Positions 1 through 64,000 of a stretch of 64,000 nucleotides of DNA are shown here, piece by piece; within the stretch, counting starts at the first letter, position 1, and each line of letters begins with the position of its first letter. The DNA is from Paraphaeosphaeria minitans (Eukaryota > Ascomycota > Dothideomycetes > Pleosporales > Didymosphaeriaceae): assembly GCA_015832175.1 (NCBI GenBank), contig WJXW01000005.1:1364001-1428000 (forward strand), in the 5' to 3' direction. The position numbers and the translations under genes are program-made. The notes under the pieces were generated by a model that had not been told where the DNA came from, made no database searches, and was given only the letters and a program-made list of their open reading frames with translations.

Positions 1-81
1 GCCTCGTAACCCTTTTCGGGCCTTCATTTGTCTCTCGCGATTTGAATGGAGGCTTCGCCGTGAAACTAGAGTTCCACCAAG

Positions 82-960
82 ATGTCGATACTTGTTCCAC
101 TTTACGTCTACCCGTGGGCTGGAGCATGGGATCCCCTATTTTCGGCGTGAGTGAATGTTTCATATTCTCGATAGATTCAGACTTACTCTTAGTCAGGGCA
201 AAGCGACATCCAGATGTTGACTTCACAGTGATCTTGAACCCTTGTTCAGGTCCCTGTGTCGGCTCACTTCCCGACCAATACTACCTCGACGCGATTCCCA
301 AGCTGAGATCCTACGACAACATACGGCCATTGGGATATGTAGCGACGAACTACACCACCAAGCCGCTCGACGATGTTCTGAAGGAGATCGACACATATGC
401 CTCGTGGCCGAAGACCTCAAACAATACTAAGCTAAGAGTCGACGGCATCTTTTTTGACGAAACTCCAAGCACATACGACGCTTTCAAATACAACTATCTC
501 AGCCGCGCCGGTCAAGCAGTCAAGAATAGCACTCGATTCCGCGATAGATTCGTTGGTATGTCATTTTCTACCTCGCATCCCTACTTCGCTGACCCAGAAT
601 CAAGTCCACAACCCCGGCCTCATTGCCCCCTCGCTTCTCACCTCTCCCACTTTCTCGCAGCAATCCTATATGAATCTATCCGACATCACCGTGATATTTG
701 AAGAAACCTTTGACAAATGGCTCAATCGATCTACCTTCGACGCACTGCAAGCACATCGAATTCGAAAGTCGAAATTTGCTGTCATATTACACAGTTTGCC
801 GGACTTGAGCAAGAGAGTGCTGGATTTCGTCGTAGAGCAAGTACAAGACGCGGCCGACTGGGTGTTTTTGACGGACATCAGGGCCAAAGACGAGTACTAT
901 CACTCGTTCAGTAGTATCTTTGAGGATTTGGTGAAAAGCGTGGATGGCGGGGCGGAGTAG
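82..960 (+). CDS. Spherulation-specific family 4 (Spherulin-4-like) protein
   Basis: Three exons (82-146, 197-555, 605-960) give 259 residues. Introns of 50 and 49 nt have GTGAGT and GTATGT donors and TCAG/AAG acceptors. The start is the ATG at 82, because the protein then begins with the family opening (M-S-I-L-V-P-L-Y-V-Y-P-W-A-G-A-W-D-P). It continues with DFTVILNPCSGPC, a GYV-A-TNYTTKPLDDV segment, VDGIFFDETPS, QVHNPGLIAP and DITVIFEETFDKW, all typical of the Spherulin-4 family (TIM-barrel-like, first known from Physarum spherulation). Members are often secreted or cell-surface proteins and may act on polysaccharides, but the reaction is not established. I see no signal peptide on this start, so either an upstream exon lies outside the window or this copy is cytosolic. 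It stands next to a decayed transporter. Family call confident; function unknown. Confidence 0.85.
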
Positions 961-974
961 TATAGAAGACCGGT

Positions 975-2600
975 TTAGACGAGGATATGTATACCAGGAA
1001 ACAATAGGAGAGAGCATATTTGGGAGCTTTGCAACGAATTTCTCGCGTTCTTGTTTTTATGTGCCACCTCTCCTATAAAAGCTTTGAAATGTGGTAGCCG
1101 AACGATGGACTCCAAGGCCTGCTTCTCACACATGTCAACCTGCTGCTGAGTTACCGACGCAGCATCAACTCCATCAATGTCCATCATCTTCCCTTTCTTG
1201 ATCGCCTCCAGGTCTGGACCATCCGAGTGCTTCTCACCGTCGAACATCTTGTCCGCCTCTTCTAAAGTCAGTCCCAGGTTTCTACCCAGAACACAAGCAC
1301 GAACAGCACCATTAGAATATCGACTGAGGTATTGATGATGTAGACTTTCCAGCCGATAGCGGCAAGCCCGAATGGGACTACCAGAGTAATAAACAAGCCA
1401 CAAAGCTTGGTAGTAAAGGTATAGATGCCCATGCCAACGGCACGAATATCGTAAGAAAGTACCTCAGGTGGTTACAAAACCGTCAGCGGTGTAATACATA
1501 CCCCATGCATATGACACATTATAGAAGAATATCATAGCGATTGTTCCATACACACCGGGTGCATAGCTCGAAGTACCGTACTTGGCTATTAATCCGGACA
1601 GGGCATAAAGCGTGACGATTCCAACTGTGAGAGAGGCCGCGCACAAAGTTCTGCGGCCCAGCTTGTCCGCGAAGAAACATGCAGTGACAGCAACTACAAG
1701 CGTCCACAATGTGAGGATGACATTGATCTGCAATTGGGTCGTTAGATCGCTAATACCAGCACTAGAGAGCATGTCGCCGAAGTGGAAGGTAACGATATTA
1801 GTTCCAGGAAGCACGACTATAATAGAAAGGTTCGAGGTGATCAAGAGGCGTTTTTTTGTTGGCAGGTTAGGTCAGTGCCTTCATCATAGACAGCTCGCGC
1901 TCCCTCTCCCATCGGAGCGTGTCTTCAATTTCCTTAAACTGGACGCACGATAGGGGAGGCGACATCGCCGCCTGTATTAGTGATGGCAAGGACCTCAGAG
2001 CTTCCTCATGTCGGCCACGGCTGATCAGCCAACGTGGTGATTCTGGGATGAACAGGAGAATAATCATGCAGCAAATAGAAGGGCCAGCTTGAAGCAGGGA
2101 TGGGATGCACCATGCCCATGTCAAAGACAGGTTCTGAGTCTAGTTCGCCTGAGTCTTTGTTCTGTTCTTAGTAGAAGAGTGCTTACACCATAGCTGACTC
2201 CACTGGCGACCAGCGTGGCTACACCCCAGAAGGCACAGTATAAACCCAAAGTGAAGCCTCTCCAGTGCACAGGTACTGTCTCGGCAGGCCTAGTCCAAAT
2301 CCAACAAAATAACGGCCTGCAATAAACATGCCGATGTTCTGTGCAGCGCCTTAGATAACGCCTCCAACCAGGGTAATAACTGCAGACCAGGAGACACACT
2401 CTGTTCGTCCTCGCCAGTCAATGAGTGAACCAGCAAACAGAGCCATGAAGGAGCCTCCCATATAGCTAATAGCTGTATTCAGACTTTTCGTAGCTGTCGT
2501 AAGCTCGAAGTAGTTGCTGTATAATGGCATCACATTAAACAATCCCATAAGTGAAGAGTCGAATCCAACAAGCTACCTTTGTGTAAGCCCCATACCTATT
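975..2600 (-). pseudogene. Decayed MFS sugar transporter (hexose/lactose permease type)
   Basis: Read on the minus strand, successive frames give recognisable pieces of a fungal 12-TM sugar porter in the right order: VGFDSSLMGLFNVMP and FAGSLIDWRGR near the N-terminus, GMFIAGRYFVGFGLGL, HWRGFTLGLYCAFWGVATL, the loop motif PESPRWLISRGRHEEAL, then TTQLQINVILTLWTLVV, FFADKLGRR, PPEVLSYDIRAVGMG and LTLEEADKMFDGEKH at the C-terminus. Lesions are many. There is an in-frame TAA (2351-2353) where relatives have Q in an IQGAAQN motif. Codons are lost between GLGL and HWRG. There is a frame change plus TAA before PPEVL, and a one-base frameshift between VET and GLTLEE. The gene cannot make a full transporter. 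The original donor and acceptor sites are partly unclear. A hydrophobic helix pattern is still visible. Confidence 0.85.
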
Positions 2601-3452
2601 GTCTTGGGGCATTAATCACCACAGAATCTATCGTACTAGTTGCTAGAATGCAAGCCTAGAGTACCTTCTAGTTGCGAGGCACTAGCCTCAAATACTTTGC
2701 CTTCAGTCATATTTAGGTTCGTCCAAGACAACGAAGAGAGCAATAAGGGCAACATAGTTCTCTATCAGACTAGCTTCGCGCGTGCTATCAGGCAGCGGCA
2801 AGAAGATACAATCTCGCGATAGGTAGTCGTAAGATTAATATAGGTGACAAAGTACTTGATAGAATTCCAGACCCTTCCCTACTCACTCAAAGCCTTAAGG
2901 TCCCGTAACCACAGGAGCAAATATTTTGTTTCCGCGCTATTCTAAGGGCTGTTATTATTTAGACAACATTTTTGCATCGCGTAGCACGGCTGTTTGGGGA
3001 AAATAGCTGTTAATCCTAGTCGGAAGTTGCGTCTTTTCCTGCAAGTTGACGCGACCGCTTACCTAGGTACCTACCTATCGGCGTTCGCTTTGCATCTCTG
3101 ACAACAGAAAGAGACAATGCAGACAAAATGGCATAATATCTCGCCGCATCACGTGTATTGTACTTGGACGGACTCACACCAACTAAAAAATGAAGTATTA
3201 GCGCGGCAAAATGCGGGGATGCAGCCTCCACTTTTGGCGGGGAGTCATTCAACTCGTGGTCTCGTGGCCTCGAGGAATATGATCACCGGCATCCAGCCTC
3301 CGCTTCCTACAAATAACTTATCAGATTGAGATATCGCAGGTAACTCCCGAGGTCTCTGTGACCACGACCGGACGCTAAACTCGAGCCATGAGCGTATAGT
3401 CACAGGCTCTAGCCACAACTTTCAACCTTGCCACCGCGAAGCCGTCGTGAAA
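2601..3452 (+). other. Spacer without a recognisable gene
   Basis: About 850 nt between the decayed transporter and the oxygenase. It is more AT-rich than the neighbouring genes. Short open frames on both strands show no known motif. A palindrome-like CCTAGGTACCTACC lies near 3062-3075. The part next to 3453 must hold the oxygenase promoter, but I cannot point to a clear TATA element. Confidence 0.5.
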
Positions 3453-4449
3453 ATGGTCGAAGCTGTGGACATTGCTGTTGTTTCGTTTGATCGCTTCGTC
3501 AATGTGAGTGACGCGGATAGGCAAGCAGTCTCCAAGGAAGTCTACGACGCATTCAGTAGCGTAGGCTGGGTATATATTTCCGATCACGGTGTCTCCGGCG
3601 TCGATGAAGTGTTCGGTCTTGTACGTGCATGGTTGATATCATCTTTGATGCACAAATGCTCACGGCGTGTAGGCGAAGTCATTCTTCGACCTCCCTATAC
3701 AGGAGAAGTTGAGATGGCGTCTCAAAGACGCAGAAGTAAATCAAGGATATACTGCCGATGGAGATGAAGCCAATGGGGGTGTGGACCACAAAGAGTGCTA
3801 TGAACATCGACGCTTTGCCAATCCTCAATGCCCCTCATCGAGCGAGCTGCCAGGGTTCAAGGAGACACTGGACAACTTCTACAGCGAATGTCTTACCCTC
3901 GCACTAAATGTTCTGAGATGTCTCGCCATGGCTCTGGATCTAGGTGACGCCTTCTTCGACAACATCACGAAGAAAGCAGATCCTCAGCTTCGTCTCATTC
4001 ACTACCCGTCCATCGAGCGCAAGATCGTTGAGCAAGAAGGCCACGCCAGGATCATCCCTCACACAGACTTTGGTTTATGCACGCTGCTATTCCAGGACAA
4101 TGTGGGCGGTCTCGAAGTCGATCCATTCCACACGGGCGATTTCAAGCCTGCCGTACCCAAGCAAGGAACCGCCTTGATCAATATCGCGGATCTCCTACAG
4201 CGGCTGACCAACGACCGCTGTCGCAGCACTATTCACAGGGTTGTCAGCCCTACTTTCGCTGGCGATGTGCTCCCGTCGCGGTACTCAATCCCATTCTTCA
4301 TACATCCGGATCCCGACGTTCTTATCGATCCTATCCTAAAGGAAAAGGGAGAGGTGAAGAAGTATGAGCCAGTGAAGGCGGGAGAGTGGAGAGTTTGGAA
4401 CACGAGAAAGAATTACACGACGTTGAAGGAGGGCGCTGCGACAGTGTAA
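3453..4449 (+). CDS. 2OG-Fe(II) oxygenase, isopenicillin N synthase-like
   Basis: Two exons (3453-3620, 3673-4449; intron 52 nt, GTACGT donor) encode 314 residues, a usual length for this family. The N-terminal DIOX_N-type part runs from about residue 8 to 120. The catalytic double-stranded beta-helix follows, with the iron ligands visible as H186-T-D188 in IIPHTDFGLCTLLFQD and H244 in RSTIHRVV. The 2-oxoglutarate-binding R-x-S is R259-Y-S261. The full facial triad suggests an active soluble enzyme that hydroxylates or desaturates a small molecule; the substrate cannot be read from sequence. Neighbours are a decayed sugar transporter and a P450 fragment, so it may be the surviving member of a small metabolic group. 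The start chosen is the first ATG that gives the family opening (VDIAVVSFDRF). Confidence 0.88.
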
Positions 4450-4701
4450 CGTGTCTTTTGACCTAGTACTATACGGTTTTACCAAAATTGTAATGGAAGT
4501 AGTGATGCTCTGTGCCTAGTCGCTTGTTGGTTGTGTCTCGATTAATTGTTGGAATTGTCGTGTTGAGCTGTCAAAAGCCGAGCACCTACAGCACTTGTCT
4601 AGACTTAGATCGCGAACAAAATACGCAGTGTCGTGCAGCGACGGCAACGATAACGCAACACAAAGACGGAACAACGCGCTTAACTCAATGATGCGCTGTG
4701 T

Positions 4702-5124
4702 ATGAACCACGACCAGGCTTACCGCCATCAGACTAACGACGCTTCCATCTTCTTTCATGTTCATAATGCTATTCTCTGCAATATCTGGCCAGTTGCTAAT
4801 GTATTTGTTTCCATCCAAATCACTTGCGGCGTTGTCCTCGCTCTGTACCGCGTCTACTTGCACCCGCTATCCAAGTATCCAGGTCCGAAACTTGCAGCAA
4901 CAATACAGTGGTATAAATCCTACTTCAATGTCATCAAGCGCGGACGCTTTTCCTGGGAGATTGAGTGTATGCACGAATTCTATGGACCTATAGTACGCGT
5001 CGCCCCTCACGAAACATGTACAGCCATAACAGAATATCTACACGTGCCTAATACGTTTGGTACGATACTCCCTTGGTACACCGGTTCAAAGACTAGAAGT
5101 CCAGATCGTGCATTTAGTGGCTAA
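4702..5124 (+). pseudogene. Truncated cytochrome P450 (N-terminal fragment)
   Basis: An open frame of 140 residues starts with a hydrophobic segment (about residues 20-50), then the hinge [19 protein letters not shown], and [35 protein letters not shown]. This is the typical start of fungal microsomal P450s (membrane anchor, proline-rich hinge, first beta-sheet). After about residue 110 the similarity fades and a stop follows. The I-helix, ExxR and heme-binding cysteine regions are absent downstream, where only about 330 nt remain before the convergent Prp16 gene. It is therefore a 5' remnant and cannot bind heme. It may once have worked with the oxygenase just upstream. Confidence 0.82.
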
Positions 5125-5459
5125 GAGTTATTATCAAGTCATGTGTCTGTGGGGGTGGAGTGGACCAAAGATGAACACCCCACCGCCTACATAGGCGTTA
5201 GGAGAGGTGGTGGAGTAGAAAGCAGCAGCTTGAGTTCATATGTCGTTTGCCAGGGTCCTGCTTGGAGGTGCAGTTTCAACGTATCCTGGTTGAGGTAAAG
5301 GGCGTCGTGGGTGTTGGTTTCATGGCGGGACAGGAGCATGTGATGGAGATTATCATTGCCACGATACCCGTGTGTACATGATACTGTGTTGGTATTATCT
5401 GGGTATAACTCAACGACCCACGGTCCCTTATCCCTATCCTGACTGGACTCACACACACC
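5125..5459 (+). other. Spacer at the 3' end of Prp16, no recognised gene
   Basis: 335 nt between the P450 fragment and the end of the Prp16 gene. It is expected to hold the Prp16 3' UTR. A minus-strand open frame of 89 codons runs through it without any motif I recognise, so I do not call it a gene. Confidence 0.4.
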
Positions 5460-8411
5460 CTAGAAACCCCTCCGCCTACCCTTCCCAATGATCGGCTTCT
5501 TCACCACGCCATCCGCCGCCGCCTTCTTCGCGCCCACCCCCGGCCTCTTCAGCACCGGCCCCGCCTCCTCCTCCTTCAACCGCCTCTCCTCCCGCTCCTT
5601 ATCCTCCGCCATCTTCGCCTCCAGCTCCGCTTTGCGATTGAACTCCGTCTCCGTGATCCGTTTTTCGCGCGCTGAATACCCCTTCTCCTTGACGCTGTAA
5701 AACACCGCACCTAGATCCGCAAGCCAGTGCGGGTCTACGCTCGTAACGCAGCTCATGTACTCCTTGCTCGTGAGTATGAGCTCGTGGTAGATGACGTAGT
5801 CCGGCAAATAGCCCAGCCCGTACAGCGCGGAGGTCGGATGCAGCTGGATGGTGACGCTGGTGCGGAGATTGATGTATTCGCCGATGCCCTTGACCTTGGC
5901 TGCCTGGTGGTAGTACCCGCTGCAGATACACTTGCGGATGACGTCCCAGTCCGTGCCGCAGGAGGTGAGTGCCATCTTCTGCATCTTCATGATATCGAGG
6001 AGCTGATCGCGAATTTCCTTGGCCCGGCGGAGGGCCTTGGGGTGCAGGAAGTGCCGGATGCACCAGCCGTCGGAGAAGCCGTTGACTTTCCACTGCGTGT
6101 AGACGTGGAGGAGGGTGAGGTGGTCAGACTCTGGGACGAAGAATTTCTCGCGCGCCGCGTCGGATTCTTCTTGGCGCTCTTTGGGGCGGTAGAAGACGCT
6201 CGGGACGGACAGCATGGAGACGATGGTCAGCATCTCCTCGCTGCACTCGTACTCTACGGCTGTTATGATGAGTTTCGCGAGCGAGGGATCCATTGGGAAG
6301 GCGGTCATCGTGCGACCCAGAGGTGTAAGATCGCCGATATTGTCGAGCGCACCCAACGCCCAAAGGTCGAACAGGGATGTGGTGATGGTGTCTTGAGGTG
6401 GGGGATCCATGAAGTCGAAGTCCAGCAAATCTTTCACACCAAGCGACTTGAGTAAAAGCACCGTATTGGCGAGATTAGTCCGCTGGATCTCAGGTATCGT
6501 CTGAATATAAAACTCGTCACGGAACGCTCTCTCGGTGTATAGATGGAAGCACTTTCCAGGTCCTGTACGCCCGGCTCTTCCGGCCCTCTGCGACGCGTTT
6601 GCCTGCGAGATTGGCGTGATCTGGAGAGTGTCCATGCCCATTTTTGGGTTGTACACTTTGAGTTTGGAGAAGCCGGAGTCCACTACGTACATGATACCGT
6701 CCACGGTCAAACTTGTTTCTGCGATATTGGTTGCGACAATGACCTTTCGAACGCCAGGGGCAGCCTGTTCGAAGATCTTGGCTTGTAGGTCTGCAGGCAT
6801 CTGACTGTAGATGGGTAGGATGCTTAGTTTGGGCGGGGCGTTCAGGAGCTTCAGCCTTTCCGCAACAAGCTCGCAGGTGATCTCGATATCTTCTTGACCG
6901 GTCATGAAGACCAAGATATCACCAGGGCCTTGAGATACGTGGATGGCCAAGACCTGCTTCACGGCGCTGTCGACATAGTCTTCGCACGGAGACCTTGAGT
7001 ACTGTATGTCGACGGGGAACGTACGTCCGGGGATGATGAACTCCGGCGCTCCACCGTAAAAACGCGAGAAACGCTCCGAGTTCATGGTGGCAGACGTGAC
7101 GATTAGCTTCAGATCTCTTCTCCGAGCCAAGACCTTCTTGATCAGGCCCATGAGCACGTCCGTGTTGAGGGCTCGCTCGTGTGCTTCGTCCATGATGATA
7201 CAGGAATATCGATCGAGATCAGGCTCGTTCAGTGACTCTCGCAGCAGTACACCGTCCGTCATGTACTTGATCTTTGTATCCTTGCTTGTGCAGTCCTCGA
7301 ATCGAATGGCATAACCGACTAGACCGCCCAGCTTTACCTCCATCTCTTCGCTCACTCGTTTCGCAACGCTCATGGCAGCGACACGTCGCGGTTGAGTGCA
7401 ACCGATCAGGCCATGGTCGGCATATCCGTCTTCGTGGAGGAATTGGGTGAGCTGCGTTGTCTTTCCGGAGCCTGTCTGACCGACCACAATGATGACCTGG
7501 TTGTCGCGTATGACACGTAGCAGGTCTTCCCGCACAGCGAATGCAGGGAGATACTGGCGTTGCTCTCGCAAAGTCTTGCTCTTACTGAAGGCTGACTGAC
7601 CTTGATTACTTTTGAGGTGCTGCGCAAACTTGTTGCCACCCTTGTTCTCTCCTTCTTCTACGCCAGGAGCAGGAGCAGCACTATCCGCATCATCTTCCCT
7701 TACGCCCATGATGTTGCCTAGAGTGGTACCCTTTACATTTGTAGCCTCTTGTGCCTGTTTGGTTCTTTCTTTCTGCTGTCTCTTCTCCTTCACAACCCGG
7801 CTGCCTCTTCGACTAAAAACCGCCATATCGCTTTGAGGGTCACGAACTGCTGGAACAGGGTCTATTTGCTTGGTAAACACTTTTTTCCCGTCCAAAAATG
7901 GTGGCTTCAGATCATGAACCAGAATGTGAATTCTCGTCGATTCGTTATCATCATCAAAATCGGTTTCAAAAGTTCTTCGTTGGGCCACACCGGACTGCAG
8001 CATGCGATTTGTCTCCCATGCATCTACATCCTTCTGCTTCTGCACGGCTCTTGCGCTTGCTCGGCTATTCTGCTTCTTCTCAGTGAGCGCTGCCTCTCTC
8101 TGCGCGTCTTGCCAAGAGCTTTCTGTCCCACCAAAAGGGTTGTGCGTGTCGTCGCCGAACGTGTGCCCGTTCTCTTCGCCGCCGTACCAGTCGCGATCCA
8201 GCTGCATCGAGTCGAAGTCGTCCACCATGGCTTCGGGTCCATCGAACGACTTCTGGTGGGGCGTGCTGCCATCGTCACGGGGTCTCTGCGTGAGCGATCG
8301 CGAGGATGCGGGCGAGTCTCTGTGCAAGCGCTTCTGGAATTTGGGTCGGGGAGCCATGGAGAACTCCTCTGTCTCGAGCTTGCGACGTTTCGGGCTATGA
8401 ACTCGGTCCAT
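5460..8411 (-). CDS. prp16: Pre-mRNA-splicing DEAH-box ATP-dependent RNA helicase Prp16 (DHX38)
   Basis: A single uninterrupted frame of 983 residues. Prp16 remodels the spliceosome after the first transesterification so that the second step can proceed. The N-terminal about 260 residues are charged, with an SPKRRK nuclear-localisation-like start. The linker [18 protein letters not shown] leads into the helicase core: motif [10 protein letters not shown] (311-319), Ia TQPRRVAA, motif II DEAH (408-411), motif III SAT (about 442), [25 protein letters not shown]. Winged-helix, HA2 and OB-fold parts follow ([64 protein letters not shown]). The C-terminus is lysine-rich. This combination matches Prp16 rather than Prp2, Prp22 or Prp43. 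The gene diverges from pwp1 across 285 nt. Confidence 0.97.
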
Positions 8412-8696
8412 GGTGGGCGAGATGCGGGCGATGCCTGGGGAGAAGCAGATCCCAGGATAGGGTAGCCTGGTATGACCTAGGACAGGTTTTGATGCGTGGT
8501 CGGAGACAGGTGCAGCGAATCGTGGTAGAAGACGGGGACGGTAGTGTGGTGGTGGTGGTGGTCACTACAATTTTCGGAGGAGCTGCGGAGGTTGCGCCAC
8601 CACAGCCACAGCCCCGCTGCGCCAAAAAGTTCACGTTGAAATTCTTCCCCACGCTTGTCTACGCACGACTGCTTTGCACATCACGTTATACCCAGC
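8412..8696. promoter_or_regulatory. Shared bidirectional promoter of prp16 and pwp1
   Basis: 285 nt separate the start codons of two divergent housekeeping genes, so both promoters and 5' UTRs must lie here. It contains a GTGGTGGTGGTGGT run near 8548-8561 and a (CCACAG) short repeat near 8597. No TATA box is obvious. Inference from gene orientation only. Confidence 0.6.
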
Positions 8697-10338
8697 ATGT
8701 CTATGATCACAGCGACAACGTGGGTGCCGCGCGGCTTTGCGGCTCCTTTCCCTTCTAAATATGTCTTCGACGAGGACGAGTACGACCGCATCTCCAAGCT
8801 TGCGAAGCTCCAGCTCGACGACGCAAAGGAAGACCTAGAGGAGGCGCAAGACGAAAAGAAGCAGAAGGAGAACAATGGCAGCAACGGCACAGCCAAGGCA
8901 CCCGACACAGAGTACGCGCACTGGTCCTGCCCGTGCATGCATGTGCAAAGCTAATTCTCGCAGCGAAATCGACGATGACCTCAAAGAGTACAACCTCGAG
9001 CACTACGACGATGACGACCAAGAAGGCGACGGCGACACCATGGCCATGTTCGGCAACATGAAGAACCTTGTGTTCCACGAAAACGACGAAGAAGACCCGT
9101 ATATCACCATGGCGGGCAATGCAGAAGAAGAGGACGAGGAGCGGGAAGAGCTGCAGATCTTGGCCACAGACAACCTGGTGCTAGCAGGAAGGGTAGAGGA
9201 CGAGGTTGCGCATCTGGAGGTTTACGTCTACGAAGACGAAGCAGACAACATCTACGTTCACCACGACATCATGCTGCCTGCGATCCCGCTGGCAGTCGAA
9301 TGGCTGGACCTCCCGGTTGGAAAGACTGGCGCAGAAGCCAACGCAAAGGGCAACTTCGTCGCTGTTGGCACCATGGACCCGGACATTGAAATCTGGAATC
9401 TCGACCTGGTCGACAGCATGTACCCAGATGCAATCTTGGGGCAGGGCTCCGAGGACGCAGACAAGGCGAAGAAGAAGAAGAAGAAGAAGTCGAAGAAGGC
9501 CAACGATGAGTTCCACGTCGACTCCGTTCTCTCGCTCGCGGCGAACCGTCACCACAGGAATCTGCTCGCATCATCGTCCGCCGACAAGACCATCAAGCTA
9601 TGGGACTTGAACACGACCAAGTGCGCAAAGTCATACACATACCACACGGACAAGGTCTGCTCGGTGTCGTGGAACTCGACAGAGTCTACAGTGCTGCTCA
9701 GCGGCAGCTACGACCGTACCATCGTCGCAGCAGACATGCGCGCACCCGACGCAAAAGCACCGCGCTGGGGCGTCGAGAGTGACGTCGAGACGGTCCGCTG
9801 GAACCCCCACGACTCGAACTACTTCTACGTGTCAACCGAGAACGGCATGATCCACTACCACGACGCGCGCAACGCGCCCGCCGACCCCTCCCAGTCGAAG
9901 GCTGTCTGGGTGCTCCAGGCGCACGACGAGTCCATCTCCTCCTTCGACATCAACCCCGTCATACCGGGATTCCTCGCCACGGGCTCGACAGACAAGCAGG
10001 TCAAGCTGTGGAACATCCAGGAGTCGGGGCCCTCGATGGTCGTGTCGCGCGACCTTGGCGTCGGCAAGGTCTTCTCGACGACGTTCGCGCCCGACAAGGA
10101 GGTCGGCTTCCGGCTCTCCGTGGCCGGAAGCAAAGGCGCAGTGCAGATCTGGGACACGTCGACCAATGCCGCGGTGCGCGCGGCGTTTGCGACCAAGGTG
10201 CCGCAGATCAAGGGCGACGGGAAGGAGAAGATCGTGGGGCTGGACGAGGCTGAGACGGACTCTGATTCCGACGAGGGCGAGAGCGAGGACGAGGATGGTG
10301 ACGGCGGCGAGAAGGGGTACGAGTCGATGGAGGAATAG
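8697..10338 (+). CDS. pwp1: Periodic tryptophan protein 1 (Pwp1), WD40 ribosome-biogenesis factor
   Basis: Two exons (8697-8911, 8964-10338; 52-nt intron, GTACGC donor, TCGCAG acceptor). The start gives M-S-M-I-T-A-T-T-W-V-P-R-G, the conserved Pwp1 opening; the second ATG at 8703 is an alternative. Acidic stretches follow (EDEYDRISKLAKLQLDDAKEDLEEAQ and an E/D-rich block), then LPAIPLAVEWLDL and DPDIEIWNLD, a lysine tract (KAKKKKKKKSKK) and WD40 units: ASSSADKTIKLWDLN, HTDKVCSVSW, VETVRWNPHDSNYFYVST, AHDESISSFDIN...TGSTDKQVKLWNI, GSKGAVQIWD. The tail is again acidic. Pwp1 is a nucleolar/nuclear protein needed for large-subunit rRNA processing. The intron sits in the same early region in which the protein changes from acidic coiled part to acidic linker. 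Confidence 0.95.
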
Positions 10339-10561
10339 ACGTGCCGGGTGCGAGTACAAAAAAGAAAAGCCTGCGATACCCAATTCGATACGTTTGTCCT
10401 AGGATGCTGTGCTGGTAGACGTCTCGCGAGACCCTGATGTGGTGCTTCATGTGGGTGTCGTAGCACAGCATTATTCGATGCGCATTCGCATCAGCCGCAT
10501 GCAATGCAACTTCACGACAGCGCCTCCCAGACGACAGCCAAATGACAATTGTAGACGGTCA

Positions 10562-10612
10562 ACAACCACCACCACCACCACCACCACCACCACCACCACA
10601 ACAACAACAACA
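10562..10612. repeat. (ACC)n microsatellite passing into (AAC)n
   Basis: About twelve ACC units followed by about four AAC/ACA units, directly visible. It lies 3' of pwp1, outside any coding frame I support. Confidence 0.95.
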
Positions 10613-11973
10613 TTCGTGTCGAACGATCAAAGGTTTTCAAACCAGCAACTGGGCCGTAAATAGCAGCACGACGCAGGATGGCGGCGCACGGTGCGTGCTT
10701 ACGTAGCGCAGGCCGGGGATGCATGGGGTGTGCTACACGGGGCAATCTACTCGATGCGGCTTTGATTGTTCCTTCAAGCTCGCGACTCTCCATGTGCAAC
10801 GAGGGGGGATTTGGAACGAGGCGTGCAACTTGTGACATGATTTGGGTGGAACGAGGCTGCGAGACTCGGGCGCAGATATCTAAGGGGCGTGCGGGCTAGG
10901 CGTGTCATGGACGCAGCGATCAGGCCGGGGACGGACAAAGGAGGCTGCCGGCTACATGCCAGCTGTCAACTGTCACGGCATTCCAAAAGACACGACGAGC
11001 GTCCACATGGCCACGTCTGTCTACCTATGTAGTTATCTGTAGGCGGCATGGACAATTGATCAAGACAACACATGCCCGAATCCAGGATGTCTTGTAGATA
11101 TTACCCACACCATCGTCGCAGCGCAACGCCCCATCAGATCAGATCAGCCAACCGCTTCCGCCCGCACACTAAATCTCGGCTCGCGCTGCACAGCGCACAC
11201 ACTGCTTTTGCGAAACATCCGGTTCGACCGCCCGCTAGCACGGTCGAGAAGTGAAGTGGGATCGTGGAGAAGGTGTTTGTTCCTAGGGCGAGAAGCGGAA
11301 CGTCGACCATGGCAACTCGAAGGGGCGCCCGTCCGCTTTTCCATGGTCCTGCGGGCGCTCGTTCGCTCGCTGGACACGGGCGCGAGCACGACGATCCGCG
11401 ACTCGCGACTCGCGTCCCAACGTTTCTTTGACGCTTGCAGGCGGTTTCGAAACGGCGGGGCTCAAGAAACAAAGCGAAGCGAAGCGCGGCGTGGGCACGT
11501 CGAGGCGAGGTCAACCAAGTGTCTGCGAGGGTGGAGAGAAGCAACCAACTGCCTGCCAGGGATGGAGAGCTTTCACCTGTCTGCGAGGGATGGAGAGCGG
11601 CGCAGACGAGTGAGGACGAGTTGAGGACGAGTGAGGACGAGCCATTTGGCGCCCACGAAGCGGCGTGGATGGAGTGCGGGTTGGCTAAAAAGGTCGAGGT
11701 AGGTACCTAGGCCTGGCAACAAGTCAGTCTTCCCTTGGAAGGAATCAATCCCACGGCGAGGGTCAGGAAGCACAAGGTCTGCTCGCCGCGTCCGCGTCAT
11801 TCAGCACCACAAGGAACGGCGACAAGTCATGCCATGTACGTGAAGAGGCGTGTTGAAACCGCCATCATCTCAGATGGGCGGCTTGCTGGGCTTGGGGTGC
11901 GCCTGCTGCTCTCTGGCCCGCCGGCTTGCTGGTTTGCTGGTGTGCAGGTGTGCTGCTGGTTTGCTGGTTTGCG

Positions 11974-12037
11974 GGTTTGCTGGCTTGCTGGCTTGCTGGC
12001 TTGCTGGCTTGCTGGCTTGCTGGCTTGCTGGCTTGCT
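11974..12037. repeat. Octamer tandem repeat (CTTGCTGG)n
   Basis: About eight near-perfect copies of an 8-nt unit, flanked on both sides by degenerate versions (from about 11925 and to 12060). Because 8 is not a multiple of 3, all frames read through it, which explains the overlapping low-complexity open frames on both strands. Confidence 0.93.
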
Positions 12038-12166
12038 GCTCTCTGACCCGCTGGCTTGCTGTTCCTATTGCTCTCCGACGCTGGCTTGTTGCGGGCACCA
12101 CGATTCGCTGCTCTCTGCAAACGCGGTGGTGCGGGCTGGGCTCGCCGTGGGTGGGCCTTTTCACAC

Positions 12167-12232
12167 AGCGAACAGCGAACAGGGAACAGCGGACAGGGAA
12201 CAGCGGACAGGGAACAGGGAACAGGGAATAGG
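12167..12232. repeat. Heptamer-type tandem repeat (GGGAACA / GGAACAGC)
   Basis: Around nine imperfect units of GAACAGC, GGACAGG and GGAACAG in direct order. Together with the octamer array 130 nt upstream it marks a fast-evolving spacer. Confidence 0.88.
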
Positions 12233-13129
12233 GCGCTATGGCGACTTCGCTGCGCCTGTCCCCTGCGCCTGCCCATGAGCCGTCCTGCCAATCTCTGCAA
12301 CTCAGAAGGCGCGGTCGGCTTAGTCTACCACAGCAGGTGCAGGCGTGGCTCCTGCCCCGAAAGCGCTGGCTTTTCATCAATTCATCAACGCCCTCCCCCC
12401 CTGCTCGCATCCTTCTCCCAACAGAGTTGTGTCTTCACTCGCCCTCCCTTCCCTTCCCTTCCTTTCCCTTCGCCTTGCTTCGTTACTCTTGCGTGCCCTA
12501 CGGCAGACTCACTCCCTCTCGCGGCCCGGTGTACGCTCCTTTTGATCCTCGACCTCACGCTCTTTGACAGACCCTTGCTTCTACCCAAACCCGCACACAC
12601 ATTCACCCTTCACGTGCTGCGAGCCAGCATCCGGAGGACCATCCCTAAAAAACTCAAAAGCATCCCATATCAACTTGCTATTTCTGACTTGCGACCGCAC
12701 GACCTCGGACTGCACTGCACCGTCAGGCCAGCTCTGCGCCACTGCCGCCGCAACCTGCCACTGCCCGTACCACAAGGACCAGTCGGCCTCCCATCACCGT
12801 GTTGCATCAACCGCGCACACGCGCTCCGCTGGGAACCACCAGACAACTGTCATCAGCCCTTCTCACACGCCTCACACACCACTGCAACACTCGAGAGTGC
12901 CACCAAGTCACCTGTCTTGCTGCATCACGCCAACGCCCTGCTCCTTCCTCTCACAGCCCAGGCTGTGCCCCAATTTACCCGCGACCTTCCCCCCCGCACC
13001 GCACCTTATCGGAGAAGCCACCCCATTTCTGACTTGCCGCAAAAGGATCCCCGGTCCTTATACCGACTCCATCTGGCCTCTCTATCCTAGTTGATTAAAA
13101 GTAAATCTCGCCCGGATTACCTCCCCACC

Positions 13130-13951
13130 ATGTCTCTTGCCCGCAGCTTTACGAAGCGTATGAAGCGGCCCTCCAACGATGCCGTCCCCTCCACGCCCAC
13201 CATGTCCCGCAGCCAGAGTCTAAGAAGCCCGGGCTTCGCCATTGACCGCGCCAAAATCTCCGCACCGATTGCTCTGGTCTCGACAACAAACATGCTCAGC
13301 TACAACGCCCCGGACATCGTGCCCGTCAAGACGCCCTCGTCGTCCATCTCAACACATTCGGCCGAAGACTCGGATCACAGCAGCTCGACACGCTCCAGGG
13401 CGTCGTCGCACGCCTCGCGCGACACTTTGACAGACGCCTCTTCAGTGAGCTCGTCGTCGCCCACATCGCCAACACCGAACCACCTCACCGGCTACTTCGC
13501 TGCTGCCAACAAGAACGTCCGCAAATCCGCCTCCTCTGGCAACCTCCAGCAGCTGAAGGAGCATGTGGACGAGGAGCCAGCTGTCCCGGCCATCCCGGAG
13601 CGCGCCCTGTCCCACAGTAAGCGGGCACACGAGCGCCTCGCACAGAAGCGGTCCCTGCAGAACATGTCGCGCACCCGGTCGTCTCGCGAGCACCGCGCCT
13701 CGCTTGACATGTTCAACGCGTCCATCCAGGAGGAGACGCATCCCTTCGGCGCGGAGCTCGAGCAGCTCAATGAGGTCGCCGAGGAGTTCAATGGCGCCGC
13801 CCGCGACGCCGAAATGGCGGCTGATCTCGCCGTCATTCGCGAGCGCAACCTCGCGTCCTTCTGCGCCGCCGACTACCTCGCCGAGATCCAGCCGCTGTTT
13901 GCGTCAAGGTTCGGCAGCGTCGTCCAGCCGGCGCCCATGGCGTGGATATAA
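13130..13951 (+). CDS. Conserved serine-rich hypothetical fungal protein
   Basis: A single exon of 273 residues. The start at 13130 has a strong context (CCACCATG) and follows a long pyrimidine-rich leader; an in-frame codon 39 nt upstream is not needed. The first 30 residues are basic (SLARSFTKRMKRPS). Residues 65-120 are serine/threonine-rich (SSSISTHSAEDSDHSSSTRSR, SSVSSSSPTSPTP), suggesting phosphorylation. The C-terminal third (from about 205) is predicted helical and acidic (FGAELEQLNEVAEEFNGAARDAEMAADLAVIRERNLASFCAADYLAEIQPLF) and is the best candidate for a folded domain. There is no signal peptide or membrane segment. I do not recognise the family. The long repeat-rich upstream region suggests a regulated or strongly expressed gene. 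Confidence 0.8.
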   Translation: MSLARSFTKRMKRPSNDAVPSTPTMSRSQSLRSPGFAIDRAKISAPIALVSTTNMLSYNAPDIVPVKTPSSSISTHSAEDSDHSSSTRSRASSHASRDTLTDASSVSSSSPTSPTPNHLTGYFAAANKNVRKSASSGNLQQLKEHVDEEPAVPAIPERALSHSKRAHERLAQKRSLQNMSRTRSSREHRASLDMFNASIQEETHPFGAELEQLNEVAEEFNGAARDAEMAADLAVIRERNLASFCAADYLAEIQPLFASRFGSVVQPAPMAWI

Positions 13952-15216
13952 CAACACACATGCCGCCAGCAACGCTGCAAACAAAGACACGGCTGTGACG
14001 ACTCTACTTGATCACTCGATTACTTCTATTGTATATATCTTTTTTTGTCTTGCGAGACGAGGTACGATGCGAACCGCGCTTCTCGGGAGGTACACATAAC
14101 CACTATTCACCTATCTGTCTATCTGCTATGCCTGGTGGATTGGTCGCTCTTGGGAAAGGGAAATGGCGTTGCTCATTTGGAATGGGCCGGGAAAATGATA
14201 TCCGGTTCGATTTGTTATTTTCTCCACTTGCTTCACTCTGGGAGGAGGAAGGTGTGGTATTTGGTCACGCGGCAATAGCGGACGACCGTCCTCTCTTTAG
14301 GATTTCACCGGTGTATATGATGGCGACTTGACTTGATGGATGGGTCGAGGGTAATGCACTACATTTGGCTACTCGCCCTTTCATGTTTGACGTCTGTGAG
14401 ATGGCAGTGAAGTGATGCATGCGTGAGATGAGACACGAGTGACACTGCGACGTGACTGCCTTGCTTGTGCACGGGAGCTGAGGTGAGATGGGTTGACTCG
14501 AGGCCAGAAAAAGGTACGCTTGGCGCGTGCGTGTGTGTGTGTGTGTGACGGGTTGTGCGACGCACGCGCATGAGCTGACTTGGTCGGAGAGGAGGGAAGG
14601 AAGGAAGGAAGGTGGGAGTGGGAGTGGGAGGGTTGAGCTTGGTTGCTCGGGCGTGCGGAGGGCCAGGTCTCGAGAGTGAAGGTAGGTAGGTAGTAGGTAG
14701 TATGGCGAGGCTGCGACATGGCTGACTCAAGCATGCGCCGACGTTCTTGATCTTGACGGAGCGAGCACATCGGGCCCGCACTGAGAGCGAAAGGGATCGG
14801 ATGGTAGGTACGGTAGTCTATAGCCTGGCAACTTTCGGTTGCCTGCGATGCCCCAATGTGACTAAGCACTACGGTAACGCTCGAGAAGTTGGAATAGACT
14901 ACCTAGTGTGTCTTAGGTTCATGACGAGGAACTACAGTACTCACCCTGCTCGTATAGCCCCAAAGGTACTGTAGACCTCCACGCGTTCCTAACATCTTCA
15001 TTGGTGACCTTGGAATGCAATCGTTTGCCTCCTATCCCCATTGTTCATTGAGAGCCGGGCGGATGTACTTTGAGTTGTAAATAAAAAGGAAGAAATTATT
15101 GAAATAGTAAAAATTTGCAAGAGTTAGGTATATGAACAGTATTTGTTTTGGTTTGAAGGGGTTTCGCTTCAATGAATGCTATAGCGTGACTAGACTATAT
15201 TTGCTCTTCTTTGACA
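13952..15216 (+). other. Spacer with simple repeats, no recognised gene
   Basis: 1.26 kb between the hypothetical protein and the convergent esterase. It contains a GT-rich run near 14525-14548, GGAA repeats near 14596-14612, GGGAGT units near 14613-14630 and GTAG/GGTA units near 14683-14700. AT content rises from about 15060. No supported coding region was seen on either strand. Confidence 0.5.
14525..14548. repeat. (GT)n microsatellite
   Basis: About nine GT units in the spacer 3' of the serine-rich hypothetical protein. Confidence 0.85.
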
Positions 15217-16326
15217 CTAACACCACCATCCAAGCGCTTCTGCAATGGCCGAGGCCAGAATTGGAGCCTCGGCCGCATTGGTAGCAATGTTCGGATGGTA
15301 GTCACACCCGACATCTGATCCCTGCGACGGCCAATCTACAACATGAACCTTCGTGCCGTTCAACTGGGCAGCCGCATCAGTGAAGGCCTTCGTCTGCGCC
15401 GTGTGCTGTGCTTCGCCCGCAGGGTAACCATCGCCGAGCATGGGAGACGTGACCAGGAAGAATTGCGCCTTGGGATAATGCGTCTGGACGGTGCGGATGA
15501 AAGAAACCGTTGCCGACGTGAAGTTGCCGACGTCAAGAACCGGGCGGTTGTTGTTGTCGACGCTGAAGTCGTTGGTGCCGAGAGCAATGACAACGGCATC
15601 GGGTGTTTCGCTTGAGGGAAACGTGTAACTGTTGTCGGCGTCCTGGGCGCCGTACTTAGTCCAACGACTCACCATTGTTGGGCCGCCAGGGGAACCGTAG
15701 GCGGTGTTTCGTACGAGGCCTATGCCGCTCCAGGCGACAATGTCGTAGTCGGCCTTCAAAGAATTGGCCGCCAACACGGCATATGTGTTGGGGTTGTTTT
15801 CGACTTCGGCGGTATTCGTGCAAGGAAAAACGCCATCCATCCCATAGCCGACCGTGATAGAGTCCCCGATGAACTCGATTTTTCGGTTGTATCTGGGATC
15901 TATTCCAAAGGTGCCATCGGTCGTAACGTTCCCGACAAAGATGCTCCCGAATAGTGCTTCTGATCGCTTTCGCAGAAAAACGGTATGATCTCCGTTGGCC
16001 AATCCGGCTGGCGTGGAGATACTTGAGGTGTTGACATTCAAAATGCCAGTAGACTTTCCATCGACAGTAAGCAGGACGCTATTTGTACCTATAGTCATTC
16101 TCCAAGGTTAGCCGCACCGCTTCTGAAGAGCAAGGTAGGCATCAGGTATCGTACCAGTCACGGATTCAAAGTCAATCGTTGCTGAAGATCCACTGAAGCT
16201 AAAGGCCACTCCAGTGCCCGCCCATGTCAGCTCCCTCGTCGCCGGGTTCACACGGCCTAAGAAGCGCACAGCTTGCGCGGCCTCCAATAATGCCAGGGAC
16301 AAAGCGACGGCGCTGAACTGCTTCAT
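15217..16326 (-). CDS. Secreted SGNH/GDSL esterase, carbohydrate esterase family 2-like
   Basis: Two exons (16326-16155, 16088-15217) joined across a 66-nt intron with GTACGA donor, GCTAAC branch point and TAG acceptor; 347 residues. Residues 1-19 are a signal peptide (MKQFSAVALSLALLEAAQA). An N-terminal beta-sandwich follows (VRFLGRVNPATRELTWAGTG...ATIDFESVTGTNSVLLTVDG), then the SGNH hydrolase: block I IEFIGDSITVGYG with nucleophile S134, LGTNDFS as block III, and D320-Y-H322 in CDYHPN as the Asp/His pair. This two-domain order is that of CE2 acetyl esterases, which remove acetyl groups from plant cell-wall xylan or mannan. The substrate is inferred from the family. The exon 1 start is the ATG that provides the signal peptide. 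Confidence 0.9.
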
Positions 16327-17087
16327 ATCGAGGGGAGAGAACGTGCAAAGAACGATGACATCGACTAGTGACATCGACCTCAACTATATACTTCCCCATT
16401 TCGGCGTTTTTGCGATCGTTGCTAGATCTTCCGAACAAAGATCGGGGCCACGCAGAATTCGTTCACGTTAGCAGCTTTCAAATAAATTGATCTCCATCTG
16501 CGACCCGCGGCTAATTTTGCTAGCGGCGTCAAATCCATTTCCCCCAGTCAGGAACGTAGGAAATTCGTCAAGCGCGCCCTACCGGGCTACCATTCCGTAC
16601 TTCAGTATGCCGCTCCGCGGCGCCGAAGTACGCATGGTGTGCAAAGCACATTTGTTGATCGGAGCAGAGGGGTGCTTGGTGGAGTAGCGAAAGAGATTCC
16701 TGCTGTGAGCCCCACGAAGCTTAACGAGATAGAGCCATTAGATGATGTAGATGACAGAAGAGAGTCGCATATTGAGCAGCATCGCATTCACCTGCACATC
16801 GTTGGTTGGTGTTGTAATGTAGAATCGGCTGACGTTTTCGATCAGTCGACGCTGAAGATCAGTAGGTATATGGCACTAGGACTAAAGGGGCAGCCTTGGC
16901 TGACTAAAGACTTGCGATCGCGACTTCCCCATTCAAAGACAATGAAACATCATCCTCCCATCAGAGGCTCCGAAATCGAGGACCGACTCCGCAAACCCCA
17001 TTCCGACCCGGTTGCTGGTCAAGGCCCCTCCGCTTGTGCCATTGATGTAACACCAAGATCTCGCGCCGAATCCATCTCTACTTATCC
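16327..17087 (+). other. Divergent promoter region between esterase and F-box gene
   Basis: 760 nt between the starts of the minus-strand esterase and the plus-strand F-box-like gene; both promoters must be here. A TATATA-like element (CAACTATATACTT) near 16382-16394 lies about 60 nt upstream of the esterase start and could be its TATA box. No gene recognised. Confidence 0.5.
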
Positions 17088-18365
17088 ATGGATTCCACGA
17101 AAACCACAGGAATGGCCAGATTCAATGACCTGAGCGTAGATTTGGTCTACGTAATCTTCTCTCACCTGGAGTCACAAGGGACCGATCTCTGCAATCTCAC
17201 GTTGACTTGTCGACTATTCCGTGACATCGCCCAGCGCTTTATCGTCCGGAACGCTTCCATATCCCATAGCGTCCGTGGCTCGCGCACCAAGATGTTTCTG
17301 AGAACGTTGCTCGATCGATCAGACCTCGTCGTTCATGTGCATCGGCTGGAACTTAACCTTCTCCGAGAGGACATACACTGGCCAGAAGAGCAACAAACCA
17401 TCAATCAGATCACGCGCCAGCTTACGAATCTGCGGGAGTTTAGTTACCTTTCACGCGACTACAAAGCGTGGCACTACAGTGTACCGTTGCCGCTGAAATG
17501 GATACGAGAACACGCGCACGATCAGATCCGACGGGTGGAGTGGCAACACAATATGGCGCCTCACGAACTGCGCAAATGCATGGAGCTTCCTAGCATTGAG
17601 TCTATTCGCGTGCGGGAGCTCCAAGACGACTCTTCAGGACGCTTCTCGTCCTTCAAACTTCCAGTTCGCAAACACCGGACGTCGTCCCTCAAGGAGCTTT
17701 GCGTTGGCTCACCGGGCACTATGGCGTATGAAGCTCTCATATTACTGCTTCAGATGCCGAAGTGCCTGAAGAGTTTCACGCTCGAGTCCTACGACACGTA
17801 TACTTCCACTATGGAGCCGACGGCGCTGATACCGATGCTTGAGGCAGTCCAGGACTCCTTGGAAGAGCTGCACGTTGAAACTCGTCGCAATATGCTTTCA
17901 CCGTTCCCACGAACAGCAAACTTCTCGAGGTTCTCCTCGGTCAAGAAGATGTCTATGCCCTTCCGATACATGTTCCAGCGAGGAGCCGCGGCATCGGAGA
18001 TTGGTGCTGAGACCTTCCTTCCGCCCCAAGTCAGCGATCTCACGGTAAGCTGAACACCCCAAGCTGAACACCCCAAGCTCATCCAGCGGTCATCCGCTAA
18101 TACCAAGAGGTAGATTTCGTTCGTCTCCACAAGATCAGCAAAGCTCAAAAGGTTCTATTCTGATAGTAGCGCGACCCTCAGCCGGTTCATTGAGGGCCTC
18201 AATGGGCGGGAGGGAGTGTCTTCAGTGTTGCCTCAATTGACTCAAATCACATTGCAAGAGCACGATTCGCACCTGAGTTTCCATCCTGATTTCGACCATG
18301 AGGTGCTTCAGGCTACGATGGAAACTTGGGATTTGTCTAGGCTCAATGTAGAATACCGCCATTAA
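17088..18365 (+). CDS. F-box-like protein
   Basis: Two exons (17088-18044, 18114-18365) joined across a 69-nt intron (GTAAGC donor, CGCTAATAC branch region, TAG acceptor), 402 residues. The N-terminus (FNDLSVDLVYVIFSHLESQGTDLCNLTLTCRLFRDIAQRFIVRNASI) fits an F-box of the kind that docks on Skp1 in SCF ubiquitin ligases. The remainder carries leucine-rich spaced segments (LTNLREFSYLSRD, MPKCLKSFTLESYD, SLEELHVETRR, FSSVKKMSMPF, LTQITLQEHD) that look like irregular leucine-rich repeats and would bind the substrate. The start could also be the second ATG at 17115. The intron begins with a tandem duplication of a 14-nt unit (see findings). Substrate unknown. Confidence 0.78.
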
Positions 18366-18832
18366 AGGCAGCGTGCATTTCTGATTGTTGTTTAAGCTCT
18401 GTGGCTCAGACATGCGATATGAATATCATCGCACTGTTCCTACATCTCTGTGACAGTCGCATACGTCAAAATTTGGGTGCAGATTTCCGCGTGTCGCTCG
18501 TACTGAAACTAGATGTGCTTCGTTGTGAGAGTTCCCACAGCAAAGACGCGACGCGTGGGTGACAAACACAGCCACATTCATCACACATCTTGGCGTATCC
18601 AACTATCCACCTCTCTGCTTGGCCGTGACCGTTGCGCAGCTGCAGCTTTCGACGAACAAAGTTCCTCTTCACGGGCCAAAACATCCCAATTACCAACACA
18701 AGACGTGTCGCTCTCGTATCGCCTACCACACCCCCGACCTGTCGGCGTCGCGCATCCCTTGGATAAGCAGCTCCGCATAGCTGTCCTGAACCCAGCAGCC
18801 CTCCCACGCACCGCTCCCGCACCACCGCCGCC
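18366..18832 (+). other. Promoter region of the Env7-like kinase
   Basis: 467 nt between the F-box-like gene and the kinase start. The last 60 nt are C-rich (CCGCTCCCGCACCACCGCCGCC), typical of a fungal 5' UTR. No gene seen. Confidence 0.45.
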
Positions 18833-20170
18833 ATGTCGTTACAATCCTACTTCCTCGACGTCATATACTCGTTCACAAACTGCATGGTGTGCTTCCCCGG
18901 CTCGCCCAACCTGAAAATAAACAGCCGCAACTTCAAGATACAGCGGCTGCTCGGCGAGGTAAGCAGGCCCGCCCACTGCAAATGCCCCTCCCACGCCCCT
19001 TCTAACACCGCGCACAGGGTGGCTTCTCCTACGTCTACCTCGTCCAAGACAATGCCAACCAGCAGCTCTTCGCGCTCAAAAAAATCCGATGTCCCTTCGG
19101 GCAGGAATCCGTCTCGCAAGCCCTCAAAGAAGTAGAAGCTTACTCGCTCTTCTCGCCGCACCCAAACATCATCCACTCGATCGACTACAGCGTCGCGTCG
19201 GACAAGTCAGACCCCAGCGCGAAAACGGTATACATCCTGCTGCCGTACTACCGCCGCGGCAACCTGCAGGACATGATCAACGCGAATCTAGTCAATCACA
19301 CAAAGTTCCCTGAGAAGAGGCTCATGCAGTTGTTCCTCGGCGTCTGCAAGGCGCTCAAGACGATGCATCAGTACCGGATGAGCGAGGGGCCGGGCCGCGC
19401 GAGGAGCGAGGGCAAGGCGAAGAAAGTCAGGAAGGATGCCGCGCGCGCGGATGCAGAGGCAGCTGAGACGATGGAGATGCGGCGGCATCGAGACCACGAC
19501 GATGATGACGAGGCGGAGGGTGAGGGCCTGCTGGAGAGCGGCGAGGCGAGTCTTGCACAGGAGGGCATTGCGCCGGGTGGCGAGCGCGCGTATGCGCACC
19601 GGGACATCAAGCCCGGTACGTTCAGTTCCCAGAACTCAAGGCAGAAACACGGCTAACAAACACGCAGGAAACGTAATGATCGACGACGACGGCGTCAACC
19701 CCATCCTCATGGACCTAGGCTCCCTCGCGCCATCGCCCACCCCCATAACCTCGCGCTCGCTCGCCCTCCAAGTCCAAGACACCGCCGCCGAGCACTCCAC
19801 AATGCCGTACCGCGCGCCGGAACTCTTCGACGTAAAGACCGGCTCAGTCATCGACACCAAGGTCGACATCTGGAGCATGGGCTGCATGCTGTATGCGTGT
19901 CTGGTAGGCAAATCGCCGTTCGAGGCGCGTAGCGATGAGACGGGAGGTAGTCTGAGTATGTGTGTGCTTGGTGGTGATTGGAGATTTCCGGATGAGGGGA
20001 GGAGTGCGAAGAAACCGGCGGATGGACAAGGCATAAGCGAGAGTGTGAAGGATGTCGTGAGGAAATGTCTTAAAGTTGAGCCTGGGGAGAGACCGGATGT
20101 CGACCAGCTCATTGAGATGGTGGAGGGAGTTCTCGCCGAATTGCCGGATGATGGAGAAGAGCGGCTGTGA
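18833..20170 (+). CDS. env7: Serine/threonine protein kinase, STK16/Env7 (NAK) family
   Basis: Three exons (18833-18958, 19018-19615, 19668-20170; introns 59 and 52 nt), 408 residues. Kinase motifs: glycine loop GEGGFSYVYLV (41-51), VAIK-type lysine K63 (FALKKI), catalytic loop H236-R-D-I-K-P-G-N, D257-L-G-S in place of DFG, APELF, and DIWSMGCMLY. DLGS instead of DFG, and a cysteine pair near the N-terminus (NCMVCF) that could be palmitoylated, are marks of the STK16/Env7 family, which sits on vacuole/Golgi membranes and controls membrane fusion. A long charged insert (about residues 165-225, K/R-rich then D/E-rich) separates the N-lobe-proximal helices from the catalytic loop. Catalytic residues are all present. 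Confidence 0.92.
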
Positions 20171-21469
20171 GAGCAGACGGTAAAAATGTAAGAGTGCTCG
20201 AGCGGTGTTCATTGCAGGCGTACTTATTTGGATTCTCAAGGTCACGACGACATGGTATGTAAGAGAGGGCTTTAGCTGCAACCAATATACCCTTCTACGT
20301 TCCTCTAGCACACAGCATCTCTGCTTCTATCGGATATATCCGTCCCCATATCCATGTATAATCTTATATCTCAAGTCGAATATTGCTTCACTCTTTCCTA
20401 GGGTATTGGGAAAGCCAGAACTTGGTAGGCGACCTCACTTGGTAAGCTTCGGTATCGTTTAGTGGAGTATATGCAATTTCTAGCAATTCTTCGACATGTT
20501 GTTAGCCCAGGCTAGAAAGGCAGTTGGAAGCGCATGTTATGCCATTTGGAACATAGGCGGGAGTGTGAGCTAGGGCGGAAACATCGTAGTAGATTTGTGG
20601 GAGAGGTTGAATGTTTTTTCAGGAGTTGGAGCTGGCTATGCGGGGCGATTGTGTCCTACACAAGGGGGCAGGTTCTTCTGACAGCGGTTTTTGACGTGAG
20701 AGCTGCAGCGTGACAAGCTGCGCACATTGCTTAGTGTGTGAGATCACATCAGTACTTTGCAAGGGTTGTATGGTGCAGATTGAATGGTAGTGTAGGCGCT
20801 GTTCCTCGTATGTGTAGTGTGTCCTGGGCCAAATACTAGCGAGCATCTTACGATTCATCCGACGAATACGCTCCTCGTGTCTACTGCATTGCAGAAATCA
20901 GTATCGAGGCTTCAAGTACTATCACAGCAGGCGTTGCGAGGAATCAATCGTCGTGGCTTCATGCCTTTGCCTTTCTCGCTGATGCCGGCAGCCACACCTT
21001 CTGCATTGCAGTTTCGTCACGGCTATTTCCTGGTTTGAAGTAAATAATATATCTTAACTATTGTTTGTTTGGTCATACACACTTGCACTTACCTCTTTGT
21101 GTTTCATCCGTAACAAAGCACTCATGGACTTCGCTGTCCCGCGCAACAACGCCTGCGACTCTTCTCCTCTTTCGCGCCTGTCTATGAATGGTGCTACTAA
21201 CGTCACTGGGCCTTTACTATTCCGAATGGTCTTCAGTGGGCCCCAAGAACAATACGCGTTTTCGCCGGCCATCTCGACGAGCGAGGGATAGTGGGTCCGG
21301 TCGGAACCCCACAAGCGAGTCCGTATGACGCATAGCTCAGCATCCAGTCATTCTCTAGTGAGTTGGAGCTCAATCCCAAATATTTTTCCCCTCGATTTCG
21401 ACAAACTCTTCTACCCTATATATTCATTTCAAACAGATCTTTACATTAAATCAGAGCGCATCAGCTCGC
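20171..21469 (+). other. Spacer without a recognisable gene
   Basis: 1.3 kb between the kinase and the tRNA gene. It is comparatively AT-rich with scattered short open frames on both strands. A TATATATTCATTT segment near 21417-21430 lies about 45 nt upstream of the tRNA 5' end and may help position Pol III factors; this is inference. Confidence 0.45.
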
Positions 21470-21606
21470 GGCCCGCTGGCGCAACGGTAGCGTAAGTTCA
21501 ACATCCATCACAAGCTAGACCGAATCAGTACTAACCGATTCCAGGCGTCAGATTCCAGTCACTTGGAACTTCCTGAAGGTTACCTGTTCGAATCAGGTGT
21601 GGGTCA
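21470..21606 (+). tRNA. tRNA-Trp(CCA) with a canonical intron and an extra spliceosomal-type insert in the D-arm
   Basis: All parts of a cloverleaf can be placed. Acceptor GGCCCGC (21470-21476) pairs with GTGGGTC (21599-21605) with two G-U pairs, and the discriminator is A21606. D-stem 5' strand is GCGC (21479-21482), loop AACGGTA, 3' strand GC (21490-21491) plus GC (21545-21546). Anticodon arm is TCAGA-TT-CCA-G (21548-21558). T-arm is ACCTG-TTCGAAT-CAGGT (21582-21598). The A box (TGGCGCAACGG) and B box (GTTCGAATC) are intact, and T runs at 21613-21618 and 21623-21629 terminate Pol III. About 12 nt after position 37 (21559-21570) form the usual pre-tRNA intron, whose TGGAA can pair with the anticodon TTCCA. 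A further 53 nt (21492-21544) split the D-stem. One A-C mismatch (31-39) remains in the anticodon stem, so reduced function is possible. Confidence 0.88.
21492..21544 (+). other. Spliceosomal-type intron inside the tRNA-Trp D-arm
   Basis: 53 nt between tRNA positions 23 and 24. It begins GTAAGT, carries a perfect TACTAAC branch sequence about ten bases before the end and finishes CCAG, as in the mRNA introns of this window. Removal joins GGTAGC to GCGTCAGA and restores the GCGC/GCGC D-stem. No bulge-helix-bulge for the tRNA endonuclease is evident at its borders. Whether it is removed in the cell is unknown. Confidence 0.8.
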
Positions 21607-21610
21607 ATTA

Positions 21611-21629
21611 TCTTTTTTCTACTTTTTTT
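21611..21629 (+). terminator. Pol III terminator of the tRNA gene
   Basis: Two T runs (six and seven T) begin seven nucleotides after the discriminator base, as expected for RNA polymerase III termination. Confidence 0.85.
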
Positions 21630-21816
21630 CGTAGTAAGAAATCTTCCTCTGCTTTTTGGCTGTGCGAAATGTGGGGCCTTCTGCGCTGCCAACATTTTTA
21701 TTTTGGGAAGGGGGTTGGCTGGCATTTGTGCCGTGCCGGCACTCGGGATACTAGATGATGTACGAGTTCAGCCCTCCCTTCCCACAAGTCTATACGTGCG
21801 TTAGTCTTTTGGAGGA

Positions 21817-22002
21817 GTGGAATTCACTCAGGAAGGCCAGATATGTGTGAGTCCCGGGCATCCACAGTGGCGTGGGGAGTGCCGCAACTGGAAGCCTGAT
21901 CGCGCTCACCACTGCCGCGAACTGAACCGCTGCGTGCGTCGCAAGAAACATTACCGCCCTTGGGCTGGAGATCGATGGAGGGCCCTCTTCGTCCAGTGGT
22001 GA
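21817..22002 (+). pseudogene. Relic of a DHHC palmitoyltransferase (Pfa5-like)
   Basis: A 61-codon frame contains CRNWKPDRAHHCRELNRCV, which matches the cysteine-rich domain of fungal Pfa-type palmitoyltransferases almost residue for residue. It is then damaged where the catalytic DHHC should be: the frame reads RRKKHYRPWAGD instead of R-x-M-D-H-Y-C-P-W. The catalytic cysteine codon is replaced by an arginine codon, the aspartate is lost, and a stop follows 12 residues later. Neither the flanking transmembrane helices nor the TTxE motif can be found up- or downstream. It is a dead fragment about 210 nt past the tRNA gene. Confidence 0.78.
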
Positions 22003-22469
22003 ATAGGTTTTGATTGCTTCCCGGACTTGCTTTACGAAGCTTCAGATTATTCTACATTGGATGTGCAGTATACTAGCTACCCACGAGTGGGCTAGGCTCT
22101 TGACTTTCTACGAATTGGCTAAAACGACCATGAAATATAGCACCTTCCAAACACTTCGGATCATCCAGCAATATGTGGAATACTTAGTGTATAGTCAGAG
22201 GATAGTACCATTATCAGTTCAAAGCATTAGTCTTCCATGTGGAAAACGAAGAGCCCAGGACGGATGAGCAGTGCAAAGTGTACAATGAAAGCGATGTAGT
22301 TCAACGCGGTAGATTGGTATCAAAAATGCAACGCTATATGTAACCGGACCCTCGTCAATAAAACCTGTAGTCTAAATCCACATCCAGGCCAAGAATCGAA
22401 AGGTATTGCGGCCGAGTCTCTCACGTGTACTCCGCGTGCTCAAGCGCTCGTCAACAGTGCCGTGCCCGT
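22003..22469 (+). other. Spacer between DHHC relic and GH128 gene
   Basis: About 470 nt with no recognisable gene. The last part must carry the 3' UTR of the minus-strand GH128 gene. Some of this sequence may derive from the decayed palmitoyltransferase, but I could not align it. Confidence 0.4.
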
Positions 22470-23313
22470 CTACGAGGAGAAGATGTTGCCCAAGTTGCTC
22501 AGCGACATGCCGTTGGTCATGGAAACCTCGACCGAGAAGTAAGCGTAGCGGTAGACAAAGTCCTGGCTGTCGAGCCATGCAATGGCATCGCGCATGAAAC
22601 CCTCCTGGTCGCCGGACTGGGCCTGGAACTCGGTGACCCAAATGGGCTTTTGGGTCCAGTTGTGGACGTTGATGACGTGGGCCTTGAAGGCCTCGACGTC
22701 GGCAGGACCATACCAGTGGGTGGCGATGTGGTCGATCCTGCAGCCGTTGCAGGCGCCGAGGAACTCCTTCATGGTCTCCACACCGGCATTGCTGTATGCC
22801 GGAGAGACGATGGTGACGTCGGGATGGGCGTCGGCGAAGGGTTGGATCAGATTCATGTGGGCGGTCACAGTGTCGGTGACACTCATGCAGGTACCGCCGG
22901 TGCCCTCACTGTCTATGATTAGCGGGTGCTCTTGTAGCTTGAATCAGTTGCGTCTCAATCACTTACCCGCAGATGTCTGGCTCGTTGATGCTCAAGATGT
23001 GTTTGGCACCGGCATCGAGGGCGCCCTGGCAGTCGGCAGGAAAAGCACCGGCGAACATGGCACCGCCATCGTGCAACATGGGGACGAACTCCACATTAGG
23101 GACGCCAAAGCCTGGAGCATCAGTAGCGCGAGCTTCCCAGTCGTAGGCCCATGTCACCTGGCCGGAGCCAGTGAACATATTAGCCTTATCTTGCATGTTC
23201 TTTGCGAAAGCAAGACCACGCTTGCCAGCAGCCTGGCGCTTATGGGGAGTCGGAGCAGCGGTAGAGAAAGAGGCAAGGCCAGCCAGGGCCAAAAGTAGGG
23301 ATGATTGAAGCAT
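22470..23313 (-). CDS. Secreted GH128 (Asl1-like) glycoside hydrolase
   Basis: Two exons (23313-22967, 22908-22470; 58-nt intron, GTAAGT donor, CGCTAATC branch region, CAG acceptor), 261 residues. A signal peptide (MLQSSLLLALAGLASFSTA) is followed by a PTPHKRQ segment with a Kex2-like KR site. The catalytic barrel includes KRGLAFAKNMQ, WAYDWEA, FVPMLHDGGAMF, HILSINEPDICG with the likely acid/base E111, IATHWYG, and WVTEFQAQ with the likely nucleophile E209. This is the pattern of the Glyco_hydro_cc family (GH128), which contains endo-beta-1,3-glucanases acting on fungal cell walls. Probable role: remodelling or turnover of cell-wall beta-1,3-glucan. The two catalytic acids are present, so the enzyme should be active. 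Confidence 0.92.
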
Positions 23314-24540
23314 AGTGAAACGAGTGTGCGTATAAAGAGTGGACGACAAAGGTGTCAAAAGGAGGGATGCTGATCGTAGCAGAAAGAAGAAGTAGAAGAC
23401 GGGTTTGGATGACGCAGTGGATCCAGCGGATACACGCAATCTTATAAGCTGTTCCCCAACTCCACGTTGGAGTGCGGTCGCTTCCACAGGTGCACTGCAT
23501 TGATACAGGCACACCAATCGCATGCGTGTTTGGTGTTAGGTATCCCATGCGGACTACATGCCTACCCGGCCTTAGGTCCCGCATGCTCACATCCGTTTGG
23601 ACCAAGACAGATGGCTAGCGAGGTCTCTCCTGCATTCAGGAAACAGACTTCAGAACACATGCTGCGGGCAACGGTGGGGCCGGTAATATTCGCGGAAAGA
23701 TAAATCAAATTGTCACTATTGGCCAGGAAGAGTGTCCGGACTGCACTCGCTGCCTACGCCTTACCATAGCATACAGGATCCAGCGCGATGGGAGAGTCGA
23801 AGTGAGGGAGTTGCCAACGACTTGGCTGGGACCAGACCGATCGGACTTCGGTGCGCGCAGTGTCTGGCTTACCTACTGTCCTGTACGAATTTCCGTGTCT
23901 CGACCCCTCATTACTGATCCGATGGCTTCGCATAAGCGACGAACGAGAGGAGCAGGATCGAACGCAGCCCAGCCACGTTTCGGGTGCTCGTATATGGCGG
24001 TGGGCCAGCAGTGTTTCGTCCATTTGGAGGTGCAGGTGTGGTGGAAAAGGAAAGGCCGGCGGAGGTGAGGTGAGTGATCGCCGACACCTAAGATGCGGGA
24101 AGCCTAACCGAAGTAGGTAGTACGAGCACTTTACCCCCCATGTCCGACCTGTGATCTCTTGCCTTCTCCACGTCACAGACGCATGCTGTTGTGTTCGTCG
24201 GCGTTAATCAATACGATACATTTGACCATCCACATATCAGTCGAGGAGTACGCCATCTATCACAACAGGACGCCATGCGGGGAATCAAATTGCTGTTCTC
24301 GAGGCCCCCGCTGCCTGACCGAAGACCAAAGTCCTGCATGCGTTTGGTAAAAATACAGTCTAATCTATCAAGAGAGAGGAATCCAGAAGACATCAGAAAC
24401 TGTACACGTGCAATGCTCACGCAGGAATGAAATCAAGACCAATACCGACCGAGAATCACTGCCGACCAGAACGACGATAGGATTAAATAGGAAAGAAACG
24501 TGATGGAAAACGGAAAACGTAACGAAACAACTGCCAGGCT
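23314..24540 (+). other. Spacer without a recognisable gene
   Basis: 1.2 kb between the GH128 start and the end of the patatin gene, both on the minus strand. The part up to about 23500 is the GH128 promoter and 5' UTR. The open frames here (up to 140 codons) carry no motif and overlap each other on both strands. Confidence 0.45.
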
Positions 24541-26417
24541 TTACACTGTCGCCTCGGGTGCGACCGCTGCCTCGCTATTAGCACTCCTCTGTGCACTGGT
24601 GATTCGAGTATACGGGTGATCTCGAAAACGAGCCCAGGCCTCCGGAGTCAACTCCTCTCTCCTCCTCCTATAGTACACCAATAGCTGTGCTGCCTCAGTC
24701 AGCTTTGCGTCAATATCCACAGGGTTGTCGTGGGAGCCGCCTTTATTCTGGCAGTACTTGGTCGTATTCTCCTTGATATGATTGTACGTAACATATTCGT
24801 AACGATCTGGTTGCCATGCGTGGAAGAGCGGTTCTTCGGTGGGATGGCCTGCTTTGTGAATGGCTATATCTGTAGTTCCATTCGCGTGTACTGCTGCATC
24901 ACCATTAACTCTCGTCTTCCCTTTTTCGTTCTTCTTCACTCTCTTGGCTTTTTTCTTCCGGCATTCGTCAAGCTTCATCTTAGACAGGCCTTCTTGCACA
25001 TCGAGGCGGCAGTAGGGAACGTTTAGTTCTTTACACCTGCCTTCGGTGTTTATGTGGGCCTCTTCGGTGTCGGTGATCCTTTTCCGTGCCCAAGTGATGA
25101 CGTCGAAAATATTCCGGAAACGTGACTGTGGGTCCTTGTGACCTGTTCCTACACTGATCAGGGCAGCCGGCTTGCGTTTACTGTCAGCTTCACCACCACG
25201 GGAAGTCATCTGTTGCGCCTCGTTCAAAGCATATCCAGCGGGATTGTTTGCACCGACACCCCCATCCATGTATCGTACGCCGCGGATGGTCATTTTGTTG
25301 AAATAAAGTGGTGCTGCTGAAGTTGCACGACAGGCTTCCCAGATGGTCGTTGCGTTCTCCTGTACTGTTCCCGGGTTCAATTCGAGGTCGTTAGATCGGT
25401 TATACTGTTCTGGTGGCGCTTTGACGTGGTCATAGCTGCGGAAAAAGTACTGTTTGTCCTGCGTATGGTGTCTTCGGTCGCCCTCTCGTATGGACATCAG
25501 CGCCCTGATTCAGCGTTGTCAGCATATCTTGCTCCTATATGAAACTCTACCTGCTTGTTGACTTACACTTTGCAGCTGTAGTTCTTATAGGGTCCTTCAT
25601 GGTGTGAGAAATCATATTGCCTCAGCAGATCATCACCTCTGCACCCACGGTCATCAGCGTGTTCCTCACAATACACCTGGAGGACCTTTTTGACGGCCAT
25701 TTTCATCTTTCTGTGGTCGTACTTTGTCAATGGGCCCCACCATCTCCGGCTACCAAAGATGTAAGCCCCAATCTGCTCATAGATACGAATGCAAGTGTCG
25801 ATGTCAAGTCGAAGCCTCCCAAGTAGCACTGCGATCAAGCTAACGTTTCGCATTAGCATCTCCTTCCAGGTCATTCGAGATTTGGAGACTTACCCTCCGG
25901 TACTGGTCCCGACCATGAAGTCGAAGTAGTGGCAAGGCCGCAAATCCTGATGCTGATCGCTCGCGCCGCGCTCCTTAGCCACGCCATGTGACTGATTTGA
26001 TGAGCTCGCAGCCAACGCATCTGATTCATTCGGAACTGATCCCTTATCCTGACGTTCTTCCTCTATCTTGATCTTCTGCATTAGGTGCTGAAGGATGTAA
26101 AGAGAGGATAGACCTCTTATGCCGCCACCGTCTACATGGAGTTAGCATGCATTTTCTCGGACGATTGACAATCCAAAACACATCCGATGGGATCCGGACT
26201 ACTAAGTCTTACCTAGACTGAGAACAATTGGCTGCCATGGATCTTCTCGATGCTGGTCGGCCGATAGATGTGCAGGTCGTGAGTCTCGCGATGCTGAAGA
26301 ATGACCGGCGTCCGATCTTGCAGGAACCGAAGAGCGCCGAGAAGAGGCTTCGCCATGATTTCCATCTAGTTTTAGCGCCAGGGGAAGCCCCTCTGTTTTA
26401 ACTTCGACGTCCGCCAT
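24541..26417 (-). CDS. Patatin-like phospholipase
   Basis: Four exons (26417-26213, 26131-25894, 25839-25567, 25504-24541) with introns of 81, 54 and 62 nt give 559 residues with frame kept at every join. The patatin core starts after about 65 low-complexity residues: oxyanion-hole motif D69-G-G-G-I-R-G, nucleophile elbow GTSTG with S145, and the Asp of the dyad at D319 in MDGGVGANNP. ATSAAPLYF and ALISVGTG are also family-typical. A lysine-rich segment (KKKAKRVKKNEKGK) lies in the C-terminal part. Such enzymes hydrolyse phospholipids or other acyl lipids in the cytosol or at membranes. Three introns and intact catalytic residues argue for a functional gene. The residue 85-125 region, between the oxyanion hole and the Ser elbow, is a serine-rich insert. 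Confidence 0.92.
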
Positions 26418-28319
26418 TCTGAATATTGAACAAAGACTTCGGAAGAGACAATAGGGCGGGCACCCATCATTGTCTCATTAGTGGTCATGCCCCTTTATCA
26501 TCTGAATCGTAACCAGGCTGCAGAAGACGGAGGAGGCTGGAATTGAGCCTCTCTGGTGCTGAGCATCCATCATGCAAGCCCTCGCTATCGCTGACCAGTA
26601 TAATTCATTCATAAGCGTCCAGATAACATCATACTACGCCACACGAACTGTTCGCACGGCCTGGGGGACCTCTTTAGGGGGCGCATGCGACGGATCAATA
26701 AGATTAGTGATTCTGTGGCATGGAAGGATGGTCAGACGCAAGGCTGCGTCAGTCTCCAGGTGTGCTATTCAGCTTGCCAGGAAAACTTCTGTTTGTACAG
26801 CGTATCGTCCGAAACTCAAGTACCTACTCATTTTAACAGCACCAAAGATCTATGCGGACGATGATGTACACAGGCACGTATGTGTGCCTTGATCGAGTAT
26901 CTTTAAAAAGAGTTGATTCGTATGTTCTTACTACTGTGTCCGAGCATGAAGGGATAGGGGCCATGACGGCTGAATGGGCTCCAAAGAAGAAGAAAAAGGC
27001 GTCACACAACTACATTAATGTACGAGGTGGAGGCGCGCGGTATTCGAATGACCGGCAATACGACATCGAACTCGCGTGATCAGCGAGAGACTGACACTCT
27101 AAAGGAAATTGTGTGGAGGCGATGAGGGCACGCGGATGCGCCAGACTCGTATTTCGGCGCCTTAGGCTTCGCCCAGTGGCTGTGTCCTTTGGGGTCATAT
27201 CAGTGGCGCACATGATTGGCCACGGTAGCAGGAAAACGTGTTGGTTCGCGTGTGGCGTTTCCACGGTCTTCTGCAGCAGTGTGATGTTTAAAGTCAACAG
27301 TCCCACATGTCAGACGAGGCTCTGCAACTAACCTGCCGTACTTTTGAACAAAGTCGTTACCTAATACGAACACACAAAGTAATGGACCAATCACGAACTC
27401 CTACATCCTCAACTACAGACTCAAGGTTGAAAAACCACGTAGGCCTCCCGGACAATAGGAAGAGAGTGCTTGTCTACAATAAACAGAGAAACGAGACGAA
27501 GATCGTTCGCAAGGACACTATCAGCGGTGAGCCTCGCCAGTGTGCATTCAGGTCAGCACTTACTTGCTCAGACGCCAACCCGCAAAAGATCGTAATACCG
27601 AAAGGTTCGCGCTTCGTCGATGTGCAAGCAACGTCTCACGATACGAGCAGTTCCGGAACTTCTCGATGGGCGAACGTCAACATCGCATCGGTGGAAATAC
27701 CGCGGAGGATAAGATTGGAGAGAAAGCTTACCAAAAATAAAAACTATCAGCATCTCTTCGTCATCTGAAGATAGACAGACATCTCTAGTCTGTTTTCACG
27801 AATTCCCTTGCCGTTGCCGTTCGAGAGATACAGCGCGCGGTTCCCGCGGCATTTCTGGGTTGCAACCAAGGTTTTCCACAAGCTCGCTAGCTAATAGGGA
27901 CATCTGCAAGCCACGTACAACTTGCCTTTTGCATGAGTGCGCGGTTTTGACCCTAGGCCGCATGCCTAGGTCATCCGTGTGCTGGTACGGGCCTCCTGAG
28001 GAGAAACTGTATATACGTTCTACGTTATTATGTCTTTTTCTCGGATCTGGCAATTTGGACCTTTAATCCCCCGTATATGAATGATCACTTAGTGACACCA
28101 CGAGAACGTTGTTTGTGTGCAAATGAAAGATCCTATTGACTCTCCCGAATACGTTGACAGGCTTCTATCATCAGCACTAAACCCCATGGTGACAGATATG
28201 CTGTTCGCTTGTATTCGATACACTGCCGGTTTCCGAGCCAGGTCAGACACTTGACAATCATCTGAAGGTTATCATGAGAGAGATGTCGCCGTGACAAGAA
28301 GTTACATAGATGAGTCTCA
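26418..28319 (+). other. Spacer without a recognisable gene
   Basis: 1.9 kb. A 153-codon plus-strand frame (27307-27768) and several shorter ones exist, but none shows a domain, signal peptide or plausible splice partner. The 26418-26600 part must hold the patatin promoter. Confidence 0.45.
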
Positions 28320-29435
28320 CTATACCTTGGGCCGGCACAGACCTCTCCAGTCCGCGTTCAGCAGTCCATCGGCTACCTGAGCTGTTTGAACCGCCCAACT
28401 CGCGAGCGAAAGCTCAATGATCCAAGCCATCAGCGCTCGCCGCCAATCTCTCCTCTTCCCCCAGACAGCCACCTCGATAACGGTGCAAATCCCATTGAAC
28501 ACAAAGAAAAGCCCAATCCGCCTCTTACCCTCTGGCGGTAGAAGCGGTGACATGATCTCTGCATGGAAAACAGCCATCAGACCAAACGACGCGATGACGG
28601 CGAGTGATCGCGCAATGTGCCGAGGGACTCTGGCGTTGGCAAGCACCCACATCGTTGGGTTGTAGGCGAGTGTGCGGCACGGTGACGCAAAGGCATTGTG
28701 CCATATTTCGGTCCAGAAGGTTGCGAGACTGTCGGCAAGGTAGATAGGTGCAAAAAGTGGCGGGCTGGTCTTGTAGCGGAGCAACAGCTGGCAGGTAGTG
28801 AAGATGATCCATACGCTCAAGAGAACACCGAATGCTTTGACTGGCACGTATTGAGGTAGGCTTTGCATGACGAGAAACATGCCAATGTGAATGATGAGCT
28901 GAGCAGGTTCTGAGTAGAAAAGCCTCTTCTTTTCCGGTGAGCGCGGGAAGGGATATGAAGGCAATGGTGCCAGGCGAATTGGGTTCGGTGAGAATGATTC
29001 GTAGCGCAACTCAGTGAGTAGGAGTAGTGCTACCTTTGATGGTCCCGTAGGTGTGCCGCTGGTGTACCTTGGCATTTGATTCTGCCAGGCAAGCATATGT
29101 AGTTCGAGCAATTTCATGAGGCCAGTCACAACTACAAGGTGTCAGCACTTGCAATCCAAAACTGCACTGAGCAGCGACTAAGCTCTCTACTTACTCCCGA
29201 AGTCGAATACTCCGCGAAGGGCCAAGCACCTCACTGGCGCGATCTCAATGCTCGCCCAGAAGAGCAGTAGTGTAGATGGCACCAACGCCCTGCTTGTCCA
29301 CTTCCATCCTCCTGCCAATGCATATAGACTCAAGTACATCGAAATCCCCGGGATAAGCAAGGCGACGATAGCCGGCGGCCCATCCACAAGCAGTTGATGA
29401 GCCAAATCATCCTCAAGGACAGGCAATGACGTCAT
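28320..29435 (-). CDS. Membrane-bound O-acyltransferase, wax-synthase-like
   Basis: Two exons (29435-29195, 29131-28320) across a 63-nt intron (GTAAGT donor, GCTGAC branch, TAG acceptor), 350 residues. At least seven hydrophobic segments are visible, for example VALLIPGISMYLSLYALAGG, LIIHIGMFLVMQSL, VPVKAFGVLLSVWIIF, VIASFGLMAVFH and GLFFVFNGICTVIEVAVWG. The motif FWTEIWHNAFASPCRTLAYNP, together with the later histidine in GLMAVFHAEI, is the wax-synthase-type MBOAT signature found in fungal secondary-metabolite acyltransferases. It would transfer an acyl or acetyl group to an alcohol or terpenoid in the ER membrane. Substrate unknown; no biosynthetic backbone gene lies nearby. Confidence 0.85.
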
Positions 29436-29862
29436 CGTCTTGATCCGACGCGGAGAATTTGCTGTAGAGTTGCGGCATTGTACTTGAATTTAAAGATACA
29501 AAGAGGAGTGAGGCGAGTGAGATTTTGAGATCTGCAGTTTCACCGGGGATAAAACCAGTTTTCCGATTTGACCGTCATGCGCGGGTGGGGCCTCGTTTGC
29601 CTAGTGGTGCGTTGTCTGAGGGTTTTCAGTCAAGTGACCCGGATCCGCACCAAAACCGACCTAGGTACTGTAGTAATCTTACGAACACACCACGTGACTG
29701 AAAGACGTTGGACACCCTCAAGGTAACTTAACTTTAGCATTCGTTAACTTTAGGATCATTCACGTAGAAAGGAAATCTTTCAATACTTTTTTAAGTATTT
29801 TAGAATTTCATCTCCCTATGTACCTATACCGTACCTAGCTAGAGTGCTAAATCTTTATCTGT
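29436..29862 (+). other. Promoter of the MBOAT gene and 3' region of the tyrosinase gene
   Basis: 427 nt, AT-rich from about 29700 (TTTTTTAAGTATTTTAG near 29788). Contains one CCTAGGTA motif at 29660. No gene. Confidence 0.45.
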
Positions 29863-31403
29863 CTAAATGTATGCGTAACAGAAAGGGCCCGCGAGTGTGC
29901 TCATTGCATCTTTGATAGTGATAGTGCCGGGGTATGCATATCCAAGGTTCATGCTATCGTTTAGTGTAGTATTGGCTGCCGTGGGGTCTGCCAGAAACAC
30001 CGTGCCGTATATCGCGCTGACGCGCTTCTTGGGGTCGAGGTTCTGCCATGTCCACCACACACGGTCGATCTGGCCGTGGTGGAAGAAGAACCTGCAGAAC
30101 TCGATTAGCATGCGTGAAGAGCACAGATGTTAGACAGGCGTAGCTTACCAAGGGTCACCGGGCGATGTCACAAAATCCGAGCCTGGATCACCACCTGTCG
30201 TGAAGTGGCCTGCGGTGTGCACACCCATGAAGTTGTTAGAGAAAGGATTCTCTCCGCCCTGCATGTCGTACCAGAAGGTCTTGATGTCCCTGCTCTTCAG
30301 CAGTTTGGTCACTTGTTGATCGTTCGTCCATTGGTTTGAAGTCCACTTTGAGATATCACGCCTTAGGCAACGAGTGTTCTTGCCGAGGCCGATCAGACCG
30401 TTGGTGAAGTCTATTTCGGGGTTGGCAGGCGTGCAAGTCACATCCGTGAAGACAGGTCCTAGGTTGACCTTCCAGTCCCTGAAGGGGCCTGAGTTGACGC
30501 AGCCTCCTCCGATGCCATGGGGGATTTTAATCAGCGGTTGAGCTTGTGTGGGTATCCCATAGAAAGTCTGGTTTGTGCAGCGGTCCCCTTCGAGACCGTT
30601 TCCACCCATGGATGTGGCAGAACCATCGAGAGCTGGAGATGCTGCAGGGTTGCTTGCCCAACGAGGCCAGTTGTAGTAAGGCTGGTAGCCCTTGTAGCTG
30701 CACTCTTTGCGAAGCGTCTGTTCGTATGCCCATGTGAAGTAGCGGTGCCTAGACGCGGGGTGCCAAGTCAGTTCGACATATTCTTCTTGTATGAAGATGC
30801 TACTCACCAAGCTAAGAAGTTACCTGTATTGTGGATCTAGATCCGTCAGCCAGGTTTCAGGAGGTGGGGAAAGTCGGATATTACCGAAAACGTTTGATTG
30901 ATGTGGGTTGCGACAAAGTCCTGTTGAGAGAGAGGTCAGCGAGATGAACCTATCAGGTTGCTAACATTAACACGACTTACGTCGTAGCGGTTCTGGCATC
31001 CTGGACACTTCTCTTTAGGCGTCTTTGAAGGCAGCTTCGATATGCATTGCACTGCCTTGATGTATGCCTTCTTCTCGGAAGTGGAGAAAGTAGCCCTATC
31101 ATTTGAAACCCATGTCAGACACCATCGATTAGATTGAATACGAGGGACTGACCACTCGCGGCGGTATATGGCGTTATTGCGGTTGCACTTCCTCCATTGC
31201 GTAGGGTCATTGATCGACTGGTAAATTTGCTGGTTAATAGCTGCTGCAGAGGCCAAGACGTCTGCCTGCAGCACATTTGAGCTTGCTGGAGTAGTATCAA
31301 GCACTGAGTAATTGAGGTACTCTTCGCTTGCAGTAAGATTCTGGGGTGCAGCGAAGGCTTCAGGGGCAAGCAGGATCGCCCCGACTACTGCAGCTATCCG
31401 CAT
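29863..31403 (-). CDS. Secreted tyrosinase (type-3 copper monooxygenase)
   Basis: Six exons: 31403-31153, 31095-30981, 30920-30885, 30836-30808, 30748-30149 and 30091-29863, introns 57, 60, 48, 59 and 57 nt; 419 residues. Residues 1-19 form a signal peptide. Copper site A: H128 (VATHI), H136 (IHNTGNF) and H145 (LAWHRYF). Copper site B: H321 and H325 (GVHTAGH) and H348/H349 (FFFHHGQIDRVWW). Exons of 36 and 29 nt encode the copper-A loop, so this part would be missed by simple frame search. The CPGCQNRYD segment before copper A is also family-typical. The enzyme oxidises phenols to quinones (melanin-type browning or lignin-phenol attack). Three glycosylation sequons lie near the N-terminus (NLT, NYS) and in NQT. 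No melanin cluster is next to it. Confidence 0.93.
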
Positions 31404-34119
31404 CACTGGCAGTGAGAACTCTCAGTTTCTTCCGGAAGGGACGTAGGCAGGTGGACGGAAAATTAGAAAATAAAGTTCATCGAGTGGTGGAAGGCTGAGG
31501 AAGTACTGCGTGGACGCGCGCTTAAGTTTGTGTACAGGCGTGCGGCAAGACCGGACTCGAGGCTTAGGATTAACCAAGAGATACTATAAGCAGATCGGAT
31601 ACATAGAGACGCGCAGAGATTAAAGGATGCACGCAAAGCGCTTCAAATACCAATTTTTGCCCCTTCGTCCACGACTCAGGGTCCAGTGTGTACGCAAGCC
31701 TGGCGTTCGGCATTATGGTCGCAGTCAGTCGAAGAGCGACAATGCCGGTAATTGGAACTCATGCTTTCTGAAGGCTAGCTCTCTGATCAATGACCGAGTA
31801 GTAGCAGGAAGCAACGGCAAAAGGCCATCTTTCGGGATGCTGACAACGCCTGGTTGGTGGTGAGAGTGGTTCTAGGTCTTTGACCATGCAGGGTCTCACT
31901 AGACGTCAAGCGCGGAGGTGGAGCTTCCGTTCAAGCGGCTGTCACCTCTGCGGCTGTTAAATGTAGGTTCCGTCTGGGCGAACGAATTCATTACTGGGCC
32001 AGGGTGAATACGACTACTTTGCCCGAGTTAGGAAGTTAGGGAATTTCGCTTGTGAGACTGTGCCGCCGCCACAAAAATGCGCAAATGAATATGCAATATG
32101 TCAACCAACTGAGGTTATGTTTCAGGAGGACTCAAGCTGCCTCCAAGGTACAGTTTAGCTGTGAATGAACTGTGCGAGTGGTGTGTTGCGGGTAGGCAGG
32201 GTAGGCTGTGACGGCAGTAGGTACCTAGCGAGTGCGCGAGTCGTGATTTTGCGGGGGACGGCCCGAAACCTCTACCTACCTACCTACCTACCTACCTACC
32301 TACCTACCTACCTACCTACCTACCTACCTACCTACCTACCTACCTACCTACCTACCTACCTACCTACCTACCTGCCTACCCACCTACCTGCCCAGGAACA
32401 AGGGCCTAATCTTGCGCCATCAGCTAGGTATAGGTAGGTATTCACCTTTTCCTAAATCGCCTCTCCGTCTCTCGAGAATACATCGCACTCTGCGCATGCG
32501 TCCCTCCACACGGTGTACGTACCTACCTGATTCAACTAGGTAGGTAGGTACCGATCCGTTCCTGCATGGGCTCACAACAAACATTCGACTTCAGCTCCCC
32601 TAACACCCTCGGTCACCAACTAGCGAGCGAAGCAAATTTAGCCTGGGGACTATGGGGTCGTTTCCATCATCTAAAACGAACCAGCAGTTGTTGCGCATCT
32701 GTCGCCATGAACCCTCCTGTCCCGTGTCTTGCAATCAGTTTTAGATGCTTTTTCTAGGTCCTAGGACCGACTTCCCCGGTTCGAGATCTTCGACAACAAG
32801 CCCTACAATTAAGGGCATAGTGAACAAGGAGATGTGGTGTACCCCCTCGTGCCGTTCTGCTTGCGAGGTAAATAAGGTTCGACGCAGTGCACTGGGTTAC
32901 TGGGAGTCTGGGATCACCGATGCTTAGATCCGCACAGCATGGAACCCTACTAACAAGACTATAATCGAAGGTCGCAATTGCATGATATCATGTGGAGAGG
33001 CTTGAATCAGAGTCGGGGCGGGGAAGCGTGGCAGCCTCCGCGATGTGCAATCACTCGTTGAGCGGGGATGCCGACGGGTTCACACGTGTCACTGGCCTGA
33101 GTAGGGACTGTTTGATCTAGCCCTCACAAAACACAGCTGAGCAGCACAAGCTCCAGGAAACTCTCCGATATTGTTCATTACGAAACTTTTCTTCCTTCGC
33201 GCTGTGAAGCTCCGATGCTGTCCAGATCATGCGCAATATCGGCATTGAACCGGTTACGCACAACCAGCCATGCGACCTCGATCTTCACGGGAGGAAGACG
33301 ACGCGCAATATCAACCCAGTGGTTGCAATGGCCAACCATGCTGAAGCTGGGCGGGGGAGATCCAGGGCAGTGCATTCACCCGCCCCATAGCCAGTATCAG
33401 ATCTCCCTCGCGTGTGAAATGACCCTATAGAACCCTTACACTGCATACGAGCAAGCATCCTTATTCGGCTGCCCACCGAGCGGCGAAACGAGCGCAACCG
33501 GCTGCACCCAACATACTCTGCAGTATATCCATCGCGACAAGTCCGTGCATCAGTCATCTCTTCGCATCCGAGTCCCTCGTCCTGCTGCCCTGCACGCGGC
33601 ACGCCGTCACTTCGTCTGCAGATCCTTTTCCGATACCCTTTCGCGGGCGGTACGTACCTGAAGATCTGGAAGGTAGTCCCCACAGACACGTCGCCGCTCT
33701 GGAATCCCATGCACGATGCTCGCCCGTGCGCAGGTGACTTCTTACCCTTCCAGGAGCCTGGCCTGAATCGTTGCAAGAGTCGGAGAGTTGCACGCCATAC
33801 CTTGCGTACCGCAAGCGAAACGGTAATCTAACGCGCTCACTCCCGCTGGTCGGTTCGCTGAGCCAATCTTCTTCCTGACAGGTCCTACCTGGCTTGCTGT
33901 ATACTGGATACCACACGGGCTGATCGACCTCCTTATATAGGCAGCACGTTGGTGATATTGCAGTGATCAGACTTCTTGTCTTGCTGTCAATTTTTCTTGT
34001 TCCTGCATCGTGCAAGGCACAAGGTTGTTGTTGCCTTCCCGTTGAACGGATCTTGGTGGAGATTCATTCCATACGGCCGTCGGCATCCACATCGGATTGT
34101 CGCGGAGGAAGAAGAAAAC
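31404..34119 (+). other. Long spacer with a TACC microsatellite, no recognised gene
   Basis: 2.7 kb between the divergent tyrosinase and rhodopsin-like genes. Apart from the tetranucleotide array (separate entry) I see only short unrelated frames. Frames at 33285-33776 and 33554-34015 on the minus strand have no domain signature. Confidence 0.5.
32273..32390. repeat. (CCTA)n tetranucleotide microsatellite
   Basis: About 28 almost perfect CCTA units, with two C/G variants at the right end. It produces an artefactual open frame reading (YLPT)n. The same GGTA/TACC unit recurs in short form at many spacers of this window. Confidence 0.97.
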
Positions 34120-35727
34120 ATGAGCTGGACGGCTCCGTCGGGGCCGCCCCCGTCACCGGAGTATCTGGCAGAAGACTATGGCCCGACGCTGCTTGCGATT
34201 GACTGCACGCTTTTCGGCATTGCGACCCTCACGATGATCTTGAGGATGTACGTGAGGGTCTTCATGCTGAAGATGTTCGGTATCGACGGTACGTCTCCCT
34301 TTCGCATTCACGAGTTCACGCCGATCGTGGCTATCACGAATTGGACTGGGCATAGATTGGCTGTTCCTTGAACATCCATCGGTACGACTTGTTCTGTTTC
34401 TTTGGAAACCCCTTTCCTTTCATTTCCTAAAACCAAACCCCTCACACCTTGCAAGTCCTTCCAACTCTCTGACCCCACCAGACTGGCTCATGCTCATCGC
34501 AATGGCCTTGTCCATAACCACAACCGGCCTCTTCATCAAAGTCATAGCCCTCGGCCTAGGCCGCCACTTCGACCCGACAGGCCTCGCCTTCCCCCTCGCG
34601 AACACGCCCGCCTTCTTCAAATACGTCTACGTCTACGCCATCCTCATCATCTTCGCGTACTCCTTCATCAAACTCTCTATTGGCGTTTTCCTGCTCAGAC
34701 TGGCGGACAGGACGAGGTGGCGCACGTTTTTGATAGCGACGCTCGTATTTCTGGTCGCGTTTACGATTGGGAGTACCATGGCGATAATCTTACAGTGTAT
34801 TCCTGTGCGCGCGGCTTATGATCTGAGTCTGAGGCCGCCGCTGGGGTGTGTAATTTTCCATTCCCTTTCCCTCCCTCGCTCCCCTATTCCACACACACAC
34901 ACACACACACACACAAATACTCCAGAGCCAAAGTCAAGACTGACGCGCAAACAGAAACGCAAAGTGCTACCCCATCACCATCTTCAAGAACGTCGGCGTG
35001 TTCAATTCCACCGTCAACATCGCGACGGACCTGCTCTTCGCGCTGCTCCCCATCCCCATCGTGTGGAAACTCCAGGTCAACATCCAAACGAAGCTGGGCC
35101 TATCGTTCTGCATGGCGCTCGGATTGCTGGCGACGGCGACGGCGATATACAAGACGCCGATGCAGTACCACTTCTTCGACGAGACGGACTTCACCGGCAA
35201 CGGGAGCTGGTACTACATCTGGCAGCAGTGAGTCATTTCCCTCCCCGGCCCCCGGTCTGCTTCTCCTCAGCGTCGGTCGATATGCCTGCCAATCTAACGC
35301 CCGCCCGCGATCCAGAGTCGAAATGAACGTCGGCATAACCGCCGCCAACCTGCCCACCCTCAAGCCCCTCTTCGCCTGCTTCTTCACCTCCCTCCGCACG
35401 ACGCTCGGCTCCTACGGCAGCCGCGCAGGCACGTCCGCGCTCGCCACGCCGTACAGGTCTACGGGGTACATGAAGCACGACGAAGGAGATGGTGAGGGAG
35501 AGGGCGAGGGGCAGTCGTTCGCGATGAGCTGTCTGAGCAAGAAGAGCACTGCGGACAAAGACTGGGGGAGGCGTGAGGGGTGTAGCGACGAGAGCATACT
35601 GAGGGAGCATGGGGGTGCGTTTGAGATGCGCAGGGGGAGGGAGCGGGCGCCGAGGGAGCGTGCTGGGAATGGTGGGATCATGAGGACGACGGATGTGGTT
35701 ATCACGAGGGGGGAGGAGAGGTTCTAG
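34120..35727 (+). CDS. Fungal rhodopsin-like (SAT4/Pth11-related) integral membrane protein
   Basis: Four exons (34120-34288, 34482-34845, 34955-35227, 35316-35727; introns 193, 109 and 88 nt), 405 residues. The seven-helix fungal rhodopsin-type domain is recognisable: LLAIDCTLFGIATLTMILRMYVRVFMLKMFGIDDWLMLIAMALS, HFDPTGLAFPLANTPAFFKYVYVYAILIIFAYSFIKLSIGVFLLRL, FLIATLVFLVAFTIGSTMAIILQCIPV, KCYPITIFKNVGVFNSTVNIATDLLFALLPIPIVWKL, and VEMNVGITAANLPTLKPLF. The cytosolic tail from about residue 310 is charged and unstructured. Families of this type are plasma-membrane proteins of uncertain role, some proposed as GPCR-like sensors. The first intron is unusually long for this window and contains an alternative in-frame acceptor; the second contains a CA repeat. 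Confidence 0.88.
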
Positions 35728-36190
35728 CGGGGAGAGAATTTGGACGATGAGTTGGCTGAGAATATGTAAGGGGTGGGGGTGTATCTAATAAGCAAAAGGG
35801 GGGTATGTACGCTCTGCTGCCGCGCTGGCTATGCATTCAGTGTACTATAGTAGAGGCGCATATCAGGTATATGCCTTCGATATGAATATCAAACCATCTG
35901 GTAATTTCGTGTGGTGTGCACTGTGCGTGCGATTGGAGGTCTTACGTCTACTACGTCAAGTGAGACCTGGGGTCCGAATCGACTTTCCTGGATAAGTCTT
36001 GCGGAAAGAAAGTTCGATGTTTGCTTCGCCTTGTCGACGGAAAGACCTCCAGGCTGCCATTGGCACTGGAAGGAGCTGTGTCGCACATGACAGAGGCCAT
36101 GGCCTATGCCGTCGGGGGTGGTTCTCAGCCGGACCTAGCAGTTGTGTGGCAAAGGGATCGTCCTCCAGCAGGACCAGCGTGTCCTCGTGT
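35728..36190 (+). other. Convergent 3' spacer
   Basis: 463 nt between the ends of the rhodopsin-like gene (plus) and Wss1 (minus). It should contain two 3' UTRs and terminators. No gene seen. Confidence 0.5.
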
Positions 36191-37604
36191 TCAAGACTCA
36201 TCCTTCATCTTCCCACAAAGCGAGCACGTCCACCATTGGTGCTCCATGAATGTCCCGCAATTCAGGCAGTTCCAGCCCATCCGTCCCTTGGCAGGTTCGA
36301 AAGGCGTAGCACCGGCACCTCGAAGTCCTACCGCAGGGGGCGGCTTCGGCAAGCTGGCCGCATGATGAGACGAACCATAGCGCTGGTTTTGCGGAATTGG
36401 CTGTGGCGGCTGCTCGAGACCACAGGCTCCGCATGTGAGGTAATCAAGCGGATTGTGCAACGTGCATTGAGGGCAGGCCCATTTGCCTGGGTCCGTGGGA
36501 ACAACGAGTGAAGCTGGTGACGGTTCGGTTGGTGAAGGTGGCAAGGGCTTATTACGAATGGCTTCCTCATGTGATATGAGGCGTGATGACGGACGGCGAG
36601 AGCTTGGTAATGATGGAGGTCGTCTGGCAGCGTTTTCCGTAACCAAACGCGACAACGGTCGTCCTGCGACAGTCGAAGAGCCGCTTCGAGAAAGCGACGG
36701 CTTCGGGGCAGGTGTTCGCGACCAAGGAGGGTCAGTGTCGAGCTGTAGGCCATTCTCGGGATCCCAAGCCAATCCACCCCCTCCGTTGGGTGCGCACAAC
36801 ACCTCCAGCTTACTCATCTCTTCCTCCTCCATGAGCTCTTGCAGAGCTTGCGCGATTGCTAAATCGTTTGCGTCGTTTTCATCGGCCTTTGTCCTGAATC
36901 CAGTCTGTGCTTGTTGATCTCGTAGCCTTCCGACTTCGGAACTGCCATTTGCGCAGCCTTCTGTGATACTGGTTCTCCTTGTCGCGGCGTCGCCGATGAC
37001 CTTGCGCATATCGACGCCGCGGGAGTTCTGTTCCCCTCCTAATCGGTGCCCGCCAGTGTTCTGGTTTGTAGTCGCTTTTCGTTTTTCTGCTGAAATCCGA
37101 GCCTGGCGGCGCATTTCATCTAGTGGTATCCGCTTGCCTCCAAGCTTCTGACCTTGTGATAGGAAACCGTCACCAGTATATCCCTTCGAAACCAAAGACT
37201 GATGCTCGTCGCGCAACTCATTCCACAGGTTGTGGAAATTGTGGTCGTGTGGACCCCATATGATATGCGAGAGCTCATGCAGCAAGGTATCTGTGATCTG
37301 CTCCATGGGTAAGAATTGCCTTGCATCATGGTGATAGCGCAACCTAATCAGTATTCTCTCTGTTCTATTGATGTTCAAGCCTGCATAATCTTAGTCGTGG
37401 GTACTTTGGTACAGCCGCAGTCGTACCTAGCAGTTGAGGTTCATCAGGAAGGAATTCAGCCAGTGTGCCAACCTTCCAGCCTCTTTTCCTCATCATAGGC
37501 TTGACCATGGACGCTGCCTTTCGAAGCATATGTAGTGCTTCGCCATCGCGCGGTAGATGCTTGAGATGTTCGTACGCATCGAAGTGCGCGTCGATCTCCC
37601 GCAT
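36191..37604 (-). CDS. wss1: Wss1-like WLM-domain metalloprotease with two RanBP2 zinc fingers
   Basis: Two exons (37604-37427, 37380-36191; 46-nt intron), 455 residues. The WLM domain spans about residues 10-150: ALHMLRKAASMVKPMMRKRGWKVGTLAEFLPDEPQLLGLNIN, then the zinc-protease motif H94-E-L-S-H98 with H104 in IIWGPHDHNF. After a low-complexity middle come two RanBP2-type zinc fingers, WACPQCTLHNPLDYLTCGACG and WNCLNCGTFMEHQWWTCSLCG. Wss1 cleaves proteins covalently trapped on DNA (DNA-protein crosslink repair) and works with SUMO and Cdc48. A short hydrophobic SIM-like run (SLVVP) near residue 375 could bind SUMO; this is a weak reading. The gene diverges from a DUF1776 gene. Confidence 0.93.
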
Positions 37605-38208
37605 GTTGCGGATCTAGGTACCTAGTTCTGTGTTTCGCTGATAGGTAGCCCGCGGTCCAATATTCCAGTTTCAGTAGGTAGGTAGATATTCGGTCCGAGG
37701 CTTTGCTGGGGGTGATCTTCCGGTGTGACAAGTGAAAAGGAAAAGGTAGACAGGAAAGTGAAACTGGAAAGCAGTCGCTCTTGAACTATGCGTAGAAGAG
37801 ACTCGAAGGACGATTACGGTATGAAGAAGAGGCAATGCCAGCCAGCCACGTAAGCTGTCGCGCGGCGGAAAGACACACAGCGTACGCAGAGGCAAACCAC
37901 AAAGAAAAGACTAGCTGAGCAGATCAAGAACCGTACCTAACCTAGGGTATCTATAGGAAAAGAATGTACAGAGGGCCGAATGTTCGTCGGCCGCATGCGC
38001 ATATAATAAGACTGACGGTGCGACGGCCAGAGGATTTTGAGCAAGGTCACGTGCGGGTACGGCGCCACCAACGCCGAAGGCGAGATACGCCACATGTGCT
38101 CCGCGATCTGAGCGCTCAAACTCCGCAGATGACGATGCAAATGTCAACCATACCTTCTCGCCCTGTGCTTTACTCGTAGCTTTTTATTTATACCCCTGAT
38201 TCACTGCG
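37605..38208. promoter_or_regulatory. Divergent promoter region of wss1 and the DUF1776 gene
   Basis: 604 nt between two start codons in opposite directions. Holds a CTAGGTACCTAG palindrome at 37614-37625, close to the Wss1 start, and TTTTTATTTATA about 30 nt upstream of the DUF1776 start (38181-38192), a possible TATA element. Confidence 0.5.
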
Positions 38209-39646
38209 ATGCCGGCCGACGACCAGCACTTGCTGGACGTGGTGAGTGCCCTCTTGCGCCTTGTCGGGCGGTTGCTAACGAGTGACGATTCGCGCGACAG
38301 CTGTCTGAGTATTCACAAGACATCCGGAAATTTACGGGCAACATCTTCGACGCCTCGGACCGGCATTTCCAAAGCGTAGCCGGGTACATCAAACGATCCG
38401 TCCCTGAAGGCTGGCTACCTGAATCTGCGCGACCACCTCCGCCGCCCCCGCGCGCAGTCTCCGGCGCCTACGTAGACCGTCTTCAGGACTGGGTCTCGAG
38501 GAATCGCGCGCTTACGGCCGCACTTGTAGCATTCTTGACTACGGGCGGAGTGCTGCTTTGGCGGGAGAGAAATAAATCTCGGAGAAAAAGAAGAGCACGG
38601 CGCGCAAGCAATGGCGCGCGCAAGGAAGTCATCGGTAGGACGCACATGCTTTTGCACGACAGACGCTGACTGTGACAGTCCTTGCTGGTCCGCCCAACTC
38701 GCCCATCATCAAGTCGCTCTCCCTCGACCTCGAACGACGCGGATTTATCGTATACATAGTATGCTCGGACCTGGAAGAGGAGCAAATAGTACATGGCGAG
38801 TCGAGGGCCGACGTGCGGCCGCTCCATTTGGACGTCGCGGATGTCCTAGGCACGCAGGAGGCGATGGAGCGCTTCAAAGACGTGTTGCTCAAGCCCCATG
38901 TCGCATTCTCCGGGGCTTCGCCACACCACCTACTTTTCCGGGGACTAGTCTTGGTCCCTGACCTGATGTACCCCTCAGGGCCCATTGAAACAATTGGACC
39001 TGAACTGTATTCCGATGCACTAAACGCAAAGGTCCTGAACACGATCGCCGTTACGCAGGCGTTCCTCCCCACCATCTAGTTCAAAGCGCGGGTTTTGATG
39101 TGCACCCCAAGCATCGTGGGGTCCCTGCGGCCCCCGTTCCACAGCGTCGAAACCGCCGTCGTTGGCGCCCTCGAAGGGTTCACGGCGTCGCTGAGGGGCG
39201 AACTCGGCACGCTAGGCATTGACGTGTGCCAGTTCAAGCTGGGGACGTTTGACTGCTCACGCGTTGGCAGCAAACATCATCTGCAAACGACGGCGGGACC
39301 GAATACGATGGTGTGGCCGGCGACAACGCGGAAACTGTACGCGTCCAACTTTGTCAATCAGAGCCGGGCCGCGCAACATCGAGGCCTTCACACAGCAAAC
39401 AGTACTGGAAGCTCGTTGCGGGAGCTGCACGACGCTGTGTTCGATGCACTTACCCAGAGACGACCACGTCGTGTGTGGCACGTAGGCCGTGGGAGCGTAG
39501 CGTACGACATGGTGGGCAGTTGGGTACCCGCAGGCTTGGTCGGGTGGATGATGGGGGTCAGACGAGTGTCGCTCGACGAGGCAACGGCAGAGCCGCAGCT
39601 GGAAGATGCTGCCCAGTCGTGGGAGAAGGTCGAAAAGGCCGTTTGA
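38209..39646 (+). pseudogene. DUF1776 family protein (SDR-like) interrupted by one in-frame TAG
   Basis: Three exons can be read (38209-38241, 38301-38634, 38679-39646; introns 59 and 44 nt), 444 codons with frame continuity throughout. The N-terminal part is basic with one membrane-like segment (RALTAALVAFLTTGGVLLW), then R/K-rich. The SDR-like domain begins VLAGPPNSPIIKSLSLDLERRGFIVYIVC and continues to FHSVETAVVGALEGFTASLRGELGTLGIDVCQFKLGTFD, as in fungal DUF1776 proteins. A single TAG at 39077-39079 interrupts it in the middle (AFLPTI-stop-FKARVLMCTPSIVGSL). The sequence on both sides is intact and in the same frame. Possible meanings: a recent loss-of-function mutation, readthrough, or a sequencing error. 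No frameshift or other stop was found. Confidence 0.82.
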
Positions 39647-40737
39647 AACGAAGGTGTTGCAGCTCACGGCTCGGCAAGTCTCCCTCCCCAATGGAGGGTG
39701 AAGGGGAAACAGCGAATGGATATTTCCACCACTACGCTCGACAAAAAGTTGCACTATGGGGCGAGGCTTGACTCTGGTCTCTCGTGCTCGAGACTGGTGA
39801 AGGCCGGAACATTGGCAAAGTCAATGGCGGCAACCCTCGTGTTTGCGGGCCGGACGTGTATTACTTATTCTGTGATAGTCTCTTGCGAAGCACGGTCGGG
39901 GTAATTGCACCCAAACAAGGACACGGTACGGCGAGCAAGGCAAACAGCATGGCGGGCCGTGTTCAGTGTGGCGCCAGGCAGTCAAGGGGTGGAGGGTCGG
40001 TGTTGGACGAGGCGACGGTGCTGGTTGGACGCAGGTTAGATAGGTTCAAGAGATGATGGTGTTGTGCCCGCGTAGAGTGAGCAGCCGTGATTTGGTCAAA
40101 GGAAGGAGACGCCAACGGAGGACAGCGAGGTGGACCCAAACGGAGCTTGGCCCAAGCGAAAAGCTTGACGCAAACGAGGGAGCGTCGAGGTGGTGAAACG
40201 GTCGAGGTGGTGAAAAGGGCCGGCTGGCAGCGCACGCACACACGCCACGCAGCCAGAGTCGTGGTGAGTCCGCCCTCGAACTTGGCGCAGCCAGGACAAC
40301 GCTGCGAGGATGGCATTCGCTGGGCCGAGAATTGTCGTGATCCCGCCATGCTTGTCCCGTGTAGACTGTAGACTGTAGACTGGCTGGCTGGGGCTGTTCA
40401 TCGCTGGTGGGTGAGCGAGCTTCGGCCTGAAACCAGCCATGCGGCCCGTTCAACCAGTGCGCCAAGGCTTCAGGGGCACCCAGAGCCGGCCAAAGTGGAA
40501 AAAGAGTGTCCAGACTCCACCGTCTACTAGACTATCTAGTCTAACAGTGCGCCGTGCCTCCGTTGCGGAGCTCGCAGCTTTCTCTCACGTCTTTTGCAAA
40601 GCGTGTGCTCGGCGCAGGTGCTGCTGTTCGCTTCAAGTGTTGCCACCAGGTTGATCATCTAGCGGTAATACACTCCCAGTCGCTCCTTCGCCGCTGCTCC
40701 CCCACCCACCTCCACCACCTCCACCACGGTAGACTAG

Positions 40738-41015
40738 GTACCCTATCCTATCCTATCCTATTCTACTCTACTCTACCTACCCTACTCTACCTGCCCTACT
40801 CTACTCTACTCTACTCTACCTACCCTACTCTACTCTACTCTACTCTACCTACCCTACTCTACTCTACTCTACCCTACCTACTCTACTCTACTCTACTCTA
40901 CTCTACTCTACCCTACCTACTCTATCCTATCTACTCAACCCTACCTACTCTATCCTATCTACTCTACCCTACCTACTCTACCTACCTTACCCTACCCTAC
41001 CCTATCCACCCCATC
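40738..41015. repeat. (TCTAC)n pentanucleotide array with TACC variants
   Basis: Around 50 units of CTACT/CTACC/CTATC in direct order, imperfect and partly expanded in higher-order blocks (CTACCTACCCTACTCTACTCTA). Directly visible. Confidence 0.93.
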
Positions 41016-41063
41016 CACTGCGCGTTGCGATCAGCACAGCGCCATTTTCGCAAGAGACGGCAC

Positions 41064-41160
41064 ACACATTCACATTCACATTCACATTCACATTCACATT
41101 CACATTCATATTCACATTCACATTACAGGCACAGGCACAGGCACAGGCACGGGCACGGGC
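41064..41160. repeat. (CATTCA)n hexanucleotide array followed by (AGGCAC)n
   Basis: About ten CATTCA units run into about six AGGCAC/GGGCAC units. Both are 6-mers, so they encode His-Ser-type dipeptides in the artefactual frame over this region. Confidence 0.93.
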
Positions 41161-41249
41161 AGTCGCAGTCCAGTGGCAGTTGCGACCACCGCTCTCCGCT
41201 TCGCCTCCACGCCTGCTTCACCCTCCACCGCTCCCCGCACAACTCCTCG

Positions 41250-41297
41250 ACGCCTGCCTCCTCGCCTGCCTCCTCGCCTGCCTCCTCGCCTGCCTCG
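41250..41297. repeat. 12-nt tandem repeat (CGCCTGCCTCCT)
   Basis: Three to four copies of a 12-mer, with further degenerate copies to about 41335, just upstream of the Sel1-repeat gene. Confidence 0.85.
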
Positions 41298-41429
41298 ACT
41301 TTTGCCTCCACGCCTGCCTCGCCTGCCTCCACCACCACGCCGCGCATGACGACTTCGCCCGCCGCCGCCGCCTTCATGAAACACGCCGCCTAAGCCTTCG
41401 ATTCGCTCCTTCCACCTTCCACCCTCACC

Positions 41430-43610
41430 ATGGTGAACAGACTCGACCGCCCCGGCGGCCTCGACTTGCGCTCGCTCCCGTCCGACCCGCCCTCCAACGC
41501 CAGCATGACCTCCCTCTCGCTGCACGACCTGCCCAGCCCGCGCGCCGGCGAGGTGCCGCCTGCTCTCTCTCCTCTGGACGCCCTCGCAATGCAGGGCCGA
41601 CTGCTGGCCAAGAGATTCGAGCAGGAGGAAAAGGCTGGCCGTCGCATCAGCCGCCTGGCGCCCCTCACAATCCAGAACGAGTTCGGCAACCGCTCTGGCT
41701 ACTTTTCTTCGCTCTCCAATTCCACCGTTGCCTCACCCAACGAGGACCTGCAACCTCCCCCAAAGAGCCCCGCGCAGCACCCGCAGAACTCTCCGCGTGC
41801 TCAGACCGCGACCGACAAGCACAAGTCGCTCTACCCCATGTTCGGCAGCGACGTCGGCGACGACGACAATTTGCTGCGTGAACCGCCGACGCCGTACCGA
41901 AATGTTCTTTCCCCCATTGGCGAGCAGGCCGCGCCTGCCCAGCCGAGTGGCTACTTCGACATCCGGCCATCCATGTCGCCAGAACCAGCAATTGGATTGC
42001 AGGAAGCAACGCCGGTATCGCCCAACGTGCCTCGGTCTAACACGCACGCCCTCCAGCAAGCCATGAAGGCCCAGCAAACCCTCGATGCACCACCCCACAG
42101 ACAGCAGTCCAACGCTAGCCTGCGCCCACCGACGTCGCCCGGCTCGCAAAGAGCTCGATCGCCCAAGATGTCCCCGACCGTCAGGTCTGTCCAGAATGAC
42201 AGCGCAGACGAGGTCGAGGACATGTCGCTTGGGGGTTCTTACGATTCTCTTCACAGGAACCTGTCTCCCAGTTCCAGCCTGTCTAGGTCTCATTCTCCCC
42301 TTACACCGTACTCCCACCAGTATATTCCCCGCTCGCCCTCTGCGTCTTCGGAGCGATCCACTGCCAGTCACCAGCTTCCTCGCCCAGCTTTCGCCAACTT
42401 TTCGCGGCCTAGGAGCTCCACGAGCAGGCAGCCATCCTTCGACGCACGCCCAAGCATGGATCGTGCGCCGTCGCGACAGACTTCCGATGAGAGTGCTTAC
42501 ATGCGGCCATCCCTCGACAGCCACCCCGCTCGACAAGACTCCACCGAGAGCTCCGTCTTCCCCCCGTACGCGAATGACATCGTCCACACTCCTGTGAGCA
42601 TGACGAGCGAGGACTGGCGCCGCTCAACCGACTATTCCAACCACGCTGCCACGTACACGTACTCCAAATTCAATCTCCCAAGAGGTCGCAAGCTGGACCG
42701 CAAGTCCATCGGAATTGAGGACTTTTTGAACAGCCAGATTGGCTGGGAACAGCCAAAGCAGTCCAAAGCAGGAGCGCGGCCGCCTTCACCAGTGTCGCCG
42801 CCTCGTTCTGCCAGCCGACAGCGCCCCTCCATCGGAACACGGGGCACTTCAACCGAACGTGGTGCGCCCTCGCTCACCTCCAGTAACAGTACCATCCGTC
42901 CGGGTTCTGCATCTGAACAGATCACGGCCCAAGAACACTGCGACAAGGGTGTTGAGTTCCACGAGGCTGGTGAGTTGATGAAGTCCACCTACCATTTCCG
43001 CCTTGCCGCCCGTGCAGGGCTTGCTGAAGCCATGTTCTGGTATGGACTTGCATGCCGCCATGGCTGGGGCATGCGTGAGAACCAAGTCGGAGCCTTCCAA
43101 TGGCTTCGCAAGGCTGTCGACTCCGGCCAGCTTGAGATCGCCGAGGACGAAGATCAAAGCAAGCATGGCCAGCGCACCGACTTGGTCAAGAAGAAGCAGC
43201 ACAGAGCACAGTACGGCGTTGCCATCTACGAGCTCGGAAAGTGCTACATGAACGGTTGGGGCGCAAAGCAGGACAAGGGTCTTGCTGTCCGCTGCTACGA
43301 GATCGCCGGCAACTGGGGAGATGCCGATGCTCTGGTTGAGGCTGGTTACTGCTACGCCGAAGGTGTAGGCTGCCGCAAGGACATGAAGAAGGCAGCCAAA
43401 TTTTACCGAGCTGCTGAGTCCAAGGGCGTCAGCATGGTCGGCAACAGCTGGATCTACAAAGACAAATACATGGATGAGGGCACCTTCACCTCGGACACCC
43501 GATCAATCCGCTCCGGTCGTTCTGAAAAGAAGGAACCTGGCTCCGCGAAGAAACGTGAGAAGAGCCGCACGCGGACCATCTTCGGTCGCAAGAAGAGCTT
43601 CGCCACCTGA
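41430..43610 (+). CDS. Sel1-repeat protein (Nif1/Dsf2-like)
   Basis: Single exon of 726 residues, start in CACCATGG context. Residues 1-480 are low in complexity, rich in Ser, Pro and Arg with many S/T-P sites (NLSPSSSLSRSHSPLTPYSH), expected to be phosphorylated. From about residue 490 come Sel1/TPR-like repeats: AQEHCDKGVEFHEAGELMKSTYHFRLAARAG, EAMFWYGLACRHGWGMRENQVGAFQWLRKA, YELGKCYMNGWGAKQDKGLAVRCYEIAGNWG, LVEAGYCYAEGVGCRKDMKKAAKFYRAAESKG. The tail is basic (RTIFGRKKSF). This layout resembles fission yeast Nif1, which inhibits the Nim1/Cdr1 kinase at mitotic entry, and budding yeast Dsf2. The orthology is likely but not proven. Unlike chitin synthase activator Skt5 it has no CAAX end. Confidence 0.85.
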   Translation: MVNRLDRPGGLDLRSLPSDPPSNASMTSLSLHDLPSPRAGEVPPALSPLDALAMQGRLLAKRFEQEEKAGRRISRLAPLTIQNEFGNRSGYFSSLSNSTVASPNEDLQPPPKSPAQHPQNSPRAQTATDKHKSLYPMFGSDVGDDDNLLREPPTPYRNVLSPIGEQAAPAQPSGYFDIRPSMSPEPAIGLQEATPVSPNVPRSNTHALQQAMKAQQTLDAPPHRQQSNASLRPPTSPGSQRARSPKMSPTVRSVQNDSADEVEDMSLGGSYDSLHRNLSPSSSLSRSHSPLTPYSHQYIPRSPSASSERSTASHQLPRPAFANFSRPRSSTSRQPSFDARPSMDRAPSRQTSDESAYMRPSLDSHPARQDSTESSVFPPYANDIVHTPVSMTSEDWRRSTDYSNHAATYTYSKFNLPRGRKLDRKSIGIEDFLNSQIGWEQPKQSKAGARPPSPVSPPRSASRQRPSIGTRGTSTERGAPSLTSSNSTIRPGSASEQITAQEHCDKGVEFHEAGELMKSTYHFRLAARAGLAEAMFWYGLACRHGWGMRENQVGAFQWLRKAVDSGQLEIAEDEDQSKHGQRTDLVKKKQHRAQYGVAIYELGKCYMNGWGAKQDKGLAVRCYEIAGNWGDADALVEAGYCYAEGVGCRKDMKKAAKFYRAAESKGVSMVGNSWIYKDKYMDEGTFTSDTRSIRSGRSEKKEPGSAKKREKSRTRTIFGRKKSFAT

Positions 43611-44794
43611 GCTACAAAGATTGCCTACCCTACACACGTGTCATGACCGGTCTCTTTATCTCGTTCGGCGAAGGCGTTACGGGCTTTGCCTACGTTCACA
43701 TCGGCGGCTGGCCGATTTTGCATATACCCCAATCAACGCAGCGGCTACGGCTACGGCCACGCTGCTGGTTTCATCTGCTTCGAAATTCATTCAATTTTGA
43801 CACTGAAACTTCTATCAAATTGACTTCTCGTCACAAAATTTTTCCACAATACTTCCGACTATACCTGCCCGGCGCACGCCGGGTGCGTCCATAAATATCG
43901 ACCCCCCTACTTAAACTGGACATACCTTTCTCACTCTTTTCTGTTTTCCCTTCGTTTCCTCTGTTATTTTTTCACCTTTCCCGCAAACCGTTGTTGTTGT
44001 TGTTGTTTCCTTTCTTCATTTCCTTTGTCGCAGTATCTGGTAGGTCAGCGGGACCTGGAAATGTACTGATGAAGCGCGCAAAATACCTTGTCTGCATTCG
44101 GTGTGTCCGGGTCTTGGGTCCAAAATGCTTAATCTAATCCGGTACTGGTGTGCTGGCTGGCTGGCTGGATTGGCTGGGGATGAGAGCTGGCGTTTGTCTC
44201 TGAACTGGTGTTAATATTTATTTCAGAGGGGGGGGGGCTTAAAAGGAGGGCCCGTGGAGTATGATGGGGTGAAGGGGAGGCCCGAGGTGTAGAATACAAA
44301 GCCGAGAATTGAAGAGTGTAGGTGGCGATTGCCTGTGTTGCTTGCCATGCTTACTGTGCGTGCTGTCGTGCGCGGTCTAGAAGTTGCTGCCACAGTTGTC
44401 GATGGTGGGTGGGAGCGTGGTCGTGAACACGCAAGTTTGCGAGCTGCTCCCATGGCTGGTGGACGCGGTGGAGAGCATCACCCAAAGGGATGTGGTGAAC
44501 GGGGTAGCGGTACTACGAGGGAAGAATGTTCGTGACAAGGCATCGTCATCTACGGATGATGATGGGGAGGGAGGGAGGGAGGGGAGGGGGGATTGAGTTA
44601 GCATGTTAGCGTTATGGCGACATGGCGTTTCTGCAGGGCTTGACATGATATGACTAAAAGATGCGGACATGGACATTGTCGTTTCTCAACATCATGGTAC
44701 AAAAACTCAATGAGCGCGCGTTCTTTCATTCTCTTTCCAAAATGTAGTCAAGGACACGACTCGTGAGCTTTGTGAGCTCTCTACCGTGGCCGTA
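43611..44794 (+). other. Spacer without a recognisable gene
   Basis: 1.2 kb between the Sel1-repeat gene and the convergent cupin gene. AT- and T-rich from 43900 to 44060 (GTTGTTGTTGTTGTT at 43991-44005), a GGGGGGGGG run at 44228-44236. No supported coding region. Confidence 0.5.
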
Positions 44795-45580
44795 TCATTT
44801 TGACTTCTTGCTCATCATACTCGGGTCGTAATACTCGGGATACGATATCCCATACCCAAGGATATATCCCCCAACCCACTTTCCCAGAACCAGCCCAAAG
44901 GCATACGATAAAGGGCGGGCTAGCCATCCGGGCCCGGGAAACGCAAGGCTCACCTCCGCCGAATGAAGAAACAGAAGCAGCTGGAAGAGACTGGGCGTGA
45001 CGTTTTGCGCCTCACAGTCGTCGAGGTAGCAGTACAGGTTGCGGAAGAAGCGCTCGTTGCCGCCGAGCTCCTCCTCAGCCGTCTTTCCATCTACGAGCGG
45101 GGATACCTCGAGCTCGATCTGGATTTTGCACGGTTCGGCACATGTCGGATCAGCCTTGAAGGTGTGGCGTGCCAGTGGCGGTATGGCGACGGGCTGTGGA
45201 TCGTTTGGCGTAACGGGAATTCGTTTGCCTTCGAGCGTGAAGATGAAACGGCTGAGATTGGGGAGCGTTAGCTACGATAGCTCGGAATCGAAAGTGAGAA
45301 AGAGTCTACGGTGATCTCTTGACATGGCTGGGAGCTTGCGACGTACCCCTGGAGCACGGTGAAATACTCCTCCTGGTACCAGTGCCAATGGGGCGGAGGA
45401 ATCAACGGACAATTTCTGACTGTCGGGGAGATGCTCGTAAGCGCCAGGCTTGTGGAAAACTTGGATCTCGCGAACGCTGCGTCGAGCTTCTGGGACAAGC
45501 CATGTGGTCGTACGCGCGCCCTTGTGCACGGTAAGCTCCTTCTGGCGAGCCGTCTCGCTCCGTTTGACGTAGAAAGACAT
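44795..45580 (-). pseudogene. Cupin-domain protein with a one-base frameshift
   Basis: Two exons (45580-45347, 45251-44795; 95-nt intron with GTACGT donor, GCTAAC branch, CAG acceptor). Exon 1 starts MSFYVKRSETARQKELTVHKGARTTTW and runs to HKPGAYEHLPDSQK, but the next conserved piece, PPPHWHWYQEEYFTVLQG (cupin motif 1 with the His-x-His metal ligands), lies in a different frame. The switch falls between about 45395 and 45425 and is too short to be an intron. Exon 2 continues RFIFTLEGKRIPVTPNDPQPVAIPPLARHTFKAD (cupin motif 2 with its His), IQIELEV and a hydrophobic C-terminal part. Total coding length is 691 nt, not a multiple of three. Probably a recent pseudogene or a sequencing error. The substrate of the intact protein is unknown. 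Confidence 0.8.
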
Positions 45581-46970
45581 TTGACTGGGCAACAGCAAAA
45601 AGCCCTCGAGACTACCTACACGTTTAGGCTTCGACACAGAAATCGAAAGTGATGGACGTTCACGCTGACGTTGCACAAGCGATCGGCCTACCAACATTGT
45701 ACCTACACGGGCCGTTCGAACTAAGATCCACTATGACGTCACACATGCTGCTCGGAAAGTCGCAGACTGTACGCTCACGTCGTTCAAGAATGGCGATGCT
45801 GGGAGAGAACAGAAACGGGATTATCAATGGGCAGGTGAGGCAGCGAGGAGCTTTCAACACTGGGCATACCTGCCCTTGGACTCTAGATGACGCGCGATAG
45901 CGTGAATATCATGCCTACTGAGGGCCTATTCGGTTCGTCCGTAATTAACCTCTGTGATCGGATGGATCAGGCACAGTCAATGATAAACGGGCGCTCAACA
46001 GGGGGTATAGCTGTCAGCCTGTCACGGGGTGACGACGAAGGAGTACAGGACTACCTAGGTAGTGCTGTAGTCAATCACCTCCAATAAAAACCGCCTCCCA
46101 CTAGTGCTGCGTAGTGGCCAACATGATTAGGGCTGGAAGGAGGAAGGAGGTAGTAGGTATTATTTATAGGACAAGATAAGCACTAACAGAAATATTTGTC
46201 TACTAGGAACGCTACTTGAATTTTAGACTGTAACTTGCAACGACTTAATTATGATCGTACTAAGAATTTCCTTCGATCAAAATCCTCAGTAATATTATTT
46301 TCTATGGTAAGGTCTTGTTGAAATATCACCGACCAAGCTCGAACTGGAAAGACCCTGAACGGTTGCAAAGCATGCCACGCGCTTTCTCATCCACTTCATT
46401 TCCAGATGCACTACCTGCCTACCATCTTTTCTCGACCAATTAGGCCAACCCGCCCAAGTCAAGGCCCATAGTCCGCATTGATGTATATGAGTTGAAACCT
46501 GCCATTGGTGAGCACGGACAACAGTATCGTTGTCAGCCATGCACCCGAACCTCTAGTTATCGAGAAGAAGCTCGAGCATGCTATTCCGTTACGCGACTTC
46601 GTAATTCAGGCCCACGCGTGCATCGACGCTGACAAAGAGGGGGCTTGTCAAATGCGAGTACGGGTACGGCGCAGACTAAGGCGAAGTAAAAAAATGAATC
46701 CGAGAAATACACGCCCAAAAAAGGGCCCAGCCGATACGAGGAAACAACGTTGCTGGAAACGTCTTACTATTTTGATTAAGCTAAGAATAACGAGGCTGAG
46801 AAGAATGAGTTTGAAGTTTACACTACCGTATATCACGCCTGGAAGCATGGGGAAATTGCTTGATGAGTTCTGGGCAGCGGAAGGCGAATCCTGATTGCTA
46901 TTGCGGGGAGTCTATTATGTGGTGCGGGCCATTCTGCACGGCAATTGTGTACTGAAGCAAACTGATCTAC
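45581..46970 (+). other. Spacer without a recognisable gene
   Basis: 1.4 kb. AT-rich around 46150-46310. A plus-strand frame (46505-46894) ends in a lysine/arginine-rich part but has no motif or conserved feature I recognise. One CCTAGGTA motif at 46054. Confidence 0.45.
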
Positions 46971-48048
46971 TCAGGTATGTCGGATAGTCATACCTCCGTC
47001 GACTGGTATTGTGGTGTCATGACGGTACGAAGAGGCAGGTAGGCAAACATTGACTATCACTATGAAGCGTAAGCGCGTCTAATTGCGGCGGCTAGCGAAT
47101 GGAACAGATCTGACCTACTCTGCGCGACCTCCTCCGCGTCAGCATATCGCCGCAAGGCCACGCGTCGTCTGGCATATGCTTCCTTCTGCTCGGGTGAGAT
47201 CCGTGCTGTCATGCCAGTCTGTGCACTGGTTATTAGTAGCCTTTCAAGAGCAGCATCGCACTCACGATGATCGGTCCTGGACAGATAGTGTTAACCTGTT
47301 CGCTCCGTTAGCTTTTAACGTTTCTCAATCGAGCGAGCTCACCGTAATGTTTCCATGCTTCCCCAGCTCTACTGCGAAAGCTCTCGTCAGTCCGGTCACT
47401 GCTGATTTGGTCGCACTGTATGCCGCATTCGCTGGTCCCGTAACAAAATGCTCCGTGCTCGCAATGTTTACGACCCGTGCCGCCTCGCTCTCGAGCAAAG
47501 CTGGCACACATGCGCGAATGAAGATTGCAAGAGCCGAAAGGTTAATATCGAGAGTCTTATCCCAGCGCGACTCGAAGGAGCCGTCGTTATCAAATGCGCC
47601 ACCACCGAAAGATACGCCAGCGTTGTTGATGAGAATCTTTCTTGTCAGCTTCAGATCATGTACACTGGGGTGCTCAGCCACGAACATATAGCCCACCGAA
47701 AGCCTCGATGACTTCTTTGCACACTTGCTTGATCCGTTCGCGATCCGCTACGTCGCACACCCAGCCCTCTGCTCTTTGGGGGTGGACAGCATTGATCTCG
47801 TCGACAACTGCTTGTACTTTGCAGTGATCTAGGTCCAGAATAGCAACTCTGACTCCCTCATTGGCTAGAAGCTTCGCCGTCTCTTCCCCTATGCCAGATG
47901 CGGCCCCCGTGACGATGGCTTTCTTGCCACTGAGCGACCGCGACAGTTTCGTAAGCCTTCCAGCCGGCGCTTTGACGGAGCTTAAATGCGAGAGGATATC
48001 CAGTCTGTCCAGAGCCTGGCGGGCATATTGGTCAGATTTGTTGGCCAT
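46971..48048 (-). CDS. Short-chain dehydrogenase/reductase (SDR)
   Basis: Five exons: 48048-47686, 47636-47343, 47295-47266, 47218-47119 and 47059-46971, introns 49, 47, 47 and 59 nt; 291 residues. The 30-nt third exon encodes VNTICPGPII. Classical SDR motifs are all present: cofactor loop TGAASGIG (47-54), INNAG (124-128), catalytic S181, Y194 and K198 (YSATK), CPGPI after the active site, and C-terminal IPVDGGMTI. D71/D73-type acidic residues after strand 2 (AILDLD) suggest NAD(H). The N-terminal 40 residues are an extension before the Rossmann fold. It is a soluble oxidoreductase for an alcohol or ketone; substrate not deducible. The exon joins were placed by frame continuity and agree with branch-point sequences (CTGAC, CTAAC, CTAAT). 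Confidence 0.92.
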
Positions 48049-48496
48049 AATTACTGGTTTTTGACTCGTTGAAATGTGCTGTCTTCTGTAGAATCAATCT
48101 GATGCCCTGCTAATGCGGAGAAGCGATGTACGTTGGTTACCGAGGTCCTGATACCTAGGTACGACAACTACCCACGAGTAGGAACGCGCTCGCCTGACTC
48201 ACGCTTTACGGTACCTATCCTTTCCTTTTTTTACCTCTTACTTTGATAAGTGCTAGACACAGTATGCTCTCACGGCAGCAGTAACAACACAAAACATATG
48301 TCAACTGAGCCACCTCAGACACGCAGCAGAGTTGTTGGAGGCATGTTACGTCGTGAAATTGTAAGCTGAGGGCGACCGTCAAATCAGGTTAGACCACTGC
48401 ATAAAATCTTACAATCTAAGAGCCCCAAATACAAAGAACTAAGACGAGGTAATTCGTAGTCTAAATACTTACAGCTGGAGGAAAGTGAATACCGTC
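48049..48496 (+). other. Spacer upstream of the SDR gene
   Basis: About 450 nt that must hold the SDR promoter. One CCTAGGTA motif at 48154. No gene. Confidence 0.45.
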
Positions 48497-48800
48497 TCAG
48501 TCTTTCTTCTTACGCTTGGTCACGTTCCACTTCTTCAGGGCCGCCGCAGCTGACTTCCTGGCAGCCGATGTGGAAGTTAATCCGGTAGCAGCGATTTTGC
48601 GACGCTTGCTCGAAGCCTGCTACTTCTCTTCCACGTAAGCTTCACCGAAGTCCTCGTCAGAGGTGTCAGACTCCGCGTAGTTGATGCAATACTGAATGTT
48701 GTTAGCTTCACTATTGCGAGAGAGGGTAGAAAGTACCTATGGTAGTGGTGGTCTTTCGAAATCGTGTATGCGACGTGGTCGAGGGAGCTCTATCAAGTTG
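48497..48800 (-). pseudogene. Remnant of a small gene encoding an acidic/basic protein
   Basis: On the minus strand a continuous frame reads HAPNLIELPRPRRIHDFERPPLP-stop, then after a plausible 45-nt intron (48692-48736, GTACTT...GCTAAC...CAG) YCINYAESDTSDEDFGEAYVEEK-stop-QASSKRRKIAATG, then SAARKSAAAALKKWNVTKRKKKD and a true stop. The two internal stops are both TAG (48737-48739, the last codon before the donor, and 48620-48622). Each could derive from CAG by a single C-to-T change. The acidic block followed by a lysine-rich tail suggests a nuclear protein. I do not recognise the family, and the 5' end is not found. Confidence 0.45.
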
Positions 48801-49010
48801 GGTGCATGTGGGGCGGAACAGAGTGCGGGTATTGTACTCGGTCCCCGATGCATTTATGCTGAGTAGCGGGACTATGCACGTACCTACCAAGCAGACAAAT
48901 GGGGTAGCTTCTTGTTTAGGGGATCACTAGAAATCTAATTATAATAACAGGTGGGCAGCCTCCGTTGCACAAGGATGAGAGTACCGTGCACGTTTATTGC
49001 TCTAATCGAT

Positions 49011-49982
49011 TCACCCTGATCGTTTCTCGAGTTTCCGAGGCTGCTTCTTAGCACTAACTGAGCTATCGGATGGTGCACTGGTCTCGTCTGACTTGGGCTG
49101 GAGTTTCCGCGGCTTTCTGCGTCCCTCACCTCCCTGCTTGGTCTTGGTCTTCTTCTTCTCATCATCATTATCATCGTTCTCCTCGCCCTGCGATTGACTC
49201 GTTTTAGTCTGTATAGAATCCTCTGTTTTGGACTGCTCTTCTTCTCCTTCATTTTTCTGCGCTGTCTCTTTTTGATTCTCTCCTTTGTTCGAGGGCTCTG
49301 CTGATCCGCTTTGGGAAGGCATGGATGGCATCTTCGACTTCACATTTTCCATCACCTTCTTCTGATCTTCACTAGGCCCCTCGCTCTCCCAGCTCTCCAG
49401 CTCATCCATCCCAGGTGTATCCTGCTCATTGACCTGTCCAAGCATCTTTTCAAGCTGCTTCTTCTGGCTCTCAGTAGCCTTCCATCCCGGCAGGTTGTCC
49501 GTGATCTTCTTGATGATGTTCTTCCCTTCTTTGCCCAAATCCCAGAACGGCCCGTGCATCCAACCAGTCGCGGCACCGAGACCCGCACCTAGCCCTCCCA
49601 AGGCTGTTGAAGAAATACCACCGACCAATGTCCCAGTGATTGCGCCCAGTGAGGCCCCGGGAGCAATCCCAAGCCCTGCACCAACAGCCATGCCCTGGAA
49701 GGTGCCCGAGCGCAGATATCTTGCTGTTTTGCCGAAGGACTTCGACCGGATCTGCTGTTCGAGGGCTTCCTCCATCAATTTCTGGCGTTCATCTGGGTCC
49801 CCTGCAGCGGCAGCTGCTTGCAAGAGTTCAGTTGCTTTATTGTGGGCTTCTTTCGCTTGTTTTGCGGCTTTGGATGACTCCTTCTGCACTTCCTCCTTGG
49901 AATAGCCATTTTGTGAGGACTCCTCCGATTCCGCCTCTTTCTTGTCGTTTGCCTCTTTCGTATCCTTGTTTTCGTTCGCCAT
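49011..49982 (-). CDS. Glycine-zipper hypothetical protein with charged tails
   Basis: Single exon of 323 residues. The N-terminal 60 residues are highly charged (ENKDTKEANDKKEAESEE) with an alanine-rich helix (ESSKAAKQAKEAHNKATELLQAAAAAG). Residues 90-145 form a glycine-zipper-like hydrophobic stretch (GMAVGAGLGIAPGASLGAITG, GGISSTALGGLGAGLGAATG) with regular G-x-x-x-G spacing, able to form paired membrane-inserting helices. GWMHGPFWDLGKEGKN and KKITDNLPGWKATESQKKQLEKML follow. The remaining C-terminus is disordered, with E/D- then K/R-rich blocks (RRKPRKLQPKSDE). There is no signal peptide. The family is common in filamentous ascomycetes as uncharacterised glycine-zipper proteins; I assign no function. 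Confidence 0.82.
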   Translation of the reverse strand: MANENKDTKEANDKKEAESEESSQNGYSKEEVQKESSKAAKQAKEAHNKATELLQAAAAAGDPDERQKLMEEALEQQIRSKSFGKTARYLRSGTFQGMAVGAGLGIAPGASLGAITGTLVGGISSTALGGLGAGLGAATGWMHGPFWDLGKEGKNIIKKITDNLPGWKATESQKKQLEKMLGQVNEQDTPGMDELESWESEGPSEDQKKVMENVKSKMPSMPSQSGSAEPSNKGENQKETAQKNEGEEEQSKTEDSIQTKTSQSQGEENDDNDDEKKKTKTKQGGEGRRKPRKLQPKSDETSAPSDSSVSAKKQPRKLEKRSG

Positions 49983-52233
49983 GGTTGATGAATGTTTTAG
50001 GTCTATCGTTGCTTGACTTTTTTGTAATACGTTTACTTTGAGAGCCTACGTCATTGGCGCCAAATGCGCGCTAGTCGTGAGAATGCCTGTTTCTCAACGC
50101 CTGCAAGGACCAGCAGTAATAGGGGAACTGAGTAACATAGCTGTGGACTTGCTGAACTTGAAGTGATGCCAGGATATGAAATGCGCGCTGATTGTTTTAC
50201 TTCCTTGTACACACGTGTTTGAGAGTCATTGCGCTCAAGACGAAGTCTCCTCTTTCCCCTCAAAAATCATCCTGAGCCAATCGATGTGAGTCTGGCAATC
50301 CGGAGACAAGAGAAGGACAAGTACCCAGATGGTGAGCCCGGCTGTGACCCGAAGCAGTCCACCATGGTATATCGTCATTTTCTGAGGGCCATGGTGAACA
50401 CCCAAAACATCGCCACATCCTCTTCTGCGAATGCCCTGAACAGCAAACCAAGTTCGTACGATTACAATGCTTTTCGAAATCTTCTGAAATTCCCCTGGAA
50501 ATGCTCATATTCTCCATACCAAAGCTAAGACGCGCTAGCCACGGGGTCTCACAAATGAAGAGCACAGTTGAATTCATGTGTCCGTTGCAGCAAGCCGAAA
50601 ACCAAGGACGCCGTTGACAGGCATGACTAAGGTATAGACGTCCTTTGCCGGTCTAAAACGCACCAGCCCAAAATTTCAATGTCGCGTGGGTCTCAAAACA
50701 AATCCCACTTCCCTTCACAACCCCTCAACATGGTCAACACCGCGTTCTGTCGCCTGGACCAAAGCCAAGAGCGCGATTTGGTGCTTCAAAGGGCGCAAAC
50801 CCCCTCTGCAATATTATCTCGGTGTCCCATTCACGTGTACGACATTCCGGCTTGTTCTGTATTCCCGAGCTTCTGACTCAAACCGTTAGGCACTAATTGA
50901 AGGTGTCCGGTCGCTCGGACCAAAAACAATCTCCAGGCAGATCATGCTGCCAGCAGCCAGAATGCAACACCAAATGAACCTTGCCACATTTCCCTGGGGT
51001 ATGGACTCTTCTTCATATCTTGTTTTTCTCAATGCTCAAATTCCTCCAATGTGCTTACCATGGTTCGAAAAACTGGGTTCGAACAAGCTGTGTTTTGGAA
51101 CCCAGACCACACGAAGGAAAACAGCGCGAATGGAAAAGTGTGGATGCTCGCGCATCTCATGGTTCTTCTCGCCCTTTGCACGTCCACACCACGTCTTCAT
51201 CTGTGAGACTAAAGTAGCGTAAGTGAGATATCATGTTACGTGATCCTTTGGAATCTAATTCTATCCAAAAAAAAAAAGAGGCAACAAACTGCATTCAGTG
51301 TCCGGACGCCTCTTGGTGTTCAATTCCACAAGTTCGACGCCATATCGCGAGGCTACTGTGAATCGCTACGTTGAATAATAAACAAAAAAAATCTGCCATG
51401 TCCTTCTCTTCTTTGGCGACAGAGAACGACTACCAAATGACGCATTGCGAGGCTCGAAAATCAAAGAGACGAAAAATACACACAGACCTCGTCCGCTTTC
51501 GGACGTCTGCAGTCCATCGCGACGACAAATTACGCCGTGGGAAGAATAGCGTGGCTGTGGTACGTCCACCATCCCAATGTGCGGTAGGTATGCTGTAGGT
51601 AGGACCCCCAGAAGGAAAAGAAAAAAGAAAAAAAAAAAAAGATTATCTATTACTTAATGTCCTATTATCCCGGCTGTTAAGCCTAGAAACGAAAAAGAAC
51701 AAAAAGAAAGAAAAGAAAAGTCTGTACACGTGGGTTGATGTAGAACGGCCAAGCCATGCTTTTGGGGGGAGGGGGAGCCGAAACTGTCCTCCAGCCTTCT
51801 CGATGGGCGATCCTGCGGTGCGTGGCGGCGGTGAACAAAGGAAAAGTTCAAGACTTCGGCCTCGCACACCGTGTCTTGCTTTCGGGATCCGATGTCGAAG
51901 GCAGACTCGCATGGGATGAAGCGCGTGCAGTGGATGCAACGTCCTTGTTGATGACGACGGGTGGTGGTCGTGGCTGAATGGGAAACTCGACGTGACACGA
52001 CCAGCGCAGGTAGAAGACTAGTTATCTTGAGGATGTTGATGTCCTCAATATGAAATGTCATGTCTGGCTTAGCGGGGTGTATGCCTTTCCAAACTTCCAC
52101 CCCCACATCCCATCAAATAGACTACCTATCCAAGCGCATCTCCAACCCACAAGGCAACCTAAAAAGAAAGACGCGTACGAACGACCGTTACCGATGCTTA
52201 CCTAGGTATAGGATGCCAGTCTCCATCATGCAC
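49983..52233 (+). other. Long spacer without a recognisable gene
   Basis: 2.25 kb. It contains A-rich runs near 51268-51279 and 51613-51642 and only short frames (up to 105 codons) on both strands, none with a motif. A GGGTTCGAAC sequence near 51083 resembles a Pol III B box but no cloverleaf can be built around it. One CCTAGGTA motif at 52201. Confidence 0.5.
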
Positions 52234-54246
52234 TTAACGCCCCTCCTCACCTAACGTCCCCGAATACCTCCGCCCAATCCCCCTCAACACCTCCACGCTG
52301 ACGACCCGCATGACCTCCTCACTCCCCAGCCCCACGCCACACTCGGGACATTTGACCCCCTCGCGCATCTCCACCGCGTGCTCCACAAAACACTGCACGC
52401 ATTCGCTGCACACACGCCCAGCGTGCAGACACTGCGAGCTAAGCGGTTGCGCGGGGAACGCGGACGGGTGCTCGACTTCGCCGCAGGTCACGCAGGTGAG
52501 GAGATGGGATGGCGGCGGCGTGATACTCAGCGCCTCTTTTTGTTGGGCAAGGGACGGCTGGGGCTGGGGTCGAGGCTGGGTGCGCGAAGTGCAGGATGGC
52601 GGTGCCGGGGTATGGCACGCTGGGGGCTCAGGGAAGCGGCGGAGGAGGACGGAGGTGGTGGAGGAGCGCATGGCCGCGGAAGGATTCTGGCTGGGCGCGA
52701 AGCTAGCCTGGCTGAGGGTAGGTGTGTAGGTTGGAGAGAGGAGAGAGGGGCTTGCCAGGGCGCCGATGGTGCTCCTGTTTGAGGAGGGCTGGCGGGCGTG
52801 CTGCAGCAGCGGGGAGACGGGGGGCGAGAGGCTCATCGGCGGCGTGAGCATCTGGCCTTGGGCGCGGGCGAGGGCCAGCGCGTCGAGGCGCGGCGACGAT
52901 GTCTTGCTGATAGGCGGCACCGGCGTGCAGCGCTCGACCTCCATGTCGAGCTCGACGGGGGTTTTGAGAAGGTCGTACCCCAGGCGGTACATCTTGGGCA
53001 CGTAGCCGACCTCGTCTTCCCAGCGCTGGAGGTTCTCCTCGGTCAGCGTGACGACCTCCTTGCTCTGCTTGCGCTCGAGGATATGCAGGCCTAAACCGTC
53101 GCCCTCGTTCTTGGAGGACTTGCGCTTGTGCGCGAGCTTCATGAGGGAGACGGGGAGGGAGGACCAGCGGGGTTTGCTGGCGCGTTTTGCGGGCGGAGGA
53201 GGGGAAGGTGGGGGCATCGGCGAGGCGGCGCGCGACTTGCTGATGCCCATTTCGAGTTTTTCGAGGGCGGCTTTGATCTCGTTGGAGACGAAAGTGCCAC
53301 CAATGGGCGACATGGGGGAGCGGGGGTCGTCCTCGATGTCGTTGAAGCGGATGGAGAGCGGGTCGCGCTCCATGTCCTCCCCGGGTACGGGCTTTGGCGT
53401 GAAGCTGGAAAGCGGCCGTGAGAAGTTTGGTGGGAAACTCAGGCACCGCGACCGCGAAGAAGCAATCTTGTTTTTGGGACGCTCGCTAAAGCGTGGCGAG
53501 GTGTAGGAGTGTGGTCTGGCACGAGGCCTAGGCGGTGGAAGGAGGAGTTCGTGGTCGGGGCCAGCATCAAGTTCGATGGGGTTACTCGGGAAGGAGAGCT
53601 GTTGCGGTGACTGCGAGATTGGTAGGCCCAAATATGGAGTCTTCTCTGGGTTTACTGGCGATGCTTCTTCGTCGTCATCGTCGGCCTCGAGGTGCTGCTC
53701 GTCTTCCTTGTCCTCGTCTTCCTTGTCCTCGTCTTCCTCTTCGTCGTTGGATTGCTCACGGTCCGCAGCCGCGTCATCTTCGTGGGTTACATCAAGAGCG
53801 AGATTGTGCATCCTGGAGAATGGTCGAATCTCCCTCCCCGTCTGAGCGAGCTTCTGCTCGAACGTGGCATTATATTGGCGGCTTCGGGAATTTCCCCAAG
53901 ACCTCCGGTCGCGCGGCAGGTCTGTTACCAGACCCAGGGTTCTTTGTGCTTTATTTGGGCCGGCTCGGTCTTGTTCGACACTGCGCCTGTCTTCTTGTTC
54001 GAATCTGCGCCTGCCTTCCTCCTCCATACTGCGCCTCTCGGCCTGCGCAACGAGCCCGAGCACTTTCCTTGCCTTGGGCGAACCACATGCGCTCTGCAAC
54101 CGCGGGCTTGTGTAGACGAAAGGTTGCGGGTTTGGGTCGTGATAAGTGTGTCCCTGTCCAGCGTAATGCCTCGGGTACCGCATCCTGTCCTGGTGCAACG
54201 ACGGCCGCGAGGCCAGCGGGCTGGTGTTGTGTGAGACGAGTGCCAT
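52234..54246 (-). CDS. Large Ser/Pro-rich protein with a C-terminal RING-like cysteine cluster
   Basis: Single exon of 670 residues. The first 560 residues are mostly disordered: Arg/Gln-rich near the N-terminus, a long acidic run near 165-195 (DEEEDEDKEDEDKEDEQHLE), many S-P sites, and a conserved-looking segment LTEENLQRWEDEVGYVPKMYRLGYDLLKTP around residue 400. The C-terminus holds CVTCGEVEHPSAFPAQPLSSQCLHAGRVCSECVQCFVEH and KCPECGVGL. Paired C-x2-C, C-x(n)-H, C-x2-C and C-x2-C spacing suggests a RING or RING-like zinc-binding domain, possibly an E3 ubiquitin ligase. The family is not recognised by name. No membrane segment. The start is the ATG at 54246, which is followed by the longest consistent frame. 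Confidence 0.82.
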   Translation of the reverse strand: MALVSHNTSPLASRPSLHQDRMRYPRHYAGQGHTYHDPNPQPFVYTSPRLQSACGSPKARKVLGLVAQAERRSMEEEGRRRFEQEDRRSVEQDRAGPNKAQRTLGLVTDLPRDRRSWGNSRSRQYNATFEQKLAQTGREIRPFSRMHNLALDVTHEDDAAADREQSNDEEEDEDKEDEDKEDEQHLEADDDDEEASPVNPEKTPYLGLPISQSPQQLSFPSNPIELDAGPDHELLLPPPRPRARPHSYTSPRFSERPKNKIASSRSRCLSFPPNFSRPLSSFTPKPVPGEDMERDPLSIRFNDIEDDPRSPMSPIGGTFVSNEIKAALEKLEMGISKSRAASPMPPPSPPPPAKRASKPRWSSLPVSLMKLAHKRKSSKNEGDGLGLHILERKQSKEVVTLTEENLQRWEDEVGYVPKMYRLGYDLLKTPVELDMEVERCTPVPPISKTSSPRLDALALARAQGQMLTPPMSLSPPVSPLLQHARQPSSNRSTIGALASPSLLSPTYTPTLSQASFAPSQNPSAAMRSSTTSVLLRRFPEPPACHTPAPPSCTSRTQPRPQPQPSLAQQKEALSITPPPSHLLTCVTCGEVEHPSAFPAQPLSSQCLHAGRVCSECVQCFVEHAVEMREGVKCPECGVGLGSEEVMRVVSVEVLRGIGRRYSGTLGEEGR

Positions 54247-55305
54247 GATTCACTCTTCGTGCCAACCCGTCGTCGACGAAGGAGAAAACGCGACAAGACT
54301 GGAGAGCAGCAGGCGAGGAGAGCGAACGGAGAAGACGAAGGGAACGGCGATATGACGTGGGACAGACAGCGAGCGGGTTCGACGTGCATAGAGATCTATC
54401 ACGCTGTATGTAGAGTGTAGGGGTGTATCGACGATACGACGGCGAACGACGGCGACCGGGGCGCTGGAAGCACAAATCGCCCGAAGGGGACAAAAACGAT
54501 AAAAACGACTTCCGAGCCGTCGTCCCGCAGCAATCCTTCACGCAGCCCCTCACAGCAGCGATCACTGGTCCGACGGGGCAACATTACTGGGTTGTTCGGG
54601 ATCGTGGTGTGAGGCTTAGTATAGACAACGCGGGGCCGCACCTCCACCTCGATAGTCGGCGAGAAGTGCTTCCCAAAATAGCTCGCGCGCTTCGGCAACG
54701 AGGCTTGGCGCACTAGGCCTTGTTGCCATCAAAAATCTTACGGTACTTTGCGCAGTTGCCAATGTCCTCTCAGAGATTCAGCTCTGTATCTTATTACTCC
54801 CGTGAGTTGCAAAGCAAATGTGCTTCTCACACTCTCGCCACTCTGGGGATGCTGCCATCGCAATCGCAATCAACACGCTGTCACAAAAACTTACTCCTCG
54901 ACGCTGGTCGCCATCCCACGGAGCCCCTAGTTTGCAATCAGCGACAGTGAGGCGTGGTCAGAACCGTGTTTTACCATTTCACCTGGCTGGCTTCTATCCA
55001 CCTCGTGTGTTTGACCATTCCATTTCATCTGGCTGGCTCCTATCCACCCCGTGCGTACTCCCAGCCAGCCTCGGCTATGCAGACCTAGACTCCAATGTTT
55101 AACAGACCCCACTCGATGCTCAACTGATATACATGTGCCTCTTTGGCCCCAGAGCCTAGAGGGCGAGGCAGATCCTGGCTTACCGAGACCAAAACGCAAA
55201 TAACCCTCAGCTGCTTTGTTCCTACACTGCCATTATACACCAAGAGCGTAGCCGTCTCACCATGAAAGAAGCCGGTGCGACCAATCACACTTGCTGCAGT
55301 GCTTC
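54247..55305 (+). other. Spacer without a recognisable gene
   Basis: 1.06 kb between the RING-like gene start and the SF3B1 end. It contains an imperfect direct duplication of about 45 nt at 54973-55051 (units share CTGGCTGGCT-CTATCCACC). The part next to 54246 is the RING-like gene promoter. No gene. Confidence 0.5.
54973..55051. repeat. Imperfect direct repeat of about 45 nt
   Basis: Two adjacent copies starting ACCATTTCA / ACCATTCCATTTCA and both ending with CTGGCTGGCT-CTATCCACC-CGTG. No coding role seen. Confidence 0.7.
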
Positions 55306-58300
55306 TCAAATGAAAATCTCCAACTCGTGCCTCTTTAGACTCTCCTCCTCAAACTGCGGATAAGCAGGCACCATAGCATCCGCAGACTGTACGTACGCAT
55401 CGTTGTAGATGCGCCAGTATGGCTGTCGCACCTTGCGCGCTGGGTGGAAAAGACCCGCCCACACGTAGTTCATGACGAGCGGAGTGCCAATGGCGTTACG
55501 GATGCCCTCGATGGCCTCGATGATGCGGTCGATGACGTGCGGGCTCGTCTCGAACAGATTGGGCCAAAGGAGGTTGAGCAGATGGACCATCGCGTCTTCG
55601 CAGTCAAGGCCCACGCAGCCGAGCGCCACATGCTTGACTACCGACGCAGCTGTCTGCCGATGCACCTGATCGCGGTCGATGAGCGCGTCCTCCAGAAGAG
55701 GCGTGATGGCGTAGACGTAATCTTTGGCCATCTCGCCAATGTACTCGAACATGAAGCTGAGCGACTTCAGAACACCGTTCTGGACGTTGAGCTCGGGTAC
55801 GCGGTACTCGTTCATCAGAGCGGGAAGAACGGTGAATGGTGCGCAAGTCTCTGCCACAATGCCTATTGCGACGGCAGTACACACCCGGGACTGACGTTCT
55901 TGCACCTGCTTATTGTCAACTTGGGTTGGGGGGGTGGATAGTCATGTCGAGGCTTACTCGTAGATTGCCCAACAGTGTAGCGAGCACATCCTGCGGCCCG
56001 ATGGCCTTGGCAATGTAACCAAACGTGTTGTTCGCCGCTCGCCGAATGCCCTTCTTGTGGGCTTTTAGCATGTCCAACAGTTCAAAGCAGATACGCATCC
56101 ATTCTCGTGGGTTGACATAGTCAGCTCCACGATCGGCGATTCTGCCAACCAAATCAATCGTATTCTCCTGAACCTTCTCGTGTCGATTGCGAAGGATGGG
56201 TGTGAGTCGCGGCAAAAGGTCTTTGATCGGAGGCTGCATCGCTGCTAGACCAACGACAGTAACGATGGCTCGCAGTGCTCCGAGAATCGATCCGAGAACT
56301 TCTGGGTATTCCTCTCCGAGATACTCGTACAAAATGCTGGCTAATTTGACCAGCTGTGGGTCTTCGTCGCACTTTTGCATGACGAATGTTATGCGCGAGA
56401 TCAGGTCAGCGGCTTGCTGTCGAACCGGTGCCGCCTTGTTGTTTAGGCGGTGGATGACGACGGCAACAATCTGCGGCAGATAAGTCTTCGTCCGCTCACC
56501 AAGAGCGTTGACAACCGTGGCAAATCCGTCGATGACGATGGGATCTTCCACTGTTTGATCCTGGAAGGCCACGAGGATACCGTCAATGAGCTGTTCCTCA
56601 AGACGCTGGTCCACGTCGTGTGCCCCGAGTGTCGAGATGACCTTGTCGATGGTCTCGACGGTCATCTTGCGGTACGCTTCGTTCTCGTCCTTCATGTTGT
56701 TTACAATTCGGCCCACGATCTCAGCAACGCCTGCCTTCTGGGCCAAGTCGACTGTAGTGTCAACCACTTGTCGGTAGTTGCGCTTGTCGAGCGCCATCCT
56801 GCGCACCCAGAAGTGCTTGAAGAACTCCGGGAGCACGTTGTCTTTCAGATAGACCCGCGTTACGCCAGCAGTACCGGCGCACTGAGATACTACTTTCAAG
56901 ACAACCTTCTTCATTTCCTCGTCGGGTGACTGGAATTCCCGAATGACAATCTCCATGATCTGGCTGGTGTAGTAGTTGGAATACTCTTCGTCCATGAGCG
57001 GGATAACGTAGCCAACGGCCTTGAGGAAAGACGCCAGAGCTTTACCACGCTGCCTTCGGGCTCCAGTCCAAAGAGGATTTAGGATGTCGTCAAAAGATTC
57101 GATGCCGTAAGGCGCAGCAGCTTCGGCTAGGGCAGCCAGTGCTAGTGCGGTTACCATGCGGACCTTGGGCTGTTCGTCGTTCAGATTGTCCCCAATGCAC
57201 TCCACCAAACCCTTCAGATGCGGCAGGATAGCGCAACCCATCAGGATAGGAATCTGCTGCACGATCTTGACACCAGTGTGACGTGCATGCCACGACTTCT
57301 TGCTCCTACACACAGCCCGTAGAAACGGCAGAAGAGCCGGTATACCGAGAGCCGATGCAACCACAGCGAAAGCTCGGGCTGTCGTGTTTCGCACGTATTC
57401 GTCCTGGTGGTCCAAGTCCGGGCGCATTGTACTGATCATGTGAGCCAGACCAGCAGCTTTCGCGAGGTTGGAAATAATTTCTCGGCCCTCTACACGTGCG
57501 TAGTAGTCCTGGTCGATCAAAAGGGGCTCGATAACGACCAGGATCTTGTGGACGTAGGGTCGAACCAAGTCGTCGAGTTTGTACAAAACACGATCAATAA
57601 CCTTAACAAGCAAATGTCGCTCTTGATCCTCTAGTGTCCGCTCCATGAGCAATGGTAAGATCTGGTTGAACAGAGCTGCTGGTCCAAACTGTCGCGCATT
57701 GTCGGTAAGCTGTCGCAACGCCGTCTTTCGCATGGGCGGTGTGCCGTTCTTGACTTTCAGCAGCAACCGCATAATCTTGCGCTCCTTCAGCTCCTCCACG
57801 GTCATCTCGTTCTCATCCGCGCCGTCCGTGAGCTTTCCAAAGTACTTCATATCCTCGTTCTTGAAAAATTGTAGGTCACCGACGCCCGGGATTTCTGTTG
57901 GCAGCTGCTTCCCCATCATCGACATGCCGCTGTCCGCTTCGGGGACCAGATATCCGGAGTATCCCGTTGGAAGCGCTGGCATGCCAACTGGTCTCCTGAC
58001 CGGCTCATAGCCCGGTGGCGGGTCGAGAATCTTGTAGCCTTCGGATGGGAGCATCATGTCAAGCTGCTCATCGGAAAGCGGAGCGTTGCGTGCAGAGATG
58101 TCGGTACCGAAAGCGAAGTTGGTGGGTGCTGCAACTTTGGTGCCATTGGCGGCGGGTGCAGGCGTGGCCCTGGCCCTGGCAACGGCCGCGGTGGTGTCCC
58201 ACCGTGAACGTACAGGCTCAGCGGCCGCCGGCTCTTCGGGCTTCACTTCCTGTGGGTCTGGTGACCATCGCCCCCGCTTCTTCAATGTGGGCTCGGCCGC

Positions 58301-58903
58301 TGCCTCTTCGATCTTGGCAGGCTCCTCGGCACCACCATCATCCCACCGGCGCCGCTTGCGCTTCTTCTCCATGGGTGGTGTCTTGTTGCCATCCACTTGG
58401 GGAGCGTCGTCGTTGAGCGTGGGAACGTGATCGAGGACTTCGTTGCCGTTCTTCTCGCGGTCCTCGATGAGTCGCTGGATACGCGCCTCCTCTCGCTCTA
58501 GGTCGCGCTCCTGCATCCGCTCCTTGTACGACATGCCACCCTCGGCGCCATCAGGCGATAGTGCGCGATCGAATCGGCGGCGCTGGTAGTCGGTTTCGCG
58601 AGCGGAGATCTGGGCCTGCTTCTCGCGGGACTCGAGCATGTCGTCCTCGCCGTGCGCGTATTCGTTCAGCATGTCTGCGCTAGCAGTGTACTGTCCGACC
58701 AGCCGCCGTCCGTTGATTTCGCCGGCATCCTCCATGTCCTCATCCTCGTTGGCGGCGATGGACATGTTGTAGCCGGCATACTTGTCGACGCCGTTGTTGC
58801 CATCGTACAGGTCCTTGTCGAAGGCCTCGGTGAGCGACTGCTTGCTGGAACCACCACCAGAGCCGTTGGTGGAAACCTTGTCTCCTGCGCGCGGGCCGGC
58901 CAT
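55306..58903 (-). CDS. hsh155: Splicing factor 3B subunit 1 (SF3B1 / Hsh155 / Prp10)
   Basis: Two exons (58903-55958, 55905-55306; 52-nt intron, GTAAGC donor, AAGCAG acceptor), 1181 residues, close to fission yeast Prp10. The start is the ATG giving [18 protein letters not shown]; the frame is open further upstream but without conservation signals. The N-terminal 400 residues carry U2AF-ligand-type RW motifs ([28 protein letters not shown]) and the p14-binding-type segment around LLPEGY-like [19 protein letters not shown]. The rest is HEAT repeats, for example [50 protein letters not shown] (written here in part), [37 protein letters not shown] at the end. SF3B1 clamps U2 snRNA on the branch point in the spliceosome. 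The late intron interrupts the repeat region. Confidence 0.97.
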
Positions 58904-59275
58904 TATGCTGCAGGGTGTGGCGATTCGTTCGGGTGGGTGTTGTCGTTGGGCGTGTCGAGGGGAAACTGAGGTAAATGTTAGGTGCCGCGCTAGTTGGTGC
59001 GCACGGACCTTGTCTCCTCGATCATGTGACCTTGCCTCCTCCAGGACGCAGGCACCTGTGTATGTAATGGTCATTTCTCGAAAGAAAACAACGATATATC
59101 AGCTATCTTCACGCGCACAATGACATCATAGCTGTTTTGGACTCTAAGTCCGTGTATTACTTAGCTACCAGAAGTCCTGACCCAGCTACGTTATTTGCGC
59201 ATGCTACCGCATCTATGCTCGTGAAAATGCTCCGCTCCACCGATTACCCAGATCCACCTAGCCCGATGCATCACC
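58904..59275 (+). other. SF3B1 promoter and Uba3 3' region
   Basis: 372 nt between the SF3B1 start and the end of Uba3, both on the minus strand. Must combine the Uba3 terminator and SF3B1 promoter. No gene. Confidence 0.5.
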
Positions 59276-60739
59276 CTACTTCTTCCACACCACAGAGAAC
59301 TTGAACATCATCGGGAACGCCTTGTCCGAAATCAGCATCTCCTCCCCCTCAGCCGTCAAGTCCTTCATCTTCTTCTCCAGATTCGGTCGCGTCATGCGCT
59401 CATAGTCTGCCGCCGATTGGATGTACAGCGACTTCTCCGTAGTCCTAATGGATGGCGTCTTGAGTTGTGCCTCCGGTCGCTCCGCCAAGCTGTCCACAAA
59501 CTCCTGCAACGTCGCCTCTGGGTCGATCTGGAGCGGGCGCGCAAGAGCATCTTCACCGCACACAGGACAGTCTTCCTTCTTCTCGTACTCGAAAGTGTAG
59601 GTGTACACGGACTCGTCCCCCGTGTACATCATATAGCCGTCGGTGCCAGGGAAACCGAGGAAGGGGTTCGCGTTAGTTAGGATCTTGAAAGCTTCGTTAC
59701 AGCAGCTAGCTGCTACAATGGCATTTGTGGATGCGATGGCCGGGATGATGTTCTTCACTACGCCCTGGGTCATGCTATATGTGACTCCGGGAATGTTAAA
59801 CTCCTCTGCGCGCTTCAATGCCTTTTGGAACAGCCAAGTAATGTGCTCTGGGTCGTCGGTGTCGAGCGTGATCTCCTTGCGCTCTTCTTCCCAAGCAATA
59901 ATGTGAGCCCACTCGATACAGTGTTGTGGTTGACGCGGGATGGTAGCAAGAGTGCAAAGCGGGACGGCAGCACGCGGGGCGTGCATATCCAGCTGACACT
60001 CAATGCAGCTGGTCATCGTAGGGAAGATAACCTTCGCCTGGCCCTTAAAACCCTCAGTCCCACCGTCAATCAGCGGCTTCATGCTGTCCGGGTCGTTTCC
60101 GTCCACCATACCAACAAGCATCGAGTTGATCCACCGCCGTGCCTCGATACTGTCCAGGCCACAGACGATGAGGGCGAACTGTTTGTAATATGCTTCATCC
60201 TTGTCCTGGATCTTGCCGCAGTAAGGTGTGATGCTGACGCCTTTGACACGCTTCTCTACGAAAGCTGCAGCGACTTCGGCTTTATATTTGCCTACATCAG
60301 CGGCGCGAAAGAGGAATTGGCGGTTGAGATTGGACACATCAATCGTATCCATATCAATGACATGGATGTCCTTGAAGCCAGAAAGTGCCAAGTTCTTAAG
60401 AATTTCGCAGCCCAAACCACCAGCTCCGCTATGCATCGATTAGGTGGAGAACGGTAATACCTCAAAATGTAACTCACATGACCCTGTGATGATTAGCACT
60501 CAAACCCCCAAAAATGCGTAGACAACTCTTACAGAACTTTTGCAATCTCAAGGGTCTCATGATTTCCCGGTGCGAAGCTGTCCGGGTCCGTGAAAGGTCC
60601 TGGCCTATCTAGGATCCTATCCAAGTACTTCCTAAGCCGGTGTTAATTAATGCATGGCTCCCGGGTGGAACAGAATGTACCATCGCGTCCGAGTGCCTTC
60701 CGAGCCGTTGGGCAAAGGTGCAACATCTGCTGCTGCCAT
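59276..60739 (-). CDS. uba3: NEDD8-activating enzyme E1 catalytic subunit Uba3
   Basis: Four exons: 60739-60681, 60631-60533, 60483-60478 (only 6 nt) and 60428-59276; 438 residues. All three introns are exactly 49 nt. Exon 1 encodes MAAADVAPLPNGSEGTRTR and joins to WKYLDRILDRPGPFTDPDSF. The microexon GGTCAT completes LVI in front of the nucleotide loop G56-A-G-G-L-G. Other marks: HVIDMDTIDVSNLNRQFLFR, DSIEARRWINSMLV, GGTEGFKGQAKVI, CIECQLD and the later CPVC as zinc ligands, and catalytic C213 in PLCTLATIPR. The C-terminal ubiquitin-fold part is present. Uba3 with Ula1 activates Rub1/NEDD8 for cullin neddylation. It lies head to head with tel2. Confidence 0.97.
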
Positions 60740-61021
60740 CTTGTTTGCGTTCGTAGAAGTGAGCGGAATGAGAGTGCGCGCGTGCATATAGAAAGGTGCC
60801 AGGCGGCGAGTAGCTACCTGGGCCGCGGCGAGCATGGTCCAGGTGGAGTTTAGCCCCACCAAGCAGCATGCCAAGCTCGCCGCCAAAAGTGGCAAGATCA
60901 ACCGAGCCTGCGGCTACGGTACTTTTACTCAATGCAGATGCCGGTCAACTACTTTTGACCGTGTTGTCGGCCCCGAGATCCAACTTTGCACTGATTCCAT
61001 ATCAACCATGATCACGGCAAC
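60740..61021. promoter_or_regulatory. Shared bidirectional promoter of uba3 and tel2
   Basis: 282 nt between the start codons of two divergent housekeeping genes. The plus strand also has an open frame over this stretch (60834-61061), but it shows no conserved sequence. No clear TATA box. Confidence 0.6.
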
Positions 61022-64000
61022 ATGGACGACTTTCTCACACCAGTCTCCATCACGAACGTGAAGCGCACCCAAAATGCAAAACCTTTATTGCAAGAAGTTG
61101 GGGGCAGTGAGAAACGCAAAAGCAGCGTGATCATCGAATCCCCGGAAAAGGCTCTGGAAGTCCTCAAGGATCTACCAGACTTTGAGTCAGTCGAGAGTGT
61201 ACTCGGTTACCTCGTAGCCGAGACCGAACGCGAGGATGGACTTCACCTTATGCTCCCGGAACCAGTCGCAGCAAACATCGTATTTCAATTCGTCACTACG
61301 ACACTGCCGGACTACTGGCATATCTTGAAAGAAAGGAAAACACAGTTGCATCAAGTGGTCAGGTGTCTACAAAACCCGTGCGGTATTGGAAATGTCATGA
61401 CACGGCTGCGGCCGCTGATTGCAGACTGTCGACAAAAGAAGGCCGTCGGCGAGGCGCGAGATTCTGCATCTCATACTGTAGACCTCCTCGACATCTTAGA
61501 GAAGCTGTTGCATAGTGAACAATGCTTGATCCAGGTGTGGAGTGATATCAGAAAGCACGGGAAGAATGCAGCGCAAAAGAAGATGATATGGAGAGAATTC
61601 GTCACACAGGTTGTTTCCGGACGAATAATTTCGCTCGTAGCGGAAGCCGAAGATGTACTGAAAGAGAAGGAAGTATCTCGAACGGCGAGCTGGCTGGCGG
61701 ACGGTAGCGGATACGCGACATGGCTGGGTCGCAATGTTGCCAACCTGAGCGAAATAGAGCTCAACGAGGAGTCGGTCTTCATGGTCGCAGAGGCTTACAG
61801 CAAAGCATTAACCTTGGGCTACACGGGTCGGTCACTAGTTCAACGAGATTGGGCTACACAACTAATGCTCCCAAGATCAAATTGTTCGCTCGATGCTGCT
61901 GGTCATGATCGAAAGGGACTCTGTTACCGCCTTTGCGTCACAGCTTCATAAGATGAAAGTCTTCGAGCAGCGCAAATATCTCAATGCAATCGTAAGTGTC
62001 CTAACCAAGCAGTACCTCAACAAGATCGCCGAAAACACTGAGGTCTCTCCATCTGAGAGTTCCCCACTGCTTGCTGGTGTCACTGCCCTGATTGGCAAGT
62101 TGGTCGGAAACAGTGATACACTGAAGGAGCACATGGTCGCATCTCTAATAAAGTCTGGAATACCCGCGCTGGACGATTCGCTTGCTACTCGGAGGTGCGT
62201 CGTCGCTGTCATTGCGAAGAATGAAGGTAAGACGGTAGACCGTGACCCATTGAGTGGCATTCTTTGACATGTTCTAGGTCAACTACATACACTACTTGAA
62301 AGCAGCCTTAAAACTTTTGGGGATCCCTACTACATAAAACATACATCTGTCATACAACAAGAGGGTACGTGCTTTCGAAAGTCGAACCTTTTGAACGGTT
62401 ACTGACAGTACAGCTCTTTCTCAAACTATCGCGATAACCTGCGGTTATGTCCAGCGCTCCAAACCGTTGTTCCTCACAATGGTGGCTAAATCGAGCTACC
62501 ATACCTCTGGCATGTCCAACAGGATCGGCTCCTCGTCACCACGGGTCCGGTTCCTAGGTATAGCAGTAGGCACTGCGATTTCAAAAATGGTCGATAAACC
62601 AGAAACACAACTCAAGTTCGAACTTGAAGGTGACGAAGCTGCGGAAGCGCAATGGTATCAACGCCTCACTCATGTTGATGACAAGCTTGGAAAGATCAGC
62701 GATCTCAAGGCCCAGGAGAAGAAAACAAACAAGGAACCGGTCCGGAACAGTGCTCCTAAGCCGGTCGCCAAAAAAACCACAAAGCCTTCCATCACCGAGA
62801 TCCAAGGCCCTCGCATCGTCGAGGTACTGTCAGATGAAGATGACGATGACGATGACCTCGTCCCCTACTCGAAACCTGATTCCGACCCCGAAGACGAGAC
62901 CGACGACCCTACGGAAATTAATCGAGACAAACCTACAGCTCCCGTCTATATCCGAGACCTGATTGCTGGACTGCGTGACACAGAGAACTACGACAGGCAC
63001 GCTCTGGCACTATCCACGGCCGCACCGCTCATCCGCCGCAAAGCGAACTTCGGCTCTGAGGTGCTCGATCACATCGAGGAGCTTGCCACCATCCTTGCCG
63101 GGCTGAACAATAGCTTCGAACTGGAAAAATTCACCGAGCAGAAACAAAAAGCCCTCATCGCGGTTCTATTAGCCAAGCCAGCAGCCATGGCGCCCTGGTT
63201 CGCCCGCATCTTCTTCTCGGGCGATTACTCCCTCACGCAGCGCACCGCTCTCCTCACGACCCTCGGACTCGGCGCCCGCGAACTCGCCGGCCTGAAAGAC
63301 GACGCCACGGACGCCCTCACACCACCGGCGTCCAGCTTCCCAAGCAAGCCACTCCCCCCGCACCTGCACGCCCTTTACGCGTCCACCCCAACCCCTTCAA
63401 CACCCCTAGCACGCCTCACATCCAGCATGACCAAGCAGCTGCTCTTCCCGATCGCTGCCCAAGCCGCCGACGCCCTCACCGGCCCCTCGATCCTCAAAGT
63501 CGGCCAGTCCCGCACCTTCAGCTCGCGCATGGAGGTCGAAGCTCGCCGGTCCAAGCCCATCCCCAACGCGCTGTCCCAACTAGTCGCGGACGCTTTCTTC
63601 TTCCCATTGACAGGTCGCTGGTGGCTCGCGGTGCGCGCGTCCGCGTCGTCGATATACACGTCTGTCCACCTGCTGCCAGTGTTCCTGCACACGCTGGCGC
63701 TACTAATGCACGCGTCTGGCCCGAACACGCTCGCTCTGCCGCAGATGACGCGCGAGATGTGGGAGCTGCTGCTGGCGTGTCGTGGGCATGCGGTGGGTGA
63801 CAAGAAAGTGTTGTCGGCGGTGCTGTTTGCGCTGTTGATGCTGCTGGAGACGAATGCGGATAAGGAGCGGTTGGCGACGGAGCAGGGGAGGGAGCTGATG
63901 GAGACGCAGGAGTGGGTTAAGGGCGTTTTTCAGGGGCTGCCTGGTGGTAAGGAGGGGGAGGAGGATGAGAGGGTCAGGGTGTTGGCGGCGGGGGTGGTGG
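61022..64000 (+). CDS. tel2: Telomere length regulation protein Tel2 (TELO2), 3' end beyond the window
   Basis: Four exons within the window (61022-61826, 61876-62226, 62278-62364, 62414 to the edge) with introns of 49, 51 and 49 nt; 943 residues so far, C-terminus missing. The N-terminal helical-repeat part opens MDDFLTPVSITNVKRTQNAK and contains LPDFESVESVLGYLVAE, LVAEAEDVLKEKEVSRTASWLADG and LHKMKVFEQRKYLNAIVSVL. An acidic linker (VEVLSDEDDDDDDLVPYSKPDSD), which relatives phosphorylate by CK2, leads into the C-terminal Telomere_reg-2 domain: PVYIRDLIAGLRDTENYDRHALAL and IFFSGDYSLTQRTALLTTLGLGARELAG. Tel2, with Tti1 and Tti2, helps assemble PIKK kinases (ATM, ATR, TOR) with Hsp90. The final exon stays open to the last base. 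Confidence 0.94.

Follow-up and report, generated by a model that had tools for sequence, protein, structure and literature searches.

The window analysed here, a 64,000-nt stretch of Paraphaeosphaeria minitans DNA, carries a tRNA-Trp(CCA) gene that is interrupted twice, by an insert with the signals of a spliceosomal intron in the D arm and by an ordinary tRNA intron in the anticodon loop (Table 1). The preliminary description of this DNA had proposed a 53-nt insert at 23/24 that begins GTAAGT, includes TACTAAC and ends CCAG, and all the elements that it named are present in the sequence. No tRNA was reported in the window by ARAGORN (without long introns allowed) or by Rfam at its gathering score; ARAGORN allowing introns of up to 200 nt finds a tRNA-Trp at exactly 21470-21606, and the same program calls the gene devoid of its 53-nt insert a tRNA-Trp(CCA) with the intron i(37,12). 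The restoration of a cloverleaf by removal of the insert, which had also been predicted, is seen in the minimum-energy fold of the gene lacking both introns. In this fold, the anticodon stem has four of its five pairs owing to A31-C39, and the folding energy is unremarkable (z = -1.2, 24 of 200 shuffles being as good). The ordinary intron after position 37 was likewise found as described, its TTGGAA being complementary to the loop sequence TTCCA.

Table 1. Features of the interrupted tRNA-Trp gene (positions of the window)
Feature	Position	Strand	Basis or comparison
TATA-like element (CTATATATTC), ~50 nt 5′ of the mature tRNA-Trp end	21416..21425	+	Read from sequence
tRNA-Trp exon 1, positions 1-23, A box ~21477-21487	21470..21491	+	Identical in second Trp gene
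Spliceosomal-type intron, 53 nt, GTAAGT...CCAG, at 23/24	21492..21544	+	Same-site insert in second Trp gene
5′ splice site GTAAGT	21492..21497	+	GTAAGT in 9/20 split genes
Branch sequence TACTAAC; presumed branch A 21534, 10 nt before intron 3′ end	21529..21535	+	Sequence
tRNA-Trp exon 2, positions 24-37, anticodon CCA at 21555-21557	21545..21558	+	Sequence
Ordinary tRNA intron of 12 nt following position 37; presumed substrate of the tRNA endonuclease	21559..21570	+	ARAGORN i(37,12) on spliced form; identical in second Trp gene
tRNA-Trp exon 3, positions 38-73, B box ~21586-21594	21571..21606	+	Sequence
T6 run, presumed Pol III terminator	21613..21618	+	Sequence

The genome that was searched comprises 47.45 Mb in 30 contigs, the window being located on contig C5. 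A lipase ORF of the window matches a P. minitans protein with 100% identity across 98% of the ORF. A DNA search revealed one other copy of the tRNA-Trp gene, on contig C14, and the 32-nt 3′ half of the gene matches just two genomic places with up to three mismatches, both of them split Trp genes. The check for other tRNA-Trp(CCA) genes put forward in the preliminary description has therefore yielded one more gene, likewise split, and no uninterrupted Trp gene was found. The exons and the 12-nt ordinary intron of the two genes are identical (84/84 bases). The second gene carries a 57-nt insert at the same site of the D arm, with a GTACGT start (GTANGT being common to both inserts), the branch region CTAATAAC and a GCAG end, and 40 of 60 aligned columns (67%) are identical between the two inserts; the upstream flanks of the genes are about 56% alike over 60 nt. 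Divergence of the inserts has thus spared their signals and the tRNA, a pattern that dead genes would not display. The A31-C39 mismatch, which had left decay open in the preliminary description, is real, but the second gene has the same mismatch, which is therefore no sign that one copy is dying.

Reading of about 100 nuclear tRNA genes (a rough hand count) identified, besides the window gene, 19 genes with such inserts. These 20 split genes, which are a lower bound, represent 13 kinds of tRNA, and their inserts occupy 14 positions and measure 49-66 nt (median 52). The genes came from Rfam matches, from DNA searches and from two ungapped T-arm patterns. Rfam gave at least 58 tRNA matches, some of mitochondrial type (62 of 1307 candidates scored). 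The first pattern gave 55 matches compared to eight for its reversed control and the second 82 rows compared to 20. From the latter, 40 new places were fetched, three palindromic places being left out, and the 25 with a T stem of four or five pairs were read. Several split genes were found for Trp (n = 2), Pro-AGG (n = 2), initiator Met (n = 3), His (n = 3) and Leu-CAG (n = 2), and a single one for Leu-AAG, Ser-CGA, Thr-CGT, Arg-TCG, Arg-TCT, Val-CAC, Val-TAC and Ala-CGC. By hand numbering, the inserts are located: (i) at 3/4 (Ser), 5/6 (Thr), 10/11 (Leu-CAG-1) and 15/16 (Val-TAC), (ii) at 18/19 (Arg-TCG), 19/20 (Arg-TCT), 20/21 (Val-CAC) and 21/22 (Pro), (iii) at 23/24 (Trp and Leu-AAG), 24/25 (Leu-CAG-2) and 25/26 (Ala), and (iv) at 38/39 and 46/47 (initiator Met) and 53/54 (His). 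None of the 20 lies at 37/38. ARAGORN, a lenient program, calls all 20 spliced products tRNAs, and its isotype agrees with our own reading for 16 of them. For the four disagreements (His-3 called Asp, Ser-CGA undecided, Thr-CGT called Trp and Val-TAC called Ser), the reading by eye relied on where the ordinary intron lies and on related genes.

The Leu-AAG gene (L127, G000:C2:1331649) and the Leu-CAG-2 gene (L131, C2:4313381) have introns at 23/24 and 24/25, one nucleotide apart, and their exon contexts are almost identical; this offset reflects either independent gains or a border that has slid. Other observations concern the remaining tRNA genes. L051, labelled tRNA-Trp by ARAGORN, is a Leu-TAG gene by our own reading and was rejected as a further Trp gene. 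Four tRNA-like genes (L124, L135, L141 and L156) carry long structured inserts in the anticodon region, and their isotype is not readable. Mitochondrial-type tRNAs (L012, L015, L016 and L053) are found at G000:C3:2840217-2853194, within a 4.3-Mb contig, and correspond either to a nuclear copy of mitochondrial DNA or to mitochondrial sequence joined in assembly. Two tRNA-Thr(AGT) genes (L088 and L089; G000:C3:286535 and 286644) lie in tandem, 109 bp apart, and resemble each other across the part that was read. Among the tRNA genes read, none was for Phe, elongator Met, Gln-CTG, Leu-TAA or Pro-TGG, and a yeast tRNA-Phe query had no match in the genome. Pattern searches for relatives in viral and genome contigs gave one match, an ordinary intronless tRNA gene on a viral contig.

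The borders of the inserts were picked at GT and AG, and the test applied was whether the tRNA product forces them. Each gene allows one to five equivalent excisions that leave the same product, and one of these is GT..AG in all 20 genes, with an upper bound of about 1e-42 for chance under uniform base composition and independence of the genes, the latter not holding for paralogues. Empty sites give direct comparisons. In an intact tRNA-Pro gene, query bases 20 and 70 are adjacent, the empty site falling exactly at the GT/AG borders, and for Ala-CGC and Leu-AAG 24/24 junction bases match the intact paralogue. The three initiator-Met genes, with inserts at 38/39 (one gene) and 46/47 (two genes), encode an identical 72-nt tRNA. 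In a junction test against a panel of intact tRNAs, the GT-AG product was the sole best in 10 of the 20 genes, whose borders are thus uniquely forced: both Pro genes, Leu-CAG-2, Leu-AAG, Thr-CGT, Arg-TCT, Ala-CGC and the three initiator-Met genes. The latter were compared with their siblings split at the other site, with 8-nt junction flanks, since a 12-nt flank exceeds the distance between the two insert sites and gives no result for these genes. The probability of finding GT..AG in all ten forced genes by chance is 288/256^10 for uniform bases, the kinship of paralogues being ignored. In the other ten genes, 1 to 23 rival products outscore the GT-AG product (five and six for the two Trp genes); therefore, the borders in these genes, the window gene included, rest on stem pairing and on split siblings. 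The ARAGORN score, computed over 42,448 excisions, ranks the GT-AG product first, alone or jointly, in 7 of 20 genes and does not discriminate between borders.

The 20 inserts begin with GTAAGT (n = 9), GTAGGT (n = 3), GTAAGC (n = 3), GTACGT (n = 2), GTGAGT (n = 2) or GTAAGA (n = 1). CTAAC occurs within the last 32 nt of 11 inserts, whereas 1000 shuffled sets average 1.3 and never exceed six; any of five branch variants occurs in 19 (shuffled mean 5.4, maximum 11). The looser CTNAY, for which no shuffles were made, is present in all 20, with its A 9-13 nt before the end of the insert. The Leu-CAG-2 insert ends with AAG, an unusual acceptor. Four mRNA introns delineated by eye in genes of the window (one in a kinase gene, one in a glycosyl hydrolase gene and two in a tyrosinase gene) measure 48-60 nt and have their branch A 9-15 nt from the end; one of them starts with GTACGTTCA, as does the second Trp insert. 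The likeness to neighbouring mRNA introns asserted in the preliminary description was thus recovered in length (49-66 compared to 48-60 nt) and in branch distance, on a small sample (n = 4). Its reading of the insert as spliceosomal in type now appears well founded at the sequence level, given the second Trp gene, the 18 further split genes, the empty sites at GT/AG and the mRNA-like branch distances.

Alternatively, the inserts could be ectopic tRNA introns of the sort known from archaea, nucleomorphs and Cyanidioschyzon merolae, removed by a relaxed form of the tRNA endonuclease. PMC4090602 and PMC3978253 describe archaeal introns at many tRNA positions, including 3/4 and 53/54, and ectopic ones in nucleomorphs and C. 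merolae. Furthermore, ARAGORN detects an ordinary tRNA intron in the spliced forms of 14 of the 20 split genes, so that the host must have a tRNA endonuclease, and those 14 precursors would need both machineries. However, a bulge-helix-bulge central helix, searched in its strict form, was found in none of the 20 genes, and the universal GT..AG borders and CTNAY at 9-13 nt would be of no use to an endonuclease. Cleavage of the inserts by a relaxed endonuclease is therefore very unlikely, and removal as spliceosomal introns is the preferred reading.

The recent introner insertion raised as an alternative, if taken to mean a family of fresh copies, finds no support: inserts from different genes show no likeness in excess of that expected from shuffles. 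Over 184 between-gene pairs, the mean local score is 5.75 compared to 5.35 for shuffled inserts, and the highest score, 10, equals the 99.9% point of the shuffles. Sibling inserts at the same site are identical at 64% (initiator Met), 67% (Trp), 76-89% (His) and 80% (Pro) of positions. These sequence comparisons suggest that the inserts are separate and not very recent gains.

A further possibility is that insertions resembling introns have killed or silenced the split genes, the tRNAs being supplied by intact genes. Intact relatives indeed exist for Pro, Ala-CGC, Leu-AAG, Arg-TCG and Ser-CGA, and some genes are possibly missing from the assembly. However, all the genes found for Trp (2/2), His (3/3) and initiator Met (3/3) are split. 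No uninterrupted gene for any of these three tRNAs was found in the genome searches made, although the assembly may lack genes; in particular, no intact His gene is present among the rows read of the second T-arm pattern, and a contiguous initiator-Met stretch is absent from the genome at up to three mismatches. If the assembly is complete for these genes, the inserts must be removed. Moreover, split paralogues have identical exons (84/84 bases in Trp with the ordinary intron, 89/89 in Pro and 72/72 in initiator Met) while their introns diverge, and the split Ser-CGA gene shows, by eye, paired stem changes relative to the intact one. The idea of a killed copy entertained for the window gene is at odds with the state of the two Trp genes found, both split and with identical exons, and death or silence of the split genes in general is extremely improbable. 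The split genes are thus better regarded as functional.

TATA-like elements are present upstream of 16 of the 20 split genes, at a median distance of 43 nt, and of 24 of the 27 intact genes, at a median of 48.5 nt, the motif being loose and without chance control. A run of at least four T within 40 nt downstream follows 18 of the 20 split genes; for the other two, just 32-33 nt of downstream sequence were at hand. The A and B boxes are kept in most split genes, the A box of Leu-CAG-1 being interrupted (by eye). Where the acceptor stem is split, in two genes, the TATA-like element lies 43 and 36 nt from exon 1 and the A box is displaced by about 50 bp; the kept TATA distance fits a transcript that includes the intron. 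From the boxes, the T runs and the TATA-like elements, we infer that the split genes would be transcribed by Pol III. Spliceosomal splicing is normally tied to Pol II. It is conceivable that the introns are spliceosomal but that the split genes moved under Pol II control, splicing being coupled to a capped transcript, and the TATA-like elements upstream of the split genes could be taken in its favour. However, intact tRNA genes have such elements at similar distances, T runs follow 18 of the 20 split genes, and most of these genes keep their A and B boxes. A Pol II-transcribed hybrid gene, as had been envisaged for the window gene, is disfavoured by the same T runs and the similar TATA spacing in intact genes, and a Pol II takeover of the whole set appears highly improbable compared to Pol III transcription. 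According to PMC3978253, some plants and fungi use TATA elements in their tRNA genes.

Downstream of the three initiator-Met genes (L052, L058 and L070), B-box-like stretches occur at distances of up to about 100 bp (e.g., G000:C1:568568-568579); they are possibly extragenic B boxes offsetting the unusual T loop of these genes. The other Pol III genes looked at are full length: U6, with one match listed (G000:C1:3840467-3840568), and 5S rRNA, for all 28 matches listed (47 of 2502 candidates scored). No insert was seen in 5S rRNA or U6 among the matches listed, and among the Pol III genes looked at, inserts are found in tRNA genes only.

Taken as a whole, the two Trp(CCA) genes found are very probably functional, each with a U2-type spliceosomal intron in the D arm, and belong to a set of at least 20 split nuclear tRNA genes, with inserts at 14 positions, whose Pol III pre-tRNAs would be spliced by the spliceosome. 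We infer both excision by the spliceosome and the order of steps. Pol III would transcribe each gene through to the T run, using the upstream TATA and the internal A and B boxes; the spliceosome would take out the GT-AG intron by way of its CTNAY branch site; the tRNA endonuclease and a ligase would remove the separate intron after position 37; and end trimming would come last and give an ordinary tRNA.

In the textbook view, a protein endonuclease removes the introns of nuclear tRNAs, and the spliceosome those of mRNAs. Among Pol III RNAs, U6 provides a known case of a spliceosomal intron: the U6 snRNA gene of Schizosaccharomyces pombe has an mRNA-type intron. That case concerns one snRNA gene, whereas at least 20 tRNA genes of 13 kinds, split at 14 positions, are concerned here, and the U6 match of P. 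minitans is full length, unlike the intron-bearing U6 of S. pombe. In 1990, an mRNA intron was reportedly placed in a tRNA precursor in yeast, an artificial construct. The canonical tRNA intron after position 37 also lies within a nuclear tRNA gene, but the inserts described here are elsewhere, have GT-AG borders and a branch sequence and are without a strict bulge-helix-bulge. rRNA bearing spliceosomal introns is a Pol I product, which sets it apart from the tRNA inserts found here. Such introns of fungal nuclear rRNA are comparable in that they interrupt a structural RNA (an rDNA example is given in PMC11782384). The ectopic introns of archaea, nucleomorphs and C. merolae share sites in the D arm, T arm, variable loop and acceptor stem and sometimes occur several per gene (PMC4090602 and PMC3978253); they are attributed to the tRNA endonuclease and the bulge-helix-bulge, whereas the inserts described here carry spliceosomal signals. 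No report of spliceosomal introns in nuclear tRNA genes was found among the papers listed in searches of the open-licence PMC literature, and the parts examined of PMC13149111 and PMC4494063 hold no relevant case. A tRNA gene set dependent on spliceosomal introns is thus probably new.

Both kinds of introns would share one tRNA gene, and three irreplaceable tRNAs would depend on the spliceosome. The intact and split paralogues of one tRNA provide clean natural cases of intron gain or loss. Furthermore, several questions become testable: (i) whether the spliceosome works well on uncapped Pol III transcripts, (ii) how exons of a few nucleotides are defined, (iii) how introns are gained in genes that do not encode proteins, and (iv) whether tRNA-finding programs undercount fungal tRNAs. 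In this fungus, the mRNA-splicing machinery is probably needed to make the Trp, His and initiator-Met tRNAs and, as a consequence, for protein synthesis. Overall, it is quite likely that spliceosomal introns have gained entry to the tRNA genes of a fungal lineage, even 3 or 5 nt into the acceptor stem, and that all Trp, His and initiator-Met tRNAs of this lineage must pass through the spliceosome, often with the tRNA endonuclease acting on the same molecule; translation initiation would then hang on mRNA splicing, and the two intron systems would no longer be separate in the nucleus.
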